Origin: Verrucomicrobiota bacterium
Lineage (GTDB): Bacteria > Verrucomicrobiota > Lentisphaeria > Oligosphaerales > Oligosphaeraceae
Length of the DNA: 64,000 nt
Direction: 5' to 3'
Assembly: GCA_019136135.1 (NCBI GenBank)
Contig: JAGVUR010000087.1
Span: 1-64,000 of the forward strand
The first letter of the stretch is position 1. Each line of letters begins with the position of its first letter. The notes beneath the pieces are model-generated. The model saw nothing but the letters and a program-made list of their open reading frames with translations, was not told where the DNA came from and searched no databases. Shown here one piece after another: positions 1 through 64,000 of this stretch. A program made the translations under genes and the position numbers.

Positions 1-92
1 TCCGGCGGGGAGGGAAAAACGACAAAAAGCGAAAAGCCAAGCCTTCATGCAAACTGAAGGTTGTTTCTTGCGCCCCAATTCATGCCCAAAAC

Positions 93-114
93 TCAACTGC
101 TTTTTTTAGGTTTA
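93..114. repeat. Solo copy of MITE terminal repeat (right-end type)
   Basis: The sequence TCAACTGCTTTTTTTAGG and following TTA match the right terminal repeat of the element at 22132-22405. The DNA to its left (1-92) does not resemble the interior of that element, so this is a lone end or the remnant of a decayed copy. The rest of 1-189 holds only a weak hairpin (CCTTCA/TGAAGG at about 42-60) and no gene. Confidence 0.6.
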
Positions 115-189
115 ATGTTTATTCTTACAAAATAAACGGAAATGATTTTGAAAAATTGTATCGAATATTTTTTCTTGAGGCGAGACGTT

Positions 190-3100
190 TTATTGCATCT
201 GAATTTCGCCGAGTTCCTTGAAGTAGTCTTCTACTAAGCGCTGGTACTTTCTCGGAGGAACGTAAAATTTATTCTGATGCCTATCCTTGTTTTCTTTTTG
301 AACTTTTGCCAAGTGTTCTACCAATACCCTAGCGGCGGCATTGATTGTATTCAATATGGCTTGGCTGGATTCGGAAGGATTTTGGCCATTGAGCATCTGC
401 AATCCTTCGGAAAGCTGGTTTAATCGATCGTCCTTCAGCGTACGTGCCAATTTGTCGTATTGCTTTTCCAGTTGCTTTATTATCTCATCGATTTTTTCCT
501 GGTTATTTCCAGCTTGCTTTGTTTCATTATATTTCTGTTGCAATTTTTCCAGTTCATTTCTTAGTTCTTGTTCATTCATCGGCGGCATTTTTTCTGCTGC
601 TTTATCGAGTGATTGCGCCAATTCATAAAGTGCATTTGAAGCATTGATCTGTGCTTGGTTTGCGCGATCGAATCTTTTGTACAGCAGTGCATTTTGCGCT
701 CGTTTCAGTTCGCTTTCCAGCCTTGATTTCTGTAGTTTCTGCAAGGCATTGTTGAGTTCCCTGGCTGCTTCGGGGTATTGTTCCTGGATATTTTTCGAAG
801 TATTTACGATGTCTTGCTTCAGCTTGTCGGCATCCTGTTGAAGGTTCAACTGTTTTTCCCTAAGTTGCTTTGCCGTTTCTTTTGGGACATTTTCTTGGTT
901 ATCGAGCGACTTGGATTCCTGGGCCAGGTTGTACTGTTGTTGTGCCAATTGCCTGGTTTGTTCACTCAGTTTGGTGACTTGGTTTTGCGTGACTGCCTTC
1001 AACGATTCCTCCAGTGCCTGAAGCGCATTTTGCAGGTCGATTTGCGCTCGGATTCCATGGATTTGTCCGAGTTTCAGGTCATTGTTGCTGAATTGCGTTT
1101 CTGCCTTCCTTATTTCGGCTTGCGCATTTGTGATGAATTCTCGTCCTGTTGCGGCGGATGGCACAGGCCTGATCAGGTTATTGATTTGATCGAGCAATTG
1201 ATAGATCTGGCTTTCCTTTTGCGCAAGCGCCGATGAGATTGCGCCTGGTTGGCTCGCTCGTTCATTGACTTGGCTTTGCTTGCCCATGGCATCTTTCAGG
1301 TGTTCGATTGCCTTTTGCAGCATTTCAGCCTGTTGCTGGTCGGATTGCTGTTGTTCCTGGCTGTCCTGGGAGTTGGATTCCTGATCTTTTTTCTTGTCCT
1401 CTTGATTCTCGGCTTTCCCCTGCCCTTCTGATTCTCCCTTCTTGCTCTTCATCGCATTTTTCAACAATTCATTTTCGATTTTCACCAGGGCCGTAAGCCC
1501 TTGTTCTTGCGGGAGCGAGCTTTCGTCCAAAAGGGTTTTTTCCACAATTGCTATCGCTTGGTTTTCGGCTTGAATGCTGAATTTGAAGAGGGTATCAAAG
1601 GGTTCAGGTAACTTGGCCGTATTGGTTTCCTCGCGTTTTCTCTGTTCATCAGGATTTATGTCAACGACTTGTGGCGTACCGAGGAGTTGCTGCTCGCGAC
1701 GACGGATTTCCAATTCCAAGTCCTTGAGTCCCCTGAGGAGTTCCGGCGTTGCCTTGATTTGGTCATCGAGTTCGAGTCGTGTAGTATCCCATGTCAATCT
1801 CAGCAATCGTTTTGCTTCGGCGATGAGGTCGGAGACCGATGCTTTTTTTTCTTGCCCTTGCCCATCTGAATCGGCTTCTATGTCTGCCTGATCGGGTTGT
1901 ATCGTAATGAAAAACACATCTGCCCGGGTGGTTTGTGGTTTTGGCTGGCAGTTGTCGGTTGCAAAGAAGAAGCAAGCGATAATATCTCCATCTTGCAGAT
2001 TCAGCTCATTGATGTGCCAGAGTTGATTGTGTTCTGCTTCCAGTGTTTTTTCTTCGGCGTCATTGAACAGCTTTGTTTGTCTTTGGTTTCCATTGATTGC
2101 GTATTTGATTCCGAATTCTCTGATTCCGAAGTCATCAAGTGCGGTTGCATCGAGCCTGAGGCTATCTTTTGTCTTGAGTTTGATGTCGCCTTTCGGGAGT
2201 CTTTGTTCTATGATTGGCGGCAGATCCGGCTTGATCTGGATATCAAACCAGGGTGATTGATTGAGGTGATTTTGGCTATCTTCGAGCACGACTCTGTACG
2301 AATCATCTTTTTTCGGCATCCATTCGAGGGTATGGATTCCATTGTTTTCGGTAAATATCGCCTGTTCTTCCTGTTGGTTTTCCAGCGTGGCCCGGCGTGC
2401 TTTTTTTGCGGTGATTTCTATAGTTAGTTTTGATCCAGCGATGCATTCCATGTTTTGGAAATCGCTGTATTGTGCAGTTTTCAATCCCGTGTATTCAGGT
2501 GGGACGCATGTGATGTTGACGTTGGTGAATTCCGGCGGGTCGAAGACTTTGATTGTTTTTACCGATGACCTCAGGGAATCCGAGAAGATTTTGAATTGCG
2601 TATGTTTTTGGAGATTGTAGAAGACGAAGGCCGATGTTTGTCCGTCATTGAGCTTTGTCATCGGATAGATTTGTCCATTGACATGTATTTTCAGGTCATT
2701 TTCCCAGCGCATTGCCTTTGCGGCGATTCGGAAGTCGCTTCCCCTTGGTGCTTCGAGTGGGTATGTATCGATGACGATGCCGTCTCCCAATCTTGCGCTG
2801 AGCCACTTTTTGCATGGTATTGAGTTCCACGCGAGCATCGCTACGAGGACTGCGACGGTGAACCAAATCGCGGGTACCTTGTTGGAAAGCTGCTTGCGAA
2901 ACGTATTGTCGATCAGCTGATCATTGGTTTCGCGATGTTCAATCGTCTCCAGGAGTTCACGTTCAACGGCATTGGGAGGCGTCGAGCGCAAGGAGATTTC
3001 AACTGCGCAGACAAACGAATCCATCAAGTCGGGAAAACGTTGCTCGACCTGAAGCGCCAAAGACTTGAGGTTGCGGCGCTGGCAATTGCGAAAAACGTAG

Positions 3101-3303
3101 ACAACAAGGGAAATCACCGCCAAAACAAGGGCTGAATTGAGCGAAACTTGACAGAAATCCTCCGTCAATGGGCGTGCCGTCGACTCGAACAAAGCCAAAA
3201 TCAGGCAGAAAGCCGAAACGGCAGACAGATGAAGACAAGTCGCTGTCACCAATTGACGGGCGCGAAGACCAGAGGAAAGTTTTGTTAGACTAAAAACAAG
3301 CAT
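190..3303 (-). CDS. DUF4175-like large membrane protein with glutamine-rich coiled coil
   Basis: A protein of about 1037 residues. The N-terminus has two hydrophobic helices (about residues 15-40 and 50-70) and a third near 145-165, followed by beta-rich stretches. The second half (about 480 onward) is charged, Gln/Glu/Lys-rich and strongly coiled-coil. This plan matches the DUF4175 family of PVC and Bacteroidetes genomes, which often sits near MoxR/VWA genes; its function is unknown. The start is taken at ATG 3303. A TTG four codons upstream (3315) would also be open, and neither start has a good Shine-Dalgarno. No MoxR or Bat-type neighbour is visible here, although the genes beyond the left edge are unknown. 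Envelope scaffold or sensor roles are only guesses. Confidence 0.7.
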   Translation of the reverse strand: MLVFSLTKLSSGLRARQLVTATCLHLSAVSAFCLILALFESTARPLTEDFCQVSLNSALVLAVISLVVYVFRNCQRRNLKSLALQVEQRFPDLMDSFVCAVEISLRSTPPNAVERELLETIEHRETNDQLIDNTFRKQLSNKVPAIWFTVAVLVAMLAWNSIPCKKWLSARLGDGIVIDTYPLEAPRGSDFRIAAKAMRWENDLKIHVNGQIYPMTKLNDGQTSAFVFYNLQKHTQFKIFSDSLRSSVKTIKVFDPPEFTNVNITCVPPEYTGLKTAQYSDFQNMECIAGSKLTIEITAKKARRATLENQQEEQAIFTENNGIHTLEWMPKKDDSYRVVLEDSQNHLNQSPWFDIQIKPDLPPIIEQRLPKGDIKLKTKDSLRLDATALDDFGIREFGIKYAINGNQRQTKLFNDAEEKTLEAEHNQLWHINELNLQDGDIIACFFFATDNCQPKPQTTRADVFFITIQPDQADIEADSDGQGQEKKASVSDLIAEAKRLLRLTWDTTRLELDDQIKATPELLRGLKDLELEIRRREQQLLGTPQVVDINPDEQRKREETNTAKLPEPFDTLFKFSIQAENQAIAIVEKTLLDESSLPQEQGLTALVKIENELLKNAMKSKKGESEGQGKAENQEDKKKDQESNSQDSQEQQQSDQQQAEMLQKAIEHLKDAMGKQSQVNERASQPGAISSALAQKESQIYQLLDQINNLIRPVPSAATGREFITNAQAEIRKAETQFSNNDLKLGQIHGIRAQIDLQNALQALEESLKAVTQNQVTKLSEQTRQLAQQQYNLAQESKSLDNQENVPKETAKQLREKQLNLQQDADKLKQDIVNTSKNIQEQYPEAARELNNALQKLQKSRLESELKRAQNALLYKRFDRANQAQINASNALYELAQSLDKAAEKMPPMNEQELRNELEKLQQKYNETKQAGNNQEKIDEIIKQLEKQYDKLARTLKDDRLNQLSEGLQMLNGQNPSESSQAILNTINAAARVLVEHLAKVQKENKDRHQNKFYVPPRKYQRLVEDYFKELGEIQMQ

Positions 3304-3401
3304 AAAACAAGACAAAAAATCAACTTTTATGGTAAAAAAATTTTTTATTAATATAGCATTGAGCTTTTGAATTGAATAGCTATATTAGGTTACTTTAGGA
3401 A

Positions 3402-3546
3402 CCGTTCAAAAATCACGTTACCATTTCCGGTTTCTTTTGGCCGCCTTTCCCTTGTCCTGCCGGGGCATATGCGCATACGCTCTTTCCAGGACAAGGGAAA
3501 AACAGCTCAAAACAATTCCGGAACTGTTGCCTTGATTTTTGGACGA
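3402..3546. repeat. Long imperfect palindrome (about 58-bp arms)
   Basis: The core arms TTTCCCTTGTCCTG (3446-3459) and CAGGACAAGGGAAA (3487-3500) are perfect inverted repeats around a 27-bp centre that itself contains GCATATGCGCATACGC. Outward, the arms remain recognisably complementary to CCGTTCAAAAATCA on the left and TGATTTTTGGACG on the right. It lies between the divergent DUF4175 gene and the ATPase operon, so it sits in the operon's promoter/leader region. It could be a decayed palindromic mobile element or a large regulatory hairpin. Confidence 0.6.
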
Positions 3547-3602
3547 CTGCTTAGGGAATTGAGTCACTTGTTGTATTTACCCCATCATTTGAAGGTATTG
3601 CA

Positions 3603-4055
3603 ATGCAAATATGCGACATATTGAACACGTCGTTGATTAAAGTAGGCTTGAGTTCATCCAATAAGTACGATGTGTTTGACGAGTTGATATCATTGTTTGT
3701 TGACAATGGCTTGTTGGATGACAAGGCATCTGCGATGGAAGCTGTAGTCACTCGCGAGGAGAAGATGTCCACAGGTATTGCTCCGTATGTTGGGATACCT
3801 CACGGAAAAGTGCCTGAAGTGAAGGATGTATTGATTGCATTGGGCATATCCCGCGATGGCATTGAGTACGATTCACTGGATGGTTTGCCTGTAAAGGTCG
3901 TGTTCTTGGTCTTGTCGGAAACCGGCAATCCAGGTCCTCATTTGCGGGTATTGTCCAGGATTTCCAATTTGATCAAGTCTTCGTCATTTGTTGAGTCGAT
4001 GATTGGTGCGGCTGATTCATCCCAGGTATTGTCGCTGATATCGGAGCAGGAATAA
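3603..4055 (+). CDS. PTS EIIA-like (nitrogen/fructose-type) phosphotransfer protein
   Basis: A 150-residue single-domain protein of the PTS EIIA type 2 (mannitol/fructose/Ntr) family. The phosphoacceptor histidine is H67 in GIPHGK, preceded by the usual REEKMSTGI stretch. No EIIB or EIIC domain is attached or adjacent, so a regulatory role like that of PtsN is more likely than sugar transport. Its TAA stop overlaps the ATG of the first V-ATPase gene (TAATG), so the two are almost certainly translated together. It is the first gene of the operon and may tie ATPase expression or activity to phosphotransfer state; that is inference. Confidence 0.85.
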   Translation: MQICDILNTSLIKVGLSSSNKYDVFDELISLFVDNGLLDDKASAMEAVVTREEKMSTGIAPYVGIPHGKVPEVKDVLIALGISRDGIEYDSLDGLPVKVVFLVLSETGNPGPHLRVLSRISNLIKSSSFVESMIGAADSSQVLSLISEQE

Positions 4056-4372
4056 TGGATGATCTTTTAAAAAGGTTGCTTGCTGTTGAGAAATCGGCTC
4101 GCGATGTGATTGGAGCGGCCGAAAAATCAGCATTGGAGATACGTACGAAAGCGCGTCGTGAAGCGAATGACGAAGATGAGCGGCTTCAAAACGAGACGGC
4201 TATCGAATACGATGCGATTGTAAAAGAAAGAATTTCCCAGGCCGAGGTATCGCGTGATGAAAAACTTCAGATGGCGGACACGGAACTGGATTTGAAAGCA
4301 AAGGAATTTACCTCGAAAATCAAGCCTCAATTGCCCGCCATCGTACGCGCTTTGGCAGCACTTGAATCCTAA
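4055..4372 (+). CDS. V/A-type ATPase peripheral stalk subunit H/G-like
   Basis: A 105-residue, highly charged helical protein: an Ala/Lys/Glu-rich heptad stretch from about residue 10 to 95 with a short C-terminal hydrophobic end. Length, composition and position ahead of the other ATPase genes fit the G/H subunit that pairs with subunit E to form the peripheral stalks. Primary-sequence identity in this family is always low, so the call leans on context. Shine-Dalgarno-like GGAGCAGG precedes the ATG that overlaps the upstream stop. Confidence 0.75.
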   Translation: MDDLLKRLLAVEKSARDVIGAAEKSALEIRTKARREANDEDERLQNETAIEYDAIVKERISQAEVSRDEKLQMADTELDLKAKEFTSKIKPQLPAIVRALAALES

Positions 4373-4378
4373 GTCACT

Positions 4379-5404
4379 ATGTTGAAGTCCACTATCAATG
4401 TCAGCCACGATTTTATCTTTGCCAAGCTGCATGGCATGTGGGCCAATGCAGCCAAGGACGATCGGCTGGACAAGCTCATCCACGCAGAAAACGTGGAAAG
4501 CCTGATCAGAATGCTGATGGAATTCAACCTCGACGCCTCAAAGCGCAACTCGTTCCACAAGAACCTGATCATGCGCGAGGTCGAGACCTTGTCATACATA
4601 GCCGGGTTATTGGACGACGGTACGGCTGGATTCTACCGTTCATTTATCGAACGGACCTATTTTGAAAACGTCAAGACGCTGTTGAACTATCATTTTTTTC
4701 CCAGGCACGAAACCAACATTGCCTATTTGCTGGTTGACCTTCCGGGCATGCCGCCTGTATCCCTCGCACAGATAACCTCCGCCAAGAATACGGATGATTT
4801 TTTGCGCGAGTTGCCCAAATTGTATTACAGCCAGGAGATTGACGAGATTGTTCGTCGCCTGGATGTTGATCGTGACATTATTGTTGCGGAATGCGAATTG
4901 GACAAGCTCGCCTACAAGAACAAGCTTACTGCAGCGGACAAGGTTCCCTCGGGGGTCCGCAACCAATGCAAGGAATTGATCAAGATGGCGATAGATATCG
5001 TCAACTTGAGCACGCTTTTGCGCAATGTCCATACGTATCATTTGGATCGTGACAGGATCAGCGTGATGTGGATTGGCAATGGCAAGGCATTGAGTCCGGA
5101 GGAGTTGACGGCCCTGTCGGATAGCGAAAGTGTCTTGGAGGCGGTGAGCCGTCTTCCTTCAGCGTTTCAGAATGTGCTGTTGCCGTTTTGCGATGCGGAG
5201 TTGTATGTCAGCGAGAATGCGTTGTGGACGATGCTGTACAAGCGCGCGAAGCAACACTTTTCGAATTACAATCACAGCGACTTGTCAATAATTGCCTTTC
5301 CGTTTTTGAAGAGATTCGAGACATTGAACCTGAGGCGTGTGTACGAAGGGATGCATTTCGGAATTAAATCTTCTGACATGCATGATATGATGATACGTTC
5401 GTAA
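4379..5404 (+). CDS. V/A-type ATPase subunit C (V-type d/AC39-like)
   Basis: A 341-residue, mostly helical soluble protein matching the size of the AC39/subunit C family, the funnel-shaped socket linking the central rotor to the membrane c-ring. It starts 6 bp after the H-subunit gene and ends 29 bp before subunit I. No strong ribosome site is visible, suggesting translational coupling. The family assignment is by length, helical composition and position. In many bacterial operons C lies after the membrane genes; here it is placed before subunit I. Confidence 0.8.
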   Translation: MLKSTINVSHDFIFAKLHGMWANAAKDDRLDKLIHAENVESLIRMLMEFNLDASKRNSFHKNLIMREVETLSYIAGLLDDGTAGFYRSFIERTYFENVKTLLNYHFFPRHETNIAYLLVDLPGMPPVSLAQITSAKNTDDFLRELPKLYYSQEIDEIVRRLDVDRDIIVAECELDKLAYKNKLTAADKVPSGVRNQCKELIKMAIDIVNLSTLLRNVHTYHLDRDRISVMWIGNGKALSPEELTALSDSESVLEAVSRLPSAFQNVLLPFCDAELYVSENALWTMLYKRAKQHFSNYNHSDLSIIAFPFLKRFETLNLRRVYEGMHFGIKSSDMHDMMIRS

Positions 5405-5433
5405 GGGCGTTTTCAGCAAGATGGAGCCAGACT

Positions 5434-7398
5434 ATGTTTAAGCCTGTAGAGATGTGCAAAGTCAACGTTCTCGTGCTTAACAAGCACTTGATGAACACGA
5501 CACGCAAGCTGGGTAGCAAGGGAAGTGTCCATTTGGTGGACGCGGTCAAGCAGTCGCAGTCCCATCTTCTGAACTCGTTGGACGACCAAAAAGACCAGAG
5601 CGTCCTGGGACAATTGCTTGACAAGGCAGACCTCCTTATCAGAAAACTCGGCGTTGACGAGGATGCTGAAGTCCCGAAAGTCGAAGATATGAACCAGGAA
5701 GACATTGCCGCGCTTCTGGACAAGATTTACTTCCGCTACAAGGAACAGGACAATGCGATCAACAAGCTCGTCAATGACGCCAACAACATGACACGCGACA
5801 GTGCCAGGTTGGCGGGATTCCCGATCCAAAAGGTTTCCTTGGACGTGCTTCACAGCCTCAGCCACTTTTACATGGTGACGGGACGCCTGTCTCCCTCGGT
5901 CATTCCTTCTGCGATCTCGATTTTGGGTGACCGTGGACTGTTGGTTCAGGCTGATGGCAAGGAAGGAAACGTGCTTGTCATGGCGAGTCGCAAGAATCGT
6001 TGGGTGGTTGAAGAGGAATTGAACAAGCTGGGCTTCAAGGCCGTAGAGGAACCCGAGGGCGTCAGCCGTAGCGTTTCCGAGGAACGCCAAGCCTTGGAGG
6101 ACGCTTTGATGAATTTGAAGCAGGAGCTGGAGGAATGTCGCCTGAGCGTTCTGAAGCTTGGCGAGGCCTATGGTGGCGTCTTGCTTGCAATGCGTACTCA
6201 ACTGCGTGGCTTGGTCGCCGTCCACAAAGCCCGGAAGCACTTCGGTCAATTGTCCCAGCTGGCTTGCATTTCAGGTTGGACGCCGAAAGACCAGGTCGAT
6301 GAGATCAAGAAGATCGTTGACGAAGCGACCGATGGGACAGGAATCGTGGAAGTGATCGATGCGGAGGACGATGCGCTGGTCAAGGCAGGATTGGAAAGTG
6401 TGCCTGTCAAGTTCACGGACGGTCCTTTGCGTCGCCCATTCCACATGTTGATTACGAATTTCGGGATGCCCCAATACAACGAGCTTGACCCTACCCTCTT
6501 CGTGGGGCTTACGTTTGTAATCTTGTTTGGGTTTATGTTTGGCGACGTTGGTCAGGGGGCTGTATTGTTTGCCCTTGGCATGTACATGAAGTTTACGAAG
6601 CGCAAGTTAAACGAGAGCATACGTGACGCCGGGATGCTGTTGGCGGCTTGCGGCTTGTCCTCGGTTCTGTTTGGTTTTGGGTACGGTTCGATCTTTGGCT
6701 ATGAGAACGAGGATTTCCTGCCCCATTTGTGGGTCAGTCCCTTGCATGGCGGGATTGAGAGGCTTTTGATTTCCGCCGTCGGCGTCGGCATTGTGTTTTC
6801 ATCCATGGCGATCATCATCAACATCGTCAATCATTTTTTGGCGAAGCATTATTTCGAGGGGATATTTGACAAGTACGGATTATTGGGATTGCTGTTCTAC
6901 TGGGCCGCCCTTGGGGTTGGTCTTCGGCTCATGCTTTCGGAGGATCATGCGATTAAGACTTGGCATGTCGTATTGCTGGCGACTCCATTGGTGTTGCTGT
7001 TCATCCGCGAGCCACTGCACAATTTCCTGAAGAAAAAGCGTTTGTTCCATGGCACCAGCGTGTTTTCCACGATCTTGGAAGGCGTCATCGAGACGATGGA
7101 GACGCTGACGGGCTACCTGAGCGGGACTGTGTCCTTTGTCCGAGTCGGAGCATTTGCGATTTCCCATGCCGCCTTGTCCATGGCTGTTTACTTGATTGTG
7201 GGCATGCTCGATAACTTGCCCGGCAGTATCCTGTGGAAAACAGTGGTCATCATCTTGGGCAATATCATCATCATCGCCTTCGAGGGAATGGTGGCGATGA
7301 TCCAGGGCTTGCGACTGGAGTACTATGAACTATTTGGGAAGTTCTTCTCCGGTAGCGGCGTGGCGTACAAACCTTTCGATCTGAAAAATGACAAGTAA
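5434..7398 (+). CDS. V/A-type ATPase membrane subunit I (a subunit)
   Basis: A 654-residue protein with the two-part plan of the family. About 340 N-terminal residues form a soluble, coiled-coil arm that contacts the stalks, and the C-terminal half has seven or eight membrane helices starting near residue 350. The conserved stretch SFVRVGAFAISHA near residue 570 carries the arginine of the ion channel facing the c-ring glutamate. GGAG seven bases before ATG 5434 supports the start. The gene sits directly upstream of the c-ring subunit. Confidence 0.95.
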   Translation: MFKPVEMCKVNVLVLNKHLMNTTRKLGSKGSVHLVDAVKQSQSHLLNSLDDQKDQSVLGQLLDKADLLIRKLGVDEDAEVPKVEDMNQEDIAALLDKIYFRYKEQDNAINKLVNDANNMTRDSARLAGFPIQKVSLDVLHSLSHFYMVTGRLSPSVIPSAISILGDRGLLVQADGKEGNVLVMASRKNRWVVEEELNKLGFKAVEEPEGVSRSVSEERQALEDALMNLKQELEECRLSVLKLGEAYGGVLLAMRTQLRGLVAVHKARKHFGQLSQLACISGWTPKDQVDEIKKIVDEATDGTGIVEVIDAEDDALVKAGLESVPVKFTDGPLRRPFHMLITNFGMPQYNELDPTLFVGLTFVILFGFMFGDVGQGAVLFALGMYMKFTKRKLNESIRDAGMLLAACGLSSVLFGFGYGSIFGYENEDFLPHLWVSPLHGGIERLLISAVGVGIVFSSMAIIINIVNHFLAKHYFEGIFDKYGLLGLLFYWAALGVGLRLMLSEDHAIKTWHVVLLATPLVLLFIREPLHNFLKKKRLFHGTSVFSTILEGVIETMETLTGYLSGTVSFVRVGAFAISHAALSMAVYLIVGMLDNLPGSILWKTVVIILGNIIIIAFEGMVAMIQGLRLEYYELFGKFFSGSGVAYKPFDLKNDK

Positions 7399-7462
7399 TT
7401 TTCTAACAAATCAAATAGTCCTTAAGACAATCAAAGAAAACACAAACAAGGAGACAAGACAA

Positions 7463-7825
7463 ATGATTTCGATGAGGTTCTCGAAGATGGCGAAGCTTTT
7501 CCAGGGCATGATTTTTCTGATGGCTTTGTTTATTGGCAGCTATGCGATGGCTGAAGGCGCCGCGGATGCGGCCGCTACCAAGGAAGTGGCTGCAGTGGCG
7601 GGCGAAAAGGCATATATTGCCGAGTCCACCAAGTACGTCGCGATTGCAGTTATCATGGCAGTTGGAAGCTCGGCCGCGGCTTTTGCCGTCGGCAAGATTG
7701 GCGCTGCCGCGATGGGCGCCGCCGCCGAGAAGCCCGAGTTGTTGGGCAGGGCGATCGCCTTCGTCGGACTGGGTGAAGGTATTGCGTTGTTCGGCTTTCT
7801 GATTGCCCTGTTCCTACTGAACTAG
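7463..7825 (+). CDS. V/A-type ATPase rotor ring subunit K (c subunit), single hairpin with signal-like leader
   Basis: A 120-residue protein. The first 25-30 residues form a signal-peptide-like segment ending AMA before EGAAD. After a linker come two membrane helices making one hairpin (about 55-80 and 93-118). The second helix carries the ion-binding glutamate in GLGEGIALFG. This is the 8-kDa type, unlike the four-helix 16-kDa NtpK of Enterococcus. Helix 1 shows no obvious glutamine and the residue after Glu is Gly, which does not favour Na+ coupling; that is inference. The start at 7463 is chosen because AAGGAG lies 8 bases upstream; an upstream in-frame ATG at 7388 has no such site. Confidence 0.9.
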   Translation: MISMRFSKMAKLFQGMIFLMALFIGSYAMAEGAADAAATKEVAAVAGEKAYIAESTKYVAIAVIMAVGSSAAAFAVGKIGAAAMGAAAEKPELLGRAIAFVGLGEGIALFGFLIALFLLN

Positions 7826-7856
7826 TTATGAATTGTTTATGCGGAGGTGACGTCGG

Positions 7857-8180
7857 ATGGCGTATCATATCATAGGCGACCAGGATACGGTTCTTGGCTA
7901 TCGTTTTGCCGGGGTTTCAGGGGACGTGGTTGAGGATGCCGAATCGGCGAAGACCGCGTTTTTGCATGCCACTGGAGACCGCAGCATATCGATATTGCTG
8001 ATTACCGAAGCGGTCGAAGATATGATTATGGATCTGGTGATCCAGCATCGCATCTCCTCCCAGCCCCCGTATCTTACAGTGGTACAGGATATTTGGGGGC
8101 CCAAGGGCAAGCGGAAGTCCCTGCAGGAACTGATCAACGAAGCCGTCGGAATCAGGATTACGCCCGAGGAAGACGACTGA
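7857..8180 (+). CDS. V/A-type ATPase subunit F
   Basis: A 107-residue CheY-like fold protein. Features are an N-terminal YHIIGDQDTVLGYRFAGV, the D/A-rich centre and the ILLITEAVED strand-helix typical of subunit F, ending with a helical tail rich in Lys/Glu. It binds the D subunit in the central rotor stalk. GGAGG lies 9 bases upstream of ATG 7857. It is followed after 8 bp by subunit E. Confidence 0.92.
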   Translation: MAYHIIGDQDTVLGYRFAGVSGDVVEDAESAKTAFLHATGDRSISILLITEAVEDMIMDLVIQHRISSQPPYLTVVQDIWGPKGKRKSLQELINEAVGIRITPEEDD

Positions 8181-8188
8181 AAAGACGG

Positions 8189-8809
8189 ATGATGCCAACG
8201 ATGAATCAAGAAGAAAAACTTAAACAGGAAATCTTGGCCGATGCACAGTCAAGGGCGGAAAAGATCATTGCCCGCGCTCGCAACGAAGCGGATGCCATGA
8301 TGGAACAATCGCGCAAGGACGCAGTACGCAAGCGCGAGGCCAGGTTGGCCGATGCAAATGCCAAGGCTGACAAGGCGTGCAAAACGATACAGCTTGACAT
8401 CGACATTGAAATCAATCGCCGTTGGCTCAAGCGGCAGGAACAATGCATCAACGCCTTGTTGGATGAAGCGCTGTCCGAACTCAAGGGCATGGCTGGCGCA
8501 CGGCGTCAGGATTCGTTGCGCGCATTGGCTGACGAGGCTCTTCGTGCGATTGGTGACGTTGATTGCGTGGTAACGATCCATCCCGATGATGCTGGATTTG
8601 TGACGGAGTCCTGGTTGCAGTCCCTGGCGTCGTCCATCTATCCCGGCGCAGCATTGCGTTACGAAATCAAGGTTGACGAGGGGATTTCCGGTGGGGTGGT
8701 CTTCGAGACCACGGACGGGAGGTGTGAATTTGACAACACGTACTCGATGCGCCTGGAGCGCATGCGTGAGGATTTGAGAATTATCGCCGTGAAGGCTTTA
8801 TTGCAGTGA
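8189..8809 (+). CDS. V/A-type ATPase subunit E (peripheral stalk)
   Basis: About 206 residues. The first 90 form a charged alpha-helical coil (repeated Ala/Arg/Glu heptads) and the rest is a globular alpha/beta domain, as in subunit E, which caps the A3B3 headpiece. Three in-frame ATGs (8189, 8192, 8201) are possible starts. The reading frame is also open upstream to 8093, but that part overlaps subunit F and is Arg-rich nonsense. The exact start is uncertain by four residues. Confidence 0.9.
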   Translation: MMPTMNQEEKLKQEILADAQSRAEKIIARARNEADAMMEQSRKDAVRKREARLADANAKADKACKTIQLDIDIEINRRWLKRQEQCINALLDEALSELKGMAGARRQDSLRALADEALRAIGDVDCVVTIHPDDAGFVTESWLQSLASSIYPGAALRYEIKVDEGISGGVVFETTDGRCEFDNTYSMRLERMREDLRIIAVKALLQ

Positions 8810-8828
8810 TACGGAGCAGATTGGCAAA

Positions 8829-10583
8829 ATGAACGAAGGTATCATCACTCGTGTTAACGGACCGATTGTTGAGGCTCGCAACATGGAGCGTGCCGGAATG
8901 CTTGAGGTGGTTGAGGTTGGCACCGAACATTTGATCGGTGAAGTCATCCGAGTCCGCCGTGGCGGTCTCGCGACCATCCAGGTCTATGAAAACACATCCG
9001 GATTGAAACCAGGTGAAACTGTGTATTGTACGGGAAGGCAGCTGTCTGTCAAGCTCGGACCAGGTTTGCTTGGCACTATCTACGATGGTATTCAAAGACC
9101 TTTGGACCGAATCGCGGAACTCTCAGGAGCGATGATTCGGCGAGGCGAAAAAACCGAACCCCTCGACATGTCCAAGAAATGGCACTTCGTTCCAACAGTC
9201 AACCCGGGCGATGAACTGAAACCAGGTGTCGTCTATGGCGAAATCCAGGAGACCGACTCGATTAAACTCAAGCTTATCGTACCGCCAAGCCAAAAACCGA
9301 CGCGGGTGAAGACCATCGTGCCGGAAGGCGACTACGCCGGCGAGGAAACCCTGCTGGTTGCCGAAAATAACGACACGCTTGGATTCTATCAGTACTGGCC
9401 GGTCAGGAAGCCAAGGCCTGTTATTGCACGAAAGCAACTTACAACGCCGCTTTTGACCGGATTGCGCGTGATCGATGCGTTCTTCCCGATCGCAAAGGGC
9501 GGTGCGGCCGCGATCCCAGGAGGATTTGGCACCGGAAAAACGATGACCCAGCAAGCTTTGGCAAAGTGGTCGGACGCCGATATCATCGTCTATATCGGAT
9601 GCGGTGAACGAGGCAACGAAATGACCGAGGTATTGAGGGAATTCCCCGAACTCGTCGACCCAAGGTCGGGGCGTTCATTGATGGAACGGACCATCCTCAT
9701 CGCCAATACCTCGAACATGCCTGTCGCGGCGCGTGAAGTCTCGATCTATACCGGCATTACCTTGGCGGAATACTATCGCGACATGGGATACCACGTGGCG
9801 ATCATGGCGGATTCCACATCTCGTTGGGCGGAAGCGCTCCGGGAATTGTCGGGTCGATTGGAGGAGATGCCTGCGGACGAAGGATTTCCAGCGTACTTGC
9901 CCACTCGTCTGGCAAGCTTTTACGAGCGCGCTGGTTTCGTCGAGACGATGTCTGGCGACTCGGGTTCTGTTTCCGTGATTGGCGCCGTATCTCCTCCAGG
10001 CGGCGACTTTTCGGAGCCGGTGACTCAGCACACGTCGCGATTTATCCGTTGTTTCTGGGCATTGGATCGTGCCTTGGCGAATGCGCGTCACTACCCTGCG
10101 ATCAGCTGGCATGACAGCTATTCCGAGTATTTGATTGAAATCGCAGGCTGGTGGGGCCAGCAGGATGCCGAGTGGAAAGCCCATCGCGATCTGCTGATGG
10201 AAGTCCTCCAGGAAGAAGTCGGCCTGCAACGAATTGCGAAGTTGATTGGACCAGATGCATTGCCTGACCATCAACGGCTGACGCTGCTCGTTGCAGACAT
10301 TATCAAAAATGCATTCTTGCAGCAGAATTCCTTCGATGAAATCGACATGTACTGTTCTCCTGGCAAGCAGACCTGGATGCTTCGGTTGCTGGCGACATTC
10401 ACCGAAAGGTCGCAAAATCTGATCAGGAAAGGTGCGATGTTGGCGGATATCAATGCCATTACGGCGTTGCCGAGATTGTTGCGCATGAAATCAGAAATTC
10501 CGAATGACGACAAGACCGCAATGGCGAATCTGGAACAGCAGATCAGTTCGGCGCTAGACGCCATTGAATCGAACTTGCGATGA
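8829..10583 (+). CDS. atpA: V/A-type ATPase catalytic subunit A
   Basis: A 584-residue catalytic subunit. It opens with the beta-barrel (ITRVNGPIVEA), then the long non-homologous bulge region (about 110-190), the P-loop GGFGTGKT near residue 232, the GCGERGNEM motif and the SRWAEALRE stretch. Length matches the family (about 580-600), clearly longer than F-type beta subunits. It is flanked by E and B in the standard order. An ATP-hydrolysing or synthesising motor is expected at the cytoplasmic membrane; the direction cannot be read from sequence. The symbol is the prokaryotic V-type name. Confidence 0.97.
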   Translation: MNEGIITRVNGPIVEARNMERAGMLEVVEVGTEHLIGEVIRVRRGGLATIQVYENTSGLKPGETVYCTGRQLSVKLGPGLLGTIYDGIQRPLDRIAELSGAMIRRGEKTEPLDMSKKWHFVPTVNPGDELKPGVVYGEIQETDSIKLKLIVPPSQKPTRVKTIVPEGDYAGEETLLVAENNDTLGFYQYWPVRKPRPVIARKQLTTPLLTGLRVIDAFFPIAKGGAAAIPGGFGTGKTMTQQALAKWSDADIIVYIGCGERGNEMTEVLREFPELVDPRSGRSLMERTILIANTSNMPVAAREVSIYTGITLAEYYRDMGYHVAIMADSTSRWAEALRELSGRLEEMPADEGFPAYLPTRLASFYERAGFVETMSGDSGSVSVIGAVSPPGGDFSEPVTQHTSRFIRCFWALDRALANARHYPAISWHDSYSEYLIEIAGWWGQQDAEWKAHRDLLMEVLQEEVGLQRIAKLIGPDALPDHQRLTLLVADIIKNAFLQQNSFDEIDMYCSPGKQTWMLRLLATFTERSQNLIRKGAMLADINAITALPRLLRMKSEIPNDDKTAMANLEQQISSALDAIESNLR

Positions 10584-10616
10584 ATCGAAAGACAGACAAT
10601 AGGATGACAAGGTAAC

Positions 10617-12020
10617 ATGAAAGTCGCAGGATTAGAATATAGAGGAGTATCCTCCATTGACGGACCGCTGGTATTTATCGACAATATCCGCGATATCGCT
10701 TATGATGAACTGGTGGAAATCACGACGCCAACGGGTGATGTACGCCTAGGACAGGTTCTGGACGTGACCGCCTCTGCAGCAGTCGTCCAGGTCTTTGGAG
10801 GCACTGTGGGATTGTCGCAGGAAAAAACAAAGGCTAGATTCTTGGGATCGGCCTTGAAGATCCCAGTCTCAAAGGACATGCTGGGGCGTGTCTTCGATGG
10901 ACTCGGAAGACCCAAGGACGGACTGCCTGAACCGTTGACCGCCGATAGGAGAGACGTCAATGGAATGCCTGTCAACCCCTACTCCCGTGAATATCCAAGG
11001 GACTTCATCCAAACGGGAATCTCCTCTATCGACCTGATGAACACACTGGTCAGAGGACAAAAGCTCCCGATTTTCTCCGGAAATGGATTGCCGCATAACA
11101 GAATGGCGGCGCAAATCGCGCGGCAAGCCAAGCTGCTGAGCGAAGAAGTGGAGTTCTCAATCGTCTTCGCAGCTATGGGTGTCAAGTACGACGTCGCCAG
11201 ATTCTTCATCGATTCCTTCGAAAGGTCAGGCGTGCTCCACAATGTGGCGATGTTCTTGTCGCTGGCCGACGATCCTTCCGCAGAACGACTGGTGACCCCA
11301 AGGTCTGCTCTGACATTGGCGGAATACTTGGCGTTCGACCTGGGGATGCACGTGCTTGTCATCATCACGGACATGTCAAACTACTGCGAAGCGTTACGTG
11401 AAATCGCTACGGCACGAGGCGAAATCCCATCTCGTAAGGGCTATCCTGGCTACCTTTACAGCGACTTGGCGTCCATGTACGAGCGCGCAGGACGTTTGCG
11501 CGGGGGAGCCGGATCCATTACGCAAATGCCAATCCTGACCATGCCGTCAGACGATATCTCCCACCCGATCCCGGACTTGACCGGATACATTACCGAAGGG
11601 CAAATCGTGCTGGAGCGCGACATGCATCAGCGTGGGATCTACCCTCCTGTTGCTGGCTTGCCATCGCTATCGCGTCTAATGAAGGACGGTATTGGAAAGG
11701 GTCGTACTCGTGACGATCATCCTCGCGTTGCGTCCCAATTGTTTGCGGCGTATTCCAAGGTCAAGGACATTCGCTCGTTGGCTTCGGTCATCGGCGAAGA
11801 GGAATTGAGTCCGGTTGACAAGCTGTACTTGAAATTCGGCGCTGAATTCGAGAACAAGGTAGTTTCCCAAGGGGAATTCGAGGATCGTCCCATCCAACGG
11901 ACCTTGGAAATCGGTTGGGAAGTCCTCAAGATCCTTCCGCGCTCGGAATTGCTCAGGGTCTCCGAAGAAGAATTGGCCAAGTACTACGACGAAGCAGTGA
12001 CTATCAAGTCGAAGAAGTAA
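10617..12020 (+). CDS. atpB: V/A-type ATPase regulatory subunit B
   Basis: A 467-residue subunit with the degenerate nucleotide site typical of B. The usual P-loop position reads [10 protein letters not shown], with no GKT. Other family marks are [26 protein letters not shown] and the [15 protein letters not shown] stretch. The start codon follows AGGATGACAAGGTAAC. It is separated from subunit A by 33 bp and from subunit D by one base, consistent with coupled translation. It forms the hexamer with subunit A. Confidence 0.97.
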
Positions 12021-12021
12021 G

Positions 12022-12645
12022 ATGAAACTTAATGTTCCTCCAACCAAAACCAATCAGCTTATCCTGAAGCAAGATCTCGCGATGGCGACAGAGGGATTTG
12101 ACCTTCTCGAGCAAAAACGCGAAATCCTGGTGATGGAACTGATGCACCTGCTCGATCGGGTCAAGCTCGTTCACCAGGAATTGGAAGAACGACGCAAGAA
12201 GGCCTACGATACCTTGAAGCGCGCTCTTTCTTTCAATGGTTATTACCACATGCGCAATATCGCAAGTGGTATCCGCTACGACCACAAGGTAACATCGCAT
12301 ACACGCGTGGCAGCGGGAATTAGAATCCCAACGCTCGAAATCGAACAAGGTGAATTCAAGCTGCAATACGGGTTTGCCGGAACAGATTCCCTGGTCGATC
12401 AGACCATGAACGACTTCTTGCTTTTGCTGGAAGTGGCAGGCAAGCTGGCGGAATTAGAATCTTCTGTGTGGCTCTTGGCGAGGGAGCTTAAGAAGACGCA
12501 GCGCCAAGTCAATGCACTCGAGCATATTTTCATTCCTGATTACAAGGAAACATTAAAGTATATTGAGCAGGTTCTTGAGAGCAAGGAACTCGATTCGTTC
12601 TTTACGATGAAACTCGCCAAGAAACAGATGACGGAAGAAACCTGA
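12022..12645 (+). CDS. atpD: V/A-type ATPase subunit D (central rotor shaft)
   Basis: A 207-residue, nearly all helical protein beginning with the conserved NVPPTKTNQLILKQDL-like segment, which fits the family pattern P-T-(K/R)-x-x-L. Two long helices at the N- and C-termini form the coiled-coil shaft inserted into the A3B3 ring, with a shorter insert between. The ATG lies one base after the TAA of subunit B. This is the last structural gene of the ATPase set. Confidence 0.95.
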   Translation: MKLNVPPTKTNQLILKQDLAMATEGFDLLEQKREILVMELMHLLDRVKLVHQELEERRKKAYDTLKRALSFNGYYHMRNIASGIRYDHKVTSHTRVAAGIRIPTLEIEQGEFKLQYGFAGTDSLVDQTMNDFLLLLEVAGKLAELESSVWLLARELKKTQRQVNALEHIFIPDYKETLKYIEQVLESKELDSFFTMKLAKKQMTEET

Positions 12646-12691
12646 TAGCCTAGTAGGGCGCATTAGTCAAGTTAAATTTTGGAAATATCCA

Positions 12692-13150
12692 ATGCCAGTT
12701 CAAATCATCAAAAAACTCTTGTTGGTTCTTGATGCCTCTTCACCTTCGAAGGCAGCTACAGATTTCGCCTTGGGACTGGCAAAGCAGATCCCCTGCAGCC
12801 TATTAGCGGCATTTGTGATCGATACAACGATGATCTCGGATCTCTTGGATATGCGTGTCCTGATCCAAGAAGAAATGGATGATTTCATCGATGACCTCGA
12901 AATCCAGGGCGATGCAATACTCGATGACATAAAACGACGCTGCGAAGAACTGGAAATCGAACTCGATGATGCCCTGCACTGCCGAGGAAAACTTAACCTC
13001 GCAACATTGCAAGCACAAAAACAGTATGGAGCCGACGCCATCGTCATCGGCGGCTGGAAAGAATCATGCCGACATAAGGACGAAGCCTCAGCTGCCCGCG
13101 CACTGGTCCTTGACCAGGCAACTTGCCCAGTCTTCGTCATCAAGGACTAA
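12692..13150 (+). CDS. Universal stress protein (UspA family)
   Basis: A 152-residue alpha/beta protein of the Usp fold. The first strand KKLLLVLDASSPSKAATDFAL and the second strand LLAAFVID are typical, and DAIVIGGWKES occupies the place of the usual ATP-binding loop G-2x-G-9x-G, whose pattern is not clearly intact. It follows the ATPase operon by 46 bp on the same strand and may be cotranscribed. Role unknown; Usp proteins near transport and energy genes often act as nucleotide-sensing modulators. Confidence 0.85.
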   Translation: MPVQIIKKLLLVLDASSPSKAATDFALGLAKQIPCSLLAAFVIDTTMISDLLDMRVLIQEEMDDFIDDLEIQGDAILDDIKRRCEELEIELDDALHCRGKLNLATLQAQKQYGADAIVIGGWKESCRHKDEASAARALVLDQATCPVFVIKD

Positions 13151-13401
13151 ACGCAGTCTGAATTATGAATTATGAATGCTGAATGCTGAATGCAGGGAAA
13201 CCCGTTTGTCCGGTTTGGTATTCAGGTGGCATGTCACATACATTTTGAGTACGAAACTGATGAATTTTTGGGGTTGATTAAGCGTTGGATTTTCGAGGAA
13301 AACAGCTCCCCATCACAGAACCTAAAACTCCACAAAAACCAGCGGCAACGTCCCATAGTCCCAGACCCATGGGTCACATTTGTCTCATAGGTCCCAGTCC
13401 C
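13151..13401. other. Intergenic repeat-derived DNA left of minisatellite
   Basis: No credible gene. At 13160-13194 a run of the unit TGAATGC(TGAATGC) preceded by GAATTATGAATTA is seen. The same wording recurs at 13402-13420, 13790-13806, 16220-16246 and 16378-16393, and a related form at about 33420-33450. It marks a family of short repeats specific to non-coding DNA in this genome. Confidence 0.6.
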
Positions 13402-13440
13402 ATGAATGCTGAATGCTGAAGTTGCGCCTTGAAAGTCGGA
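13402..13440 (+). repeat. Left copy of direct repeat block A flanking ktrAB
   Basis: ATGAATGCTGAATGCTGAAG followed by TTGCGCCTTGAAAGTCGGA recurs nearly identically, in the same orientation, at 16223-16267, with an extra TGAATGC unit there. Both copies run directly into the GTCGGACAGG decamer arrays. The pair encloses the AT-rich ktrAB genes. Confidence 0.85.
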
Positions 13441-13450
13441 CAGGTCTGAT

Positions 13451-13693
13451 GGGTCGGACAGGGTCTGACAGGGTCGGACGGGGTCGGACGGGGTCGGACG
13501 GGGTCGGACGGGGTCGGACGGGGTCGGACGGGGTCGGACGGGGTCGGACGGGGTCGGACGGGGTCGGACGGGGTCGGACGACGGGGTCGGACGGGGTCGG
13601 ACGGGGTCGGACGGGGTCGGACGGGGTCGGACGGGGTCGGACGGGGTCGGACGGGGTCGGACGGGGTCGGACGGGGTCGGACGGGGGTCGGAC
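13451..13693 (+). repeat. 10-bp minisatellite, about 23 units of GGGTCGGACG
   Basis: Thirteen head-to-tail units run from 13451 to 13580 (the first two are variants ending in A, the second with TCTG), then a 3-bp ACG insertion, then ten more units from 13584 to 13683. Because 10 is not a multiple of 3 and no stop codon is formed, all three frames stay open and give artefactual Pro/Arg-rich reading frames; these are not genes. The + strand has G4 runs every 10 bases, so quadruplex formation is possible. Confidence 0.97.
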
Positions 13694-13720
13694 TCTGGGA
13701 CTGGGACAAATGAGACACAA

Positions 13721-13770
13721 TTTGCCTTTACCCCTGGGTGGTATATCACGCCCCGTTGGGGCTAATGTTT
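13721..13770 (+). repeat. Left copy of direct repeat block B flanking ktrAB
   Basis: TTTGCCTTTACCCC, GGTGTATATCACGCC-like sequence and CCCGTTGGGGCTA are shared with 16132-16210 in the same orientation. Between these blocks the right copy has gained a perfect hairpin. GCCCC-GTTG-GGGC is itself a small palindrome. Together with block A it brackets ktrAB. Confidence 0.8.
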
Positions 13771-13867
13771 GCGCCCCTCGTGGGCTGAATTATAAATGCT
13801 GAATTAGGTTTAATCCATCGTTGCGTCTTGCGACACCAGCTCATGAAATATACTTCAATTTATCTTA

Positions 13868-14530
13868 TCACTTTTCTGAAATATTCATTATATCTTCCAT
13901 TTTACCTACGACAAACATCCTTTGATCTTCTTCAAGCGGTATATTCGGGTCTATATTTACTGTGAGTTTTCCGTTCCTTAAAATTCCTATGACATTTATA
14001 GAATATTTTCTTCTTAAATCTAATTCTATTATGCTTTTACCAATCCAACTTACCGGTATTTTAGTCTCTGCTATGTTGTAGTCTTTTTCTAATTCAATTA
14101 ACTCCATAAAATCTGGTGATATCAAAGTTTTAGCTGTCTTTATCGCCATATCTTTCTCGGGAAATACTATTTTGTCGGCTCCGATTTTCTCCAGTACCTT
14201 TGCGTGTTTATTATTGCTTGCCTTGCATATTACATATTTTGCTTCCATATCTTTGGCCAACAGTGTGGTCATAATGGATGCTTCTATATTTGAGCCTATG
14301 GCTACAACCACAACATCCATATTGTTTATTCCTAAATCTCTTAGTACCATTTCATCTGTAGCATCTGCCACTACAGCTTTTGTCACAAATGGTGTTATCT
14401 CTTGTATTTTATACTTATCACTATCGATCACGAGTACTTCAGCACCATACCCTGATAAGGTTTGAGCTAACGATGAACCGTATCTGCCACAGCCTATTAC
14501 CACAATATTCTTATGCTTTATTTTTTTCAT
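13868..14530 (-). CDS. ktrA: KtrA/TrkA-type potassium channel regulatory (RCK) subunit
   Basis: A 220-residue cytoplasmic RCK protein. A Rossmann NAD(H)/ATP-binding domain begins with VVIGCGRYGSSLA (residues 10-22), the acidic end of strand 2 is VLVIDSD, and a TrkA-C domain spans about 140-220. The single N+C domain length is that of KtrA, not the doubled TrkA of enterobacteria. It starts 3 bp after the stop of ktrB. Codon choice is far more AT-rich (many ATA, AAA, TTA) than in the genes on either side, suggesting recent acquisition. Confidence 0.93.
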   Translation of the reverse strand: MKKIKHKNIVVIGCGRYGSSLAQTLSGYGAEVLVIDSDKYKIQEITPFVTKAVVADATDEMVLRDLGINNMDVVVVAIGSNIEASIMTTLLAKDMEAKYVICKASNNKHAKVLEKIGADKIVFPEKDMAIKTAKTLISPDFMELIELEKDYNIAETKIPVSWIGKSIIELDLRRKYSINVIGILRNGKLTVNIDPNIPLEEDQRMFVVGKMEDIMNISEK

Positions 14531-14533
14531 ATT

Positions 14534-15868
14534 TTATCCCACATTTACATTTTCTTCTGGGTATGAGTATCTCTTAGGTTCACTGTTTGAGAAAAGAGCA
14601 AAAAGTATAGTCAAACTACCTACTCTACTGGAAAACATTATTAATATTAATACTATCTTTGCTACAGCTGTAAGTTTTGTAGTAATACCAAGTGTTAATC
14701 CTACTGTAGCATAGGCGGATGCCACTTCAAATAGTACTTCCATAAAAGAAAGGCTATTGTCAGTTAGTGTAATAATCAAGGTGCCTGTTGTTATGAGAAA
14801 GATACACCACAAAAGAATTATTAAGGCTTTATTCAATATACTATAAGATATTGCTCTATTAAATACCTCAATTTTTTCGTTTCCTTTGATTTGGTTTATC
14901 ACTGCAAGTATTATTATGGCAACTGTTACAGTTTTAAGACCTCCTGCCGTTGACGCAGGACTTCCACCAATTATCATCAGTATCACCTGTAGGAACTTAC
15001 TTGCATTTTTCATGGCTGCTAAATCTATGGTATTGAATCCTGCCGTCCTCGGACTTACTACTTGAAAAAATGATGCAAGTATCTGTTTGTCAAAAGGTAG
15101 GCTACCTAAAGTTTCAGGGTTGTTACGTTCAATTAGATAGAGGACCATAGTCGGGAAGATAATAAGTGACACTGTCATTATTACAACTAACTTAGTATGT
15201 AGATTATATTTTCTGAACCTCCATTTATTCTGTTGTATATTCTTTAAAGAAGAAAAACCGAACCCGCCTATTATAACGAGCATTGCCACAGTGATATTGA
15301 TAATATAGTTATTGCGATATTTTGTAAGGGAACTGAAATTACCCATTAAATCGAATCCCGCATTGCAAAAAGCTGATATTGAGTGAAATATACCATGTCC
15401 TATGCCTTTAATAATTCCGTATTCCGGTACAAAGGCAATAGATAGCAATACCGCACCTATAATCTCTACCAAGAACGCAATTACTACTATGGACTTCATA
15501 AACTTTACTATGCCTGCCAATCTGTCAGCACCCGATGCTTCCTGCATAAGCATTCTCTCTTTTAAATCTATCTTTTTGCCTGAAATTATCGCTCCCATAG
15601 TGGCTAAAGACATAAAGCCGAGACCGCCTATTTGTATCAATGCAAGGATGACACCGCGTCCGAATCCTGTCCAAAATGTACCTGTGTCCACGACTACAAG
15701 TCCCGTTACACATACAGCGGAAGCGGCTGTAAAAAATGCGTTTAAAAAACCCACTTTTTCTCCACTATTTGTTGCCACTGGTGTATTAAGCAGCAAAGCC
15801 CCTATGAAAATAATAATAAAATAACCTATTACTAATTTTTGACTTGCAGTAAGTTTGATATTAGTCAT
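14534..15868 (-). CDS. ktrB: KtrB/TrkH-type potassium uptake channel subunit
   Basis: A 444-residue membrane protein made of four M1-P-M2 repeats as in KtrB. Selectivity-filter-like segments are visible as ASAVCVTGL, SISAFCNAGF, VSPRTAGFNT and ASAYATVGLT, each with the conserved glycine. GAGGAGA lies 3-4 bases upstream of ATG 15868. It is cotranscribed with ktrA. KtrB usually works as a Na+-dependent K+ uptake dimer gated by the KtrA octamer. Strong AT bias and Firmicutes/Fusobacteria-like sequence flavour set it apart from its surroundings. Confidence 0.95.
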   Translation of the reverse strand: MTNIKLTASQKLVIGYFIIIFIGALLLNTPVATNSGEKVGFLNAFFTAASAVCVTGLVVVDTGTFWTGFGRGVILALIQIGGLGFMSLATMGAIISGKKIDLKERMLMQEASGADRLAGIVKFMKSIVVIAFLVEIIGAVLLSIAFVPEYGIIKGIGHGIFHSISAFCNAGFDLMGNFSSLTKYRNNYIINITVAMLVIIGGFGFSSLKNIQQNKWRFRKYNLHTKLVVIMTVSLIIFPTMVLYLIERNNPETLGSLPFDKQILASFFQVVSPRTAGFNTIDLAAMKNASKFLQVILMIIGGSPASTAGGLKTVTVAIIILAVINQIKGNEKIEVFNRAISYSILNKALIILLWCIFLITTGTLIITLTDNSLSFMEVLFEVASAYATVGLTLGITTKLTAVAKIVLILIMFSSRVGSLTILFALFSNSEPKRYSYPEENVNVG

Positions 15869-16131
15869 TATATCTCCTCAATGCTAAATCTTTTTATAGC
15901 ATATCATTAATAACCTTCCGGAGTTGTCCCGTGGTTCTCAAAAGATAAGCTTTTTTTGCCTGATTTTCTATTCCAGCAAACCGTTTTTTTCAAAAAAATC
16001 TATTTTGGAGGGGGCATTGCGAAGTGTGGGGAGGATGCCGCTCCCCACTTTGGAGTTTGAATTGAAACATCTTGAAACAATCTTCAATTTCGCTTTCTAC
16101 TTATGTCGCACCCTTGCAGGGTGCAATCCTG
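15869..16131. other. Intergenic region upstream of ktrB
   Basis: No gene is supported. AT-rich sequence directly upstream of ktrB (15869-15915) probably holds its promoter, though no clear -35/-10 pair could be assigned. Base composition returns to the host level beyond about 15930. A small hairpin GCACCC-TTGCA-GGGTGC lies at about 16108-16124. Confidence 0.4.
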
Positions 16132-16210
16132 ATTTGCCTTTACCCCAGGGTGTCGCACGCCTTTGGCGTGCGACACCCTGGGATTGTATATCACGCCCCG
16201 TTGGGGCTAG
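16132..16210 (+). repeat. Right copy of block B with inserted perfect hairpin
   Basis: It shares TTTGCCTTTACCCC and TATATCACGCCCCGTTGGGG with 13721-13770. Between these lies an 18-bp perfect inverted repeat, CCCAGGGTGTCGCACGCC (16144-16161) and its complement (16165-16182), separated by only TTT. Such a hairpin would be very stable in single strands or RNA. Confidence 0.85.
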
Positions 16211-16222
16211 TGTGGCTGAATT

Positions 16223-16267
16223 ATGAATGCTGAATGCTGAATGCTGAAGTTGCGCCTTGAAAGTCGG
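16223..16267 (+). repeat. Right copy of direct repeat block A
   Basis: Same orientation as 13402-13440, with three instead of two TGAATGC units, then GAAGTTGCGCCTTGAAAGT and entry into the decamer array. The two copies lie about 2.8 kb apart on either side of ktrAB. Confidence 0.85.
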
Positions 16268-16278
16268 ACAGGTCTGAT

Positions 16279-16358
16279 GGGTCTGACAGGGTCTGACAGG
16301 GTCGGACAGGGTCGGACGGGGTCGGACAGGGTCGGACGGGGTCGGACGGGGTCGGACG
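16279..16358 (+). repeat. 10-bp repeat array, 8 units of GGGTC(G/T)GAC(A/G)
   Basis: Eight units follow the same order as the start of the larger array at 13451: variants ending in A and with TCTG first, then GGGTCGGACG. This suggests the 23-unit array expanded from a similar short precursor. It ends in CCTGGCCCCTCGTGGGCGG, which is again related to the DNA at 13771-13790. Confidence 0.92.
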
Positions 16359-16407
16359 CCTGGCCCCTCGTGGGCGGAATTATGAATGCTCAATGCCCTG
16401 TCTGTGG

Positions 16408-17265
16408 TTAGCCATGGCGTCGTGCGTGGGCTGCGATAAGGCCATCGACGAGATGGTCGGGGATATTAAGATTTCCAGTGCCGATGCCGAGTTTGGTGTT
16501 GGGATGGGCTTCGCCGTGGAAATCGGTTCCTCCGCTGATGGCCAGGTCGAGTTTCTTGGCAATTTCTATTAGATGGGTTTGATGGGTTATTTTATGGTCT
16601 GTGTGATAGGCTTCGAGTCCATCGAGTCCCATTGTTTTGAGTTCGGTGGCGATGGCCAATGTCTTTGATCCTGTTCTGCATCCATTGCTCATGGGATGTG
16701 CCCAAATTGCAATTCCGCCGCTATCGTGCATAAGATTGATCACCTGTTGCAGTGAAAGGACTTGCCTGGTCACGTAGGCTGGTTTGGATCTTCCAACGAA
16801 TTTATCGTATGCAACTTTATGATTTTTGACATATCCATGCTTGACGAGAGCCGCTACGATGTGTGGTCTTCCAATCGCCGCTCCTTGATTGTTCTGGATG
16901 ATTTCATCGTAATCCAAGTGCATTCCTAATTCGGCCAGTTTAACCAGGATTGCCTTGTTTCTTTTGTGCCTGTATCGGAGCAGCTGATTGGTGGCTTCTA
17001 GTAGCTGTGCCTTGTTGGGATCGAGGAAAAGACCAACAATGTGAAGGTGATTGGCATATTTCCCGTTGCCTGCCAGTTCGATTCCAGGGATGCAGGTCAG
17101 GTTTGGGATTTTCTTGCCTGCTTCCAGGAATCGTTGCAATCCATTGGCTGTATCGTGGTCGGTCAGCGCGATTGCCGTCAGATTGTTCTGAGCTGCGAGG
17201 TTTGGCAGGTCTTCTGGGGCGACGGTTCCGTCTGAAGCTGAACTATGGCAATGAAGGTCAATCAT
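16408..17265 (-). CDS. PHP-domain phosphoesterase (TrpH/RNase AM-like)
   Basis: A 285-residue PHP-family metal hydrolase. Motifs in order are DLHCHSSASDG (residues 3-13, metal ligands), ALTDHDT (about 33-39), GIELA (about 61-65), IGRPHI (about 130), IAIWAHPMS (about 184-192) and SGGTDFHGEAH (about 249-259). This is the full-length pattern of the YciV/TrpH group, shown in E. coli to be a 5'-3' exoribonuclease and nucleotide 3',5'-bisphosphate phosphatase (RNase AM). It stands alone, downstream of the repeat island. The ATG at 17265 is the start of the DLHCHS motif, as in homologues. Confidence 0.9.
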   Translation of the reverse strand: MIDLHCHSSASDGTVAPEDLPNLAAQNNLTAIALTDHDTANGLQRFLEAGKKIPNLTCIPGIELAGNGKYANHLHIVGLFLDPNKAQLLEATNQLLRYRHKRNKAILVKLAELGMHLDYDEIIQNNQGAAIGRPHIVAALVKHGYVKNHKVAYDKFVGRSKPAYVTRQVLSLQQVINLMHDSGGIAIWAHPMSNGCRTGSKTLAIATELKTMGLDGLEAYHTDHKITHQTHLIEIAKKLDLAISGGTDFHGEAHPNTKLGIGTGNLNIPDHLVDGLIAAHARRHG

Positions 17266-17433
17266 ATTGTATTTCTTGGTATCAGGTATTGAAAGTTAAT
17301 GAAAACCGAGGTAATTTATATTTTTTGACATTCTTTTCAACAGAATGTTCGTTATGAATATGAAGCTTGAGAGTCGAGGGCATTAGTTAATCATACGCTG
17401 TCACTTATAAACATCTGACAAGGCTGAGGATTT

Positions 17434-19395
17434 ATGAAACTACGAGTCATCAAGGGATCCAATCCAGGCGAATTAATTGCGATGGATGGGGATACGTTTA
17501 CGATTGGACGCGAGGAAGATAATCAGTTTGTTATACCTGAGGCCGGTGTGTCGCGCCATCATTGTCGGTTTTCACGTATTGATGGCGATTGGCTTGTCGA
17601 GGATTTGCATAGTGTCAATGGTGTCTTGGTCAACGGCGTCAAGGTCGATGGCGGGATGATGGTGAAGGTCGGCGACGAGATCACCGTGTTTTCGCATCAA
17701 TTTCGTCTTGAGGACGATGCTGCGACACCTGAGGCAAAGCCAGTGCTCGCGGCGGTTCCGAAGGATGTCGTCAACAGCGCTTTTCCCGAGGCTGAATCGC
17801 CGGTCGAGGAAGCCGAGCCTGGGTTAGGCAGCAAGATTGGAACCGGGCTTATATTGAAATTGATTGCCTTGTTGGTCTTGTTGTGCGCGATTGGCGTCGT
17901 TGTCGTTTTCTTTTTGCGGAAGGCTGACGGCGGCAAGGCATCTGAGGTTGATAGTTCAGTTGGAGTGACTGCGGAGAATTTGATTGACGAGAAGGAATTG
18001 AGTTCCTTGAAGCCATCGGAATCTGTTGCTCCACCGGTTGAGGAAGTTAAAGCTGTCGAGAAGGAGAAAGCCGAGGCTGATGAGAAATCGACGGAGGAGC
18101 CTGCGAAGGTTGATGAGGTCAAGGCGGATGCAGGTGTTGAACCAGAATCAGAAGCTGAGCCTGCTGCAGCCGTGCAACCGGCTTTGGTTTCGGCTCCGAA
18201 TTTGCTGGTTGTACGGAGTGTTCCATCGGATGCCGAGGTTTGCTTGGATGGCGAAGCGGTTGGCACGACTCCCTTGGTCTTGAAGGATTTGAAGGAAGGT
18301 CGTCACACGCTGGAGTTGTCGTCTCGCGGGTATGAGAAGATGACCCGTCAGCTTCAGATTCCCGAGCGTGAGTACGACAAGACGTACAAGTTGGTCTTGA
18401 AGCCTGGAACGATCGAGATCGTCACCCGTCCTTCGGTGGCCGAGGTTTGGTTGGGGCGGAAGCTATTGGGTACGACTCCGTTGCTGCTGGAGAATTTTAC
18501 CGCAGGTCGCTACGAGTTCACGTTAGCTAGCGGTGGTTGCGAGAAAGTTGTTGTACCGATAACGCTTACCGAGGCTAAAGGCGAGCATATCGAGAAGGAG
18601 TTGACGAGCATTTTGGGGTCATTGAAGCTGCAGACGACTCCTGCGGGCTGCAAGATATTCGTTGACGGCGAGTATATGGGCACATCTGTTGTGAGCAGCG
18701 ACAATGTCCATATTTCGGAGCCGTTTTTGATTGAGAGCTTGAATCCTGGCTGGGCGTATTTGAAGGTCTTGCATTCGTCCGGGAAGTACGATGCCTCATT
18801 GGTTCAGATCAAGAAGGGCGAAATGCTGTCAACCCAAGTGGCCATTTGGTTGCCGACGCATCGGTTGACGAAGGTGACGGGCGAGACCCAGGAAGTGATG
18901 CTGCTGAAGGAAGGCGAAAACGGAGACGTGGTCGTCACCAGGGAATACCAGAAGCCGGAACAGGTTTTCAAGCCGCAGATTTCGAAGCTTGAGAAGCTTG
19001 AGGATAGCGATATCGCAGAGTACGTGCGTCAGCGGGCGGAGACGAAACGGCCAGGCGAAAGCGGACCGAGTACCAAATCGCAGTACTCGTTGACGGCAGC
19101 GGATTTCGCCAGTCAGGCGAAACGGCAGGAATTCGTGCCGATGTATGGTCGGAAAATGATTTCGTTGACCGGTCAGGTGACCGGGAAGATGAAGGATCGA
19201 TACGGTGCGGTGATACTCAACTACACGACGGCAATCCGTTGCTATATGGTTCCAGGATTTTCGACTGCCGACCTGGAGGAAGTTGACAAGTTGATCGAGG
19301 AAAAGCGCAATGTATCGATCCGCGGTTTGTGCGAAGGAATCCGAGACAATACGATCATCATGTCCAATTGTATCTGCATTAGCGAACCTGATTAA
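17434..19395 (+). CDS. FHA-domain membrane protein with PEGA repeats and C-terminal OB-like domain
   Basis: A 653-residue protein. An N-terminal FHA domain (about 1-95: TIGREEDNQF, VSRHHCRF, SVNGVLVNG) recognises phosphothreonine. One membrane helix lies at about 135-162, then an acidic Ala/Glu linker (165-255). Three PEGA-type repeats follow at about 258-320, 328-385 and 395-450, with the signature VGTTPL or LGTTPL. A C-terminal region (about 545-650) resembles the tRNA_anti-like OB fold. Topology would place FHA in the cytoplasm and PEGA outside, a transmembrane adaptor for kinase signalling. The Hanks kinase at 28978 is a possible partner, but linkage is only proposed. Confidence 0.85.
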   Translation: MKLRVIKGSNPGELIAMDGDTFTIGREEDNQFVIPEAGVSRHHCRFSRIDGDWLVEDLHSVNGVLVNGVKVDGGMMVKVGDEITVFSHQFRLEDDAATPEAKPVLAAVPKDVVNSAFPEAESPVEEAEPGLGSKIGTGLILKLIALLVLLCAIGVVVVFFLRKADGGKASEVDSSVGVTAENLIDEKELSSLKPSESVAPPVEEVKAVEKEKAEADEKSTEEPAKVDEVKADAGVEPESEAEPAAAVQPALVSAPNLLVVRSVPSDAEVCLDGEAVGTTPLVLKDLKEGRHTLELSSRGYEKMTRQLQIPEREYDKTYKLVLKPGTIEIVTRPSVAEVWLGRKLLGTTPLLLENFTAGRYEFTLASGGCEKVVVPITLTEAKGEHIEKELTSILGSLKLQTTPAGCKIFVDGEYMGTSVVSSDNVHISEPFLIESLNPGWAYLKVLHSSGKYDASLVQIKKGEMLSTQVAIWLPTHRLTKVTGETQEVMLLKEGENGDVVVTREYQKPEQVFKPQISKLEKLEDSDIAEYVRQRAETKRPGESGPSTKSQYSLTAADFASQAKRQEFVPMYGRKMISLTGQVTGKMKDRYGAVILNYTTAIRCYMVPGFSTADLEEVDKLIEEKRNVSIRGLCEGIRDNTIIMSNCICISEPD

Positions 19396-19405
19396 GGAAA
19401 GTCCC

Positions 19406-21601
19406 ATGCCCTACCCTACTTTTCAGGAAGATCGTGACTACTTGTTGTCGAAGTTCCGGAATCCGGTATTTTTGCCTGATGCCGGCATTGACAACGAGAC
19501 GTTGCGCAACGGGATATTGGCATTTGCGGACAGTATCGGCGATTTGCCTCATCCGATTGTAAAGGCCCGTTGCTTCGAGCATGTTGTCCGTTCGATTCAG
19601 ATTGACGTCAATCCTTGCGATTGCTATCCCGGGTTTGGGTGCTATGATCGTTATCGCCTGCCTTTGGCTCCGTTGACGAGCCGTTGGCATGGGGAGATAG
19701 CTTCGAAGGCATTTCCCGAGGTATCCCGTGTGATGGCGGAACGGAACAAGGCGGGATTTCAGAATCAGTGGATTGACTTTGACCATTCTGTGCCTGACTA
19801 CGAGGCGATGTTGAGCCTTGGCTTTCCTGGTCTGCTTGAGCGTTCGCGGAAATACCGTTTGATCCATCGGGAGAATGGGACGTTGACGGTTGATGTCGAC
19901 GCCTACTTCGAGGGTTTGGAGATTACGATGAGCGCCGTATTGGAGGGACTTGGTCGTTTCATCGATTTTGGTCGCAAGCACCATCCCGACCATCCCCGGG
20001 TGATTCGCGAGGTGGAATGCCTTGAGCGGTTGCGTGTTGGTCCTCCGCAAAATACGTACGATGTTCTTCAGATGATCTACCTGCACTTTATGTTTTGCGA
20101 GCACATTGACCGTATGCAGGTGCGGTCGCTGTCGAACCTCGATCGCATGTTGAATCCCTATGTCCAGTCTGATTTGTCTTCGGGTTTGTTTAGCCTTTCT
20201 GAGATACGTGAATTTTTCGCATGTTTTTTCATGCAATTTGCGTCGATCAACAACTATTGGGGTCATCCGTTGTACTTGGGCGGGACGAAGGCGGACGGGA
20301 CGAGCGAGATCAACGATCTTTCGTACCTGATTGTTGATGTGTACGACAAGCTTGACATTACGACTCCCAAGATTCAGATCAAGCTCGCTCGCAATACGCC
20401 TGTTGAATTTGTGAACAAGGTTCTGGATTTGATTCGCCATGGCCACAGCAGCTTCGTGTTCGTTTGCGAGGAAGGACTGAAGCATTCACAGATGCCCCTT
20501 GGGTTCGACGAGGAGACGATCAGGACATGCGATATCACAGGTTGCTACGAGTTTGCGGCGCGCGGCCAGTGCAACAATACAGGGGTGGGACATCCCAATG
20601 CGCTCAAGCCCTTTGAATTGATCTTCAATGACGGCAAGGATCCTGTGACGGGCTACAAATCGCCGGTTGAGACGCTGAAATTATCGGAAATCAAATCCTT
20701 TGGCGAGTTTTACCGTGCGTACTTGGCGTACTTTGGCGAGATCGTTGACACTATGCGCAGCAACGCTGACGAGTTTGAGAAGTACTTGCACGTAATCAAT
20801 CCATCGTCGATGTTTTCGATTACGATCGAGAACAGCCTTAAAGTCGGCAGGGATGCGTTTTCCAATGGTAGCCACTTTGGCATATCTGGCTTTGGGACTG
20901 CGGTGGATGGGTTGATGGCCGTGAAGGAATTCGTGTTCGACAAGAAAGAATTGACGTTGGAGGAATTTGGCGAAATCCTCAACAACAATTGGGAGGGTCA
21001 CGAAAAGCTTCGGTTGAAGATCTTGAAATCCAAGCTGAAATACGGGAATGGAAACAAGGAAGTTGACTTGTATGCAGCGGCGCTTGGGCACTTCTACGGG
21101 GCCAAGTTGAATCTGCGTCCCAATGCTCGCGGCGGGGTACACAGTGCGTCTGGGCATAATGCGCGTCAATTCATCGTTCTTGGGGAGAAGACCGGTGCGA
21201 CTCCGGACGGGCGTCGTCGTGGCGATGAGATGTCGAAGAACCTATCTCCGACCATGGGCGTTGACCGCAGCGGCGTCACTGCGCTTCTCAAGTCGCTTTC
21301 CGCTATCAATTCTGCCAGCATGCCTGGCGATTATCCTCTCGACGTCATGCTTCATCCTTCGGCTGTCCAGGGGGACGATGGGCTTGATGTGATGCGGGGC
21401 ATCCTGTTAACGTACATGGACAGCAAGGGGCTTGCGATCCATTTCAATATCTTCGATGCTGATATGCTAATTGACGCCCAAAACAATCCTGAGAAGTATG
21501 CCAATCTTCAAGTACGGATCTGTGGTTGGAACGTGCTCTTCAACTCATTGGCGAAGAAAGAACAGGATGCCTACATTGAACGGGCGCGGAATATTCGTTA
21601 G
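19406..21601 (+). CDS. Glycyl radical enzyme (pyruvate formate-lyase family)
   Basis: A 731-residue enzyme of the PFL/diol dehydratase superfamily. The active-site cysteine is C380 in ITGCYE (the GCxE form seen in dehydratases and C-C/C-N lyases; true PFL has Cys-Cys). The C-terminal radical motif is RICGWNVLFNSLAKKEQD with radical Gly at about residue 707. The substrate cannot be deduced. The start at 19406 follows AAGGAAA and lies 10 bp after the FHA gene; the reading frame is open upstream but overlaps that gene. No radical-SAM activase is encoded anywhere in this window, which is unusual since activases usually adjoin. Such enzymes require anaerobic conditions. Confidence 0.92.
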   Translation: MPYPTFQEDRDYLLSKFRNPVFLPDAGIDNETLRNGILAFADSIGDLPHPIVKARCFEHVVRSIQIDVNPCDCYPGFGCYDRYRLPLAPLTSRWHGEIASKAFPEVSRVMAERNKAGFQNQWIDFDHSVPDYEAMLSLGFPGLLERSRKYRLIHRENGTLTVDVDAYFEGLEITMSAVLEGLGRFIDFGRKHHPDHPRVIREVECLERLRVGPPQNTYDVLQMIYLHFMFCEHIDRMQVRSLSNLDRMLNPYVQSDLSSGLFSLSEIREFFACFFMQFASINNYWGHPLYLGGTKADGTSEINDLSYLIVDVYDKLDITTPKIQIKLARNTPVEFVNKVLDLIRHGHSSFVFVCEEGLKHSQMPLGFDEETIRTCDITGCYEFAARGQCNNTGVGHPNALKPFELIFNDGKDPVTGYKSPVETLKLSEIKSFGEFYRAYLAYFGEIVDTMRSNADEFEKYLHVINPSSMFSITIENSLKVGRDAFSNGSHFGISGFGTAVDGLMAVKEFVFDKKELTLEEFGEILNNNWEGHEKLRLKILKSKLKYGNGNKEVDLYAAALGHFYGAKLNLRPNARGGVHSASGHNARQFIVLGEKTGATPDGRRRGDEMSKNLSPTMGVDRSGVTALLKSLSAINSASMPGDYPLDVMLHPSAVQGDDGLDVMRGILLTYMDSKGLAIHFNIFDADMLIDAQNNPEKYANLQVRICGWNVLFNSLAKKEQDAYIERARNIR

Positions 21602-21645
21602 GGTGCGCAGTAAGGAGCTTGACTCGCCAAAAAGCAGTTATCTCA

Positions 21646-22047
21646 TCAGGGCTGGAAGCTCTGGAGACTAACACCCAGCAAAACGACAAGCAGGATGACT
21701 GCTCCACCTACGACTATCATTGAAAGAACCCATGCGATGATAGTTGCCCCAAGCGCCTTTCCATAGCTTGTGTCAAAAATCCCCATCGCGATGAGAGCGG
21801 AGATCAGGAAGCCAACGATAAAACCGAGTACTCTTCCTAAATCGGGTATCCACAAGTTGAGAACAAGCGAGAAAAACGATGAGGCTATGCCACCCAGTAT
21901 AGTGGTACCTATTGCCCTGCCAAAAGTTGCATTCTCGATTTTGGCAAGGCTTGCTCCCCAGAGCAGGAAGGCTGCCGACACGAGCAGGTAGAGAATAATT
22001 ACTGCTATGCTAATGGCAATCGTGATCATATACCCTTGTGTTGCCAT
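21646..22047 (-). CDS. Small integral membrane protein, unknown function
   Basis: A 133-residue protein, almost wholly hydrophobic, with four predicted membrane helices (about 8-30, 43-67, 70-92, 103-127) and Gly-rich helix faces. It resembles loosely annotated four-helix membrane proteins, but no family motif is recognised. It is convergent with the glycyl radical enzyme gene (44 bp apart). Its own upstream DNA leads into the MITE-like element. The length and clean codon structure make it likely to be real. Confidence 0.65.
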   Translation of the reverse strand: MATQGYMITIAISIAVIILYLLVSAAFLLWGASLAKIENATFGRAIGTTILGGIASSFFSLVLNLWIPDLGRVLGFIVGFLISALIAMGIFDTSYGKALGATIIAWVLSMIVVGGAVILLVVLLGVSLQSFQP

Positions 22048-22131
22048 GTTTTAAATCCTTTTGTCGTTGATGTTGAAATAAAATAAGTTAAAACTGTTTA
22101 GAGTCATCCTGTTCGGTTGATTCATGGGGTT

Positions 22132-22405
22132 AACCTAAAAAAGCAGTTGACATCTTATGATTGTAGTGCCTTTACAAGGCACGGTCTTCGGATGGGTTTC
22201 CCGCCCCCAGGCTAAAGCCCGGGGTTAAGCATGGTCAGGCGCCTACGGCGCCAATGCGTTATTTGGTTCTATCCGACACGTTCGACCTGTCGACTAGGGA
22301 TTCGACAATTTTAGCCACTTGACGGCGACATTCTTCCGAGTACGAGCACCCCGGGTGCCCGTACTTAAACTGTTATCATGGGGTCAACTGCTTTTTTTAG
22401 GTTTA
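22132..22405. mobile_element. MITE-like element with about 20-bp terminal inverted repeats
   Basis: The left end AACCTAAAAAAGCAGTTGAC (22132-22151) is the inverted complement of the right end at 22383-22405, with one A fewer. The interior is a mosaic of palindromes: GTGCCTTTACAAGGCAC, CCAGGCTAAAGCCCGGGG, GGCGCCTACGGCGCC and the GTACGAGCACC palindrome at 22340-22364. It has no coding capacity. Its left 100 bp reappear, reversed, at 52280-52384. Ends of the same family lie at 93-114 and 33202-33221. A cognate transposase is not in the window. Confidence 0.75.
22340..22364. repeat. Dispersed palindrome GTACGRGCACCC/GGGTGCYCGTAC, copy 1
   Basis: A 25-bp near-perfect palindrome (GTACGAGCACCC, then CGGGTGCCCGTAC) inside the MITE-like element, preceded by TTTTAGCCACTTGACGGCGAC. 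That flank is the inverted form of the one that follows copy 4 at 63226-63250. It is one of five copies in the window, all in non-coding DNA. Confidence 0.85.
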
Positions 22406-22456
22406 TAGTTGAATTCCTTAATTGTCGTTATTTTAATCTCCCTCATTGTATTTTTC

Positions 22457-22502
22457 AATAAAAAGCAGGCCGTTGGATGTGTATTTCCAACGGCCTGCTT
22501 GG
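22457..22502 (-). terminator. Rho-independent terminator of the Gfo/Idh gene
   Basis: Stem AAGCAGGCCGTTGGA (22463-22477) pairs with TCCAACGGCCTGCTT (22486-22500) around a short loop. On the minus strand it is followed by TTTTTATTG. It lies 19 bp beyond the stop of the oxidoreductase gene. Confidence 0.92.
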
Positions 22503-22520
22503 TTTTAGTCATTCGAGGTG

Positions 22521-23792
22521 TTAGAGTGTCCAGGGGGCTCGTTTTGGTCTGTCGATCCACTTGTTGGCTTCGGCATCGCCTTCGAAGAGCCAGGTTTGCG
22601 GGTTCCATTTGAGTGGTCTGTCAAGCCAGTAGGCGACACACCCAAGCTGGCAGACGGTTACGGATCTTGCGCCGACTTCGACGTCTGCGGCAGGTCTTCT
22701 TCGTGTCCTGATGCAATCGACCCAATTTCCGATGTGTCCTGAGCAATCCGGGAGCTGCAGGTCACCAGGCATTGAGGAAGGATTGAGCAGCAGGTCTGCG
22801 GGTTCGGTTCGGATCCAATCCCTGCAGACGTGGACTTTTCCGTCAGTTCCAACGAAGGTGATTCCATATCCCTTTCCTTCGAATCCGCCATGCTCTACCC
22901 TAACCCCGTTCCTGTACCAATATGTCAGGGTTTTGCAGCCTTCGTGTCCTGGTGGGCAGATTTTGACTGGTCCGCTTTGGTCTGCGTCCAAAGCCCATTG
23001 CACGATATCGAAGTGATGGGCGCCCCAGTCGGTGAGCACTCCTCCGGAATAGTCGATATACGATCTCCAGCGGCCTGGATGAAGTAATTTGTTGTAGGGC
23101 CTGTATGGTGCCGGACCAAGCCACATGTCCCAATCCAGCCATTCGGGGGTCGGTTCCGCAGGGAGATTGCAGATCGTTGAAGGACCACCGACGCTCACAT
23201 GGGCGGAGATCAGTTTGCCGATCATTCCATTTCTGACGAGTTCGACGGCTGTGATGAACTTGCCATCGTAGCTTGTTCGCTGCTGCATGCCAGTTTGGAA
23301 GACGACTCCTGTCCGGCGGATCTTATGGATGATATCCCTGGATTCACCGATTGTCAGGGTCAGCGGTTTTTCGCAGTAGATGTCCTTACCTGCATTGGCT
23401 GCCATGACGCATTGGACTGCGTGCCAATGGTCGGGTGTGCCGATGAGTACTGCGTCAAGGTCTCTACGCTCCAGCATGTCGCGGAAGTCCTTGTATTTCG
23501 TACATCCCTTATAGACGCCGGATCTCATGTCTTTGGCATATCTTTCGTTGGTAATATTGTAGGCACGCTCCATATTTCTGGCGTCAACGTCGCAGACCGC
23601 GATGACCTTCAGTTGGTTCATGTTGAGCATGCTTCTCAGGTGTCCGGTCGCCATTCCTCCTGTTCCGATCACTCCGACATTGATCTTGTCATTGGCGGAT
23701 TTGCCGTAGAGGCTTGGTGCTGAGATCAGCGGTGCCGCCGCTGCGGTTGCAGCGGATATCTTGAGGAAATCCCGTCGCGTCAAGTTTGTCAT
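22521..23792 (-). CDS. Tat-exported Gfo/Idh/MocA-family oxidoreductase
   Basis: A 423-residue protein. A twin-arginine signal (TRRDFLKISAATAAAAPLISA, residues 4-24) precedes the NAD(P)-binding Rossmann motif VGVIGTGGMATGH (about 38-50). The catalytic-lysine motif CEKPLT is near residue 141, and TDWGAHHFDIVQWAL (about 255-269) belongs to the alpha/beta substrate domain. Export with pre-bound cofactor, like glucose-fructose oxidoreductase, is expected. AAGGAAACAACTT precedes the ATG. It follows tgt by 36 bp and is probably cotranscribed with it; a strong terminator follows. Such exported dehydrogenases are very abundant in PVC bacteria; the substrate is unknown but probably a sugar derivative. 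Confidence 0.93.
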   Translation of the reverse strand: MTNLTRRDFLKISAATAAAAPLISAPSLYGKSANDKINVGVIGTGGMATGHLRSMLNMNQLKVIAVCDVDARNMERAYNITNERYAKDMRSGVYKGCTKYKDFRDMLERRDLDAVLIGTPDHWHAVQCVMAANAGKDIYCEKPLTLTIGESRDIIHKIRRTGVVFQTGMQQRTSYDGKFITAVELVRNGMIGKLISAHVSVGGPSTICNLPAEPTPEWLDWDMWLGPAPYRPYNKLLHPGRWRSYIDYSGGVLTDWGAHHFDIVQWALDADQSGPVKICPPGHEGCKTLTYWYRNGVRVEHGGFEGKGYGITFVGTDGKVHVCRDWIRTEPADLLLNPSSMPGDLQLPDCSGHIGNWVDCIRTRRRPAADVEVGARSVTVCQLGCVAYWLDRPLKWNPQTWLFEGDAEANKWIDRPKRAPWTL

Positions 23793-23828
23793 AAGTTGTT
23801 TCCTTCTGGTAAGAGCTTGAACGATTCC

Positions 23829-24992
23829 TTATGGAAATTGATGTTGTGTAATGATCTTGTTTGTTTCGGGGTCGATGGGTTTTCCCATTGCCTCGGGGTA
23901 TTTTTCCATGACATCCTTTGCCAGGATTTGGAATGTGCCCTGCTCCAAGGATGTTCTGACCTGCCTCATCAAATCGATGAAGAAATGGAGGTTGTGTATC
24001 GTCATCAGCCTGGAGCCAAGTATTTCATCGGCATTCAACAAATGCCTAATATAGGCCTTTGTAAAATTTCTGCACGCGTAACATGTACAGTTTTCCATAA
24101 TTGGCGTAAAATCGTCCTTGTATCGTCCCGCCTTTACGGGTATTGTGCCTTCTGGTGTGTATGCCGAGCCGTTTCTTCCCATTCTCGTTGGGAGCACGCA
24201 ATCGAACATGTCGATGCCATTGAGTACGCCCAGGATCAATTGCCTTGGCGTTCCGACTCCCATCAGGTAGTGCGGCAGCTTGACTGGCAATCTTGGTGCG
24301 CACATTTCCATCACTTTCTTCATTTCGGCTTCGGATTCCCCAACGGAGACCCCGCCGATCGCCATGCCGTCAAAATCCAGCTTTTCCAGCTCTAAGATCG
24401 ACTTTTCCCTCAGGTCCTCATAGACGCTACCCTGGACGATGCCAAAGACCAGCTGGCCTTCTGCGCGGGGCTGTTCCCGCGATATGCGCTCCCACTTAAG
24501 GGTCGTATTGAGCGAATCGTTGGCCTGCTCCCAGGTTGCCGGATACTCGGTACATTCGTCAAAAGCCATGGCGATATCCGATCCGAGAGTCTTTTGGATT
24601 GCCATGGATTTGACGGGGCCCATGAAGAGCGGCGCTCCATCGATATGGGATTGGAAGTGGATTCCATCCGGGGTTTTCTTGCCGAGCTTAGCGAGTGAAA
24701 AGACCTGAAATCCGCCGCTATCAGTGAGGATTGGGTGGTTCCATCCCATGAATTTATGGAGTCCTCCTGCGGCTCTGATAATGTCCATTCCCGGGCGCAA
24801 ATTCAGGTGATAGGTGTTTCCCAGGATGATTTCGGCACCCATTTCCTCCAGCTCTTTTGGTGTCATTGCCTTGACGGTTCCAACGGTTCCGACTGGCATG
24901 AAAACAGGGGTCTGAATCGTGCCGTGATGGGTCGTAAGGATGCCTCGACGCGCAAAGCTGGATGGGTCTTTCTTTAGGATTTCAAAGCTCAT
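23829..24992 (-). CDS. tgt: Queuine/preQ1 tRNA-guanine transglycosylase
   Basis: About 387 residues from MSFEILKKD. Family marks are QTPVFMPVGTVGTVKAM (about 28-44), DSGGFQVFSLAKL (catalytic Asp, about 92), GIVQGSVY (second-half substrate loop), GGVSVGE, DCVLPTRMGRNGSAYT (nucleophile Asp and tRNA-binding) and the Zn site CTCYACR with a later His. It exchanges G34 for preQ1 in GUN-anticodon tRNAs. The ATG at 24992 is chosen because it aligns with the start of E. coli Tgt; a TTG 33 bp upstream is also open. No other queuosine gene is seen nearby. Confidence 0.97.
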   Translation of the reverse strand: MSFEILKKDPSSFARRGILTTHHGTIQTPVFMPVGTVGTVKAMTPKELEEMGAEIILGNTYHLNLRPGMDIIRAAGGLHKFMGWNHPILTDSGGFQVFSLAKLGKKTPDGIHFQSHIDGAPLFMGPVKSMAIQKTLGSDIAMAFDECTEYPATWEQANDSLNTTLKWERISREQPRAEGQLVFGIVQGSVYEDLREKSILELEKLDFDGMAIGGVSVGESEAEMKKVMEMCAPRLPVKLPHYLMGVGTPRQLILGVLNGIDMFDCVLPTRMGRNGSAYTPEGTIPVKAGRYKDDFTPIMENCTCYACRNFTKAYIRHLLNADEILGSRLMTIHNLHFFIDLMRQVRTSLEQGTFQILAKDVMEKYPEAMGKPIDPETNKIITQHQFP

Positions 24993-25060
24993 TTTAGTGA
25001 ATGTCGTAGGTATCTTTTTCTGCAAGTATGCCTTTCAATAATGAAAGCTAATTTGTCTTG

Positions 25061-26863
25061 TCAGCGGATATCGAATTCGAGTTTCCAGGAGTTATTGTCC
25101 TGCTTTGAATCACACCATATTTGCAGTGTACCGATGTCAGTCAGGTCAGCCCTCAGGGTCACTGGGACCATCGTCGGATGCTTTTGGTCTTCGTCTGCTG
25201 GCAGCGTGACTTGAAGCGGCGGCATTTCGGTAATGTCATCGCAGTTTGCGGCATCAAATCTATCGCCGATTTGATCTTGGTTCCTCGTCGTGGAAGAGAA
25301 GAATCTGAACTCGGTTGGTTCCCCTACGACGAGCGCCAAGCCCTGCTCGTCGATGGTGACCGACGAGCCTTCCTCGAGACCAAAATTGACTACGCAAAGT
25401 GCGTCGACTGGCGGTTGGAAGCCGGGTACTGCAGGCATTGGCGATTCGATACCGATGTAGTAGGAACGTGGCGAACCGGCTTTGATCCTAATCCCCCCTG
25501 CTCTCTTGACATATGCCAGCCAGGCGGCTCCCGCCGCGACCGATTGATCGGCATTGTCTGAACTCAGTACCTGTATATCTTGTTGTGTGGCTGAGTTCCA
25601 GGTTTTGAGCGTGTCGATGATCTTGTTTCTGAAGATATCCGGCTTGGTAACGCCGCCGTTGAATAGCACGACTCCTGGGAGCATCGGATTGCCGTCAGCA
25701 TCTTTGAACGAATGCATGTCTAGGAATGCCGCTAGATGTCTTGTAAATGCTGGGTCTGCTGCGTACTCTAGCGCTATGGTGCGGAGTCCGGTTTTGCGTC
25801 CTTCTATCGGTTTGTCGTTGATGCTTGTTTCCGGGAAGAATCCATCGATCAGTACGTCGTTAAGTTCCTGGTAGGAAAACTTGGTTGTGATCGTACCTCC
25901 CACGATGCCTGAGCCGGTTCCGAGGATCACCAGTTCCTGGTCGTTCGTATCGCCTGATGCCAGTGCTTCCTTTGCTTTGCGGCAGGCATGGGTCAAGGCG
26001 ATGAACTGGCGCTGGTTTAGCTGGATGCCCTTCTCTGCCTTAAGTTTGGCGCTCACGGCAACCGCAAGGGTCAAGTCCATGTTGTCGCCGCCCAGGAGGG
26101 TGTGTTCCCCGACGGCGAGACGTTGCAAGGTCAAGTCCCCATCGACATCTACAACGGCAATAAGCGAGAAGTCAGATGTGCCACCACCAAGGTCGCAGAC
26201 AAGTACGACGTCGCCATCGGAAACATGTTTTCGCCAATCCTCATTATGTTCAGCAAGCCAAGCGTAGAAAGCAGCTTGGGGTTCTTCAAGGAGGGTAAAG
26301 TTAAGTCCGACTTGAGTGGCGGCTTCAACGGTTAGCTCCCGTGCAACGGCGTCGAAAGAAGCAGGTACGGTGAGAACGACTTCCTGGTTTTCCAATCTAA
26401 GGCTTTCATCTTTGGCAGCCATCGTATAGTTCCAGGCTTCCTTCAGATGCTCTAGGATTAGCCTCGCTGCTTCAACAGGTGAGATTTGACGTGTTGCCGA
26501 ACCGTCAAATATGGCTGGAAGGCAGTTTGAATGGCGGTCGATCCGTTCGCTGCATAGCCATGATTTCGATGAACTGACCACCTTTGACGGTGAAGTCGAA
26601 GCCATGTTCCTGGCAAATTCGCCGATAGCAAGGTCTTGTCTTGATTTGATCCAGGGGAGCTTCAGGAGTAAGGGATCAAACTCATTTTTTTCAGGCAAAT
26701 AGATAAAGGACGGCAGGTGGTTGAGGTTGCTGATCTCGCCTGCAGCGACCAGCTGGGGGATAGCAAAATGTTGGGGTAGGGGATTCTCCTGTTCCGTATC
26801 TACATAGGAAAGGACAGTATTAGTAGTTCCAAGGTCGATTCCAATACAATAACGTGATGACAT
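25061..26863 (-). CDS. Hsp70/DnaK-like chaperone, shortened
   Basis: A 600-residue Hsp70-family protein. Phosphate-1 motif YCIGIDLGTTNTVLSY (residues 5-20) and phosphate-2 motif VLVCDLGGGTSDFSLIAV (about 217-234) are clear, and the adenosine motif is near GVVLFNGGVTKPDIF (about 398-412). The remaining 150 residues are a short beta-rich substrate-binding region without the helical lid and EEVD-type tail of DnaK. This matches the YegD/HscA-like variants, not housekeeping DnaK, and no DnaJ or GrpE gene adjoins. AAAGG lies 10 bases upstream. It is divergent from the wHTH-tubulin-kinase operon, sharing a 560-bp intergenic region. Confidence 0.88.
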   Translation of the reverse strand: MSSRYCIGIDLGTTNTVLSYVDTEQENPLPQHFAIPQLVAAGEISNLNHLPSFIYLPEKNEFDPLLLKLPWIKSRQDLAIGEFARNMASTSPSKVVSSSKSWLCSERIDRHSNCLPAIFDGSATRQISPVEAARLILEHLKEAWNYTMAAKDESLRLENQEVVLTVPASFDAVARELTVEAATQVGLNFTLLEEPQAAFYAWLAEHNEDWRKHVSDGDVVLVCDLGGGTSDFSLIAVVDVDGDLTLQRLAVGEHTLLGGDNMDLTLAVAVSAKLKAEKGIQLNQRQFIALTHACRKAKEALASGDTNDQELVILGTGSGIVGGTITTKFSYQELNDVLIDGFFPETSINDKPIEGRKTGLRTIALEYAADPAFTRHLAAFLDMHSFKDADGNPMLPGVVLFNGGVTKPDIFRNKIIDTLKTWNSATQQDIQVLSSDNADQSVAAGAAWLAYVKRAGGIRIKAGSPRSYYIGIESPMPAVPGFQPPVDALCVVNFGLEEGSSVTIDEQGLALVVGEPTEFRFFSSTTRNQDQIGDRFDAANCDDITEMPPLQVTLPADEDQKHPTMVPVTLRADLTDIGTLQIWCDSKQDNNSWKLEFDIR

Positions 26864-27235
26864 ACGAAGGCCTTTAAAGTGTGGGTTTTAACAAGTCTCC
26901 AAAAGGTGGCCTGGAAGGCTCCGGACAGAGGTTTGGTACGCTCCAGGGGGACTTTTGAGGGGATGTAATTTAATGGTTAAAGACAGCATTTTGTGCTGAT
27001 TTTAGTTCATTTATACATCTTTAATATAAGGCATCTACATACTGTTTCAAGATTGTCCATGTAGTATCGGAGAAAGATGAGACATGTAGTAACTCCCTTT
27101 ATACCATCTTGTTGCTTTGAGCAGATTTGCACGGAAACAACCTGTTTGACCACTAGTTTCCCGTTTCTTTCGCTCTTGTTCCACGCATTGTTTCCGTCGT
27201 TACTTTCCCCTGTCTTTTTTTCCGCCCGGTTCAAA
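26864..27235. other. Hsp70 / tubulin-module divergent intergenic region
   Basis: No gene is supported in this 372-bp stretch. A 75-codon reading frame on the minus strand (27007-27234) lacks a ribosome site and family resemblance. Pyrimidine-rich tracts occur at about 27165-27230. The promoter of the Hsp70 gene should lie near its left end but cannot be named with confidence. Confidence 0.4.
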
Positions 27236-27290
27236 CTATACTATACTTTACTTAATTACACTCAACTAGACTACACTATACTGCACTACA
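27236..27290 (+). promoter_or_regulatory. Eleven phased 5-bp repeats CTNNA, candidate centromere/operator
   Basis: Eleven consecutive pentamers in exact register: CTATA, CTATA, CTTTA, CTTAA, TTACA, CTCAA, CTAGA, CTACA, CTATA, CTGCA, CTACA. All have T at position 2 and A at position 5; ten of eleven have C at position 1. The centre varies, so this is not slippage of one unit but maintained spacing of half a helical turn. It lies 47 bp upstream of the promoter of the wHTH gene. In type III partition systems the tubC repeats occupy this place and bind the wHTH protein TubR. Operator or centromere function is inference. Confidence 0.7.
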
Positions 27291-27337
27291 TAAATTAAAT
27301 TTTTTATCGAAGTGATTTATTATGTTGATATTTAGGG

Positions 27338-27365
27338 TTGTTTTTTCATAAAAGTGTAGTATAAT
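27338..27365 (+). promoter_or_regulatory. Sigma-70-type promoter of the wHTH-tubulin-kinase operon
   Basis: A consensus -10 TATAAT (27360-27365) is preceded at 16-bp spacing by a -35-like TTGTTT (27338-27343). Transcription would begin near 27372, about 58 bp before the wHTH start codon. The pentamer array lies immediately upstream, well placed for autoregulation. Confidence 0.65.
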
Positions 27366-27429
27366 TATCGTTGGTTGATTTTCTTCTTTAGTTTTGTTCT
27401 TACCTGTACCTGGTATTGGGGTTTAATTG

Positions 27430-27783
27430 ATGGCACGTATCAATGATGACAGTGTAGATTTATTCAAGGACCAGCTAGGTCGTCTTGGTGAGTCTCATTT
27501 TCTGATATTGTACTGGTGTGCTCAGGGTGAGGACAAGGGGATCAAGTACAACATCACGAATTGTTTTGACGATTTAAAGCACGTTGGCATTACCCGTACG
27601 AAGCAGACTGCTGTCAGCATGATTGAGGCTTTATGGTCGTTATGTTTCATCGACATACGCGAGGAGCGCAATCGCAAGAACATTTACATCACGAAGCATG
27701 GTGCTCGTGCCTTGCAACAGTTGGTTGTCATGGGTGGTTTCAGCGTGAAATCCTCGTCTTTTTTGGAGGGTAATCAGGCATGA
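27430..27783 (+). CDS. Winged-helix DNA-binding protein, TubR-like by context
   Basis: A 117-residue protein. The helical N-terminus LFKDQLGRLGESHFLILYW is followed by a helix-turn-helix (about 45-75, including GITRTKQTAVSMIEALWSL) and a wing IDIREERNRKNIYITKHGARALQQLV (about 73-98), as in MarR/PadR-type and TubR proteins. ATG 27430 directly follows an in-frame TTG. The last codon and stop overlap the start of the tubulin-like gene (ATGA), so the two are translationally coupled. Small size, winged-helix fold, position in front of a tubulin-like GTPase and downstream of an iterated sequence all parallel TubR of type III plasmid partition. No direct sequence identity to TubR can be claimed; it could instead be an ordinary repressor of the operon. 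Confidence 0.75.
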   Translation: MARINDDSVDLFKDQLGRLGESHFLILYWCAQGEDKGIKYNITNCFDDLKHVGITRTKQTAVSMIEALWSLCFIDIREERNRKNIYITKHGARALQQLVVMGGFSVKSSSFLEGNQA

Positions 27784-28904
27784 AGGTAATCGGGATCGGC
27801 GGTGCTGGCGGCAAGATAGCCGCGAAGATGGACGATTCAGCCATCTTGGTTAATGTCTCGAGGATTGAGTTGGAGAAGGTCGAAGGTGGTGGTGAGCGCA
27901 TCATCGCCCCTGTTCAATCGACATTGGGTCAATTTCGCGGATCCCGCAAGGATCCCGAGATTGGTCACGACGCGTATTTGACGATTCGCCGTCGTCTTCA
28001 AGACATTGTTGTCGGGGGGATGGTTTTCAGTTCCACCGGCGGTGGCACTGGCAACGGCATTACGACCGGGATATTGCAAGGGATATCCAGCATTGACGAC
28101 GAGTTGGGGAATCAGGGCAGCACGATTCCTGTCCAGGATCGGACCTTCTTTTGTCTGATACTGCCTTACGACGGAATGGAGTCGGCTGAATATGTCAACA
28201 ACAGCATTGACTTCATGACCGGTCCCTTGGCCGACGTGATCGACAAGGGTTGCACTGGGAACATTGTCCTTTTCAGCAACAAAATGAAATTCACTGAAAA
28301 GATTGCCGAGGAGCAATACAATGAAATGATAGTGAATTCATTAAAGGTATTCATGGCGATTCCGGACAAGAACGAAAACATGAAGTTATTGGAGAGTCAC
28401 ATTGACCACGAGGACTTTACTGCTTTCATTGCGAAGCCATTCTTCAACCACTTCAACTACTTTGATTACGACCCATCGAAATCCTTTGGTAATCAGTTGA
28501 AGGCGAATTCCAATCCCTTATTGCTCGATGCCGAGGAGCCGATTGAGGCGATGTTCTTGCTGGAGGTTCCATCGGGTCAGGATCACACGATATTCTACGA
28601 CATTGTGAAGTACTTTGTCGACTGCAAGATTCCTCCTGTTTACAGTGTTGTCGAGAATCCTGATTTATCGAAGCCATTTGTTACGGTATCTCGTTTGTAT
28701 TCACGGAAGCCTTACGAGTTATTGGACGACTTCAACAAGAAGAATTTGGAATTGGCGGACGCAAAGGTTCAGAAGTCACTGGAGCAGCACGTTGTCCTTG
28801 AAAAGCTTGAAGTTAATTTTGACAAGGAAGCCAAGCGCGCCGGGAAGCAAAAAGGAGTAGGTGACGATGTGCTTGCGACGTTGAAGCGTATTGGCAAGCT
28901 CTGA
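27780..28904 (+). CDS. Divergent tubulin/FtsZ-superfamily GTPase (TubZ-like)
   Basis: A 374-residue protein. Tubulin-superfamily loops appear in order: T1 GIGGAGGKIA (residues 5-14), T3 DPEIG (58-62), T4 signature GGGTGNG (87-93), a T6-like asparagine in LFSNKMK (N167) and the catalytic T7 loop HIDHEDF (207-213), whose acidic residues activate GTP in the next subunit. Thus both GTP binding and polymer-stimulated hydrolysis appear intact. The C-terminal conserved peptide of FtsZ is absent. Instead the tail (about 348-374) is basic and flexible, as in TubZ, where it binds TubR-DNA. GGAGG lies 11 bases upstream of ATG. It is unlikely to be the housekeeping FtsZ: no ftsA, ftsQ or mur genes adjoin and the sequence is very divergent. 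Confidence 0.85.
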   Translation: MKVIGIGGAGGKIAAKMDDSAILVNVSRIELEKVEGGGERIIAPVQSTLGQFRGSRKDPEIGHDAYLTIRRRLQDIVVGGMVFSSTGGGTGNGITTGILQGISSIDDELGNQGSTIPVQDRTFFCLILPYDGMESAEYVNNSIDFMTGPLADVIDKGCTGNIVLFSNKMKFTEKIAEEQYNEMIVNSLKVFMAIPDKNENMKLLESHIDHEDFTAFIAKPFFNHFNYFDYDPSKSFGNQLKANSNPLLLDAEEPIEAMFLLEVPSGQDHTIFYDIVKYFVDCKIPPVYSVVENPDLSKPFVTVSRLYSRKPYELLDDFNKKNLELADAKVQKSLEQHVVLEKLEVNFDKEAKRAGKQKGVGDDVLATLKRIGKL

Positions 28905-28977
28905 GTCTGTGGGCGCGTGGTTGTAGCCATGACTGGAAAGTGAGAGAAACCGAGAATATTAAGGATTGCGTAAGCCG

Positions 28978-30132
28978 ATGACTGACCTGAAAGACAGTGA
29001 CAAGCCGGAGCAGGGGCATATCGAGCCGGAGCAGGTTGTTCTGAGCAACAAGATCAAGACGCGTGTATTGGTTCTGGATGCTCTTGGTGTAGGCGGGGAA
29101 ATATCCCTGGAGTCAGATACCGCCAGGAACGAAAGCAGTACGACTCGCAGTTCGACCACGAATTTGTCAAGGCGCCGGTATTTGGATCGTCGTGATGACA
29201 TTCGTTCGATACGCGCTTCCTTTGAGGCTGCTCAGGCTGACGATTATGAAATCAAGGAAGTGATGGCACGCGGTGCGGAGGCGGTATTGTACCGTGCTGT
29301 TTGCGGTGCGTTCACGTTCTGTTCCAAGTCGATCCGCAATGGATGGAACAAGTGGCTTGGGAGTTCTGCGTCGAAGGGTGTTGAGGAGAAATTGGACAAT
29401 GTCTCGTACAAGACCAAGACTCGTCACATTCAGAACGAGTATGCGATATCTCAGATTTTGAATGAAGAGAATGCGATGCCGATTGTGCGTATTTACTCAT
29501 TGCGTCGCGTCCGGAGGTTTGGCATTGAGCTTGGCTACGACTTGTTGATGGAGTATCTGAGCGGTCACGATTTAGGTGACAAGATATTGGGCAAGGTCTT
29601 GCCGATAGAGGACAAGATCCGCGTCATGTATCAGGCTGTCCAGGCGTTGTCGTTCATGCACAAGAAGAGGGTCATCCACTTGGACATCAAGCCTTCGAAC
29701 TTCATGTTGGTCAGTGGAAAGGTCAAGTTGATTGACTTTGGCGTATCGGTATTGGCCGGTCACCATCCTCGTGCGATTACTGGCACAGGTGGTTACTTGT
29801 CACCGGAGCAGGTGTGCAAGGAAATGGTTGATGAGCGTTCGGACTTGTTTGCATTGGGCATTGCGTTCAGCGTATTCTTAGGCGGGCGTCCATTGACTCA
29901 GCCTCAGGATGAACTGGTGACGAAGCATTGCCGCGACGAAGCCCGTTATCACTTGGAGCATACGGAAACGCCAGCTGTGGCGGATATCCCTGCGCTGTCC
30001 GAGATGCCTCTTATCACGGAAGCCATCAGGAGTTGCACGATCATGCGTCGTGACAAGCGGATGCCTTCTTGCGCTCTGTTGCTGGCCAAGTTGCGCGAGG
30101 GCGCCGAGAAGTATGGGATTGCGTTGAACTAG
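28978..30132 (+). CDS. Hanks-type Ser/Thr protein kinase, soluble
   Basis: A 384-residue kinase. Residues 1-85 are polar and probably disordered. The kinase domain (about 88-375) has a glycine-loop remnant MARGAEAVLY (96-105), the ATP lysine in FCSKSIR (K117), an alpha-C glutamate in QNEYAI (E154), catalytic HLDIKPSNF (234-242), IDFG (252-255) and activation-segment end YLSPEQ (273-278). All catalytic residues are present. An insertion of about 30 residues lies between the lysine strand and helix C. There is no transmembrane helix, PASTA or other sensor domain, unlike PknB. The start ATG 28978 follows AAGGA by 12 bases. It lies 73 bp after the tubulin-like gene with no terminator between, so it is probably in the same operon. 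Confidence 0.92.
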   Translation: MTDLKDSDKPEQGHIEPEQVVLSNKIKTRVLVLDALGVGGEISLESDTARNESSTTRSSTTNLSRRRYLDRRDDIRSIRASFEAAQADDYEIKEVMARGAEAVLYRAVCGAFTFCSKSIRNGWNKWLGSSASKGVEEKLDNVSYKTKTRHIQNEYAISQILNEENAMPIVRIYSLRRVRRFGIELGYDLLMEYLSGHDLGDKILGKVLPIEDKIRVMYQAVQALSFMHKKRVIHLDIKPSNFMLVSGKVKLIDFGVSVLAGHHPRAITGTGGYLSPEQVCKEMVDERSDLFALGIAFSVFLGGRPLTQPQDELVTKHCRDEARYHLEHTETPAVADIPALSEMPLITEAIRSCTIMRRDKRMPSCALLLAKLREGAEKYGIALN

Positions 30133-30160
30133 GTAGCCACTAAAGAAGAGCAGGGGGATC

Positions 30161-30197
30161 AAGTCGCGTCCGAGTCATATCGGGTGCGGCTTTTTTT
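30161..30197 (+). terminator. Terminator after the kinase gene
   Basis: AGTCGCGTCCGA and TCGGGTGCGGCT form a 12-bp stem with two G-U pairs and a six-base loop, followed by TTTTTTT (30191-30197). It closes the wHTH-tubulin-kinase operon before argJ. Confidence 0.8.
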
Positions 30198-30242
30198 GCC
30201 ATGTTGTTTTTTTGAAGCGTATTAAAGCAGGAGTTTATGAGA

Positions 30243-31469
30243 ATGGAATGGATTGAGAATGGGAGTGTAACGACTCCGTCTTGTTTTCAGGCATCTGGGA
30301 TAGCGTGTGGTTTGAAGCGCAGCGGCGCTGCGGACATGGCGATGATCTACAGTCCTCGTCCGTGCGTTGTCGCAGGCGCATTCACGTCGAACCTGTTTGC
30401 TGCAGCTCCTGTGGAATACGATCGCGAGATAGTATCGTCTGGGAATCCCGTTCATTTGGTTGTTGTCAACAGCGGGAATGCCAATGCTTGCACGGGAGAG
30501 CAGGGGTTGCGCGACGCTGAACGGATGGCTGAACTGGCAGGAAGCATGCTGATGGTGCACAAATCCCAGGTGCTGGTATCGTCAACAGGGCGGATTGGGG
30601 TTCCAATGCCGATGGACATCATAGAAGCGGGGGTTGAGATGTGCGTCAAAGCCCTGTCTCCAGAGGGTGGATTGGATGCATCAAAGGCGATTATGACGAC
30701 GGATACGGTGCCGAAGAGCGTCGCCACGGCGCTGGAAGTCGGCGGAGCGACGATTCGTCTCGGGGGCATGACGAAGGGCGCCGGGATGATTGCTCCGAAA
30801 TTGAAGCTTCAGCCGCCTCAGGCGACGATGTTGTGCTACGTGACGACAGATGCGTGCATTGAACGCGATGCGTTGAATGCGTGCCTTGCCAAGGCTATTG
30901 GGATGTCCTTCAATCGGATCACGGTTGACGGGGATACCAGCACCAACGACACGGTCCTGGTGCTTGCGAATGGCGCTGCCGGCAACGAGTGCATTCGATT
31001 GGGGACGGTTGAATGCGATCGATTTGGGGAGGCATTGGTTGAGGTTTTGGGCGACCTTGCCCGTCGAATGGTCTTGGATGGCGAAGGCGTGACGAAGTTT
31101 GTTGAAGTCAACGTTCGTGGTGCTGCATCGGATCTTGACGCGAAGACTTGCGCGGAATCGATTGCGAATTCGGCCTTGTGCAAGACGGCTTGGTTTGGTG
31201 CGGATCCCAATTGGGGTCGGATCTTATGCGCGGCTGGTTACTGTGGGATTTCGTTTGATCCCTATCGGGTCAATTTGGATTACGACGGTGTTCCCGTTGT
31301 GCGTGGAGGGATGGAGGCTGGGACGCCCGAGGCGGATTTGGTTGAAGTCCTGAAGAAGCGATGCTGGAAGATGGATTTGGATTTGGGGGCAGGCACGGGA
31401 AGCTACACGGTATGGACTTGCGACTTGACCTATGATTATGTCAAGATCAATGCGGATTACCATACCTGA
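30243..31469 (+). CDS. argJ: Bifunctional ornithine acetyltransferase / N-acetylglutamate synthase
   Basis: A 408-residue ArgJ. The self-cleavage and nucleophile site is ATMLCY with Thr as the new N-terminus (about residue 197), preceded by KGAGMIAP. Other marks are VVNSGNANACTG (about 76-87), the glycine-rich TVDGDTSTNDTV (about 227-238), FGADPNWGRI (about 318-327) and the C-terminal YTVWTCDLTYDYVKINADYHT end. It catalyses the cyclic acetyl transfer of arginine synthesis. AGGAG lies nine bases before ATG 30243 (an ATG two codons earlier is only three bases away). No other arg gene is adjacent. Confidence 0.97.
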   Translation: MEWIENGSVTTPSCFQASGIACGLKRSGAADMAMIYSPRPCVVAGAFTSNLFAAAPVEYDREIVSSGNPVHLVVVNSGNANACTGEQGLRDAERMAELAGSMLMVHKSQVLVSSTGRIGVPMPMDIIEAGVEMCVKALSPEGGLDASKAIMTTDTVPKSVATALEVGGATIRLGGMTKGAGMIAPKLKLQPPQATMLCYVTTDACIERDALNACLAKAIGMSFNRITVDGDTSTNDTVLVLANGAAGNECIRLGTVECDRFGEALVEVLGDLARRMVLDGEGVTKFVEVNVRGAASDLDAKTCAESIANSALCKTAWFGADPNWGRILCAAGYCGISFDPYRVNLDYDGVPVVRGGMEAGTPEADLVEVLKKRCWKMDLDLGAGTGSYTVWTCDLTYDYVKINADYHT

Positions 31470-31507
31470 TTCAAAGTTGGAGATAGAAAACAAGAGGAAT
31501 AGGAGCG

Positions 31508-32473
31508 ATGCAATTGTCGATTGAACCTAAACCTGTCTTGGCGGTGAGCCTTAATTCGGCCTGGCAAAAGACATTGAATTTTCGTAGTTTGCGCCTAGGC
31601 TCTGTTAACCGCGCTTACGAGTGTCACGAGACGGGTGGTGGCAAGGGTGTCAATGTCGCTCGCGTGATGCGCCTATTGGGTCGTCCTGTATCGGTGGCGG
31701 CATTTGTCGGCGGCGATACAGGTGAGTGTTTGAAGCGTGAGTTTGCCCAGACTGGGGTTCGCGGGTTGACGGTCGATTGCGTCGGCAAGACTCGTTGTTG
31801 CTATACGGTCATCGACCATTCGGGTGGTGTTGCGACTGAGCTGATCGAGCCTTCGGCGACGATATCCGGGGACGAGTTGTCGCAGATGCGGGAGTTGCTA
31901 TCTGCGGAGATTCCCCGTCATGGGGTTGTATCGATTTGCGGGAGTCTTCCGCCTGGAGTCGGGATTGAGTTTTATGCTGAGATTGCCCGTTGTGCATCGG
32001 AGAACGGGATTCCCGTTGTATTGGACGTTGCAAAGGAGATCGGTTGCGTTCTGGACGCGGGCGTGTCCGTCCTTAAGATCAATGCGGACGAATTGTCTGG
32101 TCTGTCGCCTGAGGGAACGGATGTCCTTGGCAAGTCACGCGCCCTGTTGGCTTCTCATCCCAAGCTGTCTTGGTTGGCCGTGACGGACGGACCGCGGCCG
32201 GCGACCTTGGTCTCAGCCGACGGGCAGGCGTGGAGGTTGACGATTCCGGCTTTGGAGCGAATCGTCAGTCCCATCGGCGGTGGTGATTGCGCCACGGCGA
32301 TCGTTTCCCGTCGATTGGCGGAAAATCCCAAAGTTGATCACATGGGAATGCCTGGGATTTTTGCGGAGGCTCTGGCTTGCGCGTCGGCGTCATGTTTGAC
32401 TGATACGCCTTCGGTGTTTGATTTTGGCGTTGCCGAGGAGTTGTTGGCAAATACCCGAATCGAGCCTCTGTAG
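31508..32473 (+). CDS. PfkB-family sugar kinase (1-phosphofructokinase/tagatose-6-P kinase type)
   Basis: A 321-residue ribokinase-fold enzyme. N-terminal VSLNSAWQKTL and the signature GGGKGVNVARVMRLLG (about 39-54) fit the FruK/LacC subgroup. The catalytic-base motif near the C-terminus is GGGDCATA (about 257-264), with Asp as base and Gly-rich anion hole. The residue before Asp is Gly instead of the usual Gly-Ala-Gly order. AGGAG lies upstream of the ATG, 38 bp after argJ. No PTS fructose transporter is adjacent, so the natural substrate is open. Confidence 0.88.
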   Translation: MQLSIEPKPVLAVSLNSAWQKTLNFRSLRLGSVNRAYECHETGGGKGVNVARVMRLLGRPVSVAAFVGGDTGECLKREFAQTGVRGLTVDCVGKTRCCYTVIDHSGGVATELIEPSATISGDELSQMRELLSAEIPRHGVVSICGSLPPGVGIEFYAEIARCASENGIPVVLDVAKEIGCVLDAGVSVLKINADELSGLSPEGTDVLGKSRALLASHPKLSWLAVTDGPRPATLVSADGQAWRLTIPALERIVSPIGGGDCATAIVSRRLAENPKVDHMGMPGIFAEALACASASCLTDTPSVFDFGVAEELLANTRIEPL

Positions 32474-32513
32474 TGGGGAAACCATGTCGCAAACAAACAG
32501 ATGGGAGAACATG

Positions 32514-33194
32514 ATGAAGAAACAAGTCATTAAATCCTTTTTGCTTGTCTGCCTGGTTTGCGCCCTGTGTCCTGTGTTTTCTGGTTGCGTACTTACTGCA
32601 ATACTTATTGAATTCAGCTCAAATTGTGACCCTCCTATTCAGACGTACCATGCTGCGTACATGCACAAAGGCGACATCGTCCTTGAGTATTCAGTCGTCG
32701 ATCGAAGTCCACTTTCCAGAGGCGAGCACCGTTTTGCCGACCGTTACTGGGCAAGGCTTGATCTTGATAAAATTGATAAAGTAAAAGATCGACCCACCAA
32801 GCCTTACTCCATCCATAGGAGACCTCTGTCTAGCTGGAGAAAGAAAAGGATGACTCCTATCCCCATCGTTGACCTGCGCAAACAGATTCCTGCTGACGAA
32901 AGTGGACAGATCGCTGATCAAGACCTTCAGGCTTTTTTTAAGCAGCAACCCATAAACATGTTGCCGCAGGTATTTGTTTGCATGGATCGCAAAAGAAAAT
33001 TGTTTGTTTGCTACGTGGACAAGGATTCTGACAAGGTCAAGGTTTACAACGTCGATCCGATCAAAAGCTTCTTTCATGTTTCGCGCTATCCCCTGCTTGC
33101 TGTTATCCCCCTCGCCGCAGTTGCAGACATAGTCGTGTCTCCAGTGATATTTACAATATGGCATCTGAAATATCCAAATGGGTGGTCGCTGTGA
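32514..33194 (+). CDS. Lipoprotein, unknown function
   Basis: About 226 residues. A lipoprotein signal (KQVIKSFLLVCLVCALCPVF) ends in the lipobox FSGC near residue 25. The rest is a mixed, moderately charged domain with no recognised motif; one more hydrophobic segment lies at about 180-210 (LLAVIPLAAVADIVVSPVIF). That segment and the following IWHLKYPNGW resemble the ends of YceK/DUF1375-type small lipoproteins, but length differs. Two adjacent ATGs exist; 32514 has the better spacing to GGGAG. The gene is followed by repeats. Confidence 0.65.
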   Translation: MKKQVIKSFLLVCLVCALCPVFSGCVLTAILIEFSSNCDPPIQTYHAAYMHKGDIVLEYSVVDRSPLSRGEHRFADRYWARLDLDKIDKVKDRPTKPYSIHRRPLSSWRKKRMTPIPIVDLRKQIPADESGQIADQDLQAFFKQQPINMLPQVFVCMDRKRKLFVCYVDKDSDKVKVYNVDPIKSFFHVSRYPLLAVIPLAAVADIVVSPVIFTIWHLKYPNGWSL

Positions 33195-33201
33195 AGCAGT
33201 C

Positions 33202-33221
33202 AACCTAAAAAAGCAGTTGAC
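33202..33221. repeat. Solo MITE terminal repeat (left-end type)
   Basis: AACCTAAAAAAGCAGTTGAC is identical to the left end of the element at 22132. No matching right end is found within the next 450 bp, so this is a solo or truncated copy. It starts 8 bp after the lipoprotein stop. Confidence 0.8.
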
Positions 33222-33320
33222 GCCATGGCAACAATGATCTTCATGGTGTTTTTGGGGGACAAGGACATTGCAATATCGGAAACAGCGAAGATTTTGACGG
33301 GTGAAATGATAAAAACTTGA

Positions 33321-33411
33321 GTACGTGCATCCAGGGTGCTCGTACTTAGGCGATATCACTGGTCAAGGGGCTAAAAGTAGTGCATTTTTTGTCGGACGGG
33401 TCGGACTGGAT
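33321..33411. repeat. Dispersed palindrome copy 2 plus GTCGGAC module
   Basis: The palindrome GTACGTGCATCC/AGGGTGCTCGTAC (33321-33345) is followed by ATCACTGGTCAAGGGGCTAA (33353-33372) and then GTCGGACGGGTCGGACT. The same three parts in the same order occur at 63226-63321, so the palindrome and the GTCGGAC decamers travel together as one composite repeat of about 90 bp. Confidence 0.8.
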
Positions 33412-33620
33412 CCGACAGATCATTCATCATTCATCCTTCATCATTCATCATTCAGGCGCGGGTCGGACGGGATAAAATTTCTCATAATCTTTTGACAAGG
33501 GATGATTATGAATTACATTAATAGTTTCGTTATTCGCGGTGTTTGACTGGATCATCACTGTAAGGCGGATTAACAATCCCGTATGGTTTGGTAGCGAAGA
33601 CAGAGTAGAATTGAGGCATT
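33412..33620. other. Intergenic leader region of rpsO
   Basis: Runs of TTCATCATTCATC (about 33422-33452), the reverse form of the GAATGATGAA family, and another GGGTCGGACGGG (33461-33472). The rpsO promoter and autoregulatory leader should lie at 33480-33620. TTGACAA at 33491-33497 is a good -35 and TATGAATTACATTAAT lies downstream, but no clear -10 at 17-bp spacing was assigned. Confidence 0.4.
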
Positions 33621-33884
33621 ATGGACAAGGAAAAGAAGCAAGAGATTATCAAGCAGTATCAGCGTTCGGCTAATGATGTTGGTTCCGTTGAGGTTCAGGT
33701 AGCGATTTTGACGCACCGTATCAGCGAGTTGACCGAGCACATGAAGGCCAACAAGAAGGATCACAGCAGCCGTCGCGGGTTGATTGCGATGGTTAACAAT
33801 CGTCGCAAGCTGCTGAACTACCTCCAGCGTGAGGATCACGACCGTTACGCGGCGTTGATTTCGAGTTTGAAGCTGCGTCGGTAA
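33621..33884 (+). CDS. rpsO: 30S ribosomal protein S15
   Basis: An 87-residue protein of normal S15 length with the four-helix plan and the conserved [18 protein letters not shown] (about 27-44), DHSSRRGL (47-54) and RRKLLNYL segments that bind 16S rRNA helix 22. It is directly upstream of pnp, the arrangement found across bacteria. Confidence 0.98.
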
Positions 33885-33898
33885 TTGAAGCGATGTGT

Positions 33899-33937
33899 GC
33901 GCCTGGCGAATGGGTTAAAACCTATTTGACCAGGCGC
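33899..33937 (+). promoter_or_regulatory. Hairpin in the rpsO-pnp intercistronic region
   Basis: GCGCCTGG (33899-33906) and CCAGGCGC (33930-33937) form a perfect stem, starting 15 bp after rpsO. GGTGCTTTTG follows, but without a long U run. In E. coli a hairpin between these genes is a terminator or the RNase III site through which PNPase autoregulates; the same role here is inference. Confidence 0.6.
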
Positions 33938-34101
33938 GGTGCTTTTGCACTGGAGGCAAAGCTGTGGAATTCGTCGGCTTGGATCGCCAAAATCACTGTA
34001 TTAGACATCGAGGCGTTGGCGCTCCAATCCGCAATTCCGCAGTGTTTCAAAGGTGGCACGTTCAGGATTTTATGGCGTGTTTTTAGCGAAGAGGTAAAAA
34101 G

Positions 34102-36192
34102 ATGAGCATTGAAACATGTAGGATTGAGTTGGGCGGCGGTCGTTTCATCGACATTGAGACCGGCAAGATGGCCTTGTTGGCGAACGGTTCTGTAACGGTT
34201 CGTCAAGGGGACACGATGGTATTGGTCGCGGTATGTTCTGCGGATCCCCGTCCCGGGATTGACTTTTTCCCGTTGCAAGTCGAATATCGCGAGCGTTTCG
34301 CGGCTGCCGGAAAGATTCCTGGCGGCTATTTGAAGCGTGAAGGTCGTCCGACTGAGAAGGAGGTTTTGACGGCTCGCATGACGGATCGTCCTATTCGTCC
34401 ATTGTTCCCTGAAGGCTTCATCAATGAAGTTCAGGTTGTTTCCACGCTGTTGAGCGCGGACGGCGAGAACGAGGCGGATGTCCTGTCGATCTTCGGCGCT
34501 TCCGTCGCCTTGATGGTTTCCGACATTCCTTTCCATGGTTGCGTTGGCGCGTGCCGCGTCGGTCGCATCAATGGTGAATTCATTGCGAATCCGACGATTA
34601 GCGAGACGGAAGCCAGTGACATCGACTTGGTCTACGCCGGTGTTCCTGGGAAGGCGATCATGATTGAAGGTAGCGGCTCGGAGATTTCCGAAGAGGATTT
34701 GCGTGACGCGATGGTCTTTGCCGACGGCATCGTTCGGAAGCAGTGCGAGGCGATTGAGGCTTTCGCCGCTCGCGTCAACAGGGAAAAACAGGCTTATACG
34801 CCTTACTTGCCGGATCCTGAATTCCTGGCTGCTGCGGAAGCCGTTATCGGCGGTCGCTTGACTGCTGCGGTCACGGGCGCTTCGAAGTTGGATCGTCAGG
34901 CGACTCAGGATGCGTTGAAGCAAGAGTTGAAGGATGCATTGACCGAGAAGTTTACGAAGGAAGACGGGACGGAACCGGATTTCGGTTTGGTTTGGGAAGT
35001 CTTGATGGAGAAGGCGATTCGCGGTTTGATTTTGAACGAGGGCGTTCGCCAGGACGGTCGCAAGCTTGACGAGATTCGTCCGATTTCCTGCGAAGTCGGT
35101 CTTTTGCCCCGTGTTCATGGTTCGGCCTTGTTCAAGCGTGGTGACACGCAGGCATTGGTCTCCACCACGTTGGGTTCGTCCGGCGATGCTCAGGACTACG
35201 ACGTTGTGACTGGCGGCGCCAATAAGAAGTCATTCATCTTGCACTACAACTTCCCGGCGTTTTCGACTGGCGAAGTCGGTCGCTATGGTTCTGCAGGTCG
35301 TCGCGAGATTGGTCATGGTGCTTTGGCCGAGCGTTCGGTTCTCGGTGCGATGCCCAAGGAGTTTCCCTACACGGTTCGCGTGACTTCTGAGATTTTGGGT
35401 TCGAACGGATCCTCTTCGATGGCTACTGTTTGCGGGTCTTCGTTGGCATTGATGGATGCAGGCGTACCGGTTTCCGACGCTGTCGTCGGCATTTCCGTTG
35501 GTTTGGTCACTGGTCCTGGCAAGCGTGTGTTCCTGACTGATATTTTGGGATCCGAGGATCATTACGGCGACATGGACTTCAAGGTTGCCGGCACCAGCAA
35601 GGGTATTACTGGTTTCCAGCTGGATCTGAAGATTGCTGGATTGGATCTGGACGGCATGTACGAAGCGTTGTTGATCAACAAAACCGCTCGTGAGAAGATC
35701 CGGGCGATTATGGCTGATTGCCTGCCCAAGGCCCGCCCCGAGCTGTCGCCTTACGCGCCTCAGATGCTTGTCATGAAGATCAATCCTGACAAGATTGGCG
35801 CGTTGATTGGTCCTGGCGGCAAGAACATCCGCAGCATCACGGATGAGACCGGTGCGAAGATCGACGTCGAGGACGACGGAACCGTCAAGATCTTCGCGGT
35901 TGACAAGGCGGCCTTGGAAGAGGCCAAGTATCGTGTCGAGGGATTGACTGGCGAAGTTGAGATTGGCAAGATTTACAGGGGCATTGTGAAGACGATCAAG
36001 GACTTCGGTTGCTTTGTCGAGTTCATGCCTGCGACCGAAGGAATGGTTCACATTTCCGAGCTTGCCGATTATCGTGTCAAGAACGTAGAAGAGATTTGCA
36101 AGGTCGGCGATCAGATTTCTGTCAAGGTACTTGACATTGACGATCGCGGTCGCATCCGCCTGTCTCGAAAGGCCGCCTTGGCGGAAATGTAA
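34102..36192 (+). CDS. pnp: Polyribonucleotide nucleotidyltransferase (PNPase)
   Basis: A 696-residue PNPase. Two RNase PH domains (about 1-215 and 300-540), a KH domain (about 550-610; GALIGPGGKNIRSI) and an S1 domain (about 618-690; YRGIVKTIKDFGCFVEF). Catalytic-domain marks include FFPLQVEYRERFAAAGKIPGG-type residues near 52-72 and the second-core DILGSEDHYGDMDFKVAG (about 485-502) with metal-binding Asp residues. It degrades RNA 3'-5' phosphorolytically. GAAGAGG lies upstream of ATG 34102. A normal, complete copy. Confidence 0.98.
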   Translation: MSIETCRIELGGGRFIDIETGKMALLANGSVTVRQGDTMVLVAVCSADPRPGIDFFPLQVEYRERFAAAGKIPGGYLKREGRPTEKEVLTARMTDRPIRPLFPEGFINEVQVVSTLLSADGENEADVLSIFGASVALMVSDIPFHGCVGACRVGRINGEFIANPTISETEASDIDLVYAGVPGKAIMIEGSGSEISEEDLRDAMVFADGIVRKQCEAIEAFAARVNREKQAYTPYLPDPEFLAAAEAVIGGRLTAAVTGASKLDRQATQDALKQELKDALTEKFTKEDGTEPDFGLVWEVLMEKAIRGLILNEGVRQDGRKLDEIRPISCEVGLLPRVHGSALFKRGDTQALVSTTLGSSGDAQDYDVVTGGANKKSFILHYNFPAFSTGEVGRYGSAGRREIGHGALAERSVLGAMPKEFPYTVRVTSEILGSNGSSSMATVCGSSLALMDAGVPVSDAVVGISVGLVTGPGKRVFLTDILGSEDHYGDMDFKVAGTSKGITGFQLDLKIAGLDLDGMYEALLINKTAREKIRAIMADCLPKARPELSPYAPQMLVMKINPDKIGALIGPGGKNIRSITDETGAKIDVEDDGTVKIFAVDKAALEEAKYRVEGLTGEVEIGKIYRGIVKTIKDFGCFVEFMPATEGMVHISELADYRVKNVEEICKVGDQISVKVLDIDDRGRIRLSRKAALAEM

Positions 36193-36301
36193 TTTGACGC
36201 AAGGTTGCGTTGAACTAATTATAGGTGTCCCACCATTAACACAAGGTCCAGCGGTAACGCAAGCCCGCTGGACATCAAAAAAGGACAAGAGGAACAGAAC
36301 A

Positions 36302-36565
36302 ATGGCTAAAGAAAAAGAATCCAAGGCAAAAGGTGCAGAAGAAGCAGCACCAAAGAAAGGCGGCAACAAGCAAGCCGGCTACGTCAAGTGCATCGTAAGC
36401 TGCGCTTGCGGAAATACGTTTGAAGTTTATTCAACGACTGACAAGACGGCGATCGGCATTTGCGCGAAGTGCCATCCGTACTTCACTGGTAAGCAGAAGC
36501 TAGTTGACACGGAAGGTCGTGTTGACGCTTTCAACCGCAAATACGCGAAGTTTGCCCATAAATAG
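36302..36565 (+). CDS. rpmE: 50S ribosomal protein L31, zinc-binding form
   Basis: An 87-residue L31 with a charged N-terminal extension (Lys/Glu/Ala, about 20 residues). Zinc ligands lie in CIVSCACGNTF (about 30-40) and CAKCHPYFTGKQ (about 54-65). This is the C+ type, expected to be expressed when zinc is sufficient. AGAGGAA precedes ATG 36302; the longer upstream open frame is ignored. Followed by a strong terminator. Confidence 0.95.
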   Translation: MAKEKESKAKGAEEAAPKKGGNKQAGYVKCIVSCACGNTFEVYSTTDKTAIGICAKCHPYFTGKQKLVDTEGRVDAFNRKYAKFAHK

Positions 36566-36588
36566 CATTCCATTAGGATTGATTGGAG

Positions 36589-36627
36589 AAAGGACTAAAG
36601 GGCTGCTTGAGCCTTTTAGTCCTTTTG
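36589..36627 (+). terminator. Rho-independent terminator after rpmE
   Basis: AAGGACTAAAGGGCT pairs with AGCCTTTTAGTCCTT around a short loop and continues into TTTTGTAT. It lies 25 bp after the rpmE stop and separates it from prfA. Confidence 0.9.
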
Positions 36628-36664
36628 TATCTTGATGGTATGTTATGAACAGGGGAGATTTCCA

Positions 36665-37750
36665 GTGGATTTAGAGAGCTATATCGTCAGTTCGAGTTCG
36701 CGGTTGCAGGAAGTCGAGCGTGCCATATCGGCATTTGATTTTGAGAAGGGGGACCAGAACAAATACCAGTCTTTGAACCGCGAGTACCAGAAATTGAAGA
36801 CCTTGGTTCAATCCTGGGCTGATTATCGGAAAGTCCAGGATGATTTGATTGGCAATCATGAATTGCTTGAAGAAGCCGACGACGATTTGAAGGAGTTGGT
36901 CAAGGCTGACATGGAGCAGCTTGAGCACGAAGAGCAACGCTTGGATGGTGAAATCAAGGCGTTGATTTTGCCGACACATCCAAACGAGGGCAAGGACGTA
37001 ATTGTTGAGATTCGTCCTGGTGCAGGCGGTGACGAAGCCGCGTTGTTTGTGGCTGATTTGTACAGGATGTACAGCAAGTACGCCGAGAATCAGGGGTGGA
37101 AGGTCGAGGTCATGGACTTGAGCGAAACGCCTTTGGGCGGAATCAAGTCGGTGTCCTTTACCGTGCGCGGTGACGGAGCTTGGTCACGGCTTCGCTTTGA
37201 GAGTGGAGTTCATCGTGTCCAGCGGATTCCTGCGACCGAGGCCCAGGGGCGGATTCATACGTCAACAGTCACAGTCGCGGTTTTGGCCGAGGCTCAGGAA
37301 GTTGACTTTGAGTTGAAACCCGAGGAATTGCGGATCGATGTTTTCCGTGCCTCCGGTCACGGTGGCCAATGCGTCAATACGACAGACTCGGCGGTACGTG
37401 TGACCCACTTGCCGACGGGTATGTTCGTGGCGTCCCAGCAGGAAAAGTCGCAGCATCGCAACAAGGAAATCGCGATGCGTATCTTGCGTTCTCGGCTGCT
37501 GCAAATCAAGCAGGAGGAGGAGGACAAGAAGAACGCGGAAGAGCGTCGATCCCAGGTCGGCACCGGCGATCGCAGCGAGCGGATACGGACGTACAACTAT
37601 CCTCAGAATCGCGTTTCGGATCATCGATTTGAGTTGACCTTGTACGATTTGACTAATATTCTTGAAGGGAACATGGATGAATTGATTGGTCAGATTCGTG
37701 CGATTGATGCCAATCGAAGGCTGTCCGAAGAATTGGGTATTGATATGTAA
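36665..37750 (+). CDS. prfA: Peptide chain release factor 1
   Basis: A 361-residue RF1. The anticodon-like PAT (in RIPATEAQGRIHTS) for UAA/UAG recognition and the catalytic GGQ in GHGGQCVNTTDSAVRVTH are intact. The start is GTG 36665: AGGGGAG lies seven bases upstream and the resulting length equals E. coli RF1; the frame is open farther up to an ATG at 36635, which has no ribosome site. Downstream neighbour is not prmC, the usual methylase partner. Confidence 0.97.
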   Translation: MDLESYIVSSSSRLQEVERAISAFDFEKGDQNKYQSLNREYQKLKTLVQSWADYRKVQDDLIGNHELLEEADDDLKELVKADMEQLEHEEQRLDGEIKALILPTHPNEGKDVIVEIRPGAGGDEAALFVADLYRMYSKYAENQGWKVEVMDLSETPLGGIKSVSFTVRGDGAWSRLRFESGVHRVQRIPATEAQGRIHTSTVTVAVLAEAQEVDFELKPEELRIDVFRASGHGGQCVNTTDSAVRVTHLPTGMFVASQQEKSQHRNKEIAMRILRSRLLQIKQEEEDKKNAEERRSQVGTGDRSERIRTYNYPQNRVSDHRFELTLYDLTNILEGNMDELIGQIRAIDANRRLSEELGIDM

Positions 37751-37773
37751 CCGGAGAAAACGGGAAAAGGAAG

Positions 37774-38577
37774 ATGAAGTCAATTATGTCAGGGATGTTG
37801 TGCATTGGAATGACGTTGGCTTGCGGTGGCATTCAAGCCGAATTGGTTCAATCGCAGTGGAAAGGCAAGAAAGTGGCGTTCCTGGGCGATTCGATCACGG
37901 ACAAGAACCACATCGGAACAACGAAAAACTACTGGAATTTCCTGCCTGAATTTTTGGGTATCGAGTCTTTGGTATATGGTATCAACGGCGAGCAGATGAG
38001 CGGGATTTTGGCTCAGGCGAAGCGATTGAAGGCGGAGCATCCCGATGATGTTGATGCGATCTTCGTATTTGCCGGGACCAACGATTTCAATGGTGGCATT
38101 CCGTTGGGTTCGTGGTGGACGCTGGGCAAGGAAGAGGTGAATTCCCATGGTAGAATCATGACGAAGGAGCGTCGCAAGCTGAACAAGGATATGGGTACGT
38201 TTTGCGGTCGCACCAATGCTGTCATGGAGTACCTCAAGCAGGAATTTCCGTTGCAGCAGATTGTGTTGATGACCCCGATCCATCGTGGATTTGCTACGTT
38301 TGGCGGCGACAACATCCAGCCGGAGGAGAGCTTTCCGAATGACATCGGGATCTACCTCGAATCCTATGTCGAGATGTTGCGTCAGGCTGCTGACATTTGG
38401 GCTGTCAACGTGATTGACTTGTATCGTGTCAGTGGCTTGCATCCATTGACGGCTTCCCATGGTGGTTTTTTCAACAATCGCGAGACGGATCTGTTGCATC
38501 CCAACGCGCAGGGTCACTACCGGATCGCCAAGGCGATGATGTACCAGATGCTTGCAATGCCCGCTGATTTCAAGTGA
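37774..38577 (+). CDS. Exported SGNH/GDSL-type hydrolase
   Basis: A 267-residue protein with an N-terminal signal peptide (about 1-23, ending QAE). Block I is AFLGDSITD (Ser nucleophile, about residue 38), block III is FAGTNDF (about 105-111) and block V is DLLHPNAQGH (about 242-251) with catalytic Asp and His. This is a complete SGNH set, typical of carbohydrate acetyl-esterases or lipases acting in the periplasm. AAGGAAG precedes the ATG, 23 bp after prfA. A xylan/glycan deacetylase role would fit the sugar-related genes, but is inference. Confidence 0.9.
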   Translation: MKSIMSGMLCIGMTLACGGIQAELVQSQWKGKKVAFLGDSITDKNHIGTTKNYWNFLPEFLGIESLVYGINGEQMSGILAQAKRLKAEHPDDVDAIFVFAGTNDFNGGIPLGSWWTLGKEEVNSHGRIMTKERRKLNKDMGTFCGRTNAVMEYLKQEFPLQQIVLMTPIHRGFATFGGDNIQPEESFPNDIGIYLESYVEMLRQAADIWAVNVIDLYRVSGLHPLTASHGGFFNNRETDLLHPNAQGHYRIAKAMMYQMLAMPADFK

Positions 38578-38667
38578 ATTTGTCTGCCCGTGCATGGTGG
38601 CTTATATTAATTAGATTACACAAATTTCCGAAAGACTTGCAACCGTTAAATCACATTGAGGCAAACT

Positions 38668-39540
38668 ATGTGGGATTACACTGAAAAAGTGATGGATCAT
38701 TTTTTGAATCCGAGAAACGTTGGCGTGATTGCCAATCCTGACGCTGTTGGCGAGGTAGGCAACATCGTCTGCGGCGATGCGATGAAGTTGTACCTGAAGG
38801 TCGATCCCAAGACGAAGACTATCCAGGATGCGAAGTTCCAGACATTTGGTTGCGCGTCCGCGATTGCCAGCGCTTCGGCATTGACGGAAATCTTGAAGGG
38901 CAAGACATTGGAAGAAGCTTCGAAGCTGACAAATCAGGACATTGCGAGTTTTCTGGGCGAGCTTCCCGAGGAGAAGATGCACTGTTCCGTCATGGGTTCG
39001 GAGGCGTTCCAGGCTGCGATGAAGAATTTGGCCAAGTCGCATCCTGATTGGAACGTACCTGTCATCGAGGTTGTTGAGGAAGGCGAGGACAGGATAGTCT
39101 GCCACTGCTTCGACGTCACCGAGGCTGAAATCCGCAATGTTATCAAAGCCAACCATCTGACAACTGTTGAACAGGTCACCTATTACACGAAGGCGGGAGG
39201 CGGCTGCGGTGGATGCTTAAAAGATATCCAGCTGATTCTCGATGATGTCCTGGGCAAGAAATCATCCGAAAGCAGCGGTGCAGACGGAGCTACGGTTCCT
39301 TTGACCAACCTCCAGAAAATCGCGTTGATCCAGGATGTATTCGATTCCATTATCCGAGATGGCTTGAAGGCGGATGGCGGCGATGCCGAACTCGTCGATA
39401 TCGCAGGCGATACCGTGATGGTGAGATTGACGGGAAAATGCGCGGGATGCGCATCGGCGCTCCAAACCCTGAAGCATTGGGTGGAAGCCAAATTGAGGGA
39501 AAAAGTCTCTGCCGCGATCAACGTGGTCGAAGTCAAGTAA
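38668..39540 (+). CDS. nifU: NifU-type Fe-S cluster scaffold, three-domain
   Basis: A 290-residue full-length NifU. The IscU-like domain has three cluster cysteines (C35, C62, C106). The central Bfd-like [2Fe-2S] domain has CHC (145, 147) and GCGGC (180, 183). The C-terminal Nfu domain has the CAGC motif near residue 260. The gene forms a pair with nifS 16 bp downstream. No nitrogenase gene is seen, so this NIF-type system probably serves general Fe-S assembly, as in other anaerobes such as Helicobacter and epsilonproteobacteria. Start ATG 38668 follows TTGAGG; the TTG at 38656 is less likely. Confidence 0.95.
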   Translation: MWDYTEKVMDHFLNPRNVGVIANPDAVGEVGNIVCGDAMKLYLKVDPKTKTIQDAKFQTFGCASAIASASALTEILKGKTLEEASKLTNQDIASFLGELPEEKMHCSVMGSEAFQAAMKNLAKSHPDWNVPVIEVVEEGEDRIVCHCFDVTEAEIRNVIKANHLTTVEQVTYYTKAGGGCGGCLKDIQLILDDVLGKKSSESSGADGATVPLTNLQKIALIQDVFDSIIRDGLKADGGDAELVDIAGDTVMVRLTGKCAGCASALQTLKHWVEAKLREKVSAAINVVEVK

Positions 39541-39556
39541 GGGGGAAGGTCAAGCC

Positions 39557-40711
39557 ATGCTAGTTTATGTTGACAACAATGCGACGACCTGTGTCGCACG
39601 CGAAGTATTCGAGGCGATGGTTCCGTTTTTGACTGATCAGTACGGGAATCCGTCCAGTGCCCATCCATTCGGGAAATCTGCCTCGAAGATCATTGTTTCA
39701 TCCAGGGAAAACCTGGCGGAACTCCTGGGTTGTGACGCGGATGAACTGATCTTTACCAGCTGTGGCACGGAAAGCGATAGCACCGCAATCCTAAGCGCTT
39801 TGGCAACACAGCAGAATCGGCGCAAGATCGTCACTACTGCCGTGGAACACCACGCAGTCCTGAAAGTGTGCAAACGGCTCCAGCAACAGGGCTATAAAGT
39901 GGAATACCTGCCGGTTGACAAGCACGGAAGACTGAATCTCGCCGATGTGGACAATGCGATCGACGATGAGACGGCGCTGGTCTCGGTGATGTGGGCGAAC
40001 AATGAAATCGGAAATATTTACCCCGTCGAGAGGATAGCTGAAATCGCCCATGCCCGCGGAGCGTTGTTCCATACGGATGCAGTCCAGGCAGTGGGGAAGG
40101 TGAAGATTAACCTGTCGTCGACGGCGATTGACTTTTTGTCCTTGAGCGGACACAAGTTGCATGCTCCGAAGGGTGTTGGCGCGCTGTACGTTCGTCGTTT
40201 CACTCCCTACTGGTCATTTTTGACTGGTGGTCATCAGGAGCGCGGTCAGCGTGCCGGGACGGAGAATGTCGCAAGCATCGCCGGTCTTGGCATGGCGGCT
40301 CTTTTGGCTCAGGAGAATATGGAGGTTGAGCAGACTTACGTCAAGGGGTTGCGTGACCGCATGGAAGCCGGTTTGCTGGCGACTTGTCCCGACCCTGCGG
40401 TCAATGGCGATATCGAGCATCGCTTGCCCAACACGTCGAGCATTTGCTTCAAATACATTGAAGGCGAGGCGATATTGCTTCGTTTGTATCAGGCTGGTGG
40501 GATTTGCGCGTCTTCGGGTTCTGCTTGCACGTCTGGTTCGCTGGAGCCTTCCCATGTATTGCGTGCGATGGGTCTTGACTATCGCATGTTGCATGGGTCT
40601 ATCCGCTTCAGTTTCAGTCGCTACAACACGGAGCAGGACGTTGATGTGATTTTGGAAAAGACGCCGCCGATCATCAAGGCATTGCGTGAAATGTCGCCTT
40701 TTGGCCATTGA
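39557..40711 (+). CDS. nifS: Cysteine desulfurase (NifS/IscS family)
   Basis: A 384-residue PLP enzyme of group I. Features are VDNNATT near the N-terminus, EHHAVL (His over PLP, about 96-101), the PLP-lysine in SLSGHKLHAPKG (about K198) and the flexible-loop catalytic cysteine in SGSACTSGSLEPSHVL. It supplies sulfur to the adjacent NifU scaffold. It overlaps or abuts nothing else; prmA follows after 22 bp. Confidence 0.95.
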   Translation: MLVYVDNNATTCVAREVFEAMVPFLTDQYGNPSSAHPFGKSASKIIVSSRENLAELLGCDADELIFTSCGTESDSTAILSALATQQNRRKIVTTAVEHHAVLKVCKRLQQQGYKVEYLPVDKHGRLNLADVDNAIDDETALVSVMWANNEIGNIYPVERIAEIAHARGALFHTDAVQAVGKVKINLSSTAIDFLSLSGHKLHAPKGVGALYVRRFTPYWSFLTGGHQERGQRAGTENVASIAGLGMAALLAQENMEVEQTYVKGLRDRMEAGLLATCPDPAVNGDIEHRLPNTSSICFKYIEGEAILLRLYQAGGICASSGSACTSGSLEPSHVLRAMGLDYRMLHGSIRFSFSRYNTEQDVDVILEKTPPIIKALREMSPFGH

Positions 40712-40733
40712 TCGAAGAGTAGGTGATCAAGGA

Positions 40734-41603
40734 ATGTCATCGACGATTTACTTAGTTGAATTGGAGAGCAATCTTGACGACGTGCCATTGGTTGAAGAGG
40801 CACTGTCGGCATTGGGCTTCGATCCGTCTTCCTATTCCAACAAGGAGACTGGCAGGGGTACGACGTATGTTTTGGGGACTGACGAGCAGGACTCGAAGCG
40901 AATCTGCGCTGAAATCCAGTCAGGTCTTGTGGATTGGGAGGAGTTTTTTTCGGATTCCGTCATTTGTCGATCCATTGAAATGGCGGAGGAGGATTGGTCT
41001 CAAAGCTGGAAGCGTCACTTCCACGTATTCAAGGCATCCGAGCGCCTGGTTGTCAAGCCAAGTTGGGAGACTTACGACGCCGAGGATGGCGAACTGGTTC
41101 TGGCGCTGGATCCTGGAATGTGCTTTGGTACGGGCTATCACGGAACGACGATGGCTTGCCTACAATTTATGGATGAATTGGCGATGGAACACGGTACCTG
41201 CTCATTCCTTGATGCAGGATGCGGTTCCGGAATCCTTTCCATCGGCGCACGATTGCTGGGCTACGATCCTTGCGATGCTTTCGATAACGATCCTCAATGC
41301 ATTACGACCTCTCGAGAAAACATGGAGATTGCAGGGGTCGATGGCGTGAATCTGTCCGTTGCGGATTTGGCATCGTATGAGGGCAAGCCTCGCAAGCTCG
41401 TGGTAGCGAATATCCTTGCCGTCGTCTTGGATGCCTACGCCGAAGCGGTCGTGACCTATGTCGAGCGTCCCGGGCACCTGATTTTGTCGGGAATCTTGAC
41501 GGAGCAATACGAGGGGATTTTGTCTCGATACACGGCATTGGGATGCCGTGAAATCGGTCGCAAGACCATCAAGGAATGGACGAGCGGGTGCTTCAAGCTT
41601 TGA
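40734..41603 (+). CDS. prmA: Ribosomal protein L11 methyltransferase
   Basis: A 289-residue protein close to E. coli PrmA in length. The N-terminal substrate-recognition domain (about 1-60) precedes the Rossmann methyltransferase: LDPGMCFGTGYHGTT (about 123-137), SAM motif LDAGCGSGILSIGA (about 156-169) and VVANILAVVL. The usual GTGTHPTT is here GTGYHGTT. ATG 40734 follows AAGGA closely. A bidirectional terminator lies downstream. Confidence 0.92.
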   Translation: MSSTIYLVELESNLDDVPLVEEALSALGFDPSSYSNKETGRGTTYVLGTDEQDSKRICAEIQSGLVDWEEFFSDSVICRSIEMAEEDWSQSWKRHFHVFKASERLVVKPSWETYDAEDGELVLALDPGMCFGTGYHGTTMACLQFMDELAMEHGTCSFLDAGCGSGILSIGARLLGYDPCDAFDNDPQCITTSRENMEIAGVDGVNLSVADLASYEGKPRKLVVANILAVVLDAYAEAVVTYVERPGHLILSGILTEQYEGILSRYTALGCREIGRKTIKEWTSGCFKL

Positions 41604-41623
41604 AGATGCCACAAGATCAAGTC

Positions 41624-41670
41624 AAAAAAAATCTCCGCATCTCTTAACTCAGGGACGCGGAGATTTTTTT
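41624..41670. terminator. Bidirectional terminator between prmA and the pseudopilin
   Basis: AAAAAAAATCTCCGC and GCGGAGATTTTTTT form a stem with A and T runs on both flanks, so it can end transcription from both converging genes. Confidence 0.92.
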
Positions 41671-41691
41671 GAGTGTTTGCTAGGGCAAGGA

Positions 41692-42441
41692 TTAGTTTGC
41701 CATCATGTAGTTGTAGGCTTCTTGCATCATCTCTCTGAGGACTTGAGGAGTTGAGTCTGATGCCTTTGTGCACCACATGTTTATGCTGCCATATGTATTT
41801 TGCGGTCTCATTGGCTGGACGTGTCCGTCGCAGAATGCGAAGTTGGTGGAGCCTCCATGATTGATCATCGACCAGTGGAGGTTGTTTGGCGCCGCGCCGC
41901 CACATGATGCCCAGAAGTAGGGGTCTTGTCGACGGCTTGTTTCTCCGAATAGGATTAGCGAAGAAGCTGCTTTGATGTCTGGGAGTGCGCACATCGTACC
42001 ATTGTGGGTAATTGGGAATTTAGCTCCTGCTGCGGTTGTCATGTTTGCGACAGTTCCGCCGCCTGTATGTGCGGTATAGGATTGCGGGAATCTGTATTCT
42101 TTGGTCGTGTCTTCATATTGAACCACAAGTCCGGAGGTATTGCTTGGGCACTTGAACAATTTCTTGTCGCCGACATAGCTATGGATTGCCTGGTGCCATG
42201 TGCCTGGGTAGGCTGCTCCATCTCTTGGCCAGTTATTGATTGATCTCGGGAAGACATCGTCGCTGTCACCTAGGTACATGTTCAGTCCCAGGTTGATTTG
42301 TTTCATGTTTGAGACGCAAGAAATCGCTCGCGCTTTTTCCCGTGCCTTGGCCAATGCAGGTAAGAGCATCGCCGCCAGAATGGCGATAATGGCAATGACG
42401 ACCAACAATTCGATCAACGTGAACCTTAATGCGTGCTTCAT
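41692..42441 (-). CDS. Type II secretion/pilin-like pseudopilin with H-X9-DG motif
   Basis: A 249-residue prepilin-like protein. N-terminal [18 protein letters not shown], with the membrane helix to about residue 35, followed by [14 protein letters not shown]. The residue before Phe is Arg, not the usual Gly. Near residue 215 is [12 protein letters not shown], the H-X9-DG motif that defines a large prepilin-processing-associated family in Planctomycetes, Verrucomicrobia and Lentisphaerae. AAGGAG precedes ATG 42441. No other secretion gene adjoins, as is common for these scattered pseudopilins, probably involved in polysaccharide handling at the cell surface. Confidence 0.93.
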
Positions 42442-42611
42442 TGTTTTTCTCCTTAATTGAACTTGCATTCATGGACCAAAAAATTTGTTAATCCACTATA
42501 TATAGGATAATAAATTTCGAGAAAAAAACAAGAGAGGAAAAAAGTTTTTTTAGAAAAAATGAAAGTTTCCCCATATTTTGTTTAATTTCATCAATTTTCG
42601 TTGCTGTAGAA

Positions 42612-43490
42612 TTATGCGATTTCAATGAGTTCTTCGAAAGTCCGGCAAATTTTGGCGATTGGCGCTCCGACCATCACGGGTATGACCTCTGATTGGATTG
42701 ATCTAAGCCTAGGCGCTTTGGCAAGGAGTGACATGATATGCCTCCAGTCAATATTTCCATCTCCTGGTGTAAGATGGCTATCGTATTGGCCATTGTTGTC
42801 ATGGAGGTGGCAATTGACGACATGTGGAAGGAGTTTTTCGAGGATTTTGTCGTCGTACGGGATTGGTCCGACGTTTTGCCACGCTTGGATAGGATGGCTG
42901 TCCTGGAAGCCCCTGTCCTTTGCCATTAGGTTGGCGTGTCCCGAGTCGTAGCATATTCCGAGGGATTCTGAATTGAAGTAGTTGATGATATCAAGGAGTT
43001 TTTCTGGAGTATTTGTCGGAAACCAGATATTTTCAATGCAGATGACCAAATTAAGATCATGGGCGATTGGGAGGAGTTCTTCGAGCGATTGAATGATCGC
43101 TTCGTCGAGGTCCTGCAGCGAGTATTGTTCAAATTTCTTTGATGTGTTACCGGTATGGATGCATATTGTATCGACCCCGAAGTCGGCTACGACTCTCATG
43201 GCGACCTTGAGTCTATCGAGCATAAGTGGTCTGAGTTTCGGGTCTGGCACATCCAGGTCTTCAGTTACTCCGAATGGCGCGTGCGAGTCGACGAATGTGA
43301 GTCCTGCATCGCTGATATTTTTTTCGAGAACTGGTGCGAATCTAGGATTTTGAATGACTTGGCTGATCAGCGTATCTGTCAGGACGAGTGCTTCGGCTCC
43401 GTTTTCGGCGAATTCCTTCATCACGTAAGGTCTCGTCGTGTTATTGGTGTGGTCGAAGTCGAAAAGGAACGTCAGTGGTTTATCAATCAT
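42612..43490 (-). CDS. Sugar phosphate isomerase/epimerase (xylose-isomerase-like TIM barrel)
   Basis: A 292-residue AP-endonuclease-2/xylose-isomerase-like TIM barrel. Metal-ligand type residues appear in CIENIWF (Glu, about 146-152), CYDSGHANL (Asp/His, about 184-192), NCHLHDNNGQYDSHLTPGDGNIDW (His/Asp, about 236-259) and a C-terminal QSEV Glu. Such proteins isomerise or epimerise ketoses or inositol derivatives. It is separated by a terminator from the four-gene block upstream, so is transcribed on its own or by read-through. Confidence 0.85.
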   Translation of the reverse strand: MIDKPLTFLFDFDHTNNTTRPYVMKEFAENGAEALVLTDTLISQVIQNPRFAPVLEKNISDAGLTFVDSHAPFGVTEDLDVPDPKLRPLMLDRLKVAMRVVADFGVDTICIHTGNTSKKFEQYSLQDLDEAIIQSLEELLPIAHDLNLVICIENIWFPTNTPEKLLDIINYFNSESLGICYDSGHANLMAKDRGFQDSHPIQAWQNVGPIPYDDKILEKLLPHVVNCHLHDNNGQYDSHLTPGDGNIDWRHIMSLLAKAPRLRSIQSEVIPVMVGAPIAKICRTFEELIEIA

Positions 43491-43514
43491 GGCGGTAATT
43501 ATTTCCTTTTGTGC

Positions 43515-43556
43515 TTAAAAACTCCCGCAACCAATTTGGCATTGGCTGCGGGAGGG
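43515..43556 (-). terminator. Terminator after the second sugar isomerase gene
   Basis: CTCCCGCAACCAAT (43522-43535) pairs with ATTGGCTGCGGGAG (43541-43554). On the minus strand the stem is followed by TTTTTAAGC. It ends the fmdB-esterase-mutarotase-isomerase unit. Confidence 0.92.
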
Positions 43557-43580
43557 TAGAGTGTGAATCGACCAACCTTA

Positions 43581-44384
43581 TCAGCAGTATTGCTTGATCA
43601 GCTTTTTGATATCGTCTGCCGTGTCCTTAAGCGAGGCAAGTGAGGTTGCGACTTCGGAGACGAGTGGTCCATTATAGCCGATCTTCTTCAATTCTGCGAA
43701 GATTGCCTTGAAATCGCAGGCGCCTTCGCCGAGCCTTGTCCAAACGCCGTTGAGCGGACCGCCCTTGAAGTCCTTGAGGTGGACTCTCTTGACGTGCTTG
43801 CCAATCGCGCGTACCCAGTGCTGAGGATATTGGAAAACAGCCATGTTGCCGGGATCAAAGTAGAATCCAATATGGGTGCTGCCGACTTCGTCCAGGAAAC
43901 GCCTCATTTCAACTGGGCTGAACAAGAAGCCGGACCAGACGAATTCAACCGAAAGGGCAACATTGAGCTTTTCGGCGACAGGGGCGATGATCTTGAGGTT
44001 CTGGACGGCATTCTTGTAGGCGTCTTCGTAGTAGAGTTCCGGGGTGAAGCGCCCAAGGGTATGGAGGGCGGCCGTCGCACCCAATTTAGCGGCGCATTCG
44101 AGTCCCCAGACGGTTTCCTGGATGCAGGGGATGGCATCGAGCGTCGGGAGCAGGAGATTGCCCTTTGAGTTTGAGATGGTAATGGAATCGACTGGGAGGT
44201 TGTACTTTTTCGAGAGTTGGACGAACCCGTCGAGGTCTGCGTCAGTCACATTGAAATTGAACGGGGATCCTTCGTTTGGCCTAAGGCTCAGCTCGACTGA
44301 TTCGTATCCTGCTTCCTTGACTTGCGCAAAGAATTCAGGCATGGGGAGATTAGGGAGCACGAGTTGGGAGATTGCGGCTTTCAT
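43581..44384 (-). CDS. Sugar phosphate isomerase/epimerase (IolE/hydroxypyruvate isomerase-like)
   Basis: A 267-residue TIM barrel. Ligand-type residues are VELSLRP (about 29-35), LSVEFVWSGF (Glu, about 144), YFDPGNM (Asp, about 177-183), VHLKDFKGG (His/Asp, about 203-211) and a late SEVATS. AGGAAACCAAC precedes the ATG. It follows the mutarotase gene by 15 bp and has the operon terminator behind it. A role in degradation of a plant or host glycan sugar is inferred from the neighbours. Confidence 0.85.
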   Translation of the reverse strand: MKAAISQLVLPNLPMPEFFAQVKEAGYESVELSLRPNEGSPFNFNVTDADLDGFVQLSKKYNLPVDSITISNSKGNLLLPTLDAIPCIQETVWGLECAAKLGATAALHTLGRFTPELYYEDAYKNAVQNLKIIAPVAEKLNVALSVEFVWSGFLFSPVEMRRFLDEVGSTHIGFYFDPGNMAVFQYPQHWVRAIGKHVKRVHLKDFKGGPLNGVWTRLGEGACDFKAIFAELKKIGYNGPLVSEVATSLASLKDTADDIKKLIKQYC

Positions 44385-44399
44385 GTTGGTTTCCTGTGT

Positions 44400-45314
44400 T
44401 TAGTTTAGCTTATTGAACGAGTAGGACGCCTTGATGGAATGAGATTGCCCTGGTTTGACGATCCGTGCGTCGTCGAGTGCATTGCATGTTTCGACGCAGA
44501 CCATGGTTTTGTAGGAGTGCGGGGTATATTCGGAGAGCTTTTTAGACCTTTCCTTCCATGGGTTCCAGACGACGGCCGAGTTGGAACCTTTGTTTGTGAT
44601 GGTGATTGTCCGTTTTGCGATCGGGTCGCTGATGGTGAAAGGACCTTTGGCATTGAGGAATACGGCGTCGATTTCCTGGTTGACCACAATCGGTTCGTCC
44701 TTTTGCTTCTTGATGTCGTTTGCGCCGCCGACCTTGTCGAAGTACTTAAGTTTTTGGAACCCATCGATTGAGATAGTTGCGATATTATCGACCTTGAAGT
44801 AGGTATGGATACCTTGCGAGATCGTGAAAGGCTTCGAGTCCTTGTTTGTCGTGACGAGTTCGACTTCGAGGGTATCCGAGATGGTGAAGATTGCCCTGAG
44901 CGTGAAGTCGTAGTTCCAGAGCTTGCGTGATTCCTGGTTAGGCTTTAGGATGAATATGACCATCGTGGTCTTATCGTCGATCGCCGAGATATTTTCGAGT
45001 TCCCAGATGGTATGCCTGGCGAGTCCATGCATTGGGAGGCTTGGGTCGTCCTGGTTTTTGCCGAACCAAGGCCAGCAGATTGGGATTCCGCCTCGGATTG
45101 GGTTGCCGTCAACGAATTTCGAGGCTTTGCTAAGCCAGATTGTTTCAGTGAACCCATTTGGAATGAAGGAGAGCAGTTGTGCTCCGAGGAATGAAATCGT
45201 GGCCTCGGCGGCTTGGTTTTTGACCTTTACGGTTGGGAGGCGACCTTTGCCGCACACGATTTTGGCGTGGTTTTCGACTGCGAACAGCTTGTTGAGTTCT
45301 GCGATTGTTGCCAT
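44400..45314 (-). CDS. D-hexose-6-phosphate mutarotase (YeaD/aldose 1-epimerase-like)
   Basis: A 304-residue galactose-mutarotase-fold protein. The YeaD signature RGGIPICWPWFG (about 73-84), HGLARHTIWEL (about 96-106), a catalytic His in ISQGIHTYF (about 166-174) and a catalytic Glu in MVCVETCNA (about 270-278) are all present. It interconverts anomers of hexose-6-phosphates. It lies between esterase and isomerase genes with 15-20 bp gaps, consistent with one transcription unit. Confidence 0.93.
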   Translation of the reverse strand: MATIAELNKLFAVENHAKIVCGKGRLPTVKVKNQAAEATISFLGAQLLSFIPNGFTETIWLSKASKFVDGNPIRGGIPICWPWFGKNQDDPSLPMHGLARHTIWELENISAIDDKTTMVIFILKPNQESRKLWNYDFTLRAIFTISDTLEVELVTTNKDSKPFTISQGIHTYFKVDNIATISIDGFQKLKYFDKVGGANDIKKQKDEPIVVNQEIDAVFLNAKGPFTISDPIAKRTITITNKGSNSAVVWNPWKERSKKLSEYTPHSYKTMVCVETCNALDDARIVKPGQSHSIKASYSFNKLN

Positions 45315-45334
45315 GGTTTTTGTGCCTGTTTGAT

Positions 45335-47320
45335 TTATCGGATTGCCCTTTCAACTAAACGGATGAAGTTATCGTTATCGACTGTAAGCGAGCTTGATTT
45401 TTTGGCGATTTCGTAGATTGACGTCAGATGTTGCGCAAGGTCTTTTTGCGCTCGATGGATAATCAGTCGTCTTGGTGCGACGATTGATAGGGTACCCTTG
45501 ATTCCTCCAATCTTGAGGATCATCGGTTGGAATGAGAGTGGGGTTGACCATCCTTTTTCTGAGTCGTCGATGCCATCAAGGTTAAGCACGATCGCCTTCA
45601 ATGGTTCTGCGAGCGCGACTGCGACGGCTGCTGCCCTTGCGGCTTCTCCGGAGGCGATCAGCACGACATTTTCCTTTTCCTGTTCCTTGAGCAGGGCGAG
45701 ACAGGTAAGGATATCCTGGACTCTCATTGAGAAGAGCGATTGATTGAACGCGAAGAAGAGCGGATCGTTTTCGTCCCGTGGTGATTTAGCTGGTGCTCCT
45801 GCGGTTTCTCCGGATCCAAGCAAGTCGATAGCTAGGCATTCGCAACTGTTGCTGATCAGGATATCGAGCAGGATGCTTTGGTCGCCGCCCTTGAAGTAGT
45901 CGGCTTTGCCCTTATCCGAGATCAGGAGGCATGTCGCAGGTTTTTGGACTTGTTTATCAGGGACGACCCAAACTGCAGGTATGACGTCACCTTCTTCTCG
46001 TCTTGAGATCAGTCTGCCGTAAGCGGTTGCGTTATTGATTTTCCATTGCGGGCATGTGACTCTGACTGCGATATCGGCGAGTTCCAGGTCGTTGTTGATG
46101 ATTTCGCCGAGCAGTGGGATGCGTTTGGCGGCATAGTCTGAGATGGTGTCCTGGTCGGTGAATTCCGGAATTGCGTCTTGAGCGAGGAATTTTTTCGCTT
46201 CTTCGATAGCCGTCTTTGTTGTATCGAGTGTAGGTTCGGTTTTTTGTTCGCTATGCAAGAGGAGGTTGACTGGCGGCATTGGGATTGGGTCTTCTGCGAT
46301 GGTTTCCCGCAGTGATTGGTTGAGGAGCCAATGGGCGAACCACGGATAGACGTGTTCCCTGGTGTCGAGGTTGTAGTTATGGGGTTCGTTTTTGTGGTAG
46401 TTTAGGATCGCGTCTTCGGCGTCGAAGAGGGCATAGACTTGCTTGAGCGCCTCGATTTCGTAGGTTGGATTCAGGTTTGTCCAGTCTTGATCGACGGATG
46501 GGAGGAATACGGGTCTTGGTGCGCAAGCCGTGAGGACATCGAAGGAGGTGACTCCGTTGATTCTGAGCAGTGGTCCTTCTTCGCAGGGGCATCCGCCCTG
46601 GAAATGGGAGGAGAGCATGCAGACCGGGGCGATGACCTTGATTCGTTCGTCAAGGACTGCGACGGTCCAGGTCTGGGATGCTCCACCGGAGGTGCCTGTG
46701 CATCCTATGCGTTCCTTGTCAACTTCTTTGAGTTCGCAAAGAAAATCGAGTGCTCTTAGGGAGTTCCAGGTTTGGAGTCCAAAGAGCGAGACACCGCTGA
46801 GCGATGCGAGTTTTTGGAGTTCGATTGGCCAGCTGTGCAGGATTTGGTTATTATCGCACTTGCCGATCATATCATAGCTGAAGACGACGAATCCTAATCT
46901 GGCGAGCATGATGCAACGAAGCGGAACTGAGCCAAGTTCATGGTGGTGGATACGTCCTTCTGACCAATGACCATGTGGGCAAAGGATTCCAGGCGCCGGG
47001 TTTTTGAGTTTTCCTGGCAGGTAGAGGTTGCCTGTGCAGATCAGTCCTGGCATTGATTGGAATTTGACTTTGCGGATTTGTACTCCCCAGTAGTTTGCCT
47101 TTCCCCAGACTTCTGGTTCGAGTGGTATTTTTTCCGGCATGGGCGCCAATCCCGCCGCAAGCAGGATTTGGGATTTTGTGAAGTCTCTTCGTTCTTCCCA
47201 CTCTTCGATGGTTTCTGGTGGCGTTGCTCGCCATGCGAAGTCGTTATGCCTGACATTGAGGAGTCTTTGGTCAAGCCAATGTGGCTTGTTTGGGAGGATT
47301 TTTGAGATGGAAGATTCCAT
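45335..47320 (-). CDS. Large alpha/beta hydrolase, acetyl xylan esterase-like, two-domain
   Basis: A 661-residue protein without an obvious signal peptide. The N-terminal half is an alpha/beta hydrolase: oxyanion region PGILCPHGHW (about 110-119), nucleophile elbow CTGTSGGASQ (Ser near 212) and a His in EPHNYNLDTREHVYPWF (about 310-326). The second half (about 390-650) is a weaker hydrolase-like domain with a Gly-Ser-Gly turn but no clear catalytic triad. The layout is common in PVC and Bacteroidetes glycan utilisation loci. Deacetylation of imported oligosaccharides is a plausible role; substrate unknown. Confidence 0.8.
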   Translation of the reverse strand: MESSISKILPNKPHWLDQRLLNVRHNDFAWRATPPETIEEWEERRDFTKSQILLAAGLAPMPEKIPLEPEVWGKANYWGVQIRKVKFQSMPGLICTGNLYLPGKLKNPAPGILCPHGHWSEGRIHHHELGSVPLRCIMLARLGFVVFSYDMIGKCDNNQILHSWPIELQKLASLSGVSLFGLQTWNSLRALDFLCELKEVDKERIGCTGTSGGASQTWTVAVLDERIKVIAPVCMLSSHFQGGCPCEEGPLLRINGVTSFDVLTACAPRPVFLPSVDQDWTNLNPTYEIEALKQVYALFDAEDAILNYHKNEPHNYNLDTREHVYPWFAHWLLNQSLRETIAEDPIPMPPVNLLLHSEQKTEPTLDTTKTAIEEAKKFLAQDAIPEFTDQDTISDYAAKRIPLLGEIINNDLELADIAVRVTCPQWKINNATAYGRLISRREEGDVIPAVWVVPDKQVQKPATCLLISDKGKADYFKGGDQSILLDILISNSCECLAIDLLGSGETAGAPAKSPRDENDPLFFAFNQSLFSMRVQDILTCLALLKEQEKENVVLIASGEAARAAAVAVALAEPLKAIVLNLDGIDDSEKGWSTPLSFQPMILKIGGIKGTLSIVAPRRLIIHRAQKDLAQHLTSIYEIAKKSSSLTVDNDNFIRLVERAIR

Positions 47321-47335
47321 AGTACACCCGTTTGT

Positions 47336-47578
47336 TTAGTGTTTATGGTGGCAGCATCCTGCGCAGGATGGATGGCCTGAGGTTTGGGCGATTGGGCATT
47401 GCGTTGCTTGTTGGCAGGACGAAGCCGAGTTTTTCGAACTGGCGGAGAATGTTGAGAATGCCTTTTTGATATTATCAGAGTTGCATTTTGGGCATGGTGG
47501 CGGTGGTTCGCCGAGTCGCTTATGCAAATGGCTGAACTTGTGATTGCATTCGTTGCAGGAGTATTCGTAAATTGGCAT
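47336..47578 (-). CDS. FmdB-type zinc ribbon protein
   Basis: An 80-residue protein beginning PIYEYSCNECNHKF with a second knuckle CPKCNSD, the four-Cys FmdB/CxxC_CxxC ribbon. The tail is unusual: Ser-rich, then Cys/His-rich (CQQATQC, CAGCCHHKH), offering extra metal ligands. It lies 15 bp upstream of the esterase gene. FmdB-like proteins are regulatory by annotation only; function unknown. Confidence 0.88.
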   Translation of the reverse strand: MPIYEYSCNECNHKFSHLHKRLGEPPPPCPKCNSDNIKKAFSTFSASSKNSASSCQQATQCPIAQTSGHPSCAGCCHHKH

Positions 47579-47691
47579 TTTTGATCCTAATGTATCATGT
47601 TGGATTGGAACGGAATCGCATTCAAGTAATGTAGTTTGGTAATTGCCTTTATCAATTCCTAGGAAAAATTCCCTCGATGATCGCCTTTCTC

Positions 47692-49281
47692 TTACGCTTT
47701 TTTCGTCTTTCGTCTTCTGATGCCATCGAGCAATTCGTCGAGTTCATTACATTTAAGGACTTTAGTGACAACAAGATAGATTGCGAGTCCTGAGGATCCC
47801 CCGATGGCGACTCGTGCGAGCGCCCCGAAGAATCGCCCAAGGTTTTGGCTGGTTGGGAGGAATGCGCGGTCGATCGCTATGGCAACGAGAGCGGCGACAA
47901 TTGCTGCGACAGTGAGTTTGACGACTGCCTTGAGCGTGCTTTTCCAATTCCAATTGGGGAGCTTTCGCGTATCAATGGTCAGGAGTGTAATCACATTGAC
48001 CCAAGAGCAGATTGCCGTAGCCAAAGCAAGTCCTCCTTGCCTGAGGAACTGCATAAGTGTTAGGTTGAGGATAAGGTTGAGCACGATGCAGTACATGGAG
48101 ATTTTGACTGGGGTCTTGGTGTCTTTTCTCCCGTGATGGGTTGTGACGGCGACTTTTGCGCAGCAGTAAGCCGGTAGTCCCGGGACAAGGAACCAGAGTG
48201 CCCAGACGGTTTCGCGGACGGCTTCGGCATTGAAGGCGCCTCGTTGGAAAAGCATCACTATGACGGGTTCGGCGAGTACCGCCAGCAATGTCGCGCAGGG
48301 AAGCGTCATGAACAGGACTTGGCGCAAGGCGTAATCGAGGCAATCGGACATTTCGTCCTGATTCGCCCTTGCCATTTGAGGGAGGCAGACCATGCTCATT
48401 GCAACGCCGAAGATGCCGATGGGAAGGTAGACTAGATGCTGGCTATATCCCAATGAACCTACGGCAGCGGCGCCAAGATAGACCGCCAATGCCTTGTCCA
48501 ATAGGGCATTGAGTTGAAAGACGCCCGAACCGATTAGCCCAGGAACAATTCTTGTTACCAGGGTTCTAACTTCACTGTCCCTCCAAATCGATGCATTTTC
48601 CCTTTTCCAGAAAGAAACGAACCTGACATTGAATCCGTTTCGGCGGCACATCCAAAAGAGAAAAACCATTTGGACGACGCCGGCGAAGAATACGCTGGTG
48701 CAGAAAAACAGAAGCGACTTGAATTCGTGCCTGGTTGAGCCGACGGCCCAGAGGATTGCGACCGCGCCGATTTGGATGATGTTGAAGATGACGGGATTGA
48801 GCGAGGGCGCTGCGAATCGCTCCAGGCAGGTGAGGATGGAGGCGAAGGCGCCCGCTATGCAGATGAAAATCGCATATGGGAGCAGGATCGGGAGGATTTT
48901 GAAGATCAGCGAGACGTGCTTTTCTGTTGTCGAAGGGAGGTAAGCCGCGACGATGCACGAGGCGATGATTCCCACGGCAACGATAGCCGCGAGTACGATG
49001 CATTGTAGAGTGATCGTTTTCGAGGCTAGGTCTTCGGCTTCCTTGTGGCTGCCTTCCTTGAGCTTGCTTGCGACCATTGGGACGAACGCGGCATTGAAAG
49101 CGCCTTCGGCGAACAATGCCCTAAGCATGTTGGGAATTGCAAAGGCGACATTGAAGGCGGCCTGCGCGGCTTCAGTGCTGCCCCAGTACCAGCCTAGGAC
49201 AATGTCTCGTGCCAAACCAAAGACACGGCTTGCCATAATGCAGGCCGTGTTGACAAATACATTCCGCGACAGGGACTTCAT
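47692..49281 (-). CDS. murJ: Lipid II flippase
   Basis: A 529-residue membrane protein of the MOP/MVF family with about 14 membrane helices. The start segment MKSLSRNVFVNTACIMASRVFGLARDIVLGWYWG and AFAIPNMLRALFAEGAFNAAFVP (about 45-67) are the classic MurJ N-terminal lateral-gate residues, including the essential Arg. It flips the peptidoglycan precursor lipid II. Upstream in-frame ATG 49320 is possible; 49281 matches the family start. Its presence shows a peptidoglycan wall. Divergent from the VWA gene. Confidence 0.95.
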   Translation of the reverse strand: MKSLSRNVFVNTACIMASRVFGLARDIVLGWYWGSTEAAQAAFNVAFAIPNMLRALFAEGAFNAAFVPMVASKLKEGSHKEAEDLASKTITLQCIVLAAIVAVGIIASCIVAAYLPSTTEKHVSLIFKILPILLPYAIFICIAGAFASILTCLERFAAPSLNPVIFNIIQIGAVAILWAVGSTRHEFKSLLFFCTSVFFAGVVQMVFLFWMCRRNGFNVRFVSFWKRENASIWRDSEVRTLVTRIVPGLIGSGVFQLNALLDKALAVYLGAAAVGSLGYSQHLVYLPIGIFGVAMSMVCLPQMARANQDEMSDCLDYALRQVLFMTLPCATLLAVLAEPVIVMLFQRGAFNAEAVRETVWALWFLVPGLPAYCCAKVAVTTHHGRKDTKTPVKISMYCIVLNLILNLTLMQFLRQGGLALATAICSWVNVITLLTIDTRKLPNWNWKSTLKAVVKLTVAAIVAALVAIAIDRAFLPTSQNLGRFFGALARVAIGGSSGLAIYLVVTKVLKCNELDELLDGIRRRKTKKA

Positions 49282-49377
49282 AACTAAAAATGCTTTCTCG
49301 TTCGTTATAATTGGTACCATGGAAAAACGGGTCAATCCATTAATATACTGTAAAAAGAGCCGGAGCGGGGTTACATT

Positions 49378-51297
49378 ATGGAAAAATCCTTCGAAATAGA
49401 CGGAAACCGTGATGATACAATGAAAAAAATACCTTTCTACATATTGATATCGTTGATATTATCATTGATAATTCATGCCTTGATATTGTTTTTGTTTGGC
49501 AATTACGTATTCAGGAGCTTGCCTCTTGAGCAGAATGCGTCGCCCCACCGAATTGTGAAGGTTACGACGAAATTGATTCCATTGGAGGAGTTGACGAAGC
49601 GTGAAATTGAGCGCACGCAGGATGATGAGCGCAAAAAGAGCGATCAGAGCGATGCGCAAGCTGGGGTTGAGGGCGGAACTGGAACTGGAGATCAAGAAGG
49701 TTATTATAGTAATGTGACGCACATGATGCGCGAGATGTTCAAGAGCGAGGACTTGATCAAGCCTCCGCCAACTCCTGAATTGCGTTTTGAAGGCGTAAGC
49801 GTTGACAAGGCTGTGTTGCAGCCGCAGCTTCCGCAAACGGTTCCATCCAAGGTATTAGCGACGGCTCCTCGGCCGAAGGTTATTGAGATCAAGATGGAGG
49901 GGCTGCCATTGACCCGCCAGGCTTTGCCCAGGACGACGGTTCCTGCGATGGAGCGTGTTGATGTACCGTTCAAGAGTCTTCCGAGCTTGTTGCCGCATGG
50001 GGAAATGACATCGGAAACGGGGGTGTCCTACAATGTAGGCTTGAGTTTGGGTACTCGTCCAAAGTTTGGAGTGCCGAGTGAATTGGGAAAAGAAGTCCTG
50101 AAGGAATTAAGCGAAGGCGCTGATGACGATTTGCTGACGGGGTTGGCTCCGTTGCCGGGGAAGGGCGCGTTGCCGCCCTTGACAACGACGGCGGACAAGG
50201 CGTTGAAAGCAGATACGGATCCGATGTTGCCAAAGGTCATTGCGTTGGATAATTTTGTTGACGTTAATGTGACCGTGTATCGCGATCGTCGCGGAACAGG
50301 ATACTTCAGGGCATCGATCAAGGCAAATAGCCGAAGTGACGCGATGGGCGACATAGCGAAAGATACGATGGTCATCATCGACCATTCGAACAGTATTTCG
50401 ACGAGCAAGCTATCTCAGTTCAAGTCCGCGTCAATCGAGGCATTGACGTACTTGAATCCAAATGATCGCTTCAATGTCGTATCGTTTACGAGCCATGCGA
50501 AAAGCGCGTTTCCGAGATTTGTTGAGGCGAATGACGAGAATCGGAAGGAGGCGGCGGAATACATCAAGCGGTTGATGCGCCGGGGTTTGACGGATGTATT
50601 TGGCGGGATTGGTCCCTTTGTGCAGGCAGGCAACGGCGACTTGAATCGTCCGATGAACATATTTGTGTTGACGGATGGTCAATCCACGATAGATGTGCAC
50701 ATGATGGGCACGACAAAGGTCAAGAATACAGAAAACGACGAATTTTTGCGTGCGATGGTTGGGGTGAATCCCGGGAATGTGTCGATCTATCCTTTCAGCG
50801 CGGGGAAGAATGCGAATCGTACCTTGCTGGATTTCATGGGATATTTGAACCGCGGGCACAACTATCACGTCGATGACTTGAAGGATTTCCGCGAGAATCT
50901 TGTTCGATACATCAGCAACTACACCTCATTGATCGTACGTGACATGAAGTACCTGGCGGAAGGGAAGGTGAGCCGGAGCATCTATCCGAGGGATTTGCCG
51001 CACTTGTACCGGCGCGAAACCCTGGAACTGTATGGGCAATTTGACTCGGATGACAAGGATCTGGTGCTGACTTTGTCAGGATATGATTCCAAAAACCAGC
51101 ATCGTGATCTGGTATTTCGTCGCAAGTACGACGAATGTCCCGAGGGTGGTCGTGAAATAGCTCAATCGTGGGCTGCTCAGAAGATTCTCCATTTGCGTGC
51201 TGAGATCATCCTGTGCACGGATGCTGCGAAAAAGGCGGCAATGGAGCGTGAGTTCAAGCGATTGGCATCGGATTTCGGCATCATTGTCGCCTATTGA
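49378..51297 (+). CDS. Membrane-anchored VWA-domain protein
   Basis: A 639-residue protein. One N-terminal membrane helix (about 18-40), then a long Pro/Lys/Glu-rich linker (about 45-300), and a von Willebrand A domain (about 318-510) with a MIDAS motif VIIDHSNSIS (D-x-S-x-S present as DHSNS), a later threonine in RRGLTDVFGG and an Asp in FVLTDGQST. A metal-dependent binding face outside or at the periplasmic side is expected. The N-terminus also resembles TonB-like anchors. GGAG/GGGG lies before ATG 49378. No Mox/Bat partner is adjacent. Confidence 0.8.
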   Translation: MEKSFEIDGNRDDTMKKIPFYILISLILSLIIHALILFLFGNYVFRSLPLEQNASPHRIVKVTTKLIPLEELTKREIERTQDDERKKSDQSDAQAGVEGGTGTGDQEGYYSNVTHMMREMFKSEDLIKPPPTPELRFEGVSVDKAVLQPQLPQTVPSKVLATAPRPKVIEIKMEGLPLTRQALPRTTVPAMERVDVPFKSLPSLLPHGEMTSETGVSYNVGLSLGTRPKFGVPSELGKEVLKELSEGADDDLLTGLAPLPGKGALPPLTTTADKALKADTDPMLPKVIALDNFVDVNVTVYRDRRGTGYFRASIKANSRSDAMGDIAKDTMVIIDHSNSISTSKLSQFKSASIEALTYLNPNDRFNVVSFTSHAKSAFPRFVEANDENRKEAAEYIKRLMRRGLTDVFGGIGPFVQAGNGDLNRPMNIFVLTDGQSTIDVHMMGTTKVKNTENDEFLRAMVGVNPGNVSIYPFSAGKNANRTLLDFMGYLNRGHNYHVDDLKDFRENLVRYISNYTSLIVRDMKYLAEGKVSRSIYPRDLPHLYRRETLELYGQFDSDDKDLVLTLSGYDSKNQHRDLVFRRKYDECPEGGREIAQSWAAQKILHLRAEIILCTDAAKKAAMEREFKRLASDFGIIVAY

Positions 51298-51353
51298 CGT
51301 TTGACGATGATGGTCGAAAATGTTATGTGAACTTATCTAGGAAACGGAAGAAA

Positions 51354-51962
51354 ATGGCGAAGAGACCTGTGATTGTTGCGATGGATTTGGAAGGTGTATT
51401 GGTTCCTGAAGTCTGGATATCGGTTGCCGAAAAGACCGGGATACCCGAATTGCGTTTGACGACTCGCGACATATCGGATTACAGCGTGCTGATGAAGCGT
51501 CGTCTTGAGATTCTCAAGGAAAATGGCTTGAAGCTACGTGACATCCAGGCGGTAATCGAGACGATGGAGCCGCTTCCTGGCGCACTCGAGTACATGGATT
51601 GGCTGCGAGAACGATACCAGGCAATCATCCTTTCCGATACATTCTATGAATTCGCATCCCCGTTTATGCGAAAGCTCGGATGGCCAACACTGTTCTGCAA
51701 CTCGTTGGTTACCGATGAACAAAATAATGTGATCGACTACAAGATGAGGATCCTGGACGGAAAACGCCATGCCGTCCTCTCATTGAAAAATTTGAATTTC
51801 GACGTGATCGCGATGGGCGATTCATACAATGACACCTCGATGCTCGAGGAAGCAGGCTTGGGGATTTTGTTCCGTCCATCTGAGAATGTGAAGCGCGAGT
51901 TTCCGCAATTTCCTGTTGCCGAGGAGTACGAGACAGTTAAGTCATTGATATCGGGGTTTTAA
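51354..51962 (+). CDS. thrH: ThrH: phosphoserine phosphatase / homoserine phosphotransferase
   Basis: A 202-residue HAD-family protein. HAD motif I is MDLEGVLVPE (D11, with Glu in place of the usual second Asp), motif II is ILSDTF, and the Lys of motif III precedes AMGDSYNDTSML (motif IV). AEKTGI, TTRDI, DYSVLMKRRL and SDTFYEF follow Pseudomonas ThrH closely by recollection. It moves phosphate from phosphoserine to homoserine or water. Start ATG 51354 follows GGAAACGGAAG. The downstream DNA is the second MITE-like element. Confidence 0.93.
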   Translation: MAKRPVIVAMDLEGVLVPEVWISVAEKTGIPELRLTTRDISDYSVLMKRRLEILKENGLKLRDIQAVIETMEPLPGALEYMDWLRERYQAIILSDTFYEFASPFMRKLGWPTLFCNSLVTDEQNNVIDYKMRILDGKRHAVLSLKNLNFDVIAMGDSYNDTSMLEEAGLGILFRPSENVKREFPQFPVAEEYETVKSLISGF

Positions 51963-52384
51963 TTTAAAAAACAGTTGAAGCTGGATTTAATTCTTAATTG
52001 ACTGATTATCAAGTAGTTAAAAAGTTTATTCATTTCACCGTGCTGGTGAATTGAAATGCGGCAGTCTTCTGTTGCGCCTTTACAAGGCGCTCGGCGTGGG
52101 GGGGCATCCTATCCCCGGGCTGAAGCCCGGGGTTAAGCATGGTCAGGCGCCTACGGCGCAAAGTCTTTGGCGAGGACCGGCCATCCGCAATCCACGCGGG
52201 CGGGACACGAGCCAGACAAGGACGATAGTTCAGACTTGCCGTCAGGATTTTCATAATGCATTGCGCTGTAAGCGCTTAAGGATGCTTAACCCCAGGCTTT
52301 TAGCCTGGGGCGGGAAAACCACCCGAAGGCCGTGCCTTGTAAAGGCACTACAATCATAAGGTGTCAACTGTTTTTTTAGGTTTA
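51958..52384. mobile_element. Second MITE-like element, mosaic of hairpins
   Basis: The right end GTCAACTGTTTTTTTAGGTT (52363-52382) is a close copy of the element end at 22383. The left end TTAAAAAACAGTTGAAG (51964-51980) is a degenerate complement. The right 100 bp, read backward, match the left 100 bp of the 22132 element, including GTGCCTTTACAAGGCAC and the CCAGGC-GCCTGG hairpin. The left half carries a second, diverged copy (GCGCCTTTACAAGGCGC, CCCCGGGCTGAAGCCCGGGG), so it looks like two units inserted in inverted order. It overlaps the last codons of thrH, whose stop lies inside the left end. Confidence 0.7.
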
Positions 52385-52406
52385 ATTTAAGCCAAGGGGC
52401 AAGAGC

Positions 52407-53327
52407 ATGAAGCGTTCGATTCGATTGTTTGCATTTGTCGGTTTTGTCCTGTTTATCCAGGGTGTCTTGGGTCAGGAAGCGAAATCCCCATGGGATGGCA
52501 GCAAGGAATTGTTTCCTGGGATTCACCATGTGTTCCTTGAGCGGACAGAGCCGCGTTTAATGAAGATCAACGTGGTCAGGATCGATTTGCAAACGGGGCT
52601 GTATGGAGTATGCACCTCGACGAAGGACGAGTTGTGGAATCAGCCGATGCCTGACCATGATCCTGCGTGCAAACGCTGCAAGACGCCCCCGCTGGTGGTG
52701 ACGAAGCGTCAGACGACCAGGAACTTCCTGAAGGAAAACCGGGCCGCCGGCAAGAAGATGGTGCTTGGCGTCAATGCATCGCCTTGGGGACCTTGGGGTT
52801 GTGGGGCAAGCAGGTACGCAGGCAGAATGGGATTGTTCATTTCGCAAGGCGAAGTCCTGGATGACAACGACCGCGGACGCCCCTCATTTATCGTACTGAA
52901 GGACGGAAGCGTCGATTTCCGCTATCCCGGAAGTGATATCCCCAATGACAAGATTTTCATTTCGGTTCCTGGCTTTGCGGTGATCTTGGACAAGGGCGAG
53001 GTGACTGCCGGTGCGGCTGGTGACAAGTCCTGCCATCCACGCACGGGCTATGGCTTGTCCAAAAACCGCCGATATATCTATTTCATAACGGTAGATGGTC
53101 GGCAAAAGGATTATTCAATGGGTGCGACAACTGGTGAATTGGCTGCGTTGCTGAAGGAATTCGGAGCGTATGACGCCCTGAATATGGATGGTGGCGGTTC
53201 GACGACGCTGGCAATTTGGCAGGAAGACAAGGGCAATGCCAAGGACAATGTGAAAATTCTGAATCACCAGGCTGGCGGAGCCGAACGTCCAAATGGAAAC
53301 AATCTTGGGTTCTATTTGGTGAAGTAA
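52407..53327 (+). CDS. Exported phosphodiester glycosidase (NAGPA-like domain)
   Basis: A 306-residue protein with a signal peptide (about 1-22, VLGQEA). The NAGPA/DUF2233 domain spans about 45-305: early VVRIDLQTG, MVLGVNASPW (the Asn/Ala strand), SFIVLKDG, HPRTGYGL and the closing signature ALNMDGGGSTTL (about 255-266), followed by RPNGNNLGFY. Such enzymes cleave N-acetylglucosamine-1-phosphodiesters or related phosphoglycans. Standing beside the phosphoryl-transfer envelope cluster, it may act on the same glycans; inference. Strong terminator downstream. Confidence 0.9.
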   Translation: MKRSIRLFAFVGFVLFIQGVLGQEAKSPWDGSKELFPGIHHVFLERTEPRLMKINVVRIDLQTGLYGVCTSTKDELWNQPMPDHDPACKRCKTPPLVVTKRQTTRNFLKENRAAGKKMVLGVNASPWGPWGCGASRYAGRMGLFISQGEVLDDNDRGRPSFIVLKDGSVDFRYPGSDIPNDKIFISVPGFAVILDKGEVTAGAAGDKSCHPRTGYGLSKNRRYIYFITVDGRQKDYSMGATTGELAALLKEFGAYDALNMDGGGSTTLAIWQEDKGNAKDNVKILNHQAGGAERPNGNNLGFYLVK

Positions 53328-53349
53328 CAAACCTTTTTACCCGAAAAAA

Positions 53350-53396
53350 CAAAACAAGCGGTTGGAGTCGAGATGATTCCAGCCGCTTTTGTTTTA
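53350..53396 (+). terminator. Rho-independent terminator after the phosphodiester glycosidase
   Basis: AAACAAGCGGTTGGAGTC pairs with GATTCCAGCCGCTTTTGTTT, with one G-U and one bulge, followed by TTTTGTTTT. It lies 23 bp after the stop. Confidence 0.88.
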
Positions 53397-53418
53397 ACCT
53401 ATATTGCGCAAATCGCAG

Positions 53419-53443
53419 GTACGGGCACCCAGGGTGCCCGTAC
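53419..53443. repeat. Dispersed palindrome, copy 3
   Basis: GTACGGGCACCC plus AGGGTGCCCGTAC forms a perfect 12-bp inverted repeat around a single A. It is the best preserved of five copies in the window. CAAACCGGTCATG follows, similar to the flank after copy 5 (63381). Confidence 0.9.
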
Positions 53444-53678
53444 TCAAACCGGTCATGATTTTTCTTGGCGATTTCAGAGGATGAAAGTCTTATGGGGTTG
53501 TTTTCCAAGTAGTGTTATTTGCGTAAAAACCTGCATGGGGCAAAATATAATCATTTCACAATCAACATTACAGACTTTTAATGATTAGATAACCATTTCG
53601 TGATTATCCTATGCGATAATATTGGTCAAAAACGAAATCTGTTTTGAGTTTCAAGTGATCCGCAGAAGGAAATGCACG
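53444..53678. promoter_or_regulatory. Leader region of the envelope-lipid cluster
   Basis: No gene. An extended -10-like TGCGATAAT (53612-53620) lies 58 bp before the first start codon; its -35 region is poor. Partial inverted repeats GATTAGATAACC and GTGATTATCC (about 53585-53609) surround it and could be a regulator site. The neighbouring OmpR-type regulator is a candidate binder, without direct evidence. Confidence 0.35.
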
Positions 53679-55574
53679 ATGAAGGAACAACGTTCAGCCT
53701 ATTATGCCTATTGTCTTTTATTGTATTTGATAACCTTGCCCCTGACCGCCTGGTTTGCTTTGAGGAATGACGGAGGCACTGGACTTTTCAGGTTTCTGTA
53801 TCTGGTCTCAACCTGGTTGGCTTACACGGGTATTATTCTCGTTCCAACCTTTCTTGCAGCTACGTTCTGCTGTAGTCGCAAATCAGGCAAAGCCACATCG
53901 GTGCTTGTCTGGACCAGCAGGATATTTGCGGTTCTGCTGGCCTTCCTGACTCATCTTTTTCTCTTGGTCGATGCGATCATTCTCGTCAAATTTGGTTATC
54001 ATATCAATGGGTTGGTAATCAATCTGTTGACAACTCCTGGTGGCTTTGAATCCATGGGGCTGGAAGCCAACACATTGCTTTCTGCCGGAGTCGTGTTTGG
54101 ACTCTTGCTGGTGTTTCATGTTTGCTTGTTGCTTTTTTGCTTAAAATCGGATTTTTGCATCAAACTGGCATCGAACCTGCCCATCAAGGTCATTCAATGG
54201 ACCTTCCCTGTGATAACGGGTGTAGCACTTCTGATATCTTTGCTGAGTACTGGTCTGGCCGATTTTAGGCTTAACAAAGAAGTGCTGTGCTCGATGGATG
54301 CGTTTCCCCACGCACCAACGATGCGCATGCGCAGTTTTCTGCGCAAAATTGGGATGGAAGAACCGAAACAGACTGACTTTCATCGCTTTGCGGCTAAGGA
54401 CAACGGCAAGTCTCGGGTTAGTTATCCACTTCTGCCGATAGACCGCTCGCCTAACCGAAGCCGCCCCAATGTCATCTGGCTGGTCGGCGAATCGCTGCGG
54501 GCAGACCTGCTTTCGCCTGAAATCATGCCAGTAACCTGGGAGTTTTCCCGAAAAGGCTGTCGCTTCCTGGAACACTACAGCGGCGGTCATGGCACCCGTC
54601 TGGGCATGTTCAGCATGTTCTACGGGCTATATGGCAATTGCTGGGATAAATTCCTCCGCAACCAACGTGGCCCATTGCTCATGGACTGGCTGATCGAGGA
54701 CAACTACCAATTCCTCTGCATGACGTCTGCACGTTTCACTTATCCTGAGTTTGACAGGACGATTTTTGCTTCGCTGCCAGCCTCCGCTTTGCATGAAGAA
54801 AGCAATGGGAAGGGCTGGGAACGGGATATCCGCCTGGTTGACCGTGCTGTCGAGTTTTTGGATTCCCGAGACAAAAGCCGGCCTTTTTTCCTGTTCTGTT
54901 TTTTTGAATCGACCCATGCTCCCTACACCTTTCCGCCTGATCAGGCACTGACTCAGGACTACCTGGATAAAATCAACTACGCCACCGTTTCAGCTAAAGA
55001 TGCCACTAGGATTTACAACCGGGCTGTCAACGCAGCCCATCATATCGATACTCAATTCGCCCGCCTTTATCAGGTGTTGGAAAGAACCCAGGGACTGCTG
55101 GACAATACGATTATTGTGATTACCGGCGACCACGGCGAAGAGTTCTACGAAAAGGGGTTCCTCGGTCACAATTCGACCTTTGTCCAAGAACAGATAAGGG
55201 TTCCCTTGGTCATCTGCGGTCCAGGCATTGCTCCGTCGGTATATACTGGCATGAGTCACCATACTGACATTGTCCCCACCCTGGCGCCGTTGCTGGGAGT
55301 CATCAATCCGCCTGAAGACTACTCGGTGGGTGGCAATCTCTTCTTGCGGGAATATCACCGTTCGCACATGGTTGTCTGCGGCTGGGAAACGGCTGCCTTT
55401 ATCAACTTGACCCACAAACTGCTGTTGCCCTTGGGAACCAAAGGAAGCTATTTCAACAGGAAAATCACCACGTTACAGGATTTGCCCTGCAATGATCAGA
55501 ATGATTTCTACCGCCACAATGCCAGTGAATTGCATCAGGCACAGCACGACATGTTCAGATTCGTGACAAACTGA
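53679..55574 (+). CDS. YejM-like alkaline-phosphatase-superfamily membrane protein (sulfatase fold)
   Basis: A 631-residue protein. Five membrane helices (about 10-30, 42-65, 85-108, 125-150, 170-195) are followed by a periplasmic sulfatase-type domain (about 265-600). Metal and nucleophile residues are visible: NVIWLVGESLRAD (Glu), GGHGTRLGMFSMFYG (Thr nucleophile position), and ITGDHGEEFYEKGFLGH (Asp, His, His). The GHGTRLGMFSMFYG stretch resembles E. coli YejM/PbgA, where catalysis is debated. AGAAGGA lies eight bases before ATG 53679. First gene of a six-gene (+) cluster. Confidence 0.85.
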   Translation: MKEQRSAYYAYCLLLYLITLPLTAWFALRNDGGTGLFRFLYLVSTWLAYTGIILVPTFLAATFCCSRKSGKATSVLVWTSRIFAVLLAFLTHLFLLVDAIILVKFGYHINGLVINLLTTPGGFESMGLEANTLLSAGVVFGLLLVFHVCLLLFCLKSDFCIKLASNLPIKVIQWTFPVITGVALLISLLSTGLADFRLNKEVLCSMDAFPHAPTMRMRSFLRKIGMEEPKQTDFHRFAAKDNGKSRVSYPLLPIDRSPNRSRPNVIWLVGESLRADLLSPEIMPVTWEFSRKGCRFLEHYSGGHGTRLGMFSMFYGLYGNCWDKFLRNQRGPLLMDWLIEDNYQFLCMTSARFTYPEFDRTIFASLPASALHEESNGKGWERDIRLVDRAVEFLDSRDKSRPFFLFCFFESTHAPYTFPPDQALTQDYLDKINYATVSAKDATRIYNRAVNAAHHIDTQFARLYQVLERTQGLLDNTIIVITGDHGEEFYEKGFLGHNSTFVQEQIRVPLVICGPGIAPSVYTGMSHHTDIVPTLAPLLGVINPPEDYSVGGNLFLREYHRSHMVVCGWETAAFINLTHKLLLPLGTKGSYFNRKITTLQDLPCNDQNDFYRHNASELHQAQHDMFRFVTN

Positions 55575-55620
55575 AAATCCAAAGTCACCACAAACAACAT
55601 TCGTCAAGGAGTAAACTGCC

Positions 55621-55743
55621 ATGTCCCTTTCAAAATTCATAAAAATGCTGATTGCTGCCTACCTGTGCGAAAATGATGATTCCATCCCCATTTTCGCAGG
55701 TCAAAAAAATGCTCGCACATTGTCCAAAAAAACAAGAAAGTAG
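55621..55743 (+). CDS. Possible 40-codon leader ORF overlapping the next gene
   Basis: ATG 55621 has the best ribosome site in the area (AAGGAG, nine bases upstream), yet opens a frame of only 40 codons (MSLSKFIKMLIAAYLCENDD onward) ending at TAG 55741. The next gene, in another frame, starts inside it at 55709 with a weaker site. It may be a leader peptide coupling translation to the transferase, or the sign of a frameshift at the transferase N-terminus. Confidence 0.4.
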   Translation: MSLSKFIKMLIAAYLCENDDSIPIFAGQKNARTLSKKTRK

Positions 55744-57745
55744 TAGCGGCAGATGCCTGCGTCGGCTTGGAAATAGCCTCACCGGACACCGTCTGGGTGG
55801 AACTGTCATCCTGGCTGCCCTCGGCTTGCTTTCTTTCACTGTGACCCGTCTGATCTTGATGGTCTTGGCTAGGGGCGAAGTTGAATTGGCAGGACTGGGC
55901 TGGGCAGGAATCCTATTTTCCGGCTTGGTCAACGACCTGGTGGTGATGGTCTATGTGACGTTGCCTCTGACTCTATGGCTGGCGGCATTGCCGCAAAGCC
56001 TATTTGCTTGTCGCTGGCATCGCAGGGCAATGACCGGAATCTTTTTCCTCTCACTTTCTGTGCAAATCTTTCTGCTTTTGACAGAATGTGTGTTCTGGGG
56101 CGAATTCGCCACCCGCTTCAATTTCATCGCCATTGACTACCTGGTCTATACCACGGAAGTCCTGACCAATATTTGGGAATCATACCCTATTCCCTGGATT
56201 TTAGCCTTTGTGATCACTGCCGCTGCTCTGCTGACATGGGGCATGAAGCGCAGCGGTATGTTGACGGCCTGGCAAAATTCCGCAACGGGTTGGCAGGCGC
56301 GCTTGCCAGCCGCATGCGTTCACGTCGCCGCCGTCGCCATTCTTGCATTTTTCTTCAACAATCAGGTCGTCATTCTCCAAAACGACAATTCCTTCAATGC
56401 GGAATTGTCTGGCAACGGTCTCCGCTCCCTGTGGGTTGCTTTCTGTCAGAACGAATTGGACTACAATCGTTTTTACCTAAAAATGCCCTTGGAAGAGATT
56501 GGATCGCGCCTTCGTCGCAACCTGTCCGAACCGAACTCTACCTTCATTAGCGACGAGGCGCTGGATATCAGGCGCAAAATCATCAACCGAGGACCGGAAA
56601 AAAAGTGGAATGTCGTCGTCATTGTCGAGGAGAGTTTCAGCGCCTGTTTTACTGGTTGCTTGGGTGGAAAGAACTTGACGCCCAATTTCGATCGACTCGC
56701 AGGCGAAGGACTGTTGCTGACCCGATGCTTCGCCACCGGCACCCGAACCGTGCGGGGACTTGAAGCCGTCACCCTCTCTCTTCCGCCCACGCCAGGACAG
56801 TCCATGCTCCGGCGACCGGGCAATGCCGACTTGTTTTCCCTCGGTAGCCTCTTCCGCAAACGGGGCTACACAACCACTTTTGTCTATGGCGGCTATGGTC
56901 GCTTTGACAATATGAACGCATTCTACTCTGCCAATGGCTATAAAATCCTAGACCGTTCCTCGCCAGATGCAACGCCGCAAAATTTCTCCACCGCCTGGGG
57001 CGTTTGCGACGGCGATATGTTTCAATGGGCGCTCCGGTCTGCGGATGCCGACCATGCCTCAGGACGTTTCTTTCATCAGCTGATTGTGACTACGTCAAAT
57101 CATCGTCCCTACACCTTCCCGGATGGGACAATTGCCGCCCCTCAAAAACACCGTTCATCAGCAGTTCGCTACAGCGATTACGCCTTGGGAGCTTATATCG
57201 ATGCCGCAGCGAGCAGGGATTGGTTTGCTAATACCTTGTTCGTGATTGTCGCCGACCATTGCCACAGCACCTCAGGACGTCAAAAACTGCCCTTGGACAA
57301 GTATCACATTCCGCTGCTCTTTTATGCTCCAGGGCGAATCCCCGCTCGCAGCCTAGATATCGTCTGTAGTCAGATTGATGTGGCTCCCACCATCTTTGGT
57401 TTGCTAGGATGGTCCTACGAAAGCCAGTTCTTCGGCTATGACTTGCTCAATCTACCTGCTGACTGGGGACGGGCGCCGCTGGGTACATTTCAGACTCTTG
57501 GACTTCTTGTGGCGGAAACAGGCAACCTGACTTTACTTGATCCAGTGAGAAAACTTTCTTGTGAAAAATGGGCTTTGACGGCACCATTTTCACTTTTGGA
57601 AGCCGAAACGAAAAATGATCCTGCAGATTGCATTGCCCTGTATCAGGGTGCGTCCTTGAGACATAAGCTGGGTCTTGACCGCCTATATCCAGTTAAGCTT
57701 CTCCAGGCGCTTGTGCAAGGGGGGATTGCGCCATTCCGCCAATAG
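55709..57745 (+). CDS. LTA synthase-family phosphotransferase (alkaline phosphatase superfamily)
   Basis: About 678 residues from ATG 55709 (AGG eight bases upstream; open frame extends to 55652). Five membrane helices lie in the first 220 residues. The catalytic domain has VVIVEESFSACFTG (Glu, about 310), LTPNFDRLAGEG, GTRTVRGLEAVTLSLPPTPGQS (Thr nucleophile), FVYGGYGRFDNMNAF (about 394-408) and ADHCHSTSGRQKLPLDKYHIPLL (Asp-His). This is the Gram-negative LTA-synthase-like group, which transfers phosphoglycerol or phosphoethanolamine from phospholipids to periplasmic glycans and releases diacylglycerol. DgkA two genes on fits that chemistry. Confidence 0.9.
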   Translation: MLAHCPKKQESSSGRCLRRLGNSLTGHRLGGTVILAALGLLSFTVTRLILMVLARGEVELAGLGWAGILFSGLVNDLVVMVYVTLPLTLWLAALPQSLFACRWHRRAMTGIFFLSLSVQIFLLLTECVFWGEFATRFNFIAIDYLVYTTEVLTNIWESYPIPWILAFVITAAALLTWGMKRSGMLTAWQNSATGWQARLPAACVHVAAVAILAFFFNNQVVILQNDNSFNAELSGNGLRSLWVAFCQNELDYNRFYLKMPLEEIGSRLRRNLSEPNSTFISDEALDIRRKIINRGPEKKWNVVVIVEESFSACFTGCLGGKNLTPNFDRLAGEGLLLTRCFATGTRTVRGLEAVTLSLPPTPGQSMLRRPGNADLFSLGSLFRKRGYTTTFVYGGYGRFDNMNAFYSANGYKILDRSSPDATPQNFSTAWGVCDGDMFQWALRSADADHASGRFFHQLIVTTSNHRPYTFPDGTIAAPQKHRSSAVRYSDYALGAYIDAAASRDWFANTLFVIVADHCHSTSGRQKLPLDKYHIPLLFYAPGRIPARSLDIVCSQIDVAPTIFGLLGWSYESQFFGYDLLNLPADWGRAPLGTFQTLGLLVAETGNLTLLDPVRKLSCEKWALTAPFSLLEAETKNDPADCIALYQGASLRHKLGLDRLYPVKLLQALVQGGIAPFRQ

Positions 57746-57755
57746 GGAGAAACCA

Positions 57756-58811
57756 ATGAGAAAATCCGAACCAAGAATGGAAGAGTACGTTACGCGGCGT
57801 TGGTCAATGCTTCGCATTGCGGGCGTGGTGCTATTGCTAACCGGAATTGGCATGTGCTTGGCTACTTATACTGCACGGATGGTGTTTTTAAGCAATCTTC
57901 CGCCATTTCTCCCGCCGGCAGGCCGTGAATTGCAACCGATGGCAACCAGTTTCCGCGTGGCTGCTTTTGGCGACTTTGGTGCCGGGGTTGACTCCATGAA
58001 GGCGGTCGTTCAAGACTTTAGTGACAAGGTTGATTTTGCCATTTGTACAGGTGACATGATGAAGTTCGCCGTGGAATCCGAATACGGACATGTGGTTACA
58101 GAATTACACGAAATAATGACATGTCCCTTTTGGGCCATTCCCGGAAACCATGATCTCAAACAGTTCAATTCCCTTGCAAGCTGGCACCGGTTTTTCGGTC
58201 AGGATTTTTATTTCTGGAGTTATGGAGACACCCTGTTCATCGCCTTGAACACGGCGACGGAGAAGCTACCAGAGGAACAGCGGATATTTCTCAAGCATAC
58301 CCTTGCCAACCAAAGGGAACGATATCGGCGCTGCGTCATTTTCTGCCATATTCCGCCAGTTGACCTGCGGCAGGATGCCTCGCATTGCCTACCGGCAAAG
58401 GAAGCAGAAGCTTTTCGGGAAATCATCGCCGGGCACAAGATTGATTTGATTGTCTCGGGGCATATCCATCAATATATGGATGATTCTTTCGCAGGTGTTA
58501 GGCTGGTCCATCTGCCTTCCAGCGGTCAAGTCATCCGAGACCCAGACAACCGCATGTTCGGTTATGCGATGCTTGACTTTAAAGCGGATGGCACCATCCA
58601 AGTCAAGCAAATTGATGTCACAGCTGAAACTGGACGTGAACGTCTGGAATTTTTCGCTAGTACAGTACTAGGCAACAAGTCGTTCATCTTTTTCTTTGGT
58701 CTCACCCTAATTGTCATCGGCAGTATATTGTTGAGCTGGCACAAATGCGCCGCTGACCGGCTGGCGCATGCCAGTGCCGCTTCCGTTGATTCCCTGCAGC
58801 CAGATCATTAG
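57756..58811 (+). CDS. Membrane-anchored calcineurin-like metallophosphoesterase
   Basis: A 351-residue protein with N-terminal (about 16-40) and C-terminal (about 305-330) membrane helices flanking a metallophosphatase domain. Metal motifs in order: AAFGDFGAG (about 69-77), CTGDMMKF (about 98-105), IPGNHD (about 129-134), FCHIPP (about 194-199) and VSGHIHQYM (about 230-238). AGGGAG precedes ATG 57756, 10 bp after the transferase stop. The domain is most likely periplasmic. It may hydrolyse a phosphodiester made or released by the transferases. Confidence 0.88.
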   Translation: MRKSEPRMEEYVTRRWSMLRIAGVVLLLTGIGMCLATYTARMVFLSNLPPFLPPAGRELQPMATSFRVAAFGDFGAGVDSMKAVVQDFSDKVDFAICTGDMMKFAVESEYGHVVTELHEIMTCPFWAIPGNHDLKQFNSLASWHRFFGQDFYFWSYGDTLFIALNTATEKLPEEQRIFLKHTLANQRERYRRCVIFCHIPPVDLRQDASHCLPAKEAEAFREIIAGHKIDLIVSGHIHQYMDDSFAGVRLVHLPSSGQVIRDPDNRMFGYAMLDFKADGTIQVKQIDVTAETGRERLEFFASTVLGNKSFIFFFGLTLIVIGSILLSWHKCAADRLAHASAASVDSLQPDH

Positions 58812-58823
58812 CGGCAAGTTGCC

Positions 58824-59216
58824 TTGCTTCCTTCCGGCAAAACGACGGGACTCAGCCATCTTTGGCACGCAACATGCTATACTTGCGGCGGTCTAAAAGC
58901 TGTTGTCGGCGAGACTGCATTTCGTCATGAATTGCTAGCAGGCTGCCTGGTTGTTCCCGTAGCCTGGCTGTTGCCGCTTCCCGTGTGGCAGGCATGGATT
59001 CTCTGCCTGCTCTGGGCAGGAATCTTGGTTGTTGAAATTCTGAATACCGCCTTGGAGGCGATTGTTGACATGGTATCGCCGGAATATCATCCCCTGGCCA
59101 AAAAGGCCAAAGATCTGGGCAGCGCAGCCGTCGGGTTGTGCCTTGCAGTGAATGGAATCGTCTGGTTAATGGCGACTTTGCAACTGCTCGTTTTTCGTTT
59201 ACAGTTAATAAAATAG
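58824..59216 (+). CDS. dgkA: Diacylglycerol kinase
   Basis: A 130-residue protein, three membrane helices, with the DgkA signature VEILNTALEAIVDMVSPEYHPLAK (about 71-94) and AKDLGSAAVG. The N-terminal amphipathic stretch LWHATCYTCGGLKAVVGETAFRHEL aligns with the E. coli enzyme. The start must be TTG 58824 or later because the metallophosphoesterase stop lies in the same frame at 58809. It phosphorylates diacylglycerol produced when phospholipid headgroups are transferred to glycans, returning it to synthesis. Confidence 0.93.
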   Translation: MLPSGKTTGLSHLWHATCYTCGGLKAVVGETAFRHELLAGCLVVPVAWLLPLPVWQAWILCLLWAGILVVEILNTALEAIVDMVSPEYHPLAKKAKDLGSAAVGLCLAVNGIVWLMATLQLLVFRLQLIK

Positions 59217-59350
59217 CTTGTAGCCGCCTTTGAGCTTGCTGTTAGCCAAGTGCCGAATGCAGGTTGCCAACACAGGCGAAAAAGCAGCTACTTGATAAAA
59301 GCTGATTAATTGTGATTATCCCATCAACTCTCTAACAAAAGGAAAAAATC

Positions 59351-59923
59351 ATGAAGACACAAATGCACAACTGTTGGCGACAAATTGGGCTTACTGTCGC
59401 AATCATCCTAGCTCTAGTGGCTACGCCCGCAATCCGGGCGAAGGACGCAGCCGCCAAACTTCCCGAAGTCGCTCGGGAAGTGATTAACGCCGCTTATCCA
59501 GGATGCACCATCCGGGAAGTGGAAGTGGAAAAAGAACGGAACATCCGTATTTTCGAAGTGACAGTCTCCTTGCAGAACCGAGTCATTGAGGTAGAAATCA
59601 CCAGCGATGGCAACATCGTCGAAACCGAGGAAAAAGTTGCGTTGGACACCGTTCCGGCTGCGCTCAAGGCCGAAATAAGCAAGTTGACCGCAAACGGCCG
59701 TCAGGTGACGGGCATTGAAAAACACGAAGTCCTGTCAGCCTGGAGCCTTGGAGCTTTTCGGCAGCTTGCCAAGCCTGTCGTTTTCTACGACATCAAAACA
59801 CGCGATGAAAAAGGCACCAGACGTTCCTTCCTGATTGAGCAGGCGGAAGATCGATTCATCACCAAAGACCGCGCTGTAGATGACGACGACGATGACGATG
59901 ACGACGATGATGACAATGATTAA
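59351..59923 (+). CDS. Secreted PepSY-like protein with poly-aspartate tail
   Basis: A 190-residue protein: signal peptide (about 1-30, IRAKDA), two PepSY-like alpha-beta repeats (about 35-105 and 108-170; LPEVAREVINAAYPGCTI, FEVTV and FYDIKT strands) and an acidic C-terminus with 12 consecutive Asp, then Asn-Asp. The tail suggests Ca2+ or Mg2+ binding in the periplasm. AAAAGGAAAAAATC precedes the ATG. PepSY-like proteins often adjoin two-component systems, as here; a sensor-modulator role is inference. Confidence 0.8.
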   Translation: MKTQMHNCWRQIGLTVAIILALVATPAIRAKDAAAKLPEVAREVINAAYPGCTIREVEVEKERNIRIFEVTVSLQNRVIEVEITSDGNIVETEEKVALDTVPAALKAEISKLTANGRQVTGIEKHEVLSAWSLGAFRQLAKPVVFYDIKTRDEKGTRRSFLIEQAEDRFITKDRAVDDDDDDDDDDDDND

Positions 59924-60716
59924 TTCGGTTCGCGACAAAAGTATGGGATGCGACCTGCCAACGCAGGAGAAGCTGCAGGTTGTAGCTGACCTGGGCGAAA
60001 ACAAGGAGACGCCTCGACAGAGACAATGGCAAGGCACCTCCTTTTCCAGCGTCCTCCTGCCCCTCGGACTTCTGCTGCTAGTTTTGGCGGTGGGGGAATG
60101 GATTCCCTTTGATCTTTGGGTGCAGGATTGCTTCTATGACTGGGACGCAAAGAAATGGCTGATTACCTTTGACAAGCACAGTGCCTTAGGTCTGACTTTC
60201 TACGTGATTCCGAAAATCCTGCTGGGCATTTTTGCAGGAGTGCTGTTGCTGCTCATCATTCGCCAGAAGTGGGGTCGGTTTACCTGTTCCTGGAACCGAC
60301 TCCGCCTCGTTTATGTTTTGCTTTGCCTGGTTCTGATTCCTTCGTTGGTGTCTGTCCTCAAAGCACAGACTGGCGTGGCCTATCCACGCAAGATTGACCG
60401 CTACGGCGGTAGCAATATTCCCTATCGGACTGTCTTGCAGTCAATCCCACACCATGCTGGGGAAAAACGCTACAAGGGCTGGCCGGCAGGACATGCTTCC
60501 GGAGGCTTTGCCTTGTTCGGTCTGGCTTATGTCCCGTTGAGTCGGTCAGGACGGCGGTTCGGTCTGATGATTGCCTTGGTGGTCGGCTCTCTGATGGGCA
60601 CCTACCAAATGCTGGCTGGCAACCATTACCTGTCACATACCATAGTCTCTTTGTTACTGGCTTGGCTGGTGGCGGGGTTGCTGGCTATTTTCTTCCGCCT
60701 TGACAGCAGTCGCTGA
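59916..60716 (+). CDS. PAP2-family lipid phosphatase
   Basis: About 266 residues from ATG 59916, overlapping the end of the PepSY gene; ATG 59943 is the alternative. Six membrane helices. Active-site motifs are LKAQTGVAYPRKIDR (first), GWPAGHASGGFALFG (second, PAGH in place of PSGH) and GNHYLSHTIVS (third; the residue before GNHYLSH is Ala where Arg is usual). It could dephosphorylate phosphatidic acid, phosphatidylglycerophosphate, undecaprenyl-PP or lipid A. It completes the (+) cluster and converges on the histidine kinase gene. Confidence 0.88.
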   Translation: MINSVRDKSMGCDLPTQEKLQVVADLGENKETPRQRQWQGTSFSSVLLPLGLLLLVLAVGEWIPFDLWVQDCFYDWDAKKWLITFDKHSALGLTFYVIPKILLGIFAGVLLLLIIRQKWGRFTCSWNRLRLVYVLLCLVLIPSLVSVLKAQTGVAYPRKIDRYGGSNIPYRTVLQSIPHHAGEKRYKGWPAGHASGGFALFGLAYVPLSRSGRRFGLMIALVVGSLMGTYQMLAGNHYLSHTIVSLLLAWLVAGLLAIFFRLDSSR

Positions 60717-60759
60717 ACGTGTCGTGGCGTCTTGGTTCGCCTTGGCTGAGCGATGCTTT

Positions 60760-62430
60760 CTAACCGCCACCGCTCTTTTCGTCGCGAGCCGGCTTTGCTG
60801 CGTTTGTCTGCGAGGCAATGGGCAAAGTTATCAGGAAGGTAGTTCCGGTTCCTGGGGCGCTTTCTACTGAAATGGTGCCGTCGCAAGCTATGACAATGGC
60901 TTTGACCAGACTCAGGCCGAGACCGCTGCCACGGGTGGAGCGGCTACCATCGCCACGATAGAAACGTTTGAAAATATTATCCTTGTCCTGCGGTTGAATG
61001 CCGCTTCCGGTATCGGACACGACTAGGGACAGCTTACCAGCTTCTTCCGTGATGCGGATTTCCACCCGGCCTCCTGGCGGGGTGAACTTGATGGCGTTTT
61101 CCACTAGGTTGCCGAGCAACCTTTGCATGGCTGTTCGGTTGACCTGCAAAAGACTGACTTTCGGGGCGGGGACGAATTCCAGGGTAATGCCCTGCGCCTC
61201 CGCCGCAGGTAGAAAAATATCTACTGTTTGCTGTGCCACATCCTGCAGATCCAGTTCTTCCCGTTGTGCGGTGAAAAGACCCGCCTCGGTCTGGGAGATG
61301 AGCAGCGTGGTGTTGATGATATCCAGAAGATGGTCGCAGCTATCCAGCACTTGGATGGGCAGATCCGTGCCATTGCCGCTGGTCAGGGCAAGTTCGGCTC
61401 TTCCGCGCAAGACTGTCAACGGTGTCCGAAGGTCATGGGCAATATCGTCGGAAACGGTTTTGAGTTCCCGCAGCAGTTTTTCAACTTGGTCAACCATGTC
61501 ATTGAAAACAGTAGCCAACTCGTTGATTTCCTGGCCTTCCCTCCCCATTGCCACTCTTTGGTCAAAGTCGCCTTCCGCAATATGAGCCGCTGCTTTTTTG
61601 ACTCGGTTGAGACCTTTCAAAAACATGCCGGACAGCAACCAGCTTCCAGCAAGGCTGACCACGATCATGAAAACCATGACAATACCTAAAATACTCGCCA
61701 GATGGGCTAGGTTGCGTTCAGCTTTTGTAAGGTTTCCGGCAATGACTAGCAGGTTGCCGTCATAAAGACGTTTGTAGAGAGCCATGACCGAATGGTTGCC
61801 CTGACGATGACGTGTCAGCCAGGTCTTGTCAGATTGGACATGAACCGGCTCGGTCAAAAAACGCAGTTCATCGGGACTTTGCCTGGAATGGGCGAGCATC
61901 TCTCCGTCGGCAGACATCAACAGGAAAAACACCTGCTGGTCATCTTCTCCATAGGACTCCTCATTGAATTCTTCATGCATGCTTGCAATCCGCTCTGACA
62001 AACTCGCAGTAAGCTCACGTTCCTCGATTCGACTAGGAGTGATCGTGAACTCGAAAAGCAGGTCGTCAGCCTCGGCAATGACCGTGATGGTGTTTTCACC
62101 CATTTGATTCAGGCTCTGGCAGGCGAACACAACATTCGCTTCTGGGCGGTGCCGTTGGATGGCGATGGACGCAAAATCAGGGATGTCAACCGTCTGGGTA
62201 TGAATGACCTCCGCTCCAGGTATCTCCTCGTCGCCAGTCAAATATTCATATTCGAACTCATTGCTGAAAATCGTGATTTTTTCTTCCATTTCATTCAGAA
62301 GATAATTTCGCTGGAAGAAATAAATCCCGTTGAAGCTAAGCAGGAACGCCATCAGGATCAGGGCGACGTTGATGCCGCACATTTTCGCCCGAACGGTATT
62401 GAACAAGGTCTTCAACTTATTCCAGGACAT
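60760..62430 (-). CDS. Sensor histidine kinase
   Basis: A 556-residue transmembrane kinase: helix 1 about 17-38, periplasmic sensor about 40-240, helix 2 about 243-265, HAMP about 268-320, HisKA with DDIAHDLRTPL (His about 331), and HATPase with N-box NLVENAIKF, G1 VSDTGSGIQ, F-box IFKRFYRGD and G2 GSGLGLSLVK. Its ATG 62430 overlaps the end of the regulator gene by 14 bp. The size and plan resemble CusS/PmrB-like kinases that sense metals or envelope damage. The neighbouring lipid genes are the likely targets. Confidence 0.94.
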   Translation of the reverse strand: MSWNKLKTLFNTVRAKMCGINVALILMAFLLSFNGIYFFQRNYLLNEMEEKITIFSNEFEYEYLTGDEEIPGAEVIHTQTVDIPDFASIAIQRHRPEANVVFACQSLNQMGENTITVIAEADDLLFEFTITPSRIEERELTASLSERIASMHEEFNEESYGEDDQQVFFLLMSADGEMLAHSRQSPDELRFLTEPVHVQSDKTWLTRHRQGNHSVMALYKRLYDGNLLVIAGNLTKAERNLAHLASILGIVMVFMIVVSLAGSWLLSGMFLKGLNRVKKAAAHIAEGDFDQRVAMGREGQEINELATVFNDMVDQVEKLLRELKTVSDDIAHDLRTPLTVLRGRAELALTSGNGTDLPIQVLDSCDHLLDIINTTLLISQTEAGLFTAQREELDLQDVAQQTVDIFLPAAEAQGITLEFVPAPKVSLLQVNRTAMQRLLGNLVENAIKFTPPGGRVEIRITEEAGKLSLVVSDTGSGIQPQDKDNIFKRFYRGDGSRSTRGSGLGLSLVKAIVIACDGTISVESAPGTGTTFLITLPIASQTNAAKPARDEKSGGG

Positions 62431-63085
62431 ACCCGAATCCCCGAACTGTCTTGAGTAGTTTGCGTTCAAAATTCTTGTCTAGTTTTTCCCGAAGACGGCA
62501 GACTTGTGCCTCAACGACGTTGGTCTTGGGATCGAAGCCATATTCCCAGACATGTTCCAGGATGGTGGTTTTGGTCACAACCCGACCCTTGTTGCGCAGT
62601 AGATATTCCAGTAATTTAAATTCCAATGCGGTCAAATCCAAATTTTTCCCGGCACGGGTGACGCGGCGCCCGAAAAGATCCATTTCCAGATCTTCTAGGC
62701 AAAGCACTGATGGTTCAGTGACATCTCCTGACCGACGCAGCAAGGCATAAATTCGCGCCAAAAGCTCAGAGAAGGAAAATGGTTTGGATAAATAATCGTC
62801 CGCGCCGATTTCCAGTCCCTTGACCTTGCTTTCCACCGAGTCCCGTGCACTGAGCACGATGATGGGTGTCTTGATTTTCGCCCTCCGGATTTCCTCAATG
62901 ACCGCCAGCCCATCGAGCTTCGGCAGCATAATGTCAATAATGGCGATATCATACGTTTCCGTCCGGGATTTAAACAAGCCATCCAAGCCATCTGAACTGT
63001 GAATCACCTGAAAGCTGGATTGTTGCAGCCCTTGGATAATAAAATCAGCGCACTCGCTGTTGTCTTCAATCAAAAGAACCTTCAT
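62417..63085 (-). CDS. OmpR/PhoB-family response regulator
   Basis: A 222-residue regulator. Receiver domain: acidic pair LLIEDN (Glu7-Asp8), phosphoacceptor Asp in IIDIMLPKLDG (about D51), Thr/Ser in VLSARD and Lys in LSKPFSFSE. The C-terminal winged helix (about 125-222) ends KLLKTVRGFGYVLE, typical of OmpR types. GGAGG lies nine bases before the ATG. It precedes and overlaps its cognate kinase. Confidence 0.96.
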   Translation of the reverse strand: MKVLLIEDNSECADFIIQGLQQSSFQVIHSSDGLDGLFKSRTETYDIAIIDIMLPKLDGLAVIEEIRRAKIKTPIIVLSARDSVESKVKGLEIGADDYLSKPFSFSELLARIYALLRRSGDVTEPSVLCLEDLEMDLFGRRVTRAGKNLDLTALEFKLLEYLLRNKGRVVTKTTILEHVWEYGFDPKTNVVEAQVCRLREKLDKNFERKLLKTVRGFGYVLE

Positions 63086-63192
63086 TTTCGTAATTCCTCC
63101 TTATGGGCTGAATCGTAAATTGGGGTAAAGTTCTTCTGCCTAAGACACGAACTTGTGACGATAGTTCGCCGAGTTTTTAGCAATTCAGCTCC

Positions 63193-63282
63193 GTTTTTAG
63201 CCGCTTGACCGGCGTCATCGCGTAGGTACGAGCACCCCGGGTACCCGTACTCAGACGGTGTCACTGGTCAAGTGGCTGAAAA
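63193..63282. repeat. 90-bp palindromic element with dispersed palindrome copy 4
   Basis: The core GTACGAGCACC/CCGGGTACCCGTAC lies at 63226-63250. Outside it, GTTTTTAGCCGCTTGACCGG (63193-63212) is the inverted complement of the right flank TCACTGGTCAAGTGGCTGAA (63261-63280), so the whole unit is one imperfect palindrome. Half-units of the same design occur at 22310-22364 and 33321-33372. AGTCGGATGGGGTCGGACGG follows at 63296. Confidence 0.85.
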
Positions 63283-63355
63283 TGGCGCATCCCTAGTCGG
63301 ATGGGGTCGGACGGGTCGGACTAATTTGTCCTGCTTCAGAACAAGACAGTCTTAA

Positions 63356-63380
63356 GTACGGGCACCCCGGGTGCTCGTAC
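63356..63380. repeat. Dispersed palindrome, copy 5
   Basis: GTACGGGCACCC plus CGGGTGCTCGTAC, 130 bp from copy 4, then CTAAACCGGTCAC, which matches the flank of copy 3. It lies 42 bp from the end of the next gene on the minus strand and might also act as a transcription or RNA-processing hairpin. Confidence 0.85.
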
Positions 63381-63421
63381 CTAAACCGGTCACATTGTTT
63401 GCGAGCATTTTTGTGGGAAAA

Positions 63422-64000
63422 CTAGAAGGTTAGGCTTGCCTCGGTTTCGACGGCGATTGGTTTGTTGAAGAGCGTTGTTTTTTCGTCTCCGAAGCCATGG
63501 AAGACTCTAAGTTGCTTGGTTGTTTTGAGCGGTTGTCCATCCAGTGAACGGAAGGTAAAGAGAACCGGGCTTTCGTATTTGTGACCATTGAAGGAGCTGG
63601 CATGGAAAGCCAGGAAGGTTGGGGAGTAGGCTAGGAAGCCTCCTACCCGGGGAAGGATGATTGCGTCCTTGGAAAGCTGCGGGAGCTCCAGGGCAAAGGG
63701 CTTCGCAGATTGATTCACATAGATGGACATCGTTCCAAATTCGGTGAATTCAACATCCTTGTCATCATCGAGGAATCGATGGTTGGTCATCGGTGAATTG
63801 GCGGAAAGCCTGGCGATCCAAGAGGTGACTTCGTAGGTGTTTTTGATGAATCGATCGGTGAGATTGAGGTGTTTTGCCCAACCATTGTCGGCACGCGCGA
63901 AATTGGATTCCTGCGGATTTTCCTTGACAAAATCGACCTTTATCGTTTCGTCTTTGTTGACTGCGAGTTCAGCCAATTTGAAGTTTGAAGAGGCCTGGTT
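63422..64000 (-). CDS. Unrecognised protein, C-terminal part (cut by window edge)
   Basis: The frame is open to the window end, so the N-terminus lies outside; about 192 residues are visible. It is soluble, beta-rich by composition, and ends SLTF-stop. Stretches such as FTEFGTMSIYVNQSAKPFALELPQL and ILPRVGGFLAYSPTFLAFHA suggest a beta-sandwich or a carbohydrate-enzyme accessory domain, but no family is recognised. The codon usage fits the host genes. Confidence 0.55.
   Translation of the reverse strand, partial: NQASSNFKLAELAVNKDETIKVDFVKENPQESNFARADNGWAKHLNLTDRFIKNTYEVTSWIARLSANSPMTNHRFLDDDKDVEFTEFGTMSIYVNQSAKPFALELPQLSKDAIILPRVGGFLAYSPTFLAFHASSFNGHKYESPVLFTFRSLDGQPLKTTKQLRVFHGFGDEKTTLFNKPIAVETEASLTF

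Follow-up and report, generated by a model that had tools for sequence, protein, structure and literature searches.

Tubulins move chromosomes in eukaryotes. In bacteria, to our knowledge, they move only plasmid and phage DNA, and we know of no characterised TubZRC (type III) partition system carried by anything other than a plasmid or a phage. Odd cell biology is already known in the Verrucomicrobiota, the phylum of the bacterium analyzed here. In the plasmid systems, the centromere tubC consists of direct repeats arranged in two or three blocks at one locus upstream of tubRZ; it is bound by the autorepressor TubR and doubles as an operator (PMC5016525; PMC7762940). On bacterial chromosomes, the 20% around oriC contains the par operons and the majority of parS sites (PMC7022226). 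An open-access literature search, with most subscription papers outside its coverage, returned no paper reporting a chromosomal system of the kind described below.

The window, a 64,000-nucleotide stretch from a member of the class Lentisphaeria, contains an operon encoding a small winged-helix (wHTH) protein, a tubulin-like GTPase and a Ser/Thr kinase (Table 1). The first-pass annotation had proposed a TubZR-like filament system with an added kinase. Re-reading the ORFs returned the same three genes, each starting with ATG: the stop codon of the wHTH gene and the start of the GTPase gene overlap in an ATGA, and 73 bp separate the GTPase stop from the kinase start. The further statement that one promoter and one terminator bracket the set holds for the terminator; the promoter scan listed no scanner-grade promoter for the operon, and the sequence TTGTTT-N16-TATAAT, which falls below the scanner threshold, is plausible by eye only. 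Ordinary core genes flank the operon, with TGT and an HSP70-like gene upstream, both on the minus strand, and ArgJ and a PfkB kinase downstream. The divergent neighbour (25061-26863) encodes an unusual HSP70-like protein, with 76 bits against PF00012 and a sub-threshold match to MreB, and an HSP70-like gene is also found near the operon in two related loci (L003 and L082). A third element of the locus, absent from the first reading, is an array of 5-bp repeats upstream of the wHTH gene.

Table 1. Features of the operon and its upstream region, in window coordinates
Feature	Position	Strand	Basis or remark
Distal iteron array, ACTNN units, candidate tubC-like centromere	27235..27292	.	10/12 units in phase
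Plausible sigma-70 promoter, TTGTTT-N16-TATAAT	27338..27365	+	by eye
Promoter-proximal pentamer block AGTGTAGTATAAT, overlaps -10, candidate operator	27353..27365	.	last unit imperfect (AAT)
TubR-like winged-helix protein, 117 aa	27430..27783	+	PDB profile, model, Foldseek
TubZ/FtsZ-fold GTPase, 374 aa, conserved basic C-terminal peptide LKRIGKL	27780..28904	+	profile, model
Soluble Ser/Thr kinase, 384 aa, later operon addition in one family	28978..30132	+	profile and distribution
Intrinsic-terminator-like hairpin, 13 pairs, T tail, 3' of kinase	30161..30192	+	terminator scan

The GTPase has the tubulin/FtsZ fold and its catalytic loops. In a family alignment of 28 sequences from related genomes (A1; mean column identity 71%), the loops T1 (GIGGAG), T4 (GGGTGNG) and T7 (HIDHEDF) recognized at first reading are conserved across the 28 homologues, together with a T3-like loop, GQFRGSRKDPEIG. 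Within T7, H207, D209, E211 and D212 are invariant; both catalytic aspartates are thus present in all sequences, and a histidine occupies the place where FtsZ has an asparagine. Similarity to described families is distant: the protein scores 25.1 bits against Pfam Tubulin PF00091, below the cut-off of 33, and has no match to the Tubulin_2 domain in a Pfam search. The A1 profile, compared with all PDB sequences, first retrieves TubZ/RepX of Bacillus cereus (4ei7, E 7e-6) and next an Odinarchaeal FtsZ1, with a modest GTPase-to-TubZ sequence score of 28.9 bits. A structure model (pLDDT 85) ranks FtsZ structures first in a fold search, with TubZ close behind, and a viral fold library returns phage FtsZ/PhuZ proteins, which superpose less well than the PDB matches. 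At the C-terminus, after a low-confidence stretch of the model, lies a conserved basic tail, LKRxGKL.

The wHTH protein gave nothing usable in a library profile search. A profile built from 30 sequences of related genomes (A3) has TubR of pBM400 (4asn) as its first match among all PDB sequences (E 0.0015), and the structure prediction and Foldseek search that the first-pass annotation had put forward as a check lead to the same protein: the model is of high confidence (pLDDT 94) and its top match is TubR 4asn (E 5.7e-4, TM 0.81 on the target), with MarR-like folds close behind. The small TubR-type gene lies directly upstream of the GTPase gene wherever both are whole on a contig, that is, in 57 genomes among the 198 surveyed in the class, and it is never found other than immediately 5' of the GTPase. 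The GTPase occurs without it in two genomes only (G009 and G054), in which the GTPase is fragmented or starts at a contig end.

Surveyed more widely, the GTPase is present in 44 of the 48 genomes of the order and in 59 of the 198 genomes of the class, with a sharp boundary; a sixtieth genome (G172) has a weak match that resembles FtsZ and is not counted. Outside the class, strong matches were found in only two genomes of the phylum sample (G251 and G361); in the closed genome G251, the operon is located at 1.43 Mb. Conservation in 59 of 198 genomes argues that the operon is not a chance assembly, and the doubt raised at the outset, that the three genes might never co-occur elsewhere, is lifted: they do occur together in other genomes. 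A maximum-likelihood tree of 41 GTPases fits the GTDB families with the minimum number of changes, and tblastn searches of plasmid and phage records returned no homologue. Because of this distribution, of the agreement between tree and taxonomy and of the lack of a plasmid or phage homologue, the operon is a chromosomal, single-copy, vertically inherited core system. Carriage on a plasmid or phage, common to the characterised type III members and not a mechanistic trait, is missing here. That same habit of all characterised TubZRC systems is what would lead one to see in the locus what is left of a partition module from an integrated plasmid or phage, a reading largely refuted, and in our estimate highly improbable, given the strong conservation in about 59 genomes, the inheritance just described and the TGT, HSP70, ArgJ and PfkB neighbours. 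A defence system was also considered and set aside, PADLOC having given generic kinase matches only.

Inheritance of the kinase follows another course. It scores 102 bits against Pkinase and retains the catalytic residues noticed at first reading, K117, the HLD motif (non-RD; HLDIKPSN) and DFG, so that it is likely to be active. In the window's own family, the kinase and GTPase genes are adjacent and co-oriented in 28 of 28 operon-bearing genomes. In four sister families (f5, f6, f7 and f10), a kinase ortholog with 45-51% identity lies on another contig, one genome of family f3 has a weaker kinase match, and none was found in the rest of the class at the threshold used. A kinase linked to the operon in one family only, and unlinked or absent elsewhere, was therefore recruited late. 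As an ancestral partner it is rejected, being unlinked in four sister families and mostly absent elsewhere in the class. Of the system first proposed, the core of wHTH protein and GTPase stands, while the kinase belongs to the operon of one family and not to the ancestral module.

The array begins at 27235 with the units ACTAT ACTAT ACTTT ACTTA ATTAC ACTCA ACTAG ACTAC ACTAT ACTGC ACTAC. With A[CG]T scored at 5-bp steps, the array has 10 of its 12 units in phase, against at most 5 in shuffled sequence. Related loci carry the same element: the consensus over 343 units in 42 loci is ACTAY, the array exceeds all 40 of its own shuffles in 37 loci, and at least one phased run, often as two blocks, occurs in 41; a long array was not found in 5 of the 42. 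The distal array comprises 10-12 units, about 100-460 bp upstream and apart from the promoter block, and in many loci ACTNN flips to NNAGT, making a palindromic centre. Many loci also have a second, short block near the start, which covers the -10 where checked; 24 of the 42 have a phased run of 3 or more of 4 pentamers no further than 170 bp from the start. A genome-wide scan for six units with up to two mismatches located the array in its own 4.74-Mb genome at the operon only, which rules out a dispersed genome repeat. Of the relatives, only two have extra sites: G016, with two, and G025, where they are unrelated decamer repeats. The short ACTNN arrays of G016 lie on contig C189 near 4741-4768 (L103) and on contig C160 near 1075-1102 (L128), and one of them precedes an ORF resembling a HydF-type GTPase.

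At sequence level, then, the locus offers a candidate centromere: a repeat array, at a single place, upstream of a tubR-like gene. Because the PDB profile searches rank TubR and TubZ first, the fold search of the wHTH protein ranks TubR first, and the array upstream is tubC-like, the TubZR-like reading of this chromosomal operon is well supported as a prediction. The array also sits where an operator would, which weighs against partition. The wHTH protein might thus be an autorepressor and the array its regulatory site, the filament serving shape, polarity or some other task with no DNA cargo. Such an arrangement would fit the second pentamer block over the -10, the position of all sites upstream of their own operon, the fact that small wHTH proteins are mostly regulators and the MarR-like folds that follow TubR closely. 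It accords poorly with a distal array so long and so far upstream of the promoter block, with a wHTH protein that is specifically TubR-like by both sequence and fold, and with an origin-proximal location, not expected of an operator; we regard it as unlikely, while giving it real weight.

The location was assessed by GC skew, computed from samples of each sequence. In the closed 5.73-Mb chromosome of G025, the cumulative skew has its minimum at ~2.05 Mb and its maximum at ~5.04 Mb, roughly opposite, and the operon, at 2.097 Mb, is 44 kb from the minimum, or 1.5% of half the genome. In two near-complete genomes of one genus (G058 and G059), each in two large contigs, the operon is about 26-27 kb from the minus-to-plus switch, which in G059 is a local minimum read from samples, the contig-wide minimum being at the contig edge. 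In a further near-complete genome (G051), whose skew is weak, the distance is about 85 kb. In the window, both flanks of the operon have positive skew and no switch occurs, so the switch there must be more than 27 kb from the operon. Overall, the operon apparently lies near the replication origin. A possible second skew minimum was seen in G058, in which contigs C1 and C2 each follow a separate skew pattern that includes both signs; this genome could consist of two chromosomes or have undergone a large rearrangement.

Proximity to the skew minimum could be taken to mean that the array is part of the origin itself and the wHTH protein an initiator or origin-unwinding factor, and TubZ of pXO1 does owe its name RepX to a role in replication (cited in PMC2875224). 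Several observations make this very improbable: dnaA is present in 13 of 13 genomes tested, located away from the operon; no DnaA-box cluster was found in the window, nor beside the operon in G025, G058 and G059; and the skew switches 26-85 kb off, not at the array. In G051 only, three DnaA boxes occur within about 240 bp, some 12 kb from the operon. Nor is the locus a ParABS system with parS sites and a chromosomal ParB: canonical parS, allowing up to one mismatch, does not belong to the core of the class, and ParB has a patchy distribution. Class members that have no tubulin operon are likewise without canonical parS and without a core ParB, and for this reason the operon is not a simple replacement for ParABS.

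The GTPase is not the genome's ordinary FtsZ, a possibility that the first-pass annotation had left to be checked. A lineage-tuned profile found FtsZ as a separate, diverged gene on another contig (C88:4648-5583); since PF00091 misses it, we had considered FtsZ lost, an idea dropped once this copy was found. In the window's family (f1), FtsZ is either diverged or, as in most genera, cut down to its N-terminal half plus the C-terminal peptide: the T7 loop and the C-terminal domain are gone, whereas the peptide LDVPTFQRR is kept. In two genomes (G038 and G039), the matched FtsZ frame contains a stop codon. Such decay, beside a strongly conserved GTPase, would be expected if the latter were a second division or septum-positioning tubulin that the wHTH protein anchors near the origin and that replaces FtsZ. 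We consider this improbable, as the operon is equally conserved in families with full-length FtsZ and hence predates the decay, and as the GTPase has no FtsZ-type C-terminal peptide (LDIPTFQRR).

We conclude that the locus probably encodes a chromosomal type III (TubZRC-like) partition system, with a role in partition or positioning of the origin region. The TubR-like protein would coat the ACTAY array that precedes its gene and would repress its own operon from the second block, the one on the -10. The tubulin-like protein would form a filament driven by GTP, to which the resulting nucleoprotein complex would attach, probably via the conserved basic C-terminal peptide of the GTPase; this filament may then move or position the array and, with the array, the region of the replication origin. 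The kinase recruited in the window's family may tune the filament or its tail by phosphorylation. Since the layout is plasmid-like, and the operon core, chromosomal and apparently near the origin, these cells may use a tubulin to segregate their chromosome. In its strongest form the proposal is more tentative: that a TubZ-like filament pulls or positions the origin region of Lentisphaeria, via a TubR-like protein on a pentamer centromere, with no canonical ParABS and with kinase control in one family, could make this the first chromosomal tubulin segregation machine, although we would not yet bet on it. If true, the presence of a core TubZRC-like system next to the origin would mean that a bacterial chromosome is moved by a tubulin. 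Chromosome segregation in these ParABS-poor bacteria, which live in the gut and in the environment, becomes directly testable, and a defined candidate centromere sequence is supplied.

Four described systems invite comparison. The FtsZl-1/Tubulin_2 operons (PMC2875224) also encode an FtsZ-like protein, sometimes with Ser/Thr kinases nearby, but the GTPase described here has no VWA or OmpA neighbours and is accompanied instead by a wHTH protein and an iteron array. FtsZ shares the fold and the GTPase loops; the present protein differs in its C-terminus and its sub-cut-off Pfam score, and has no division-gene neighbours in the window. Chromosomal ParABS likewise combines an origin-proximal cis site beside the operon with a DNA-binding protein and an NTPase, whereas here a tubulin GTPase takes the place of ParA, with neither a core ParB nor canonical parS. 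The TubZRC systems of pBtoxis, pBM400, pXO1 and the Clostridium botulinum phage c-st differ from this operon in that it is chromosomal, core, single-copy, vertically inherited and apparently near the origin, in its 5-bp units, in a GTPase tail shorter than that of TubZ, in the kinase present in the operon of one family, and in sequences very far from the Bacillus proteins. They share with it the order of centromere repeats, wHTH gene and tubulin GTPase gene, the grouping of repeats at one locus in blocks of which one lies on the promoter, the wHTH topology (alpha1-4, wing, alpha5), and the two proteins, TubR 4asn and TubZ 4ei7, that head the PDB profile matches.
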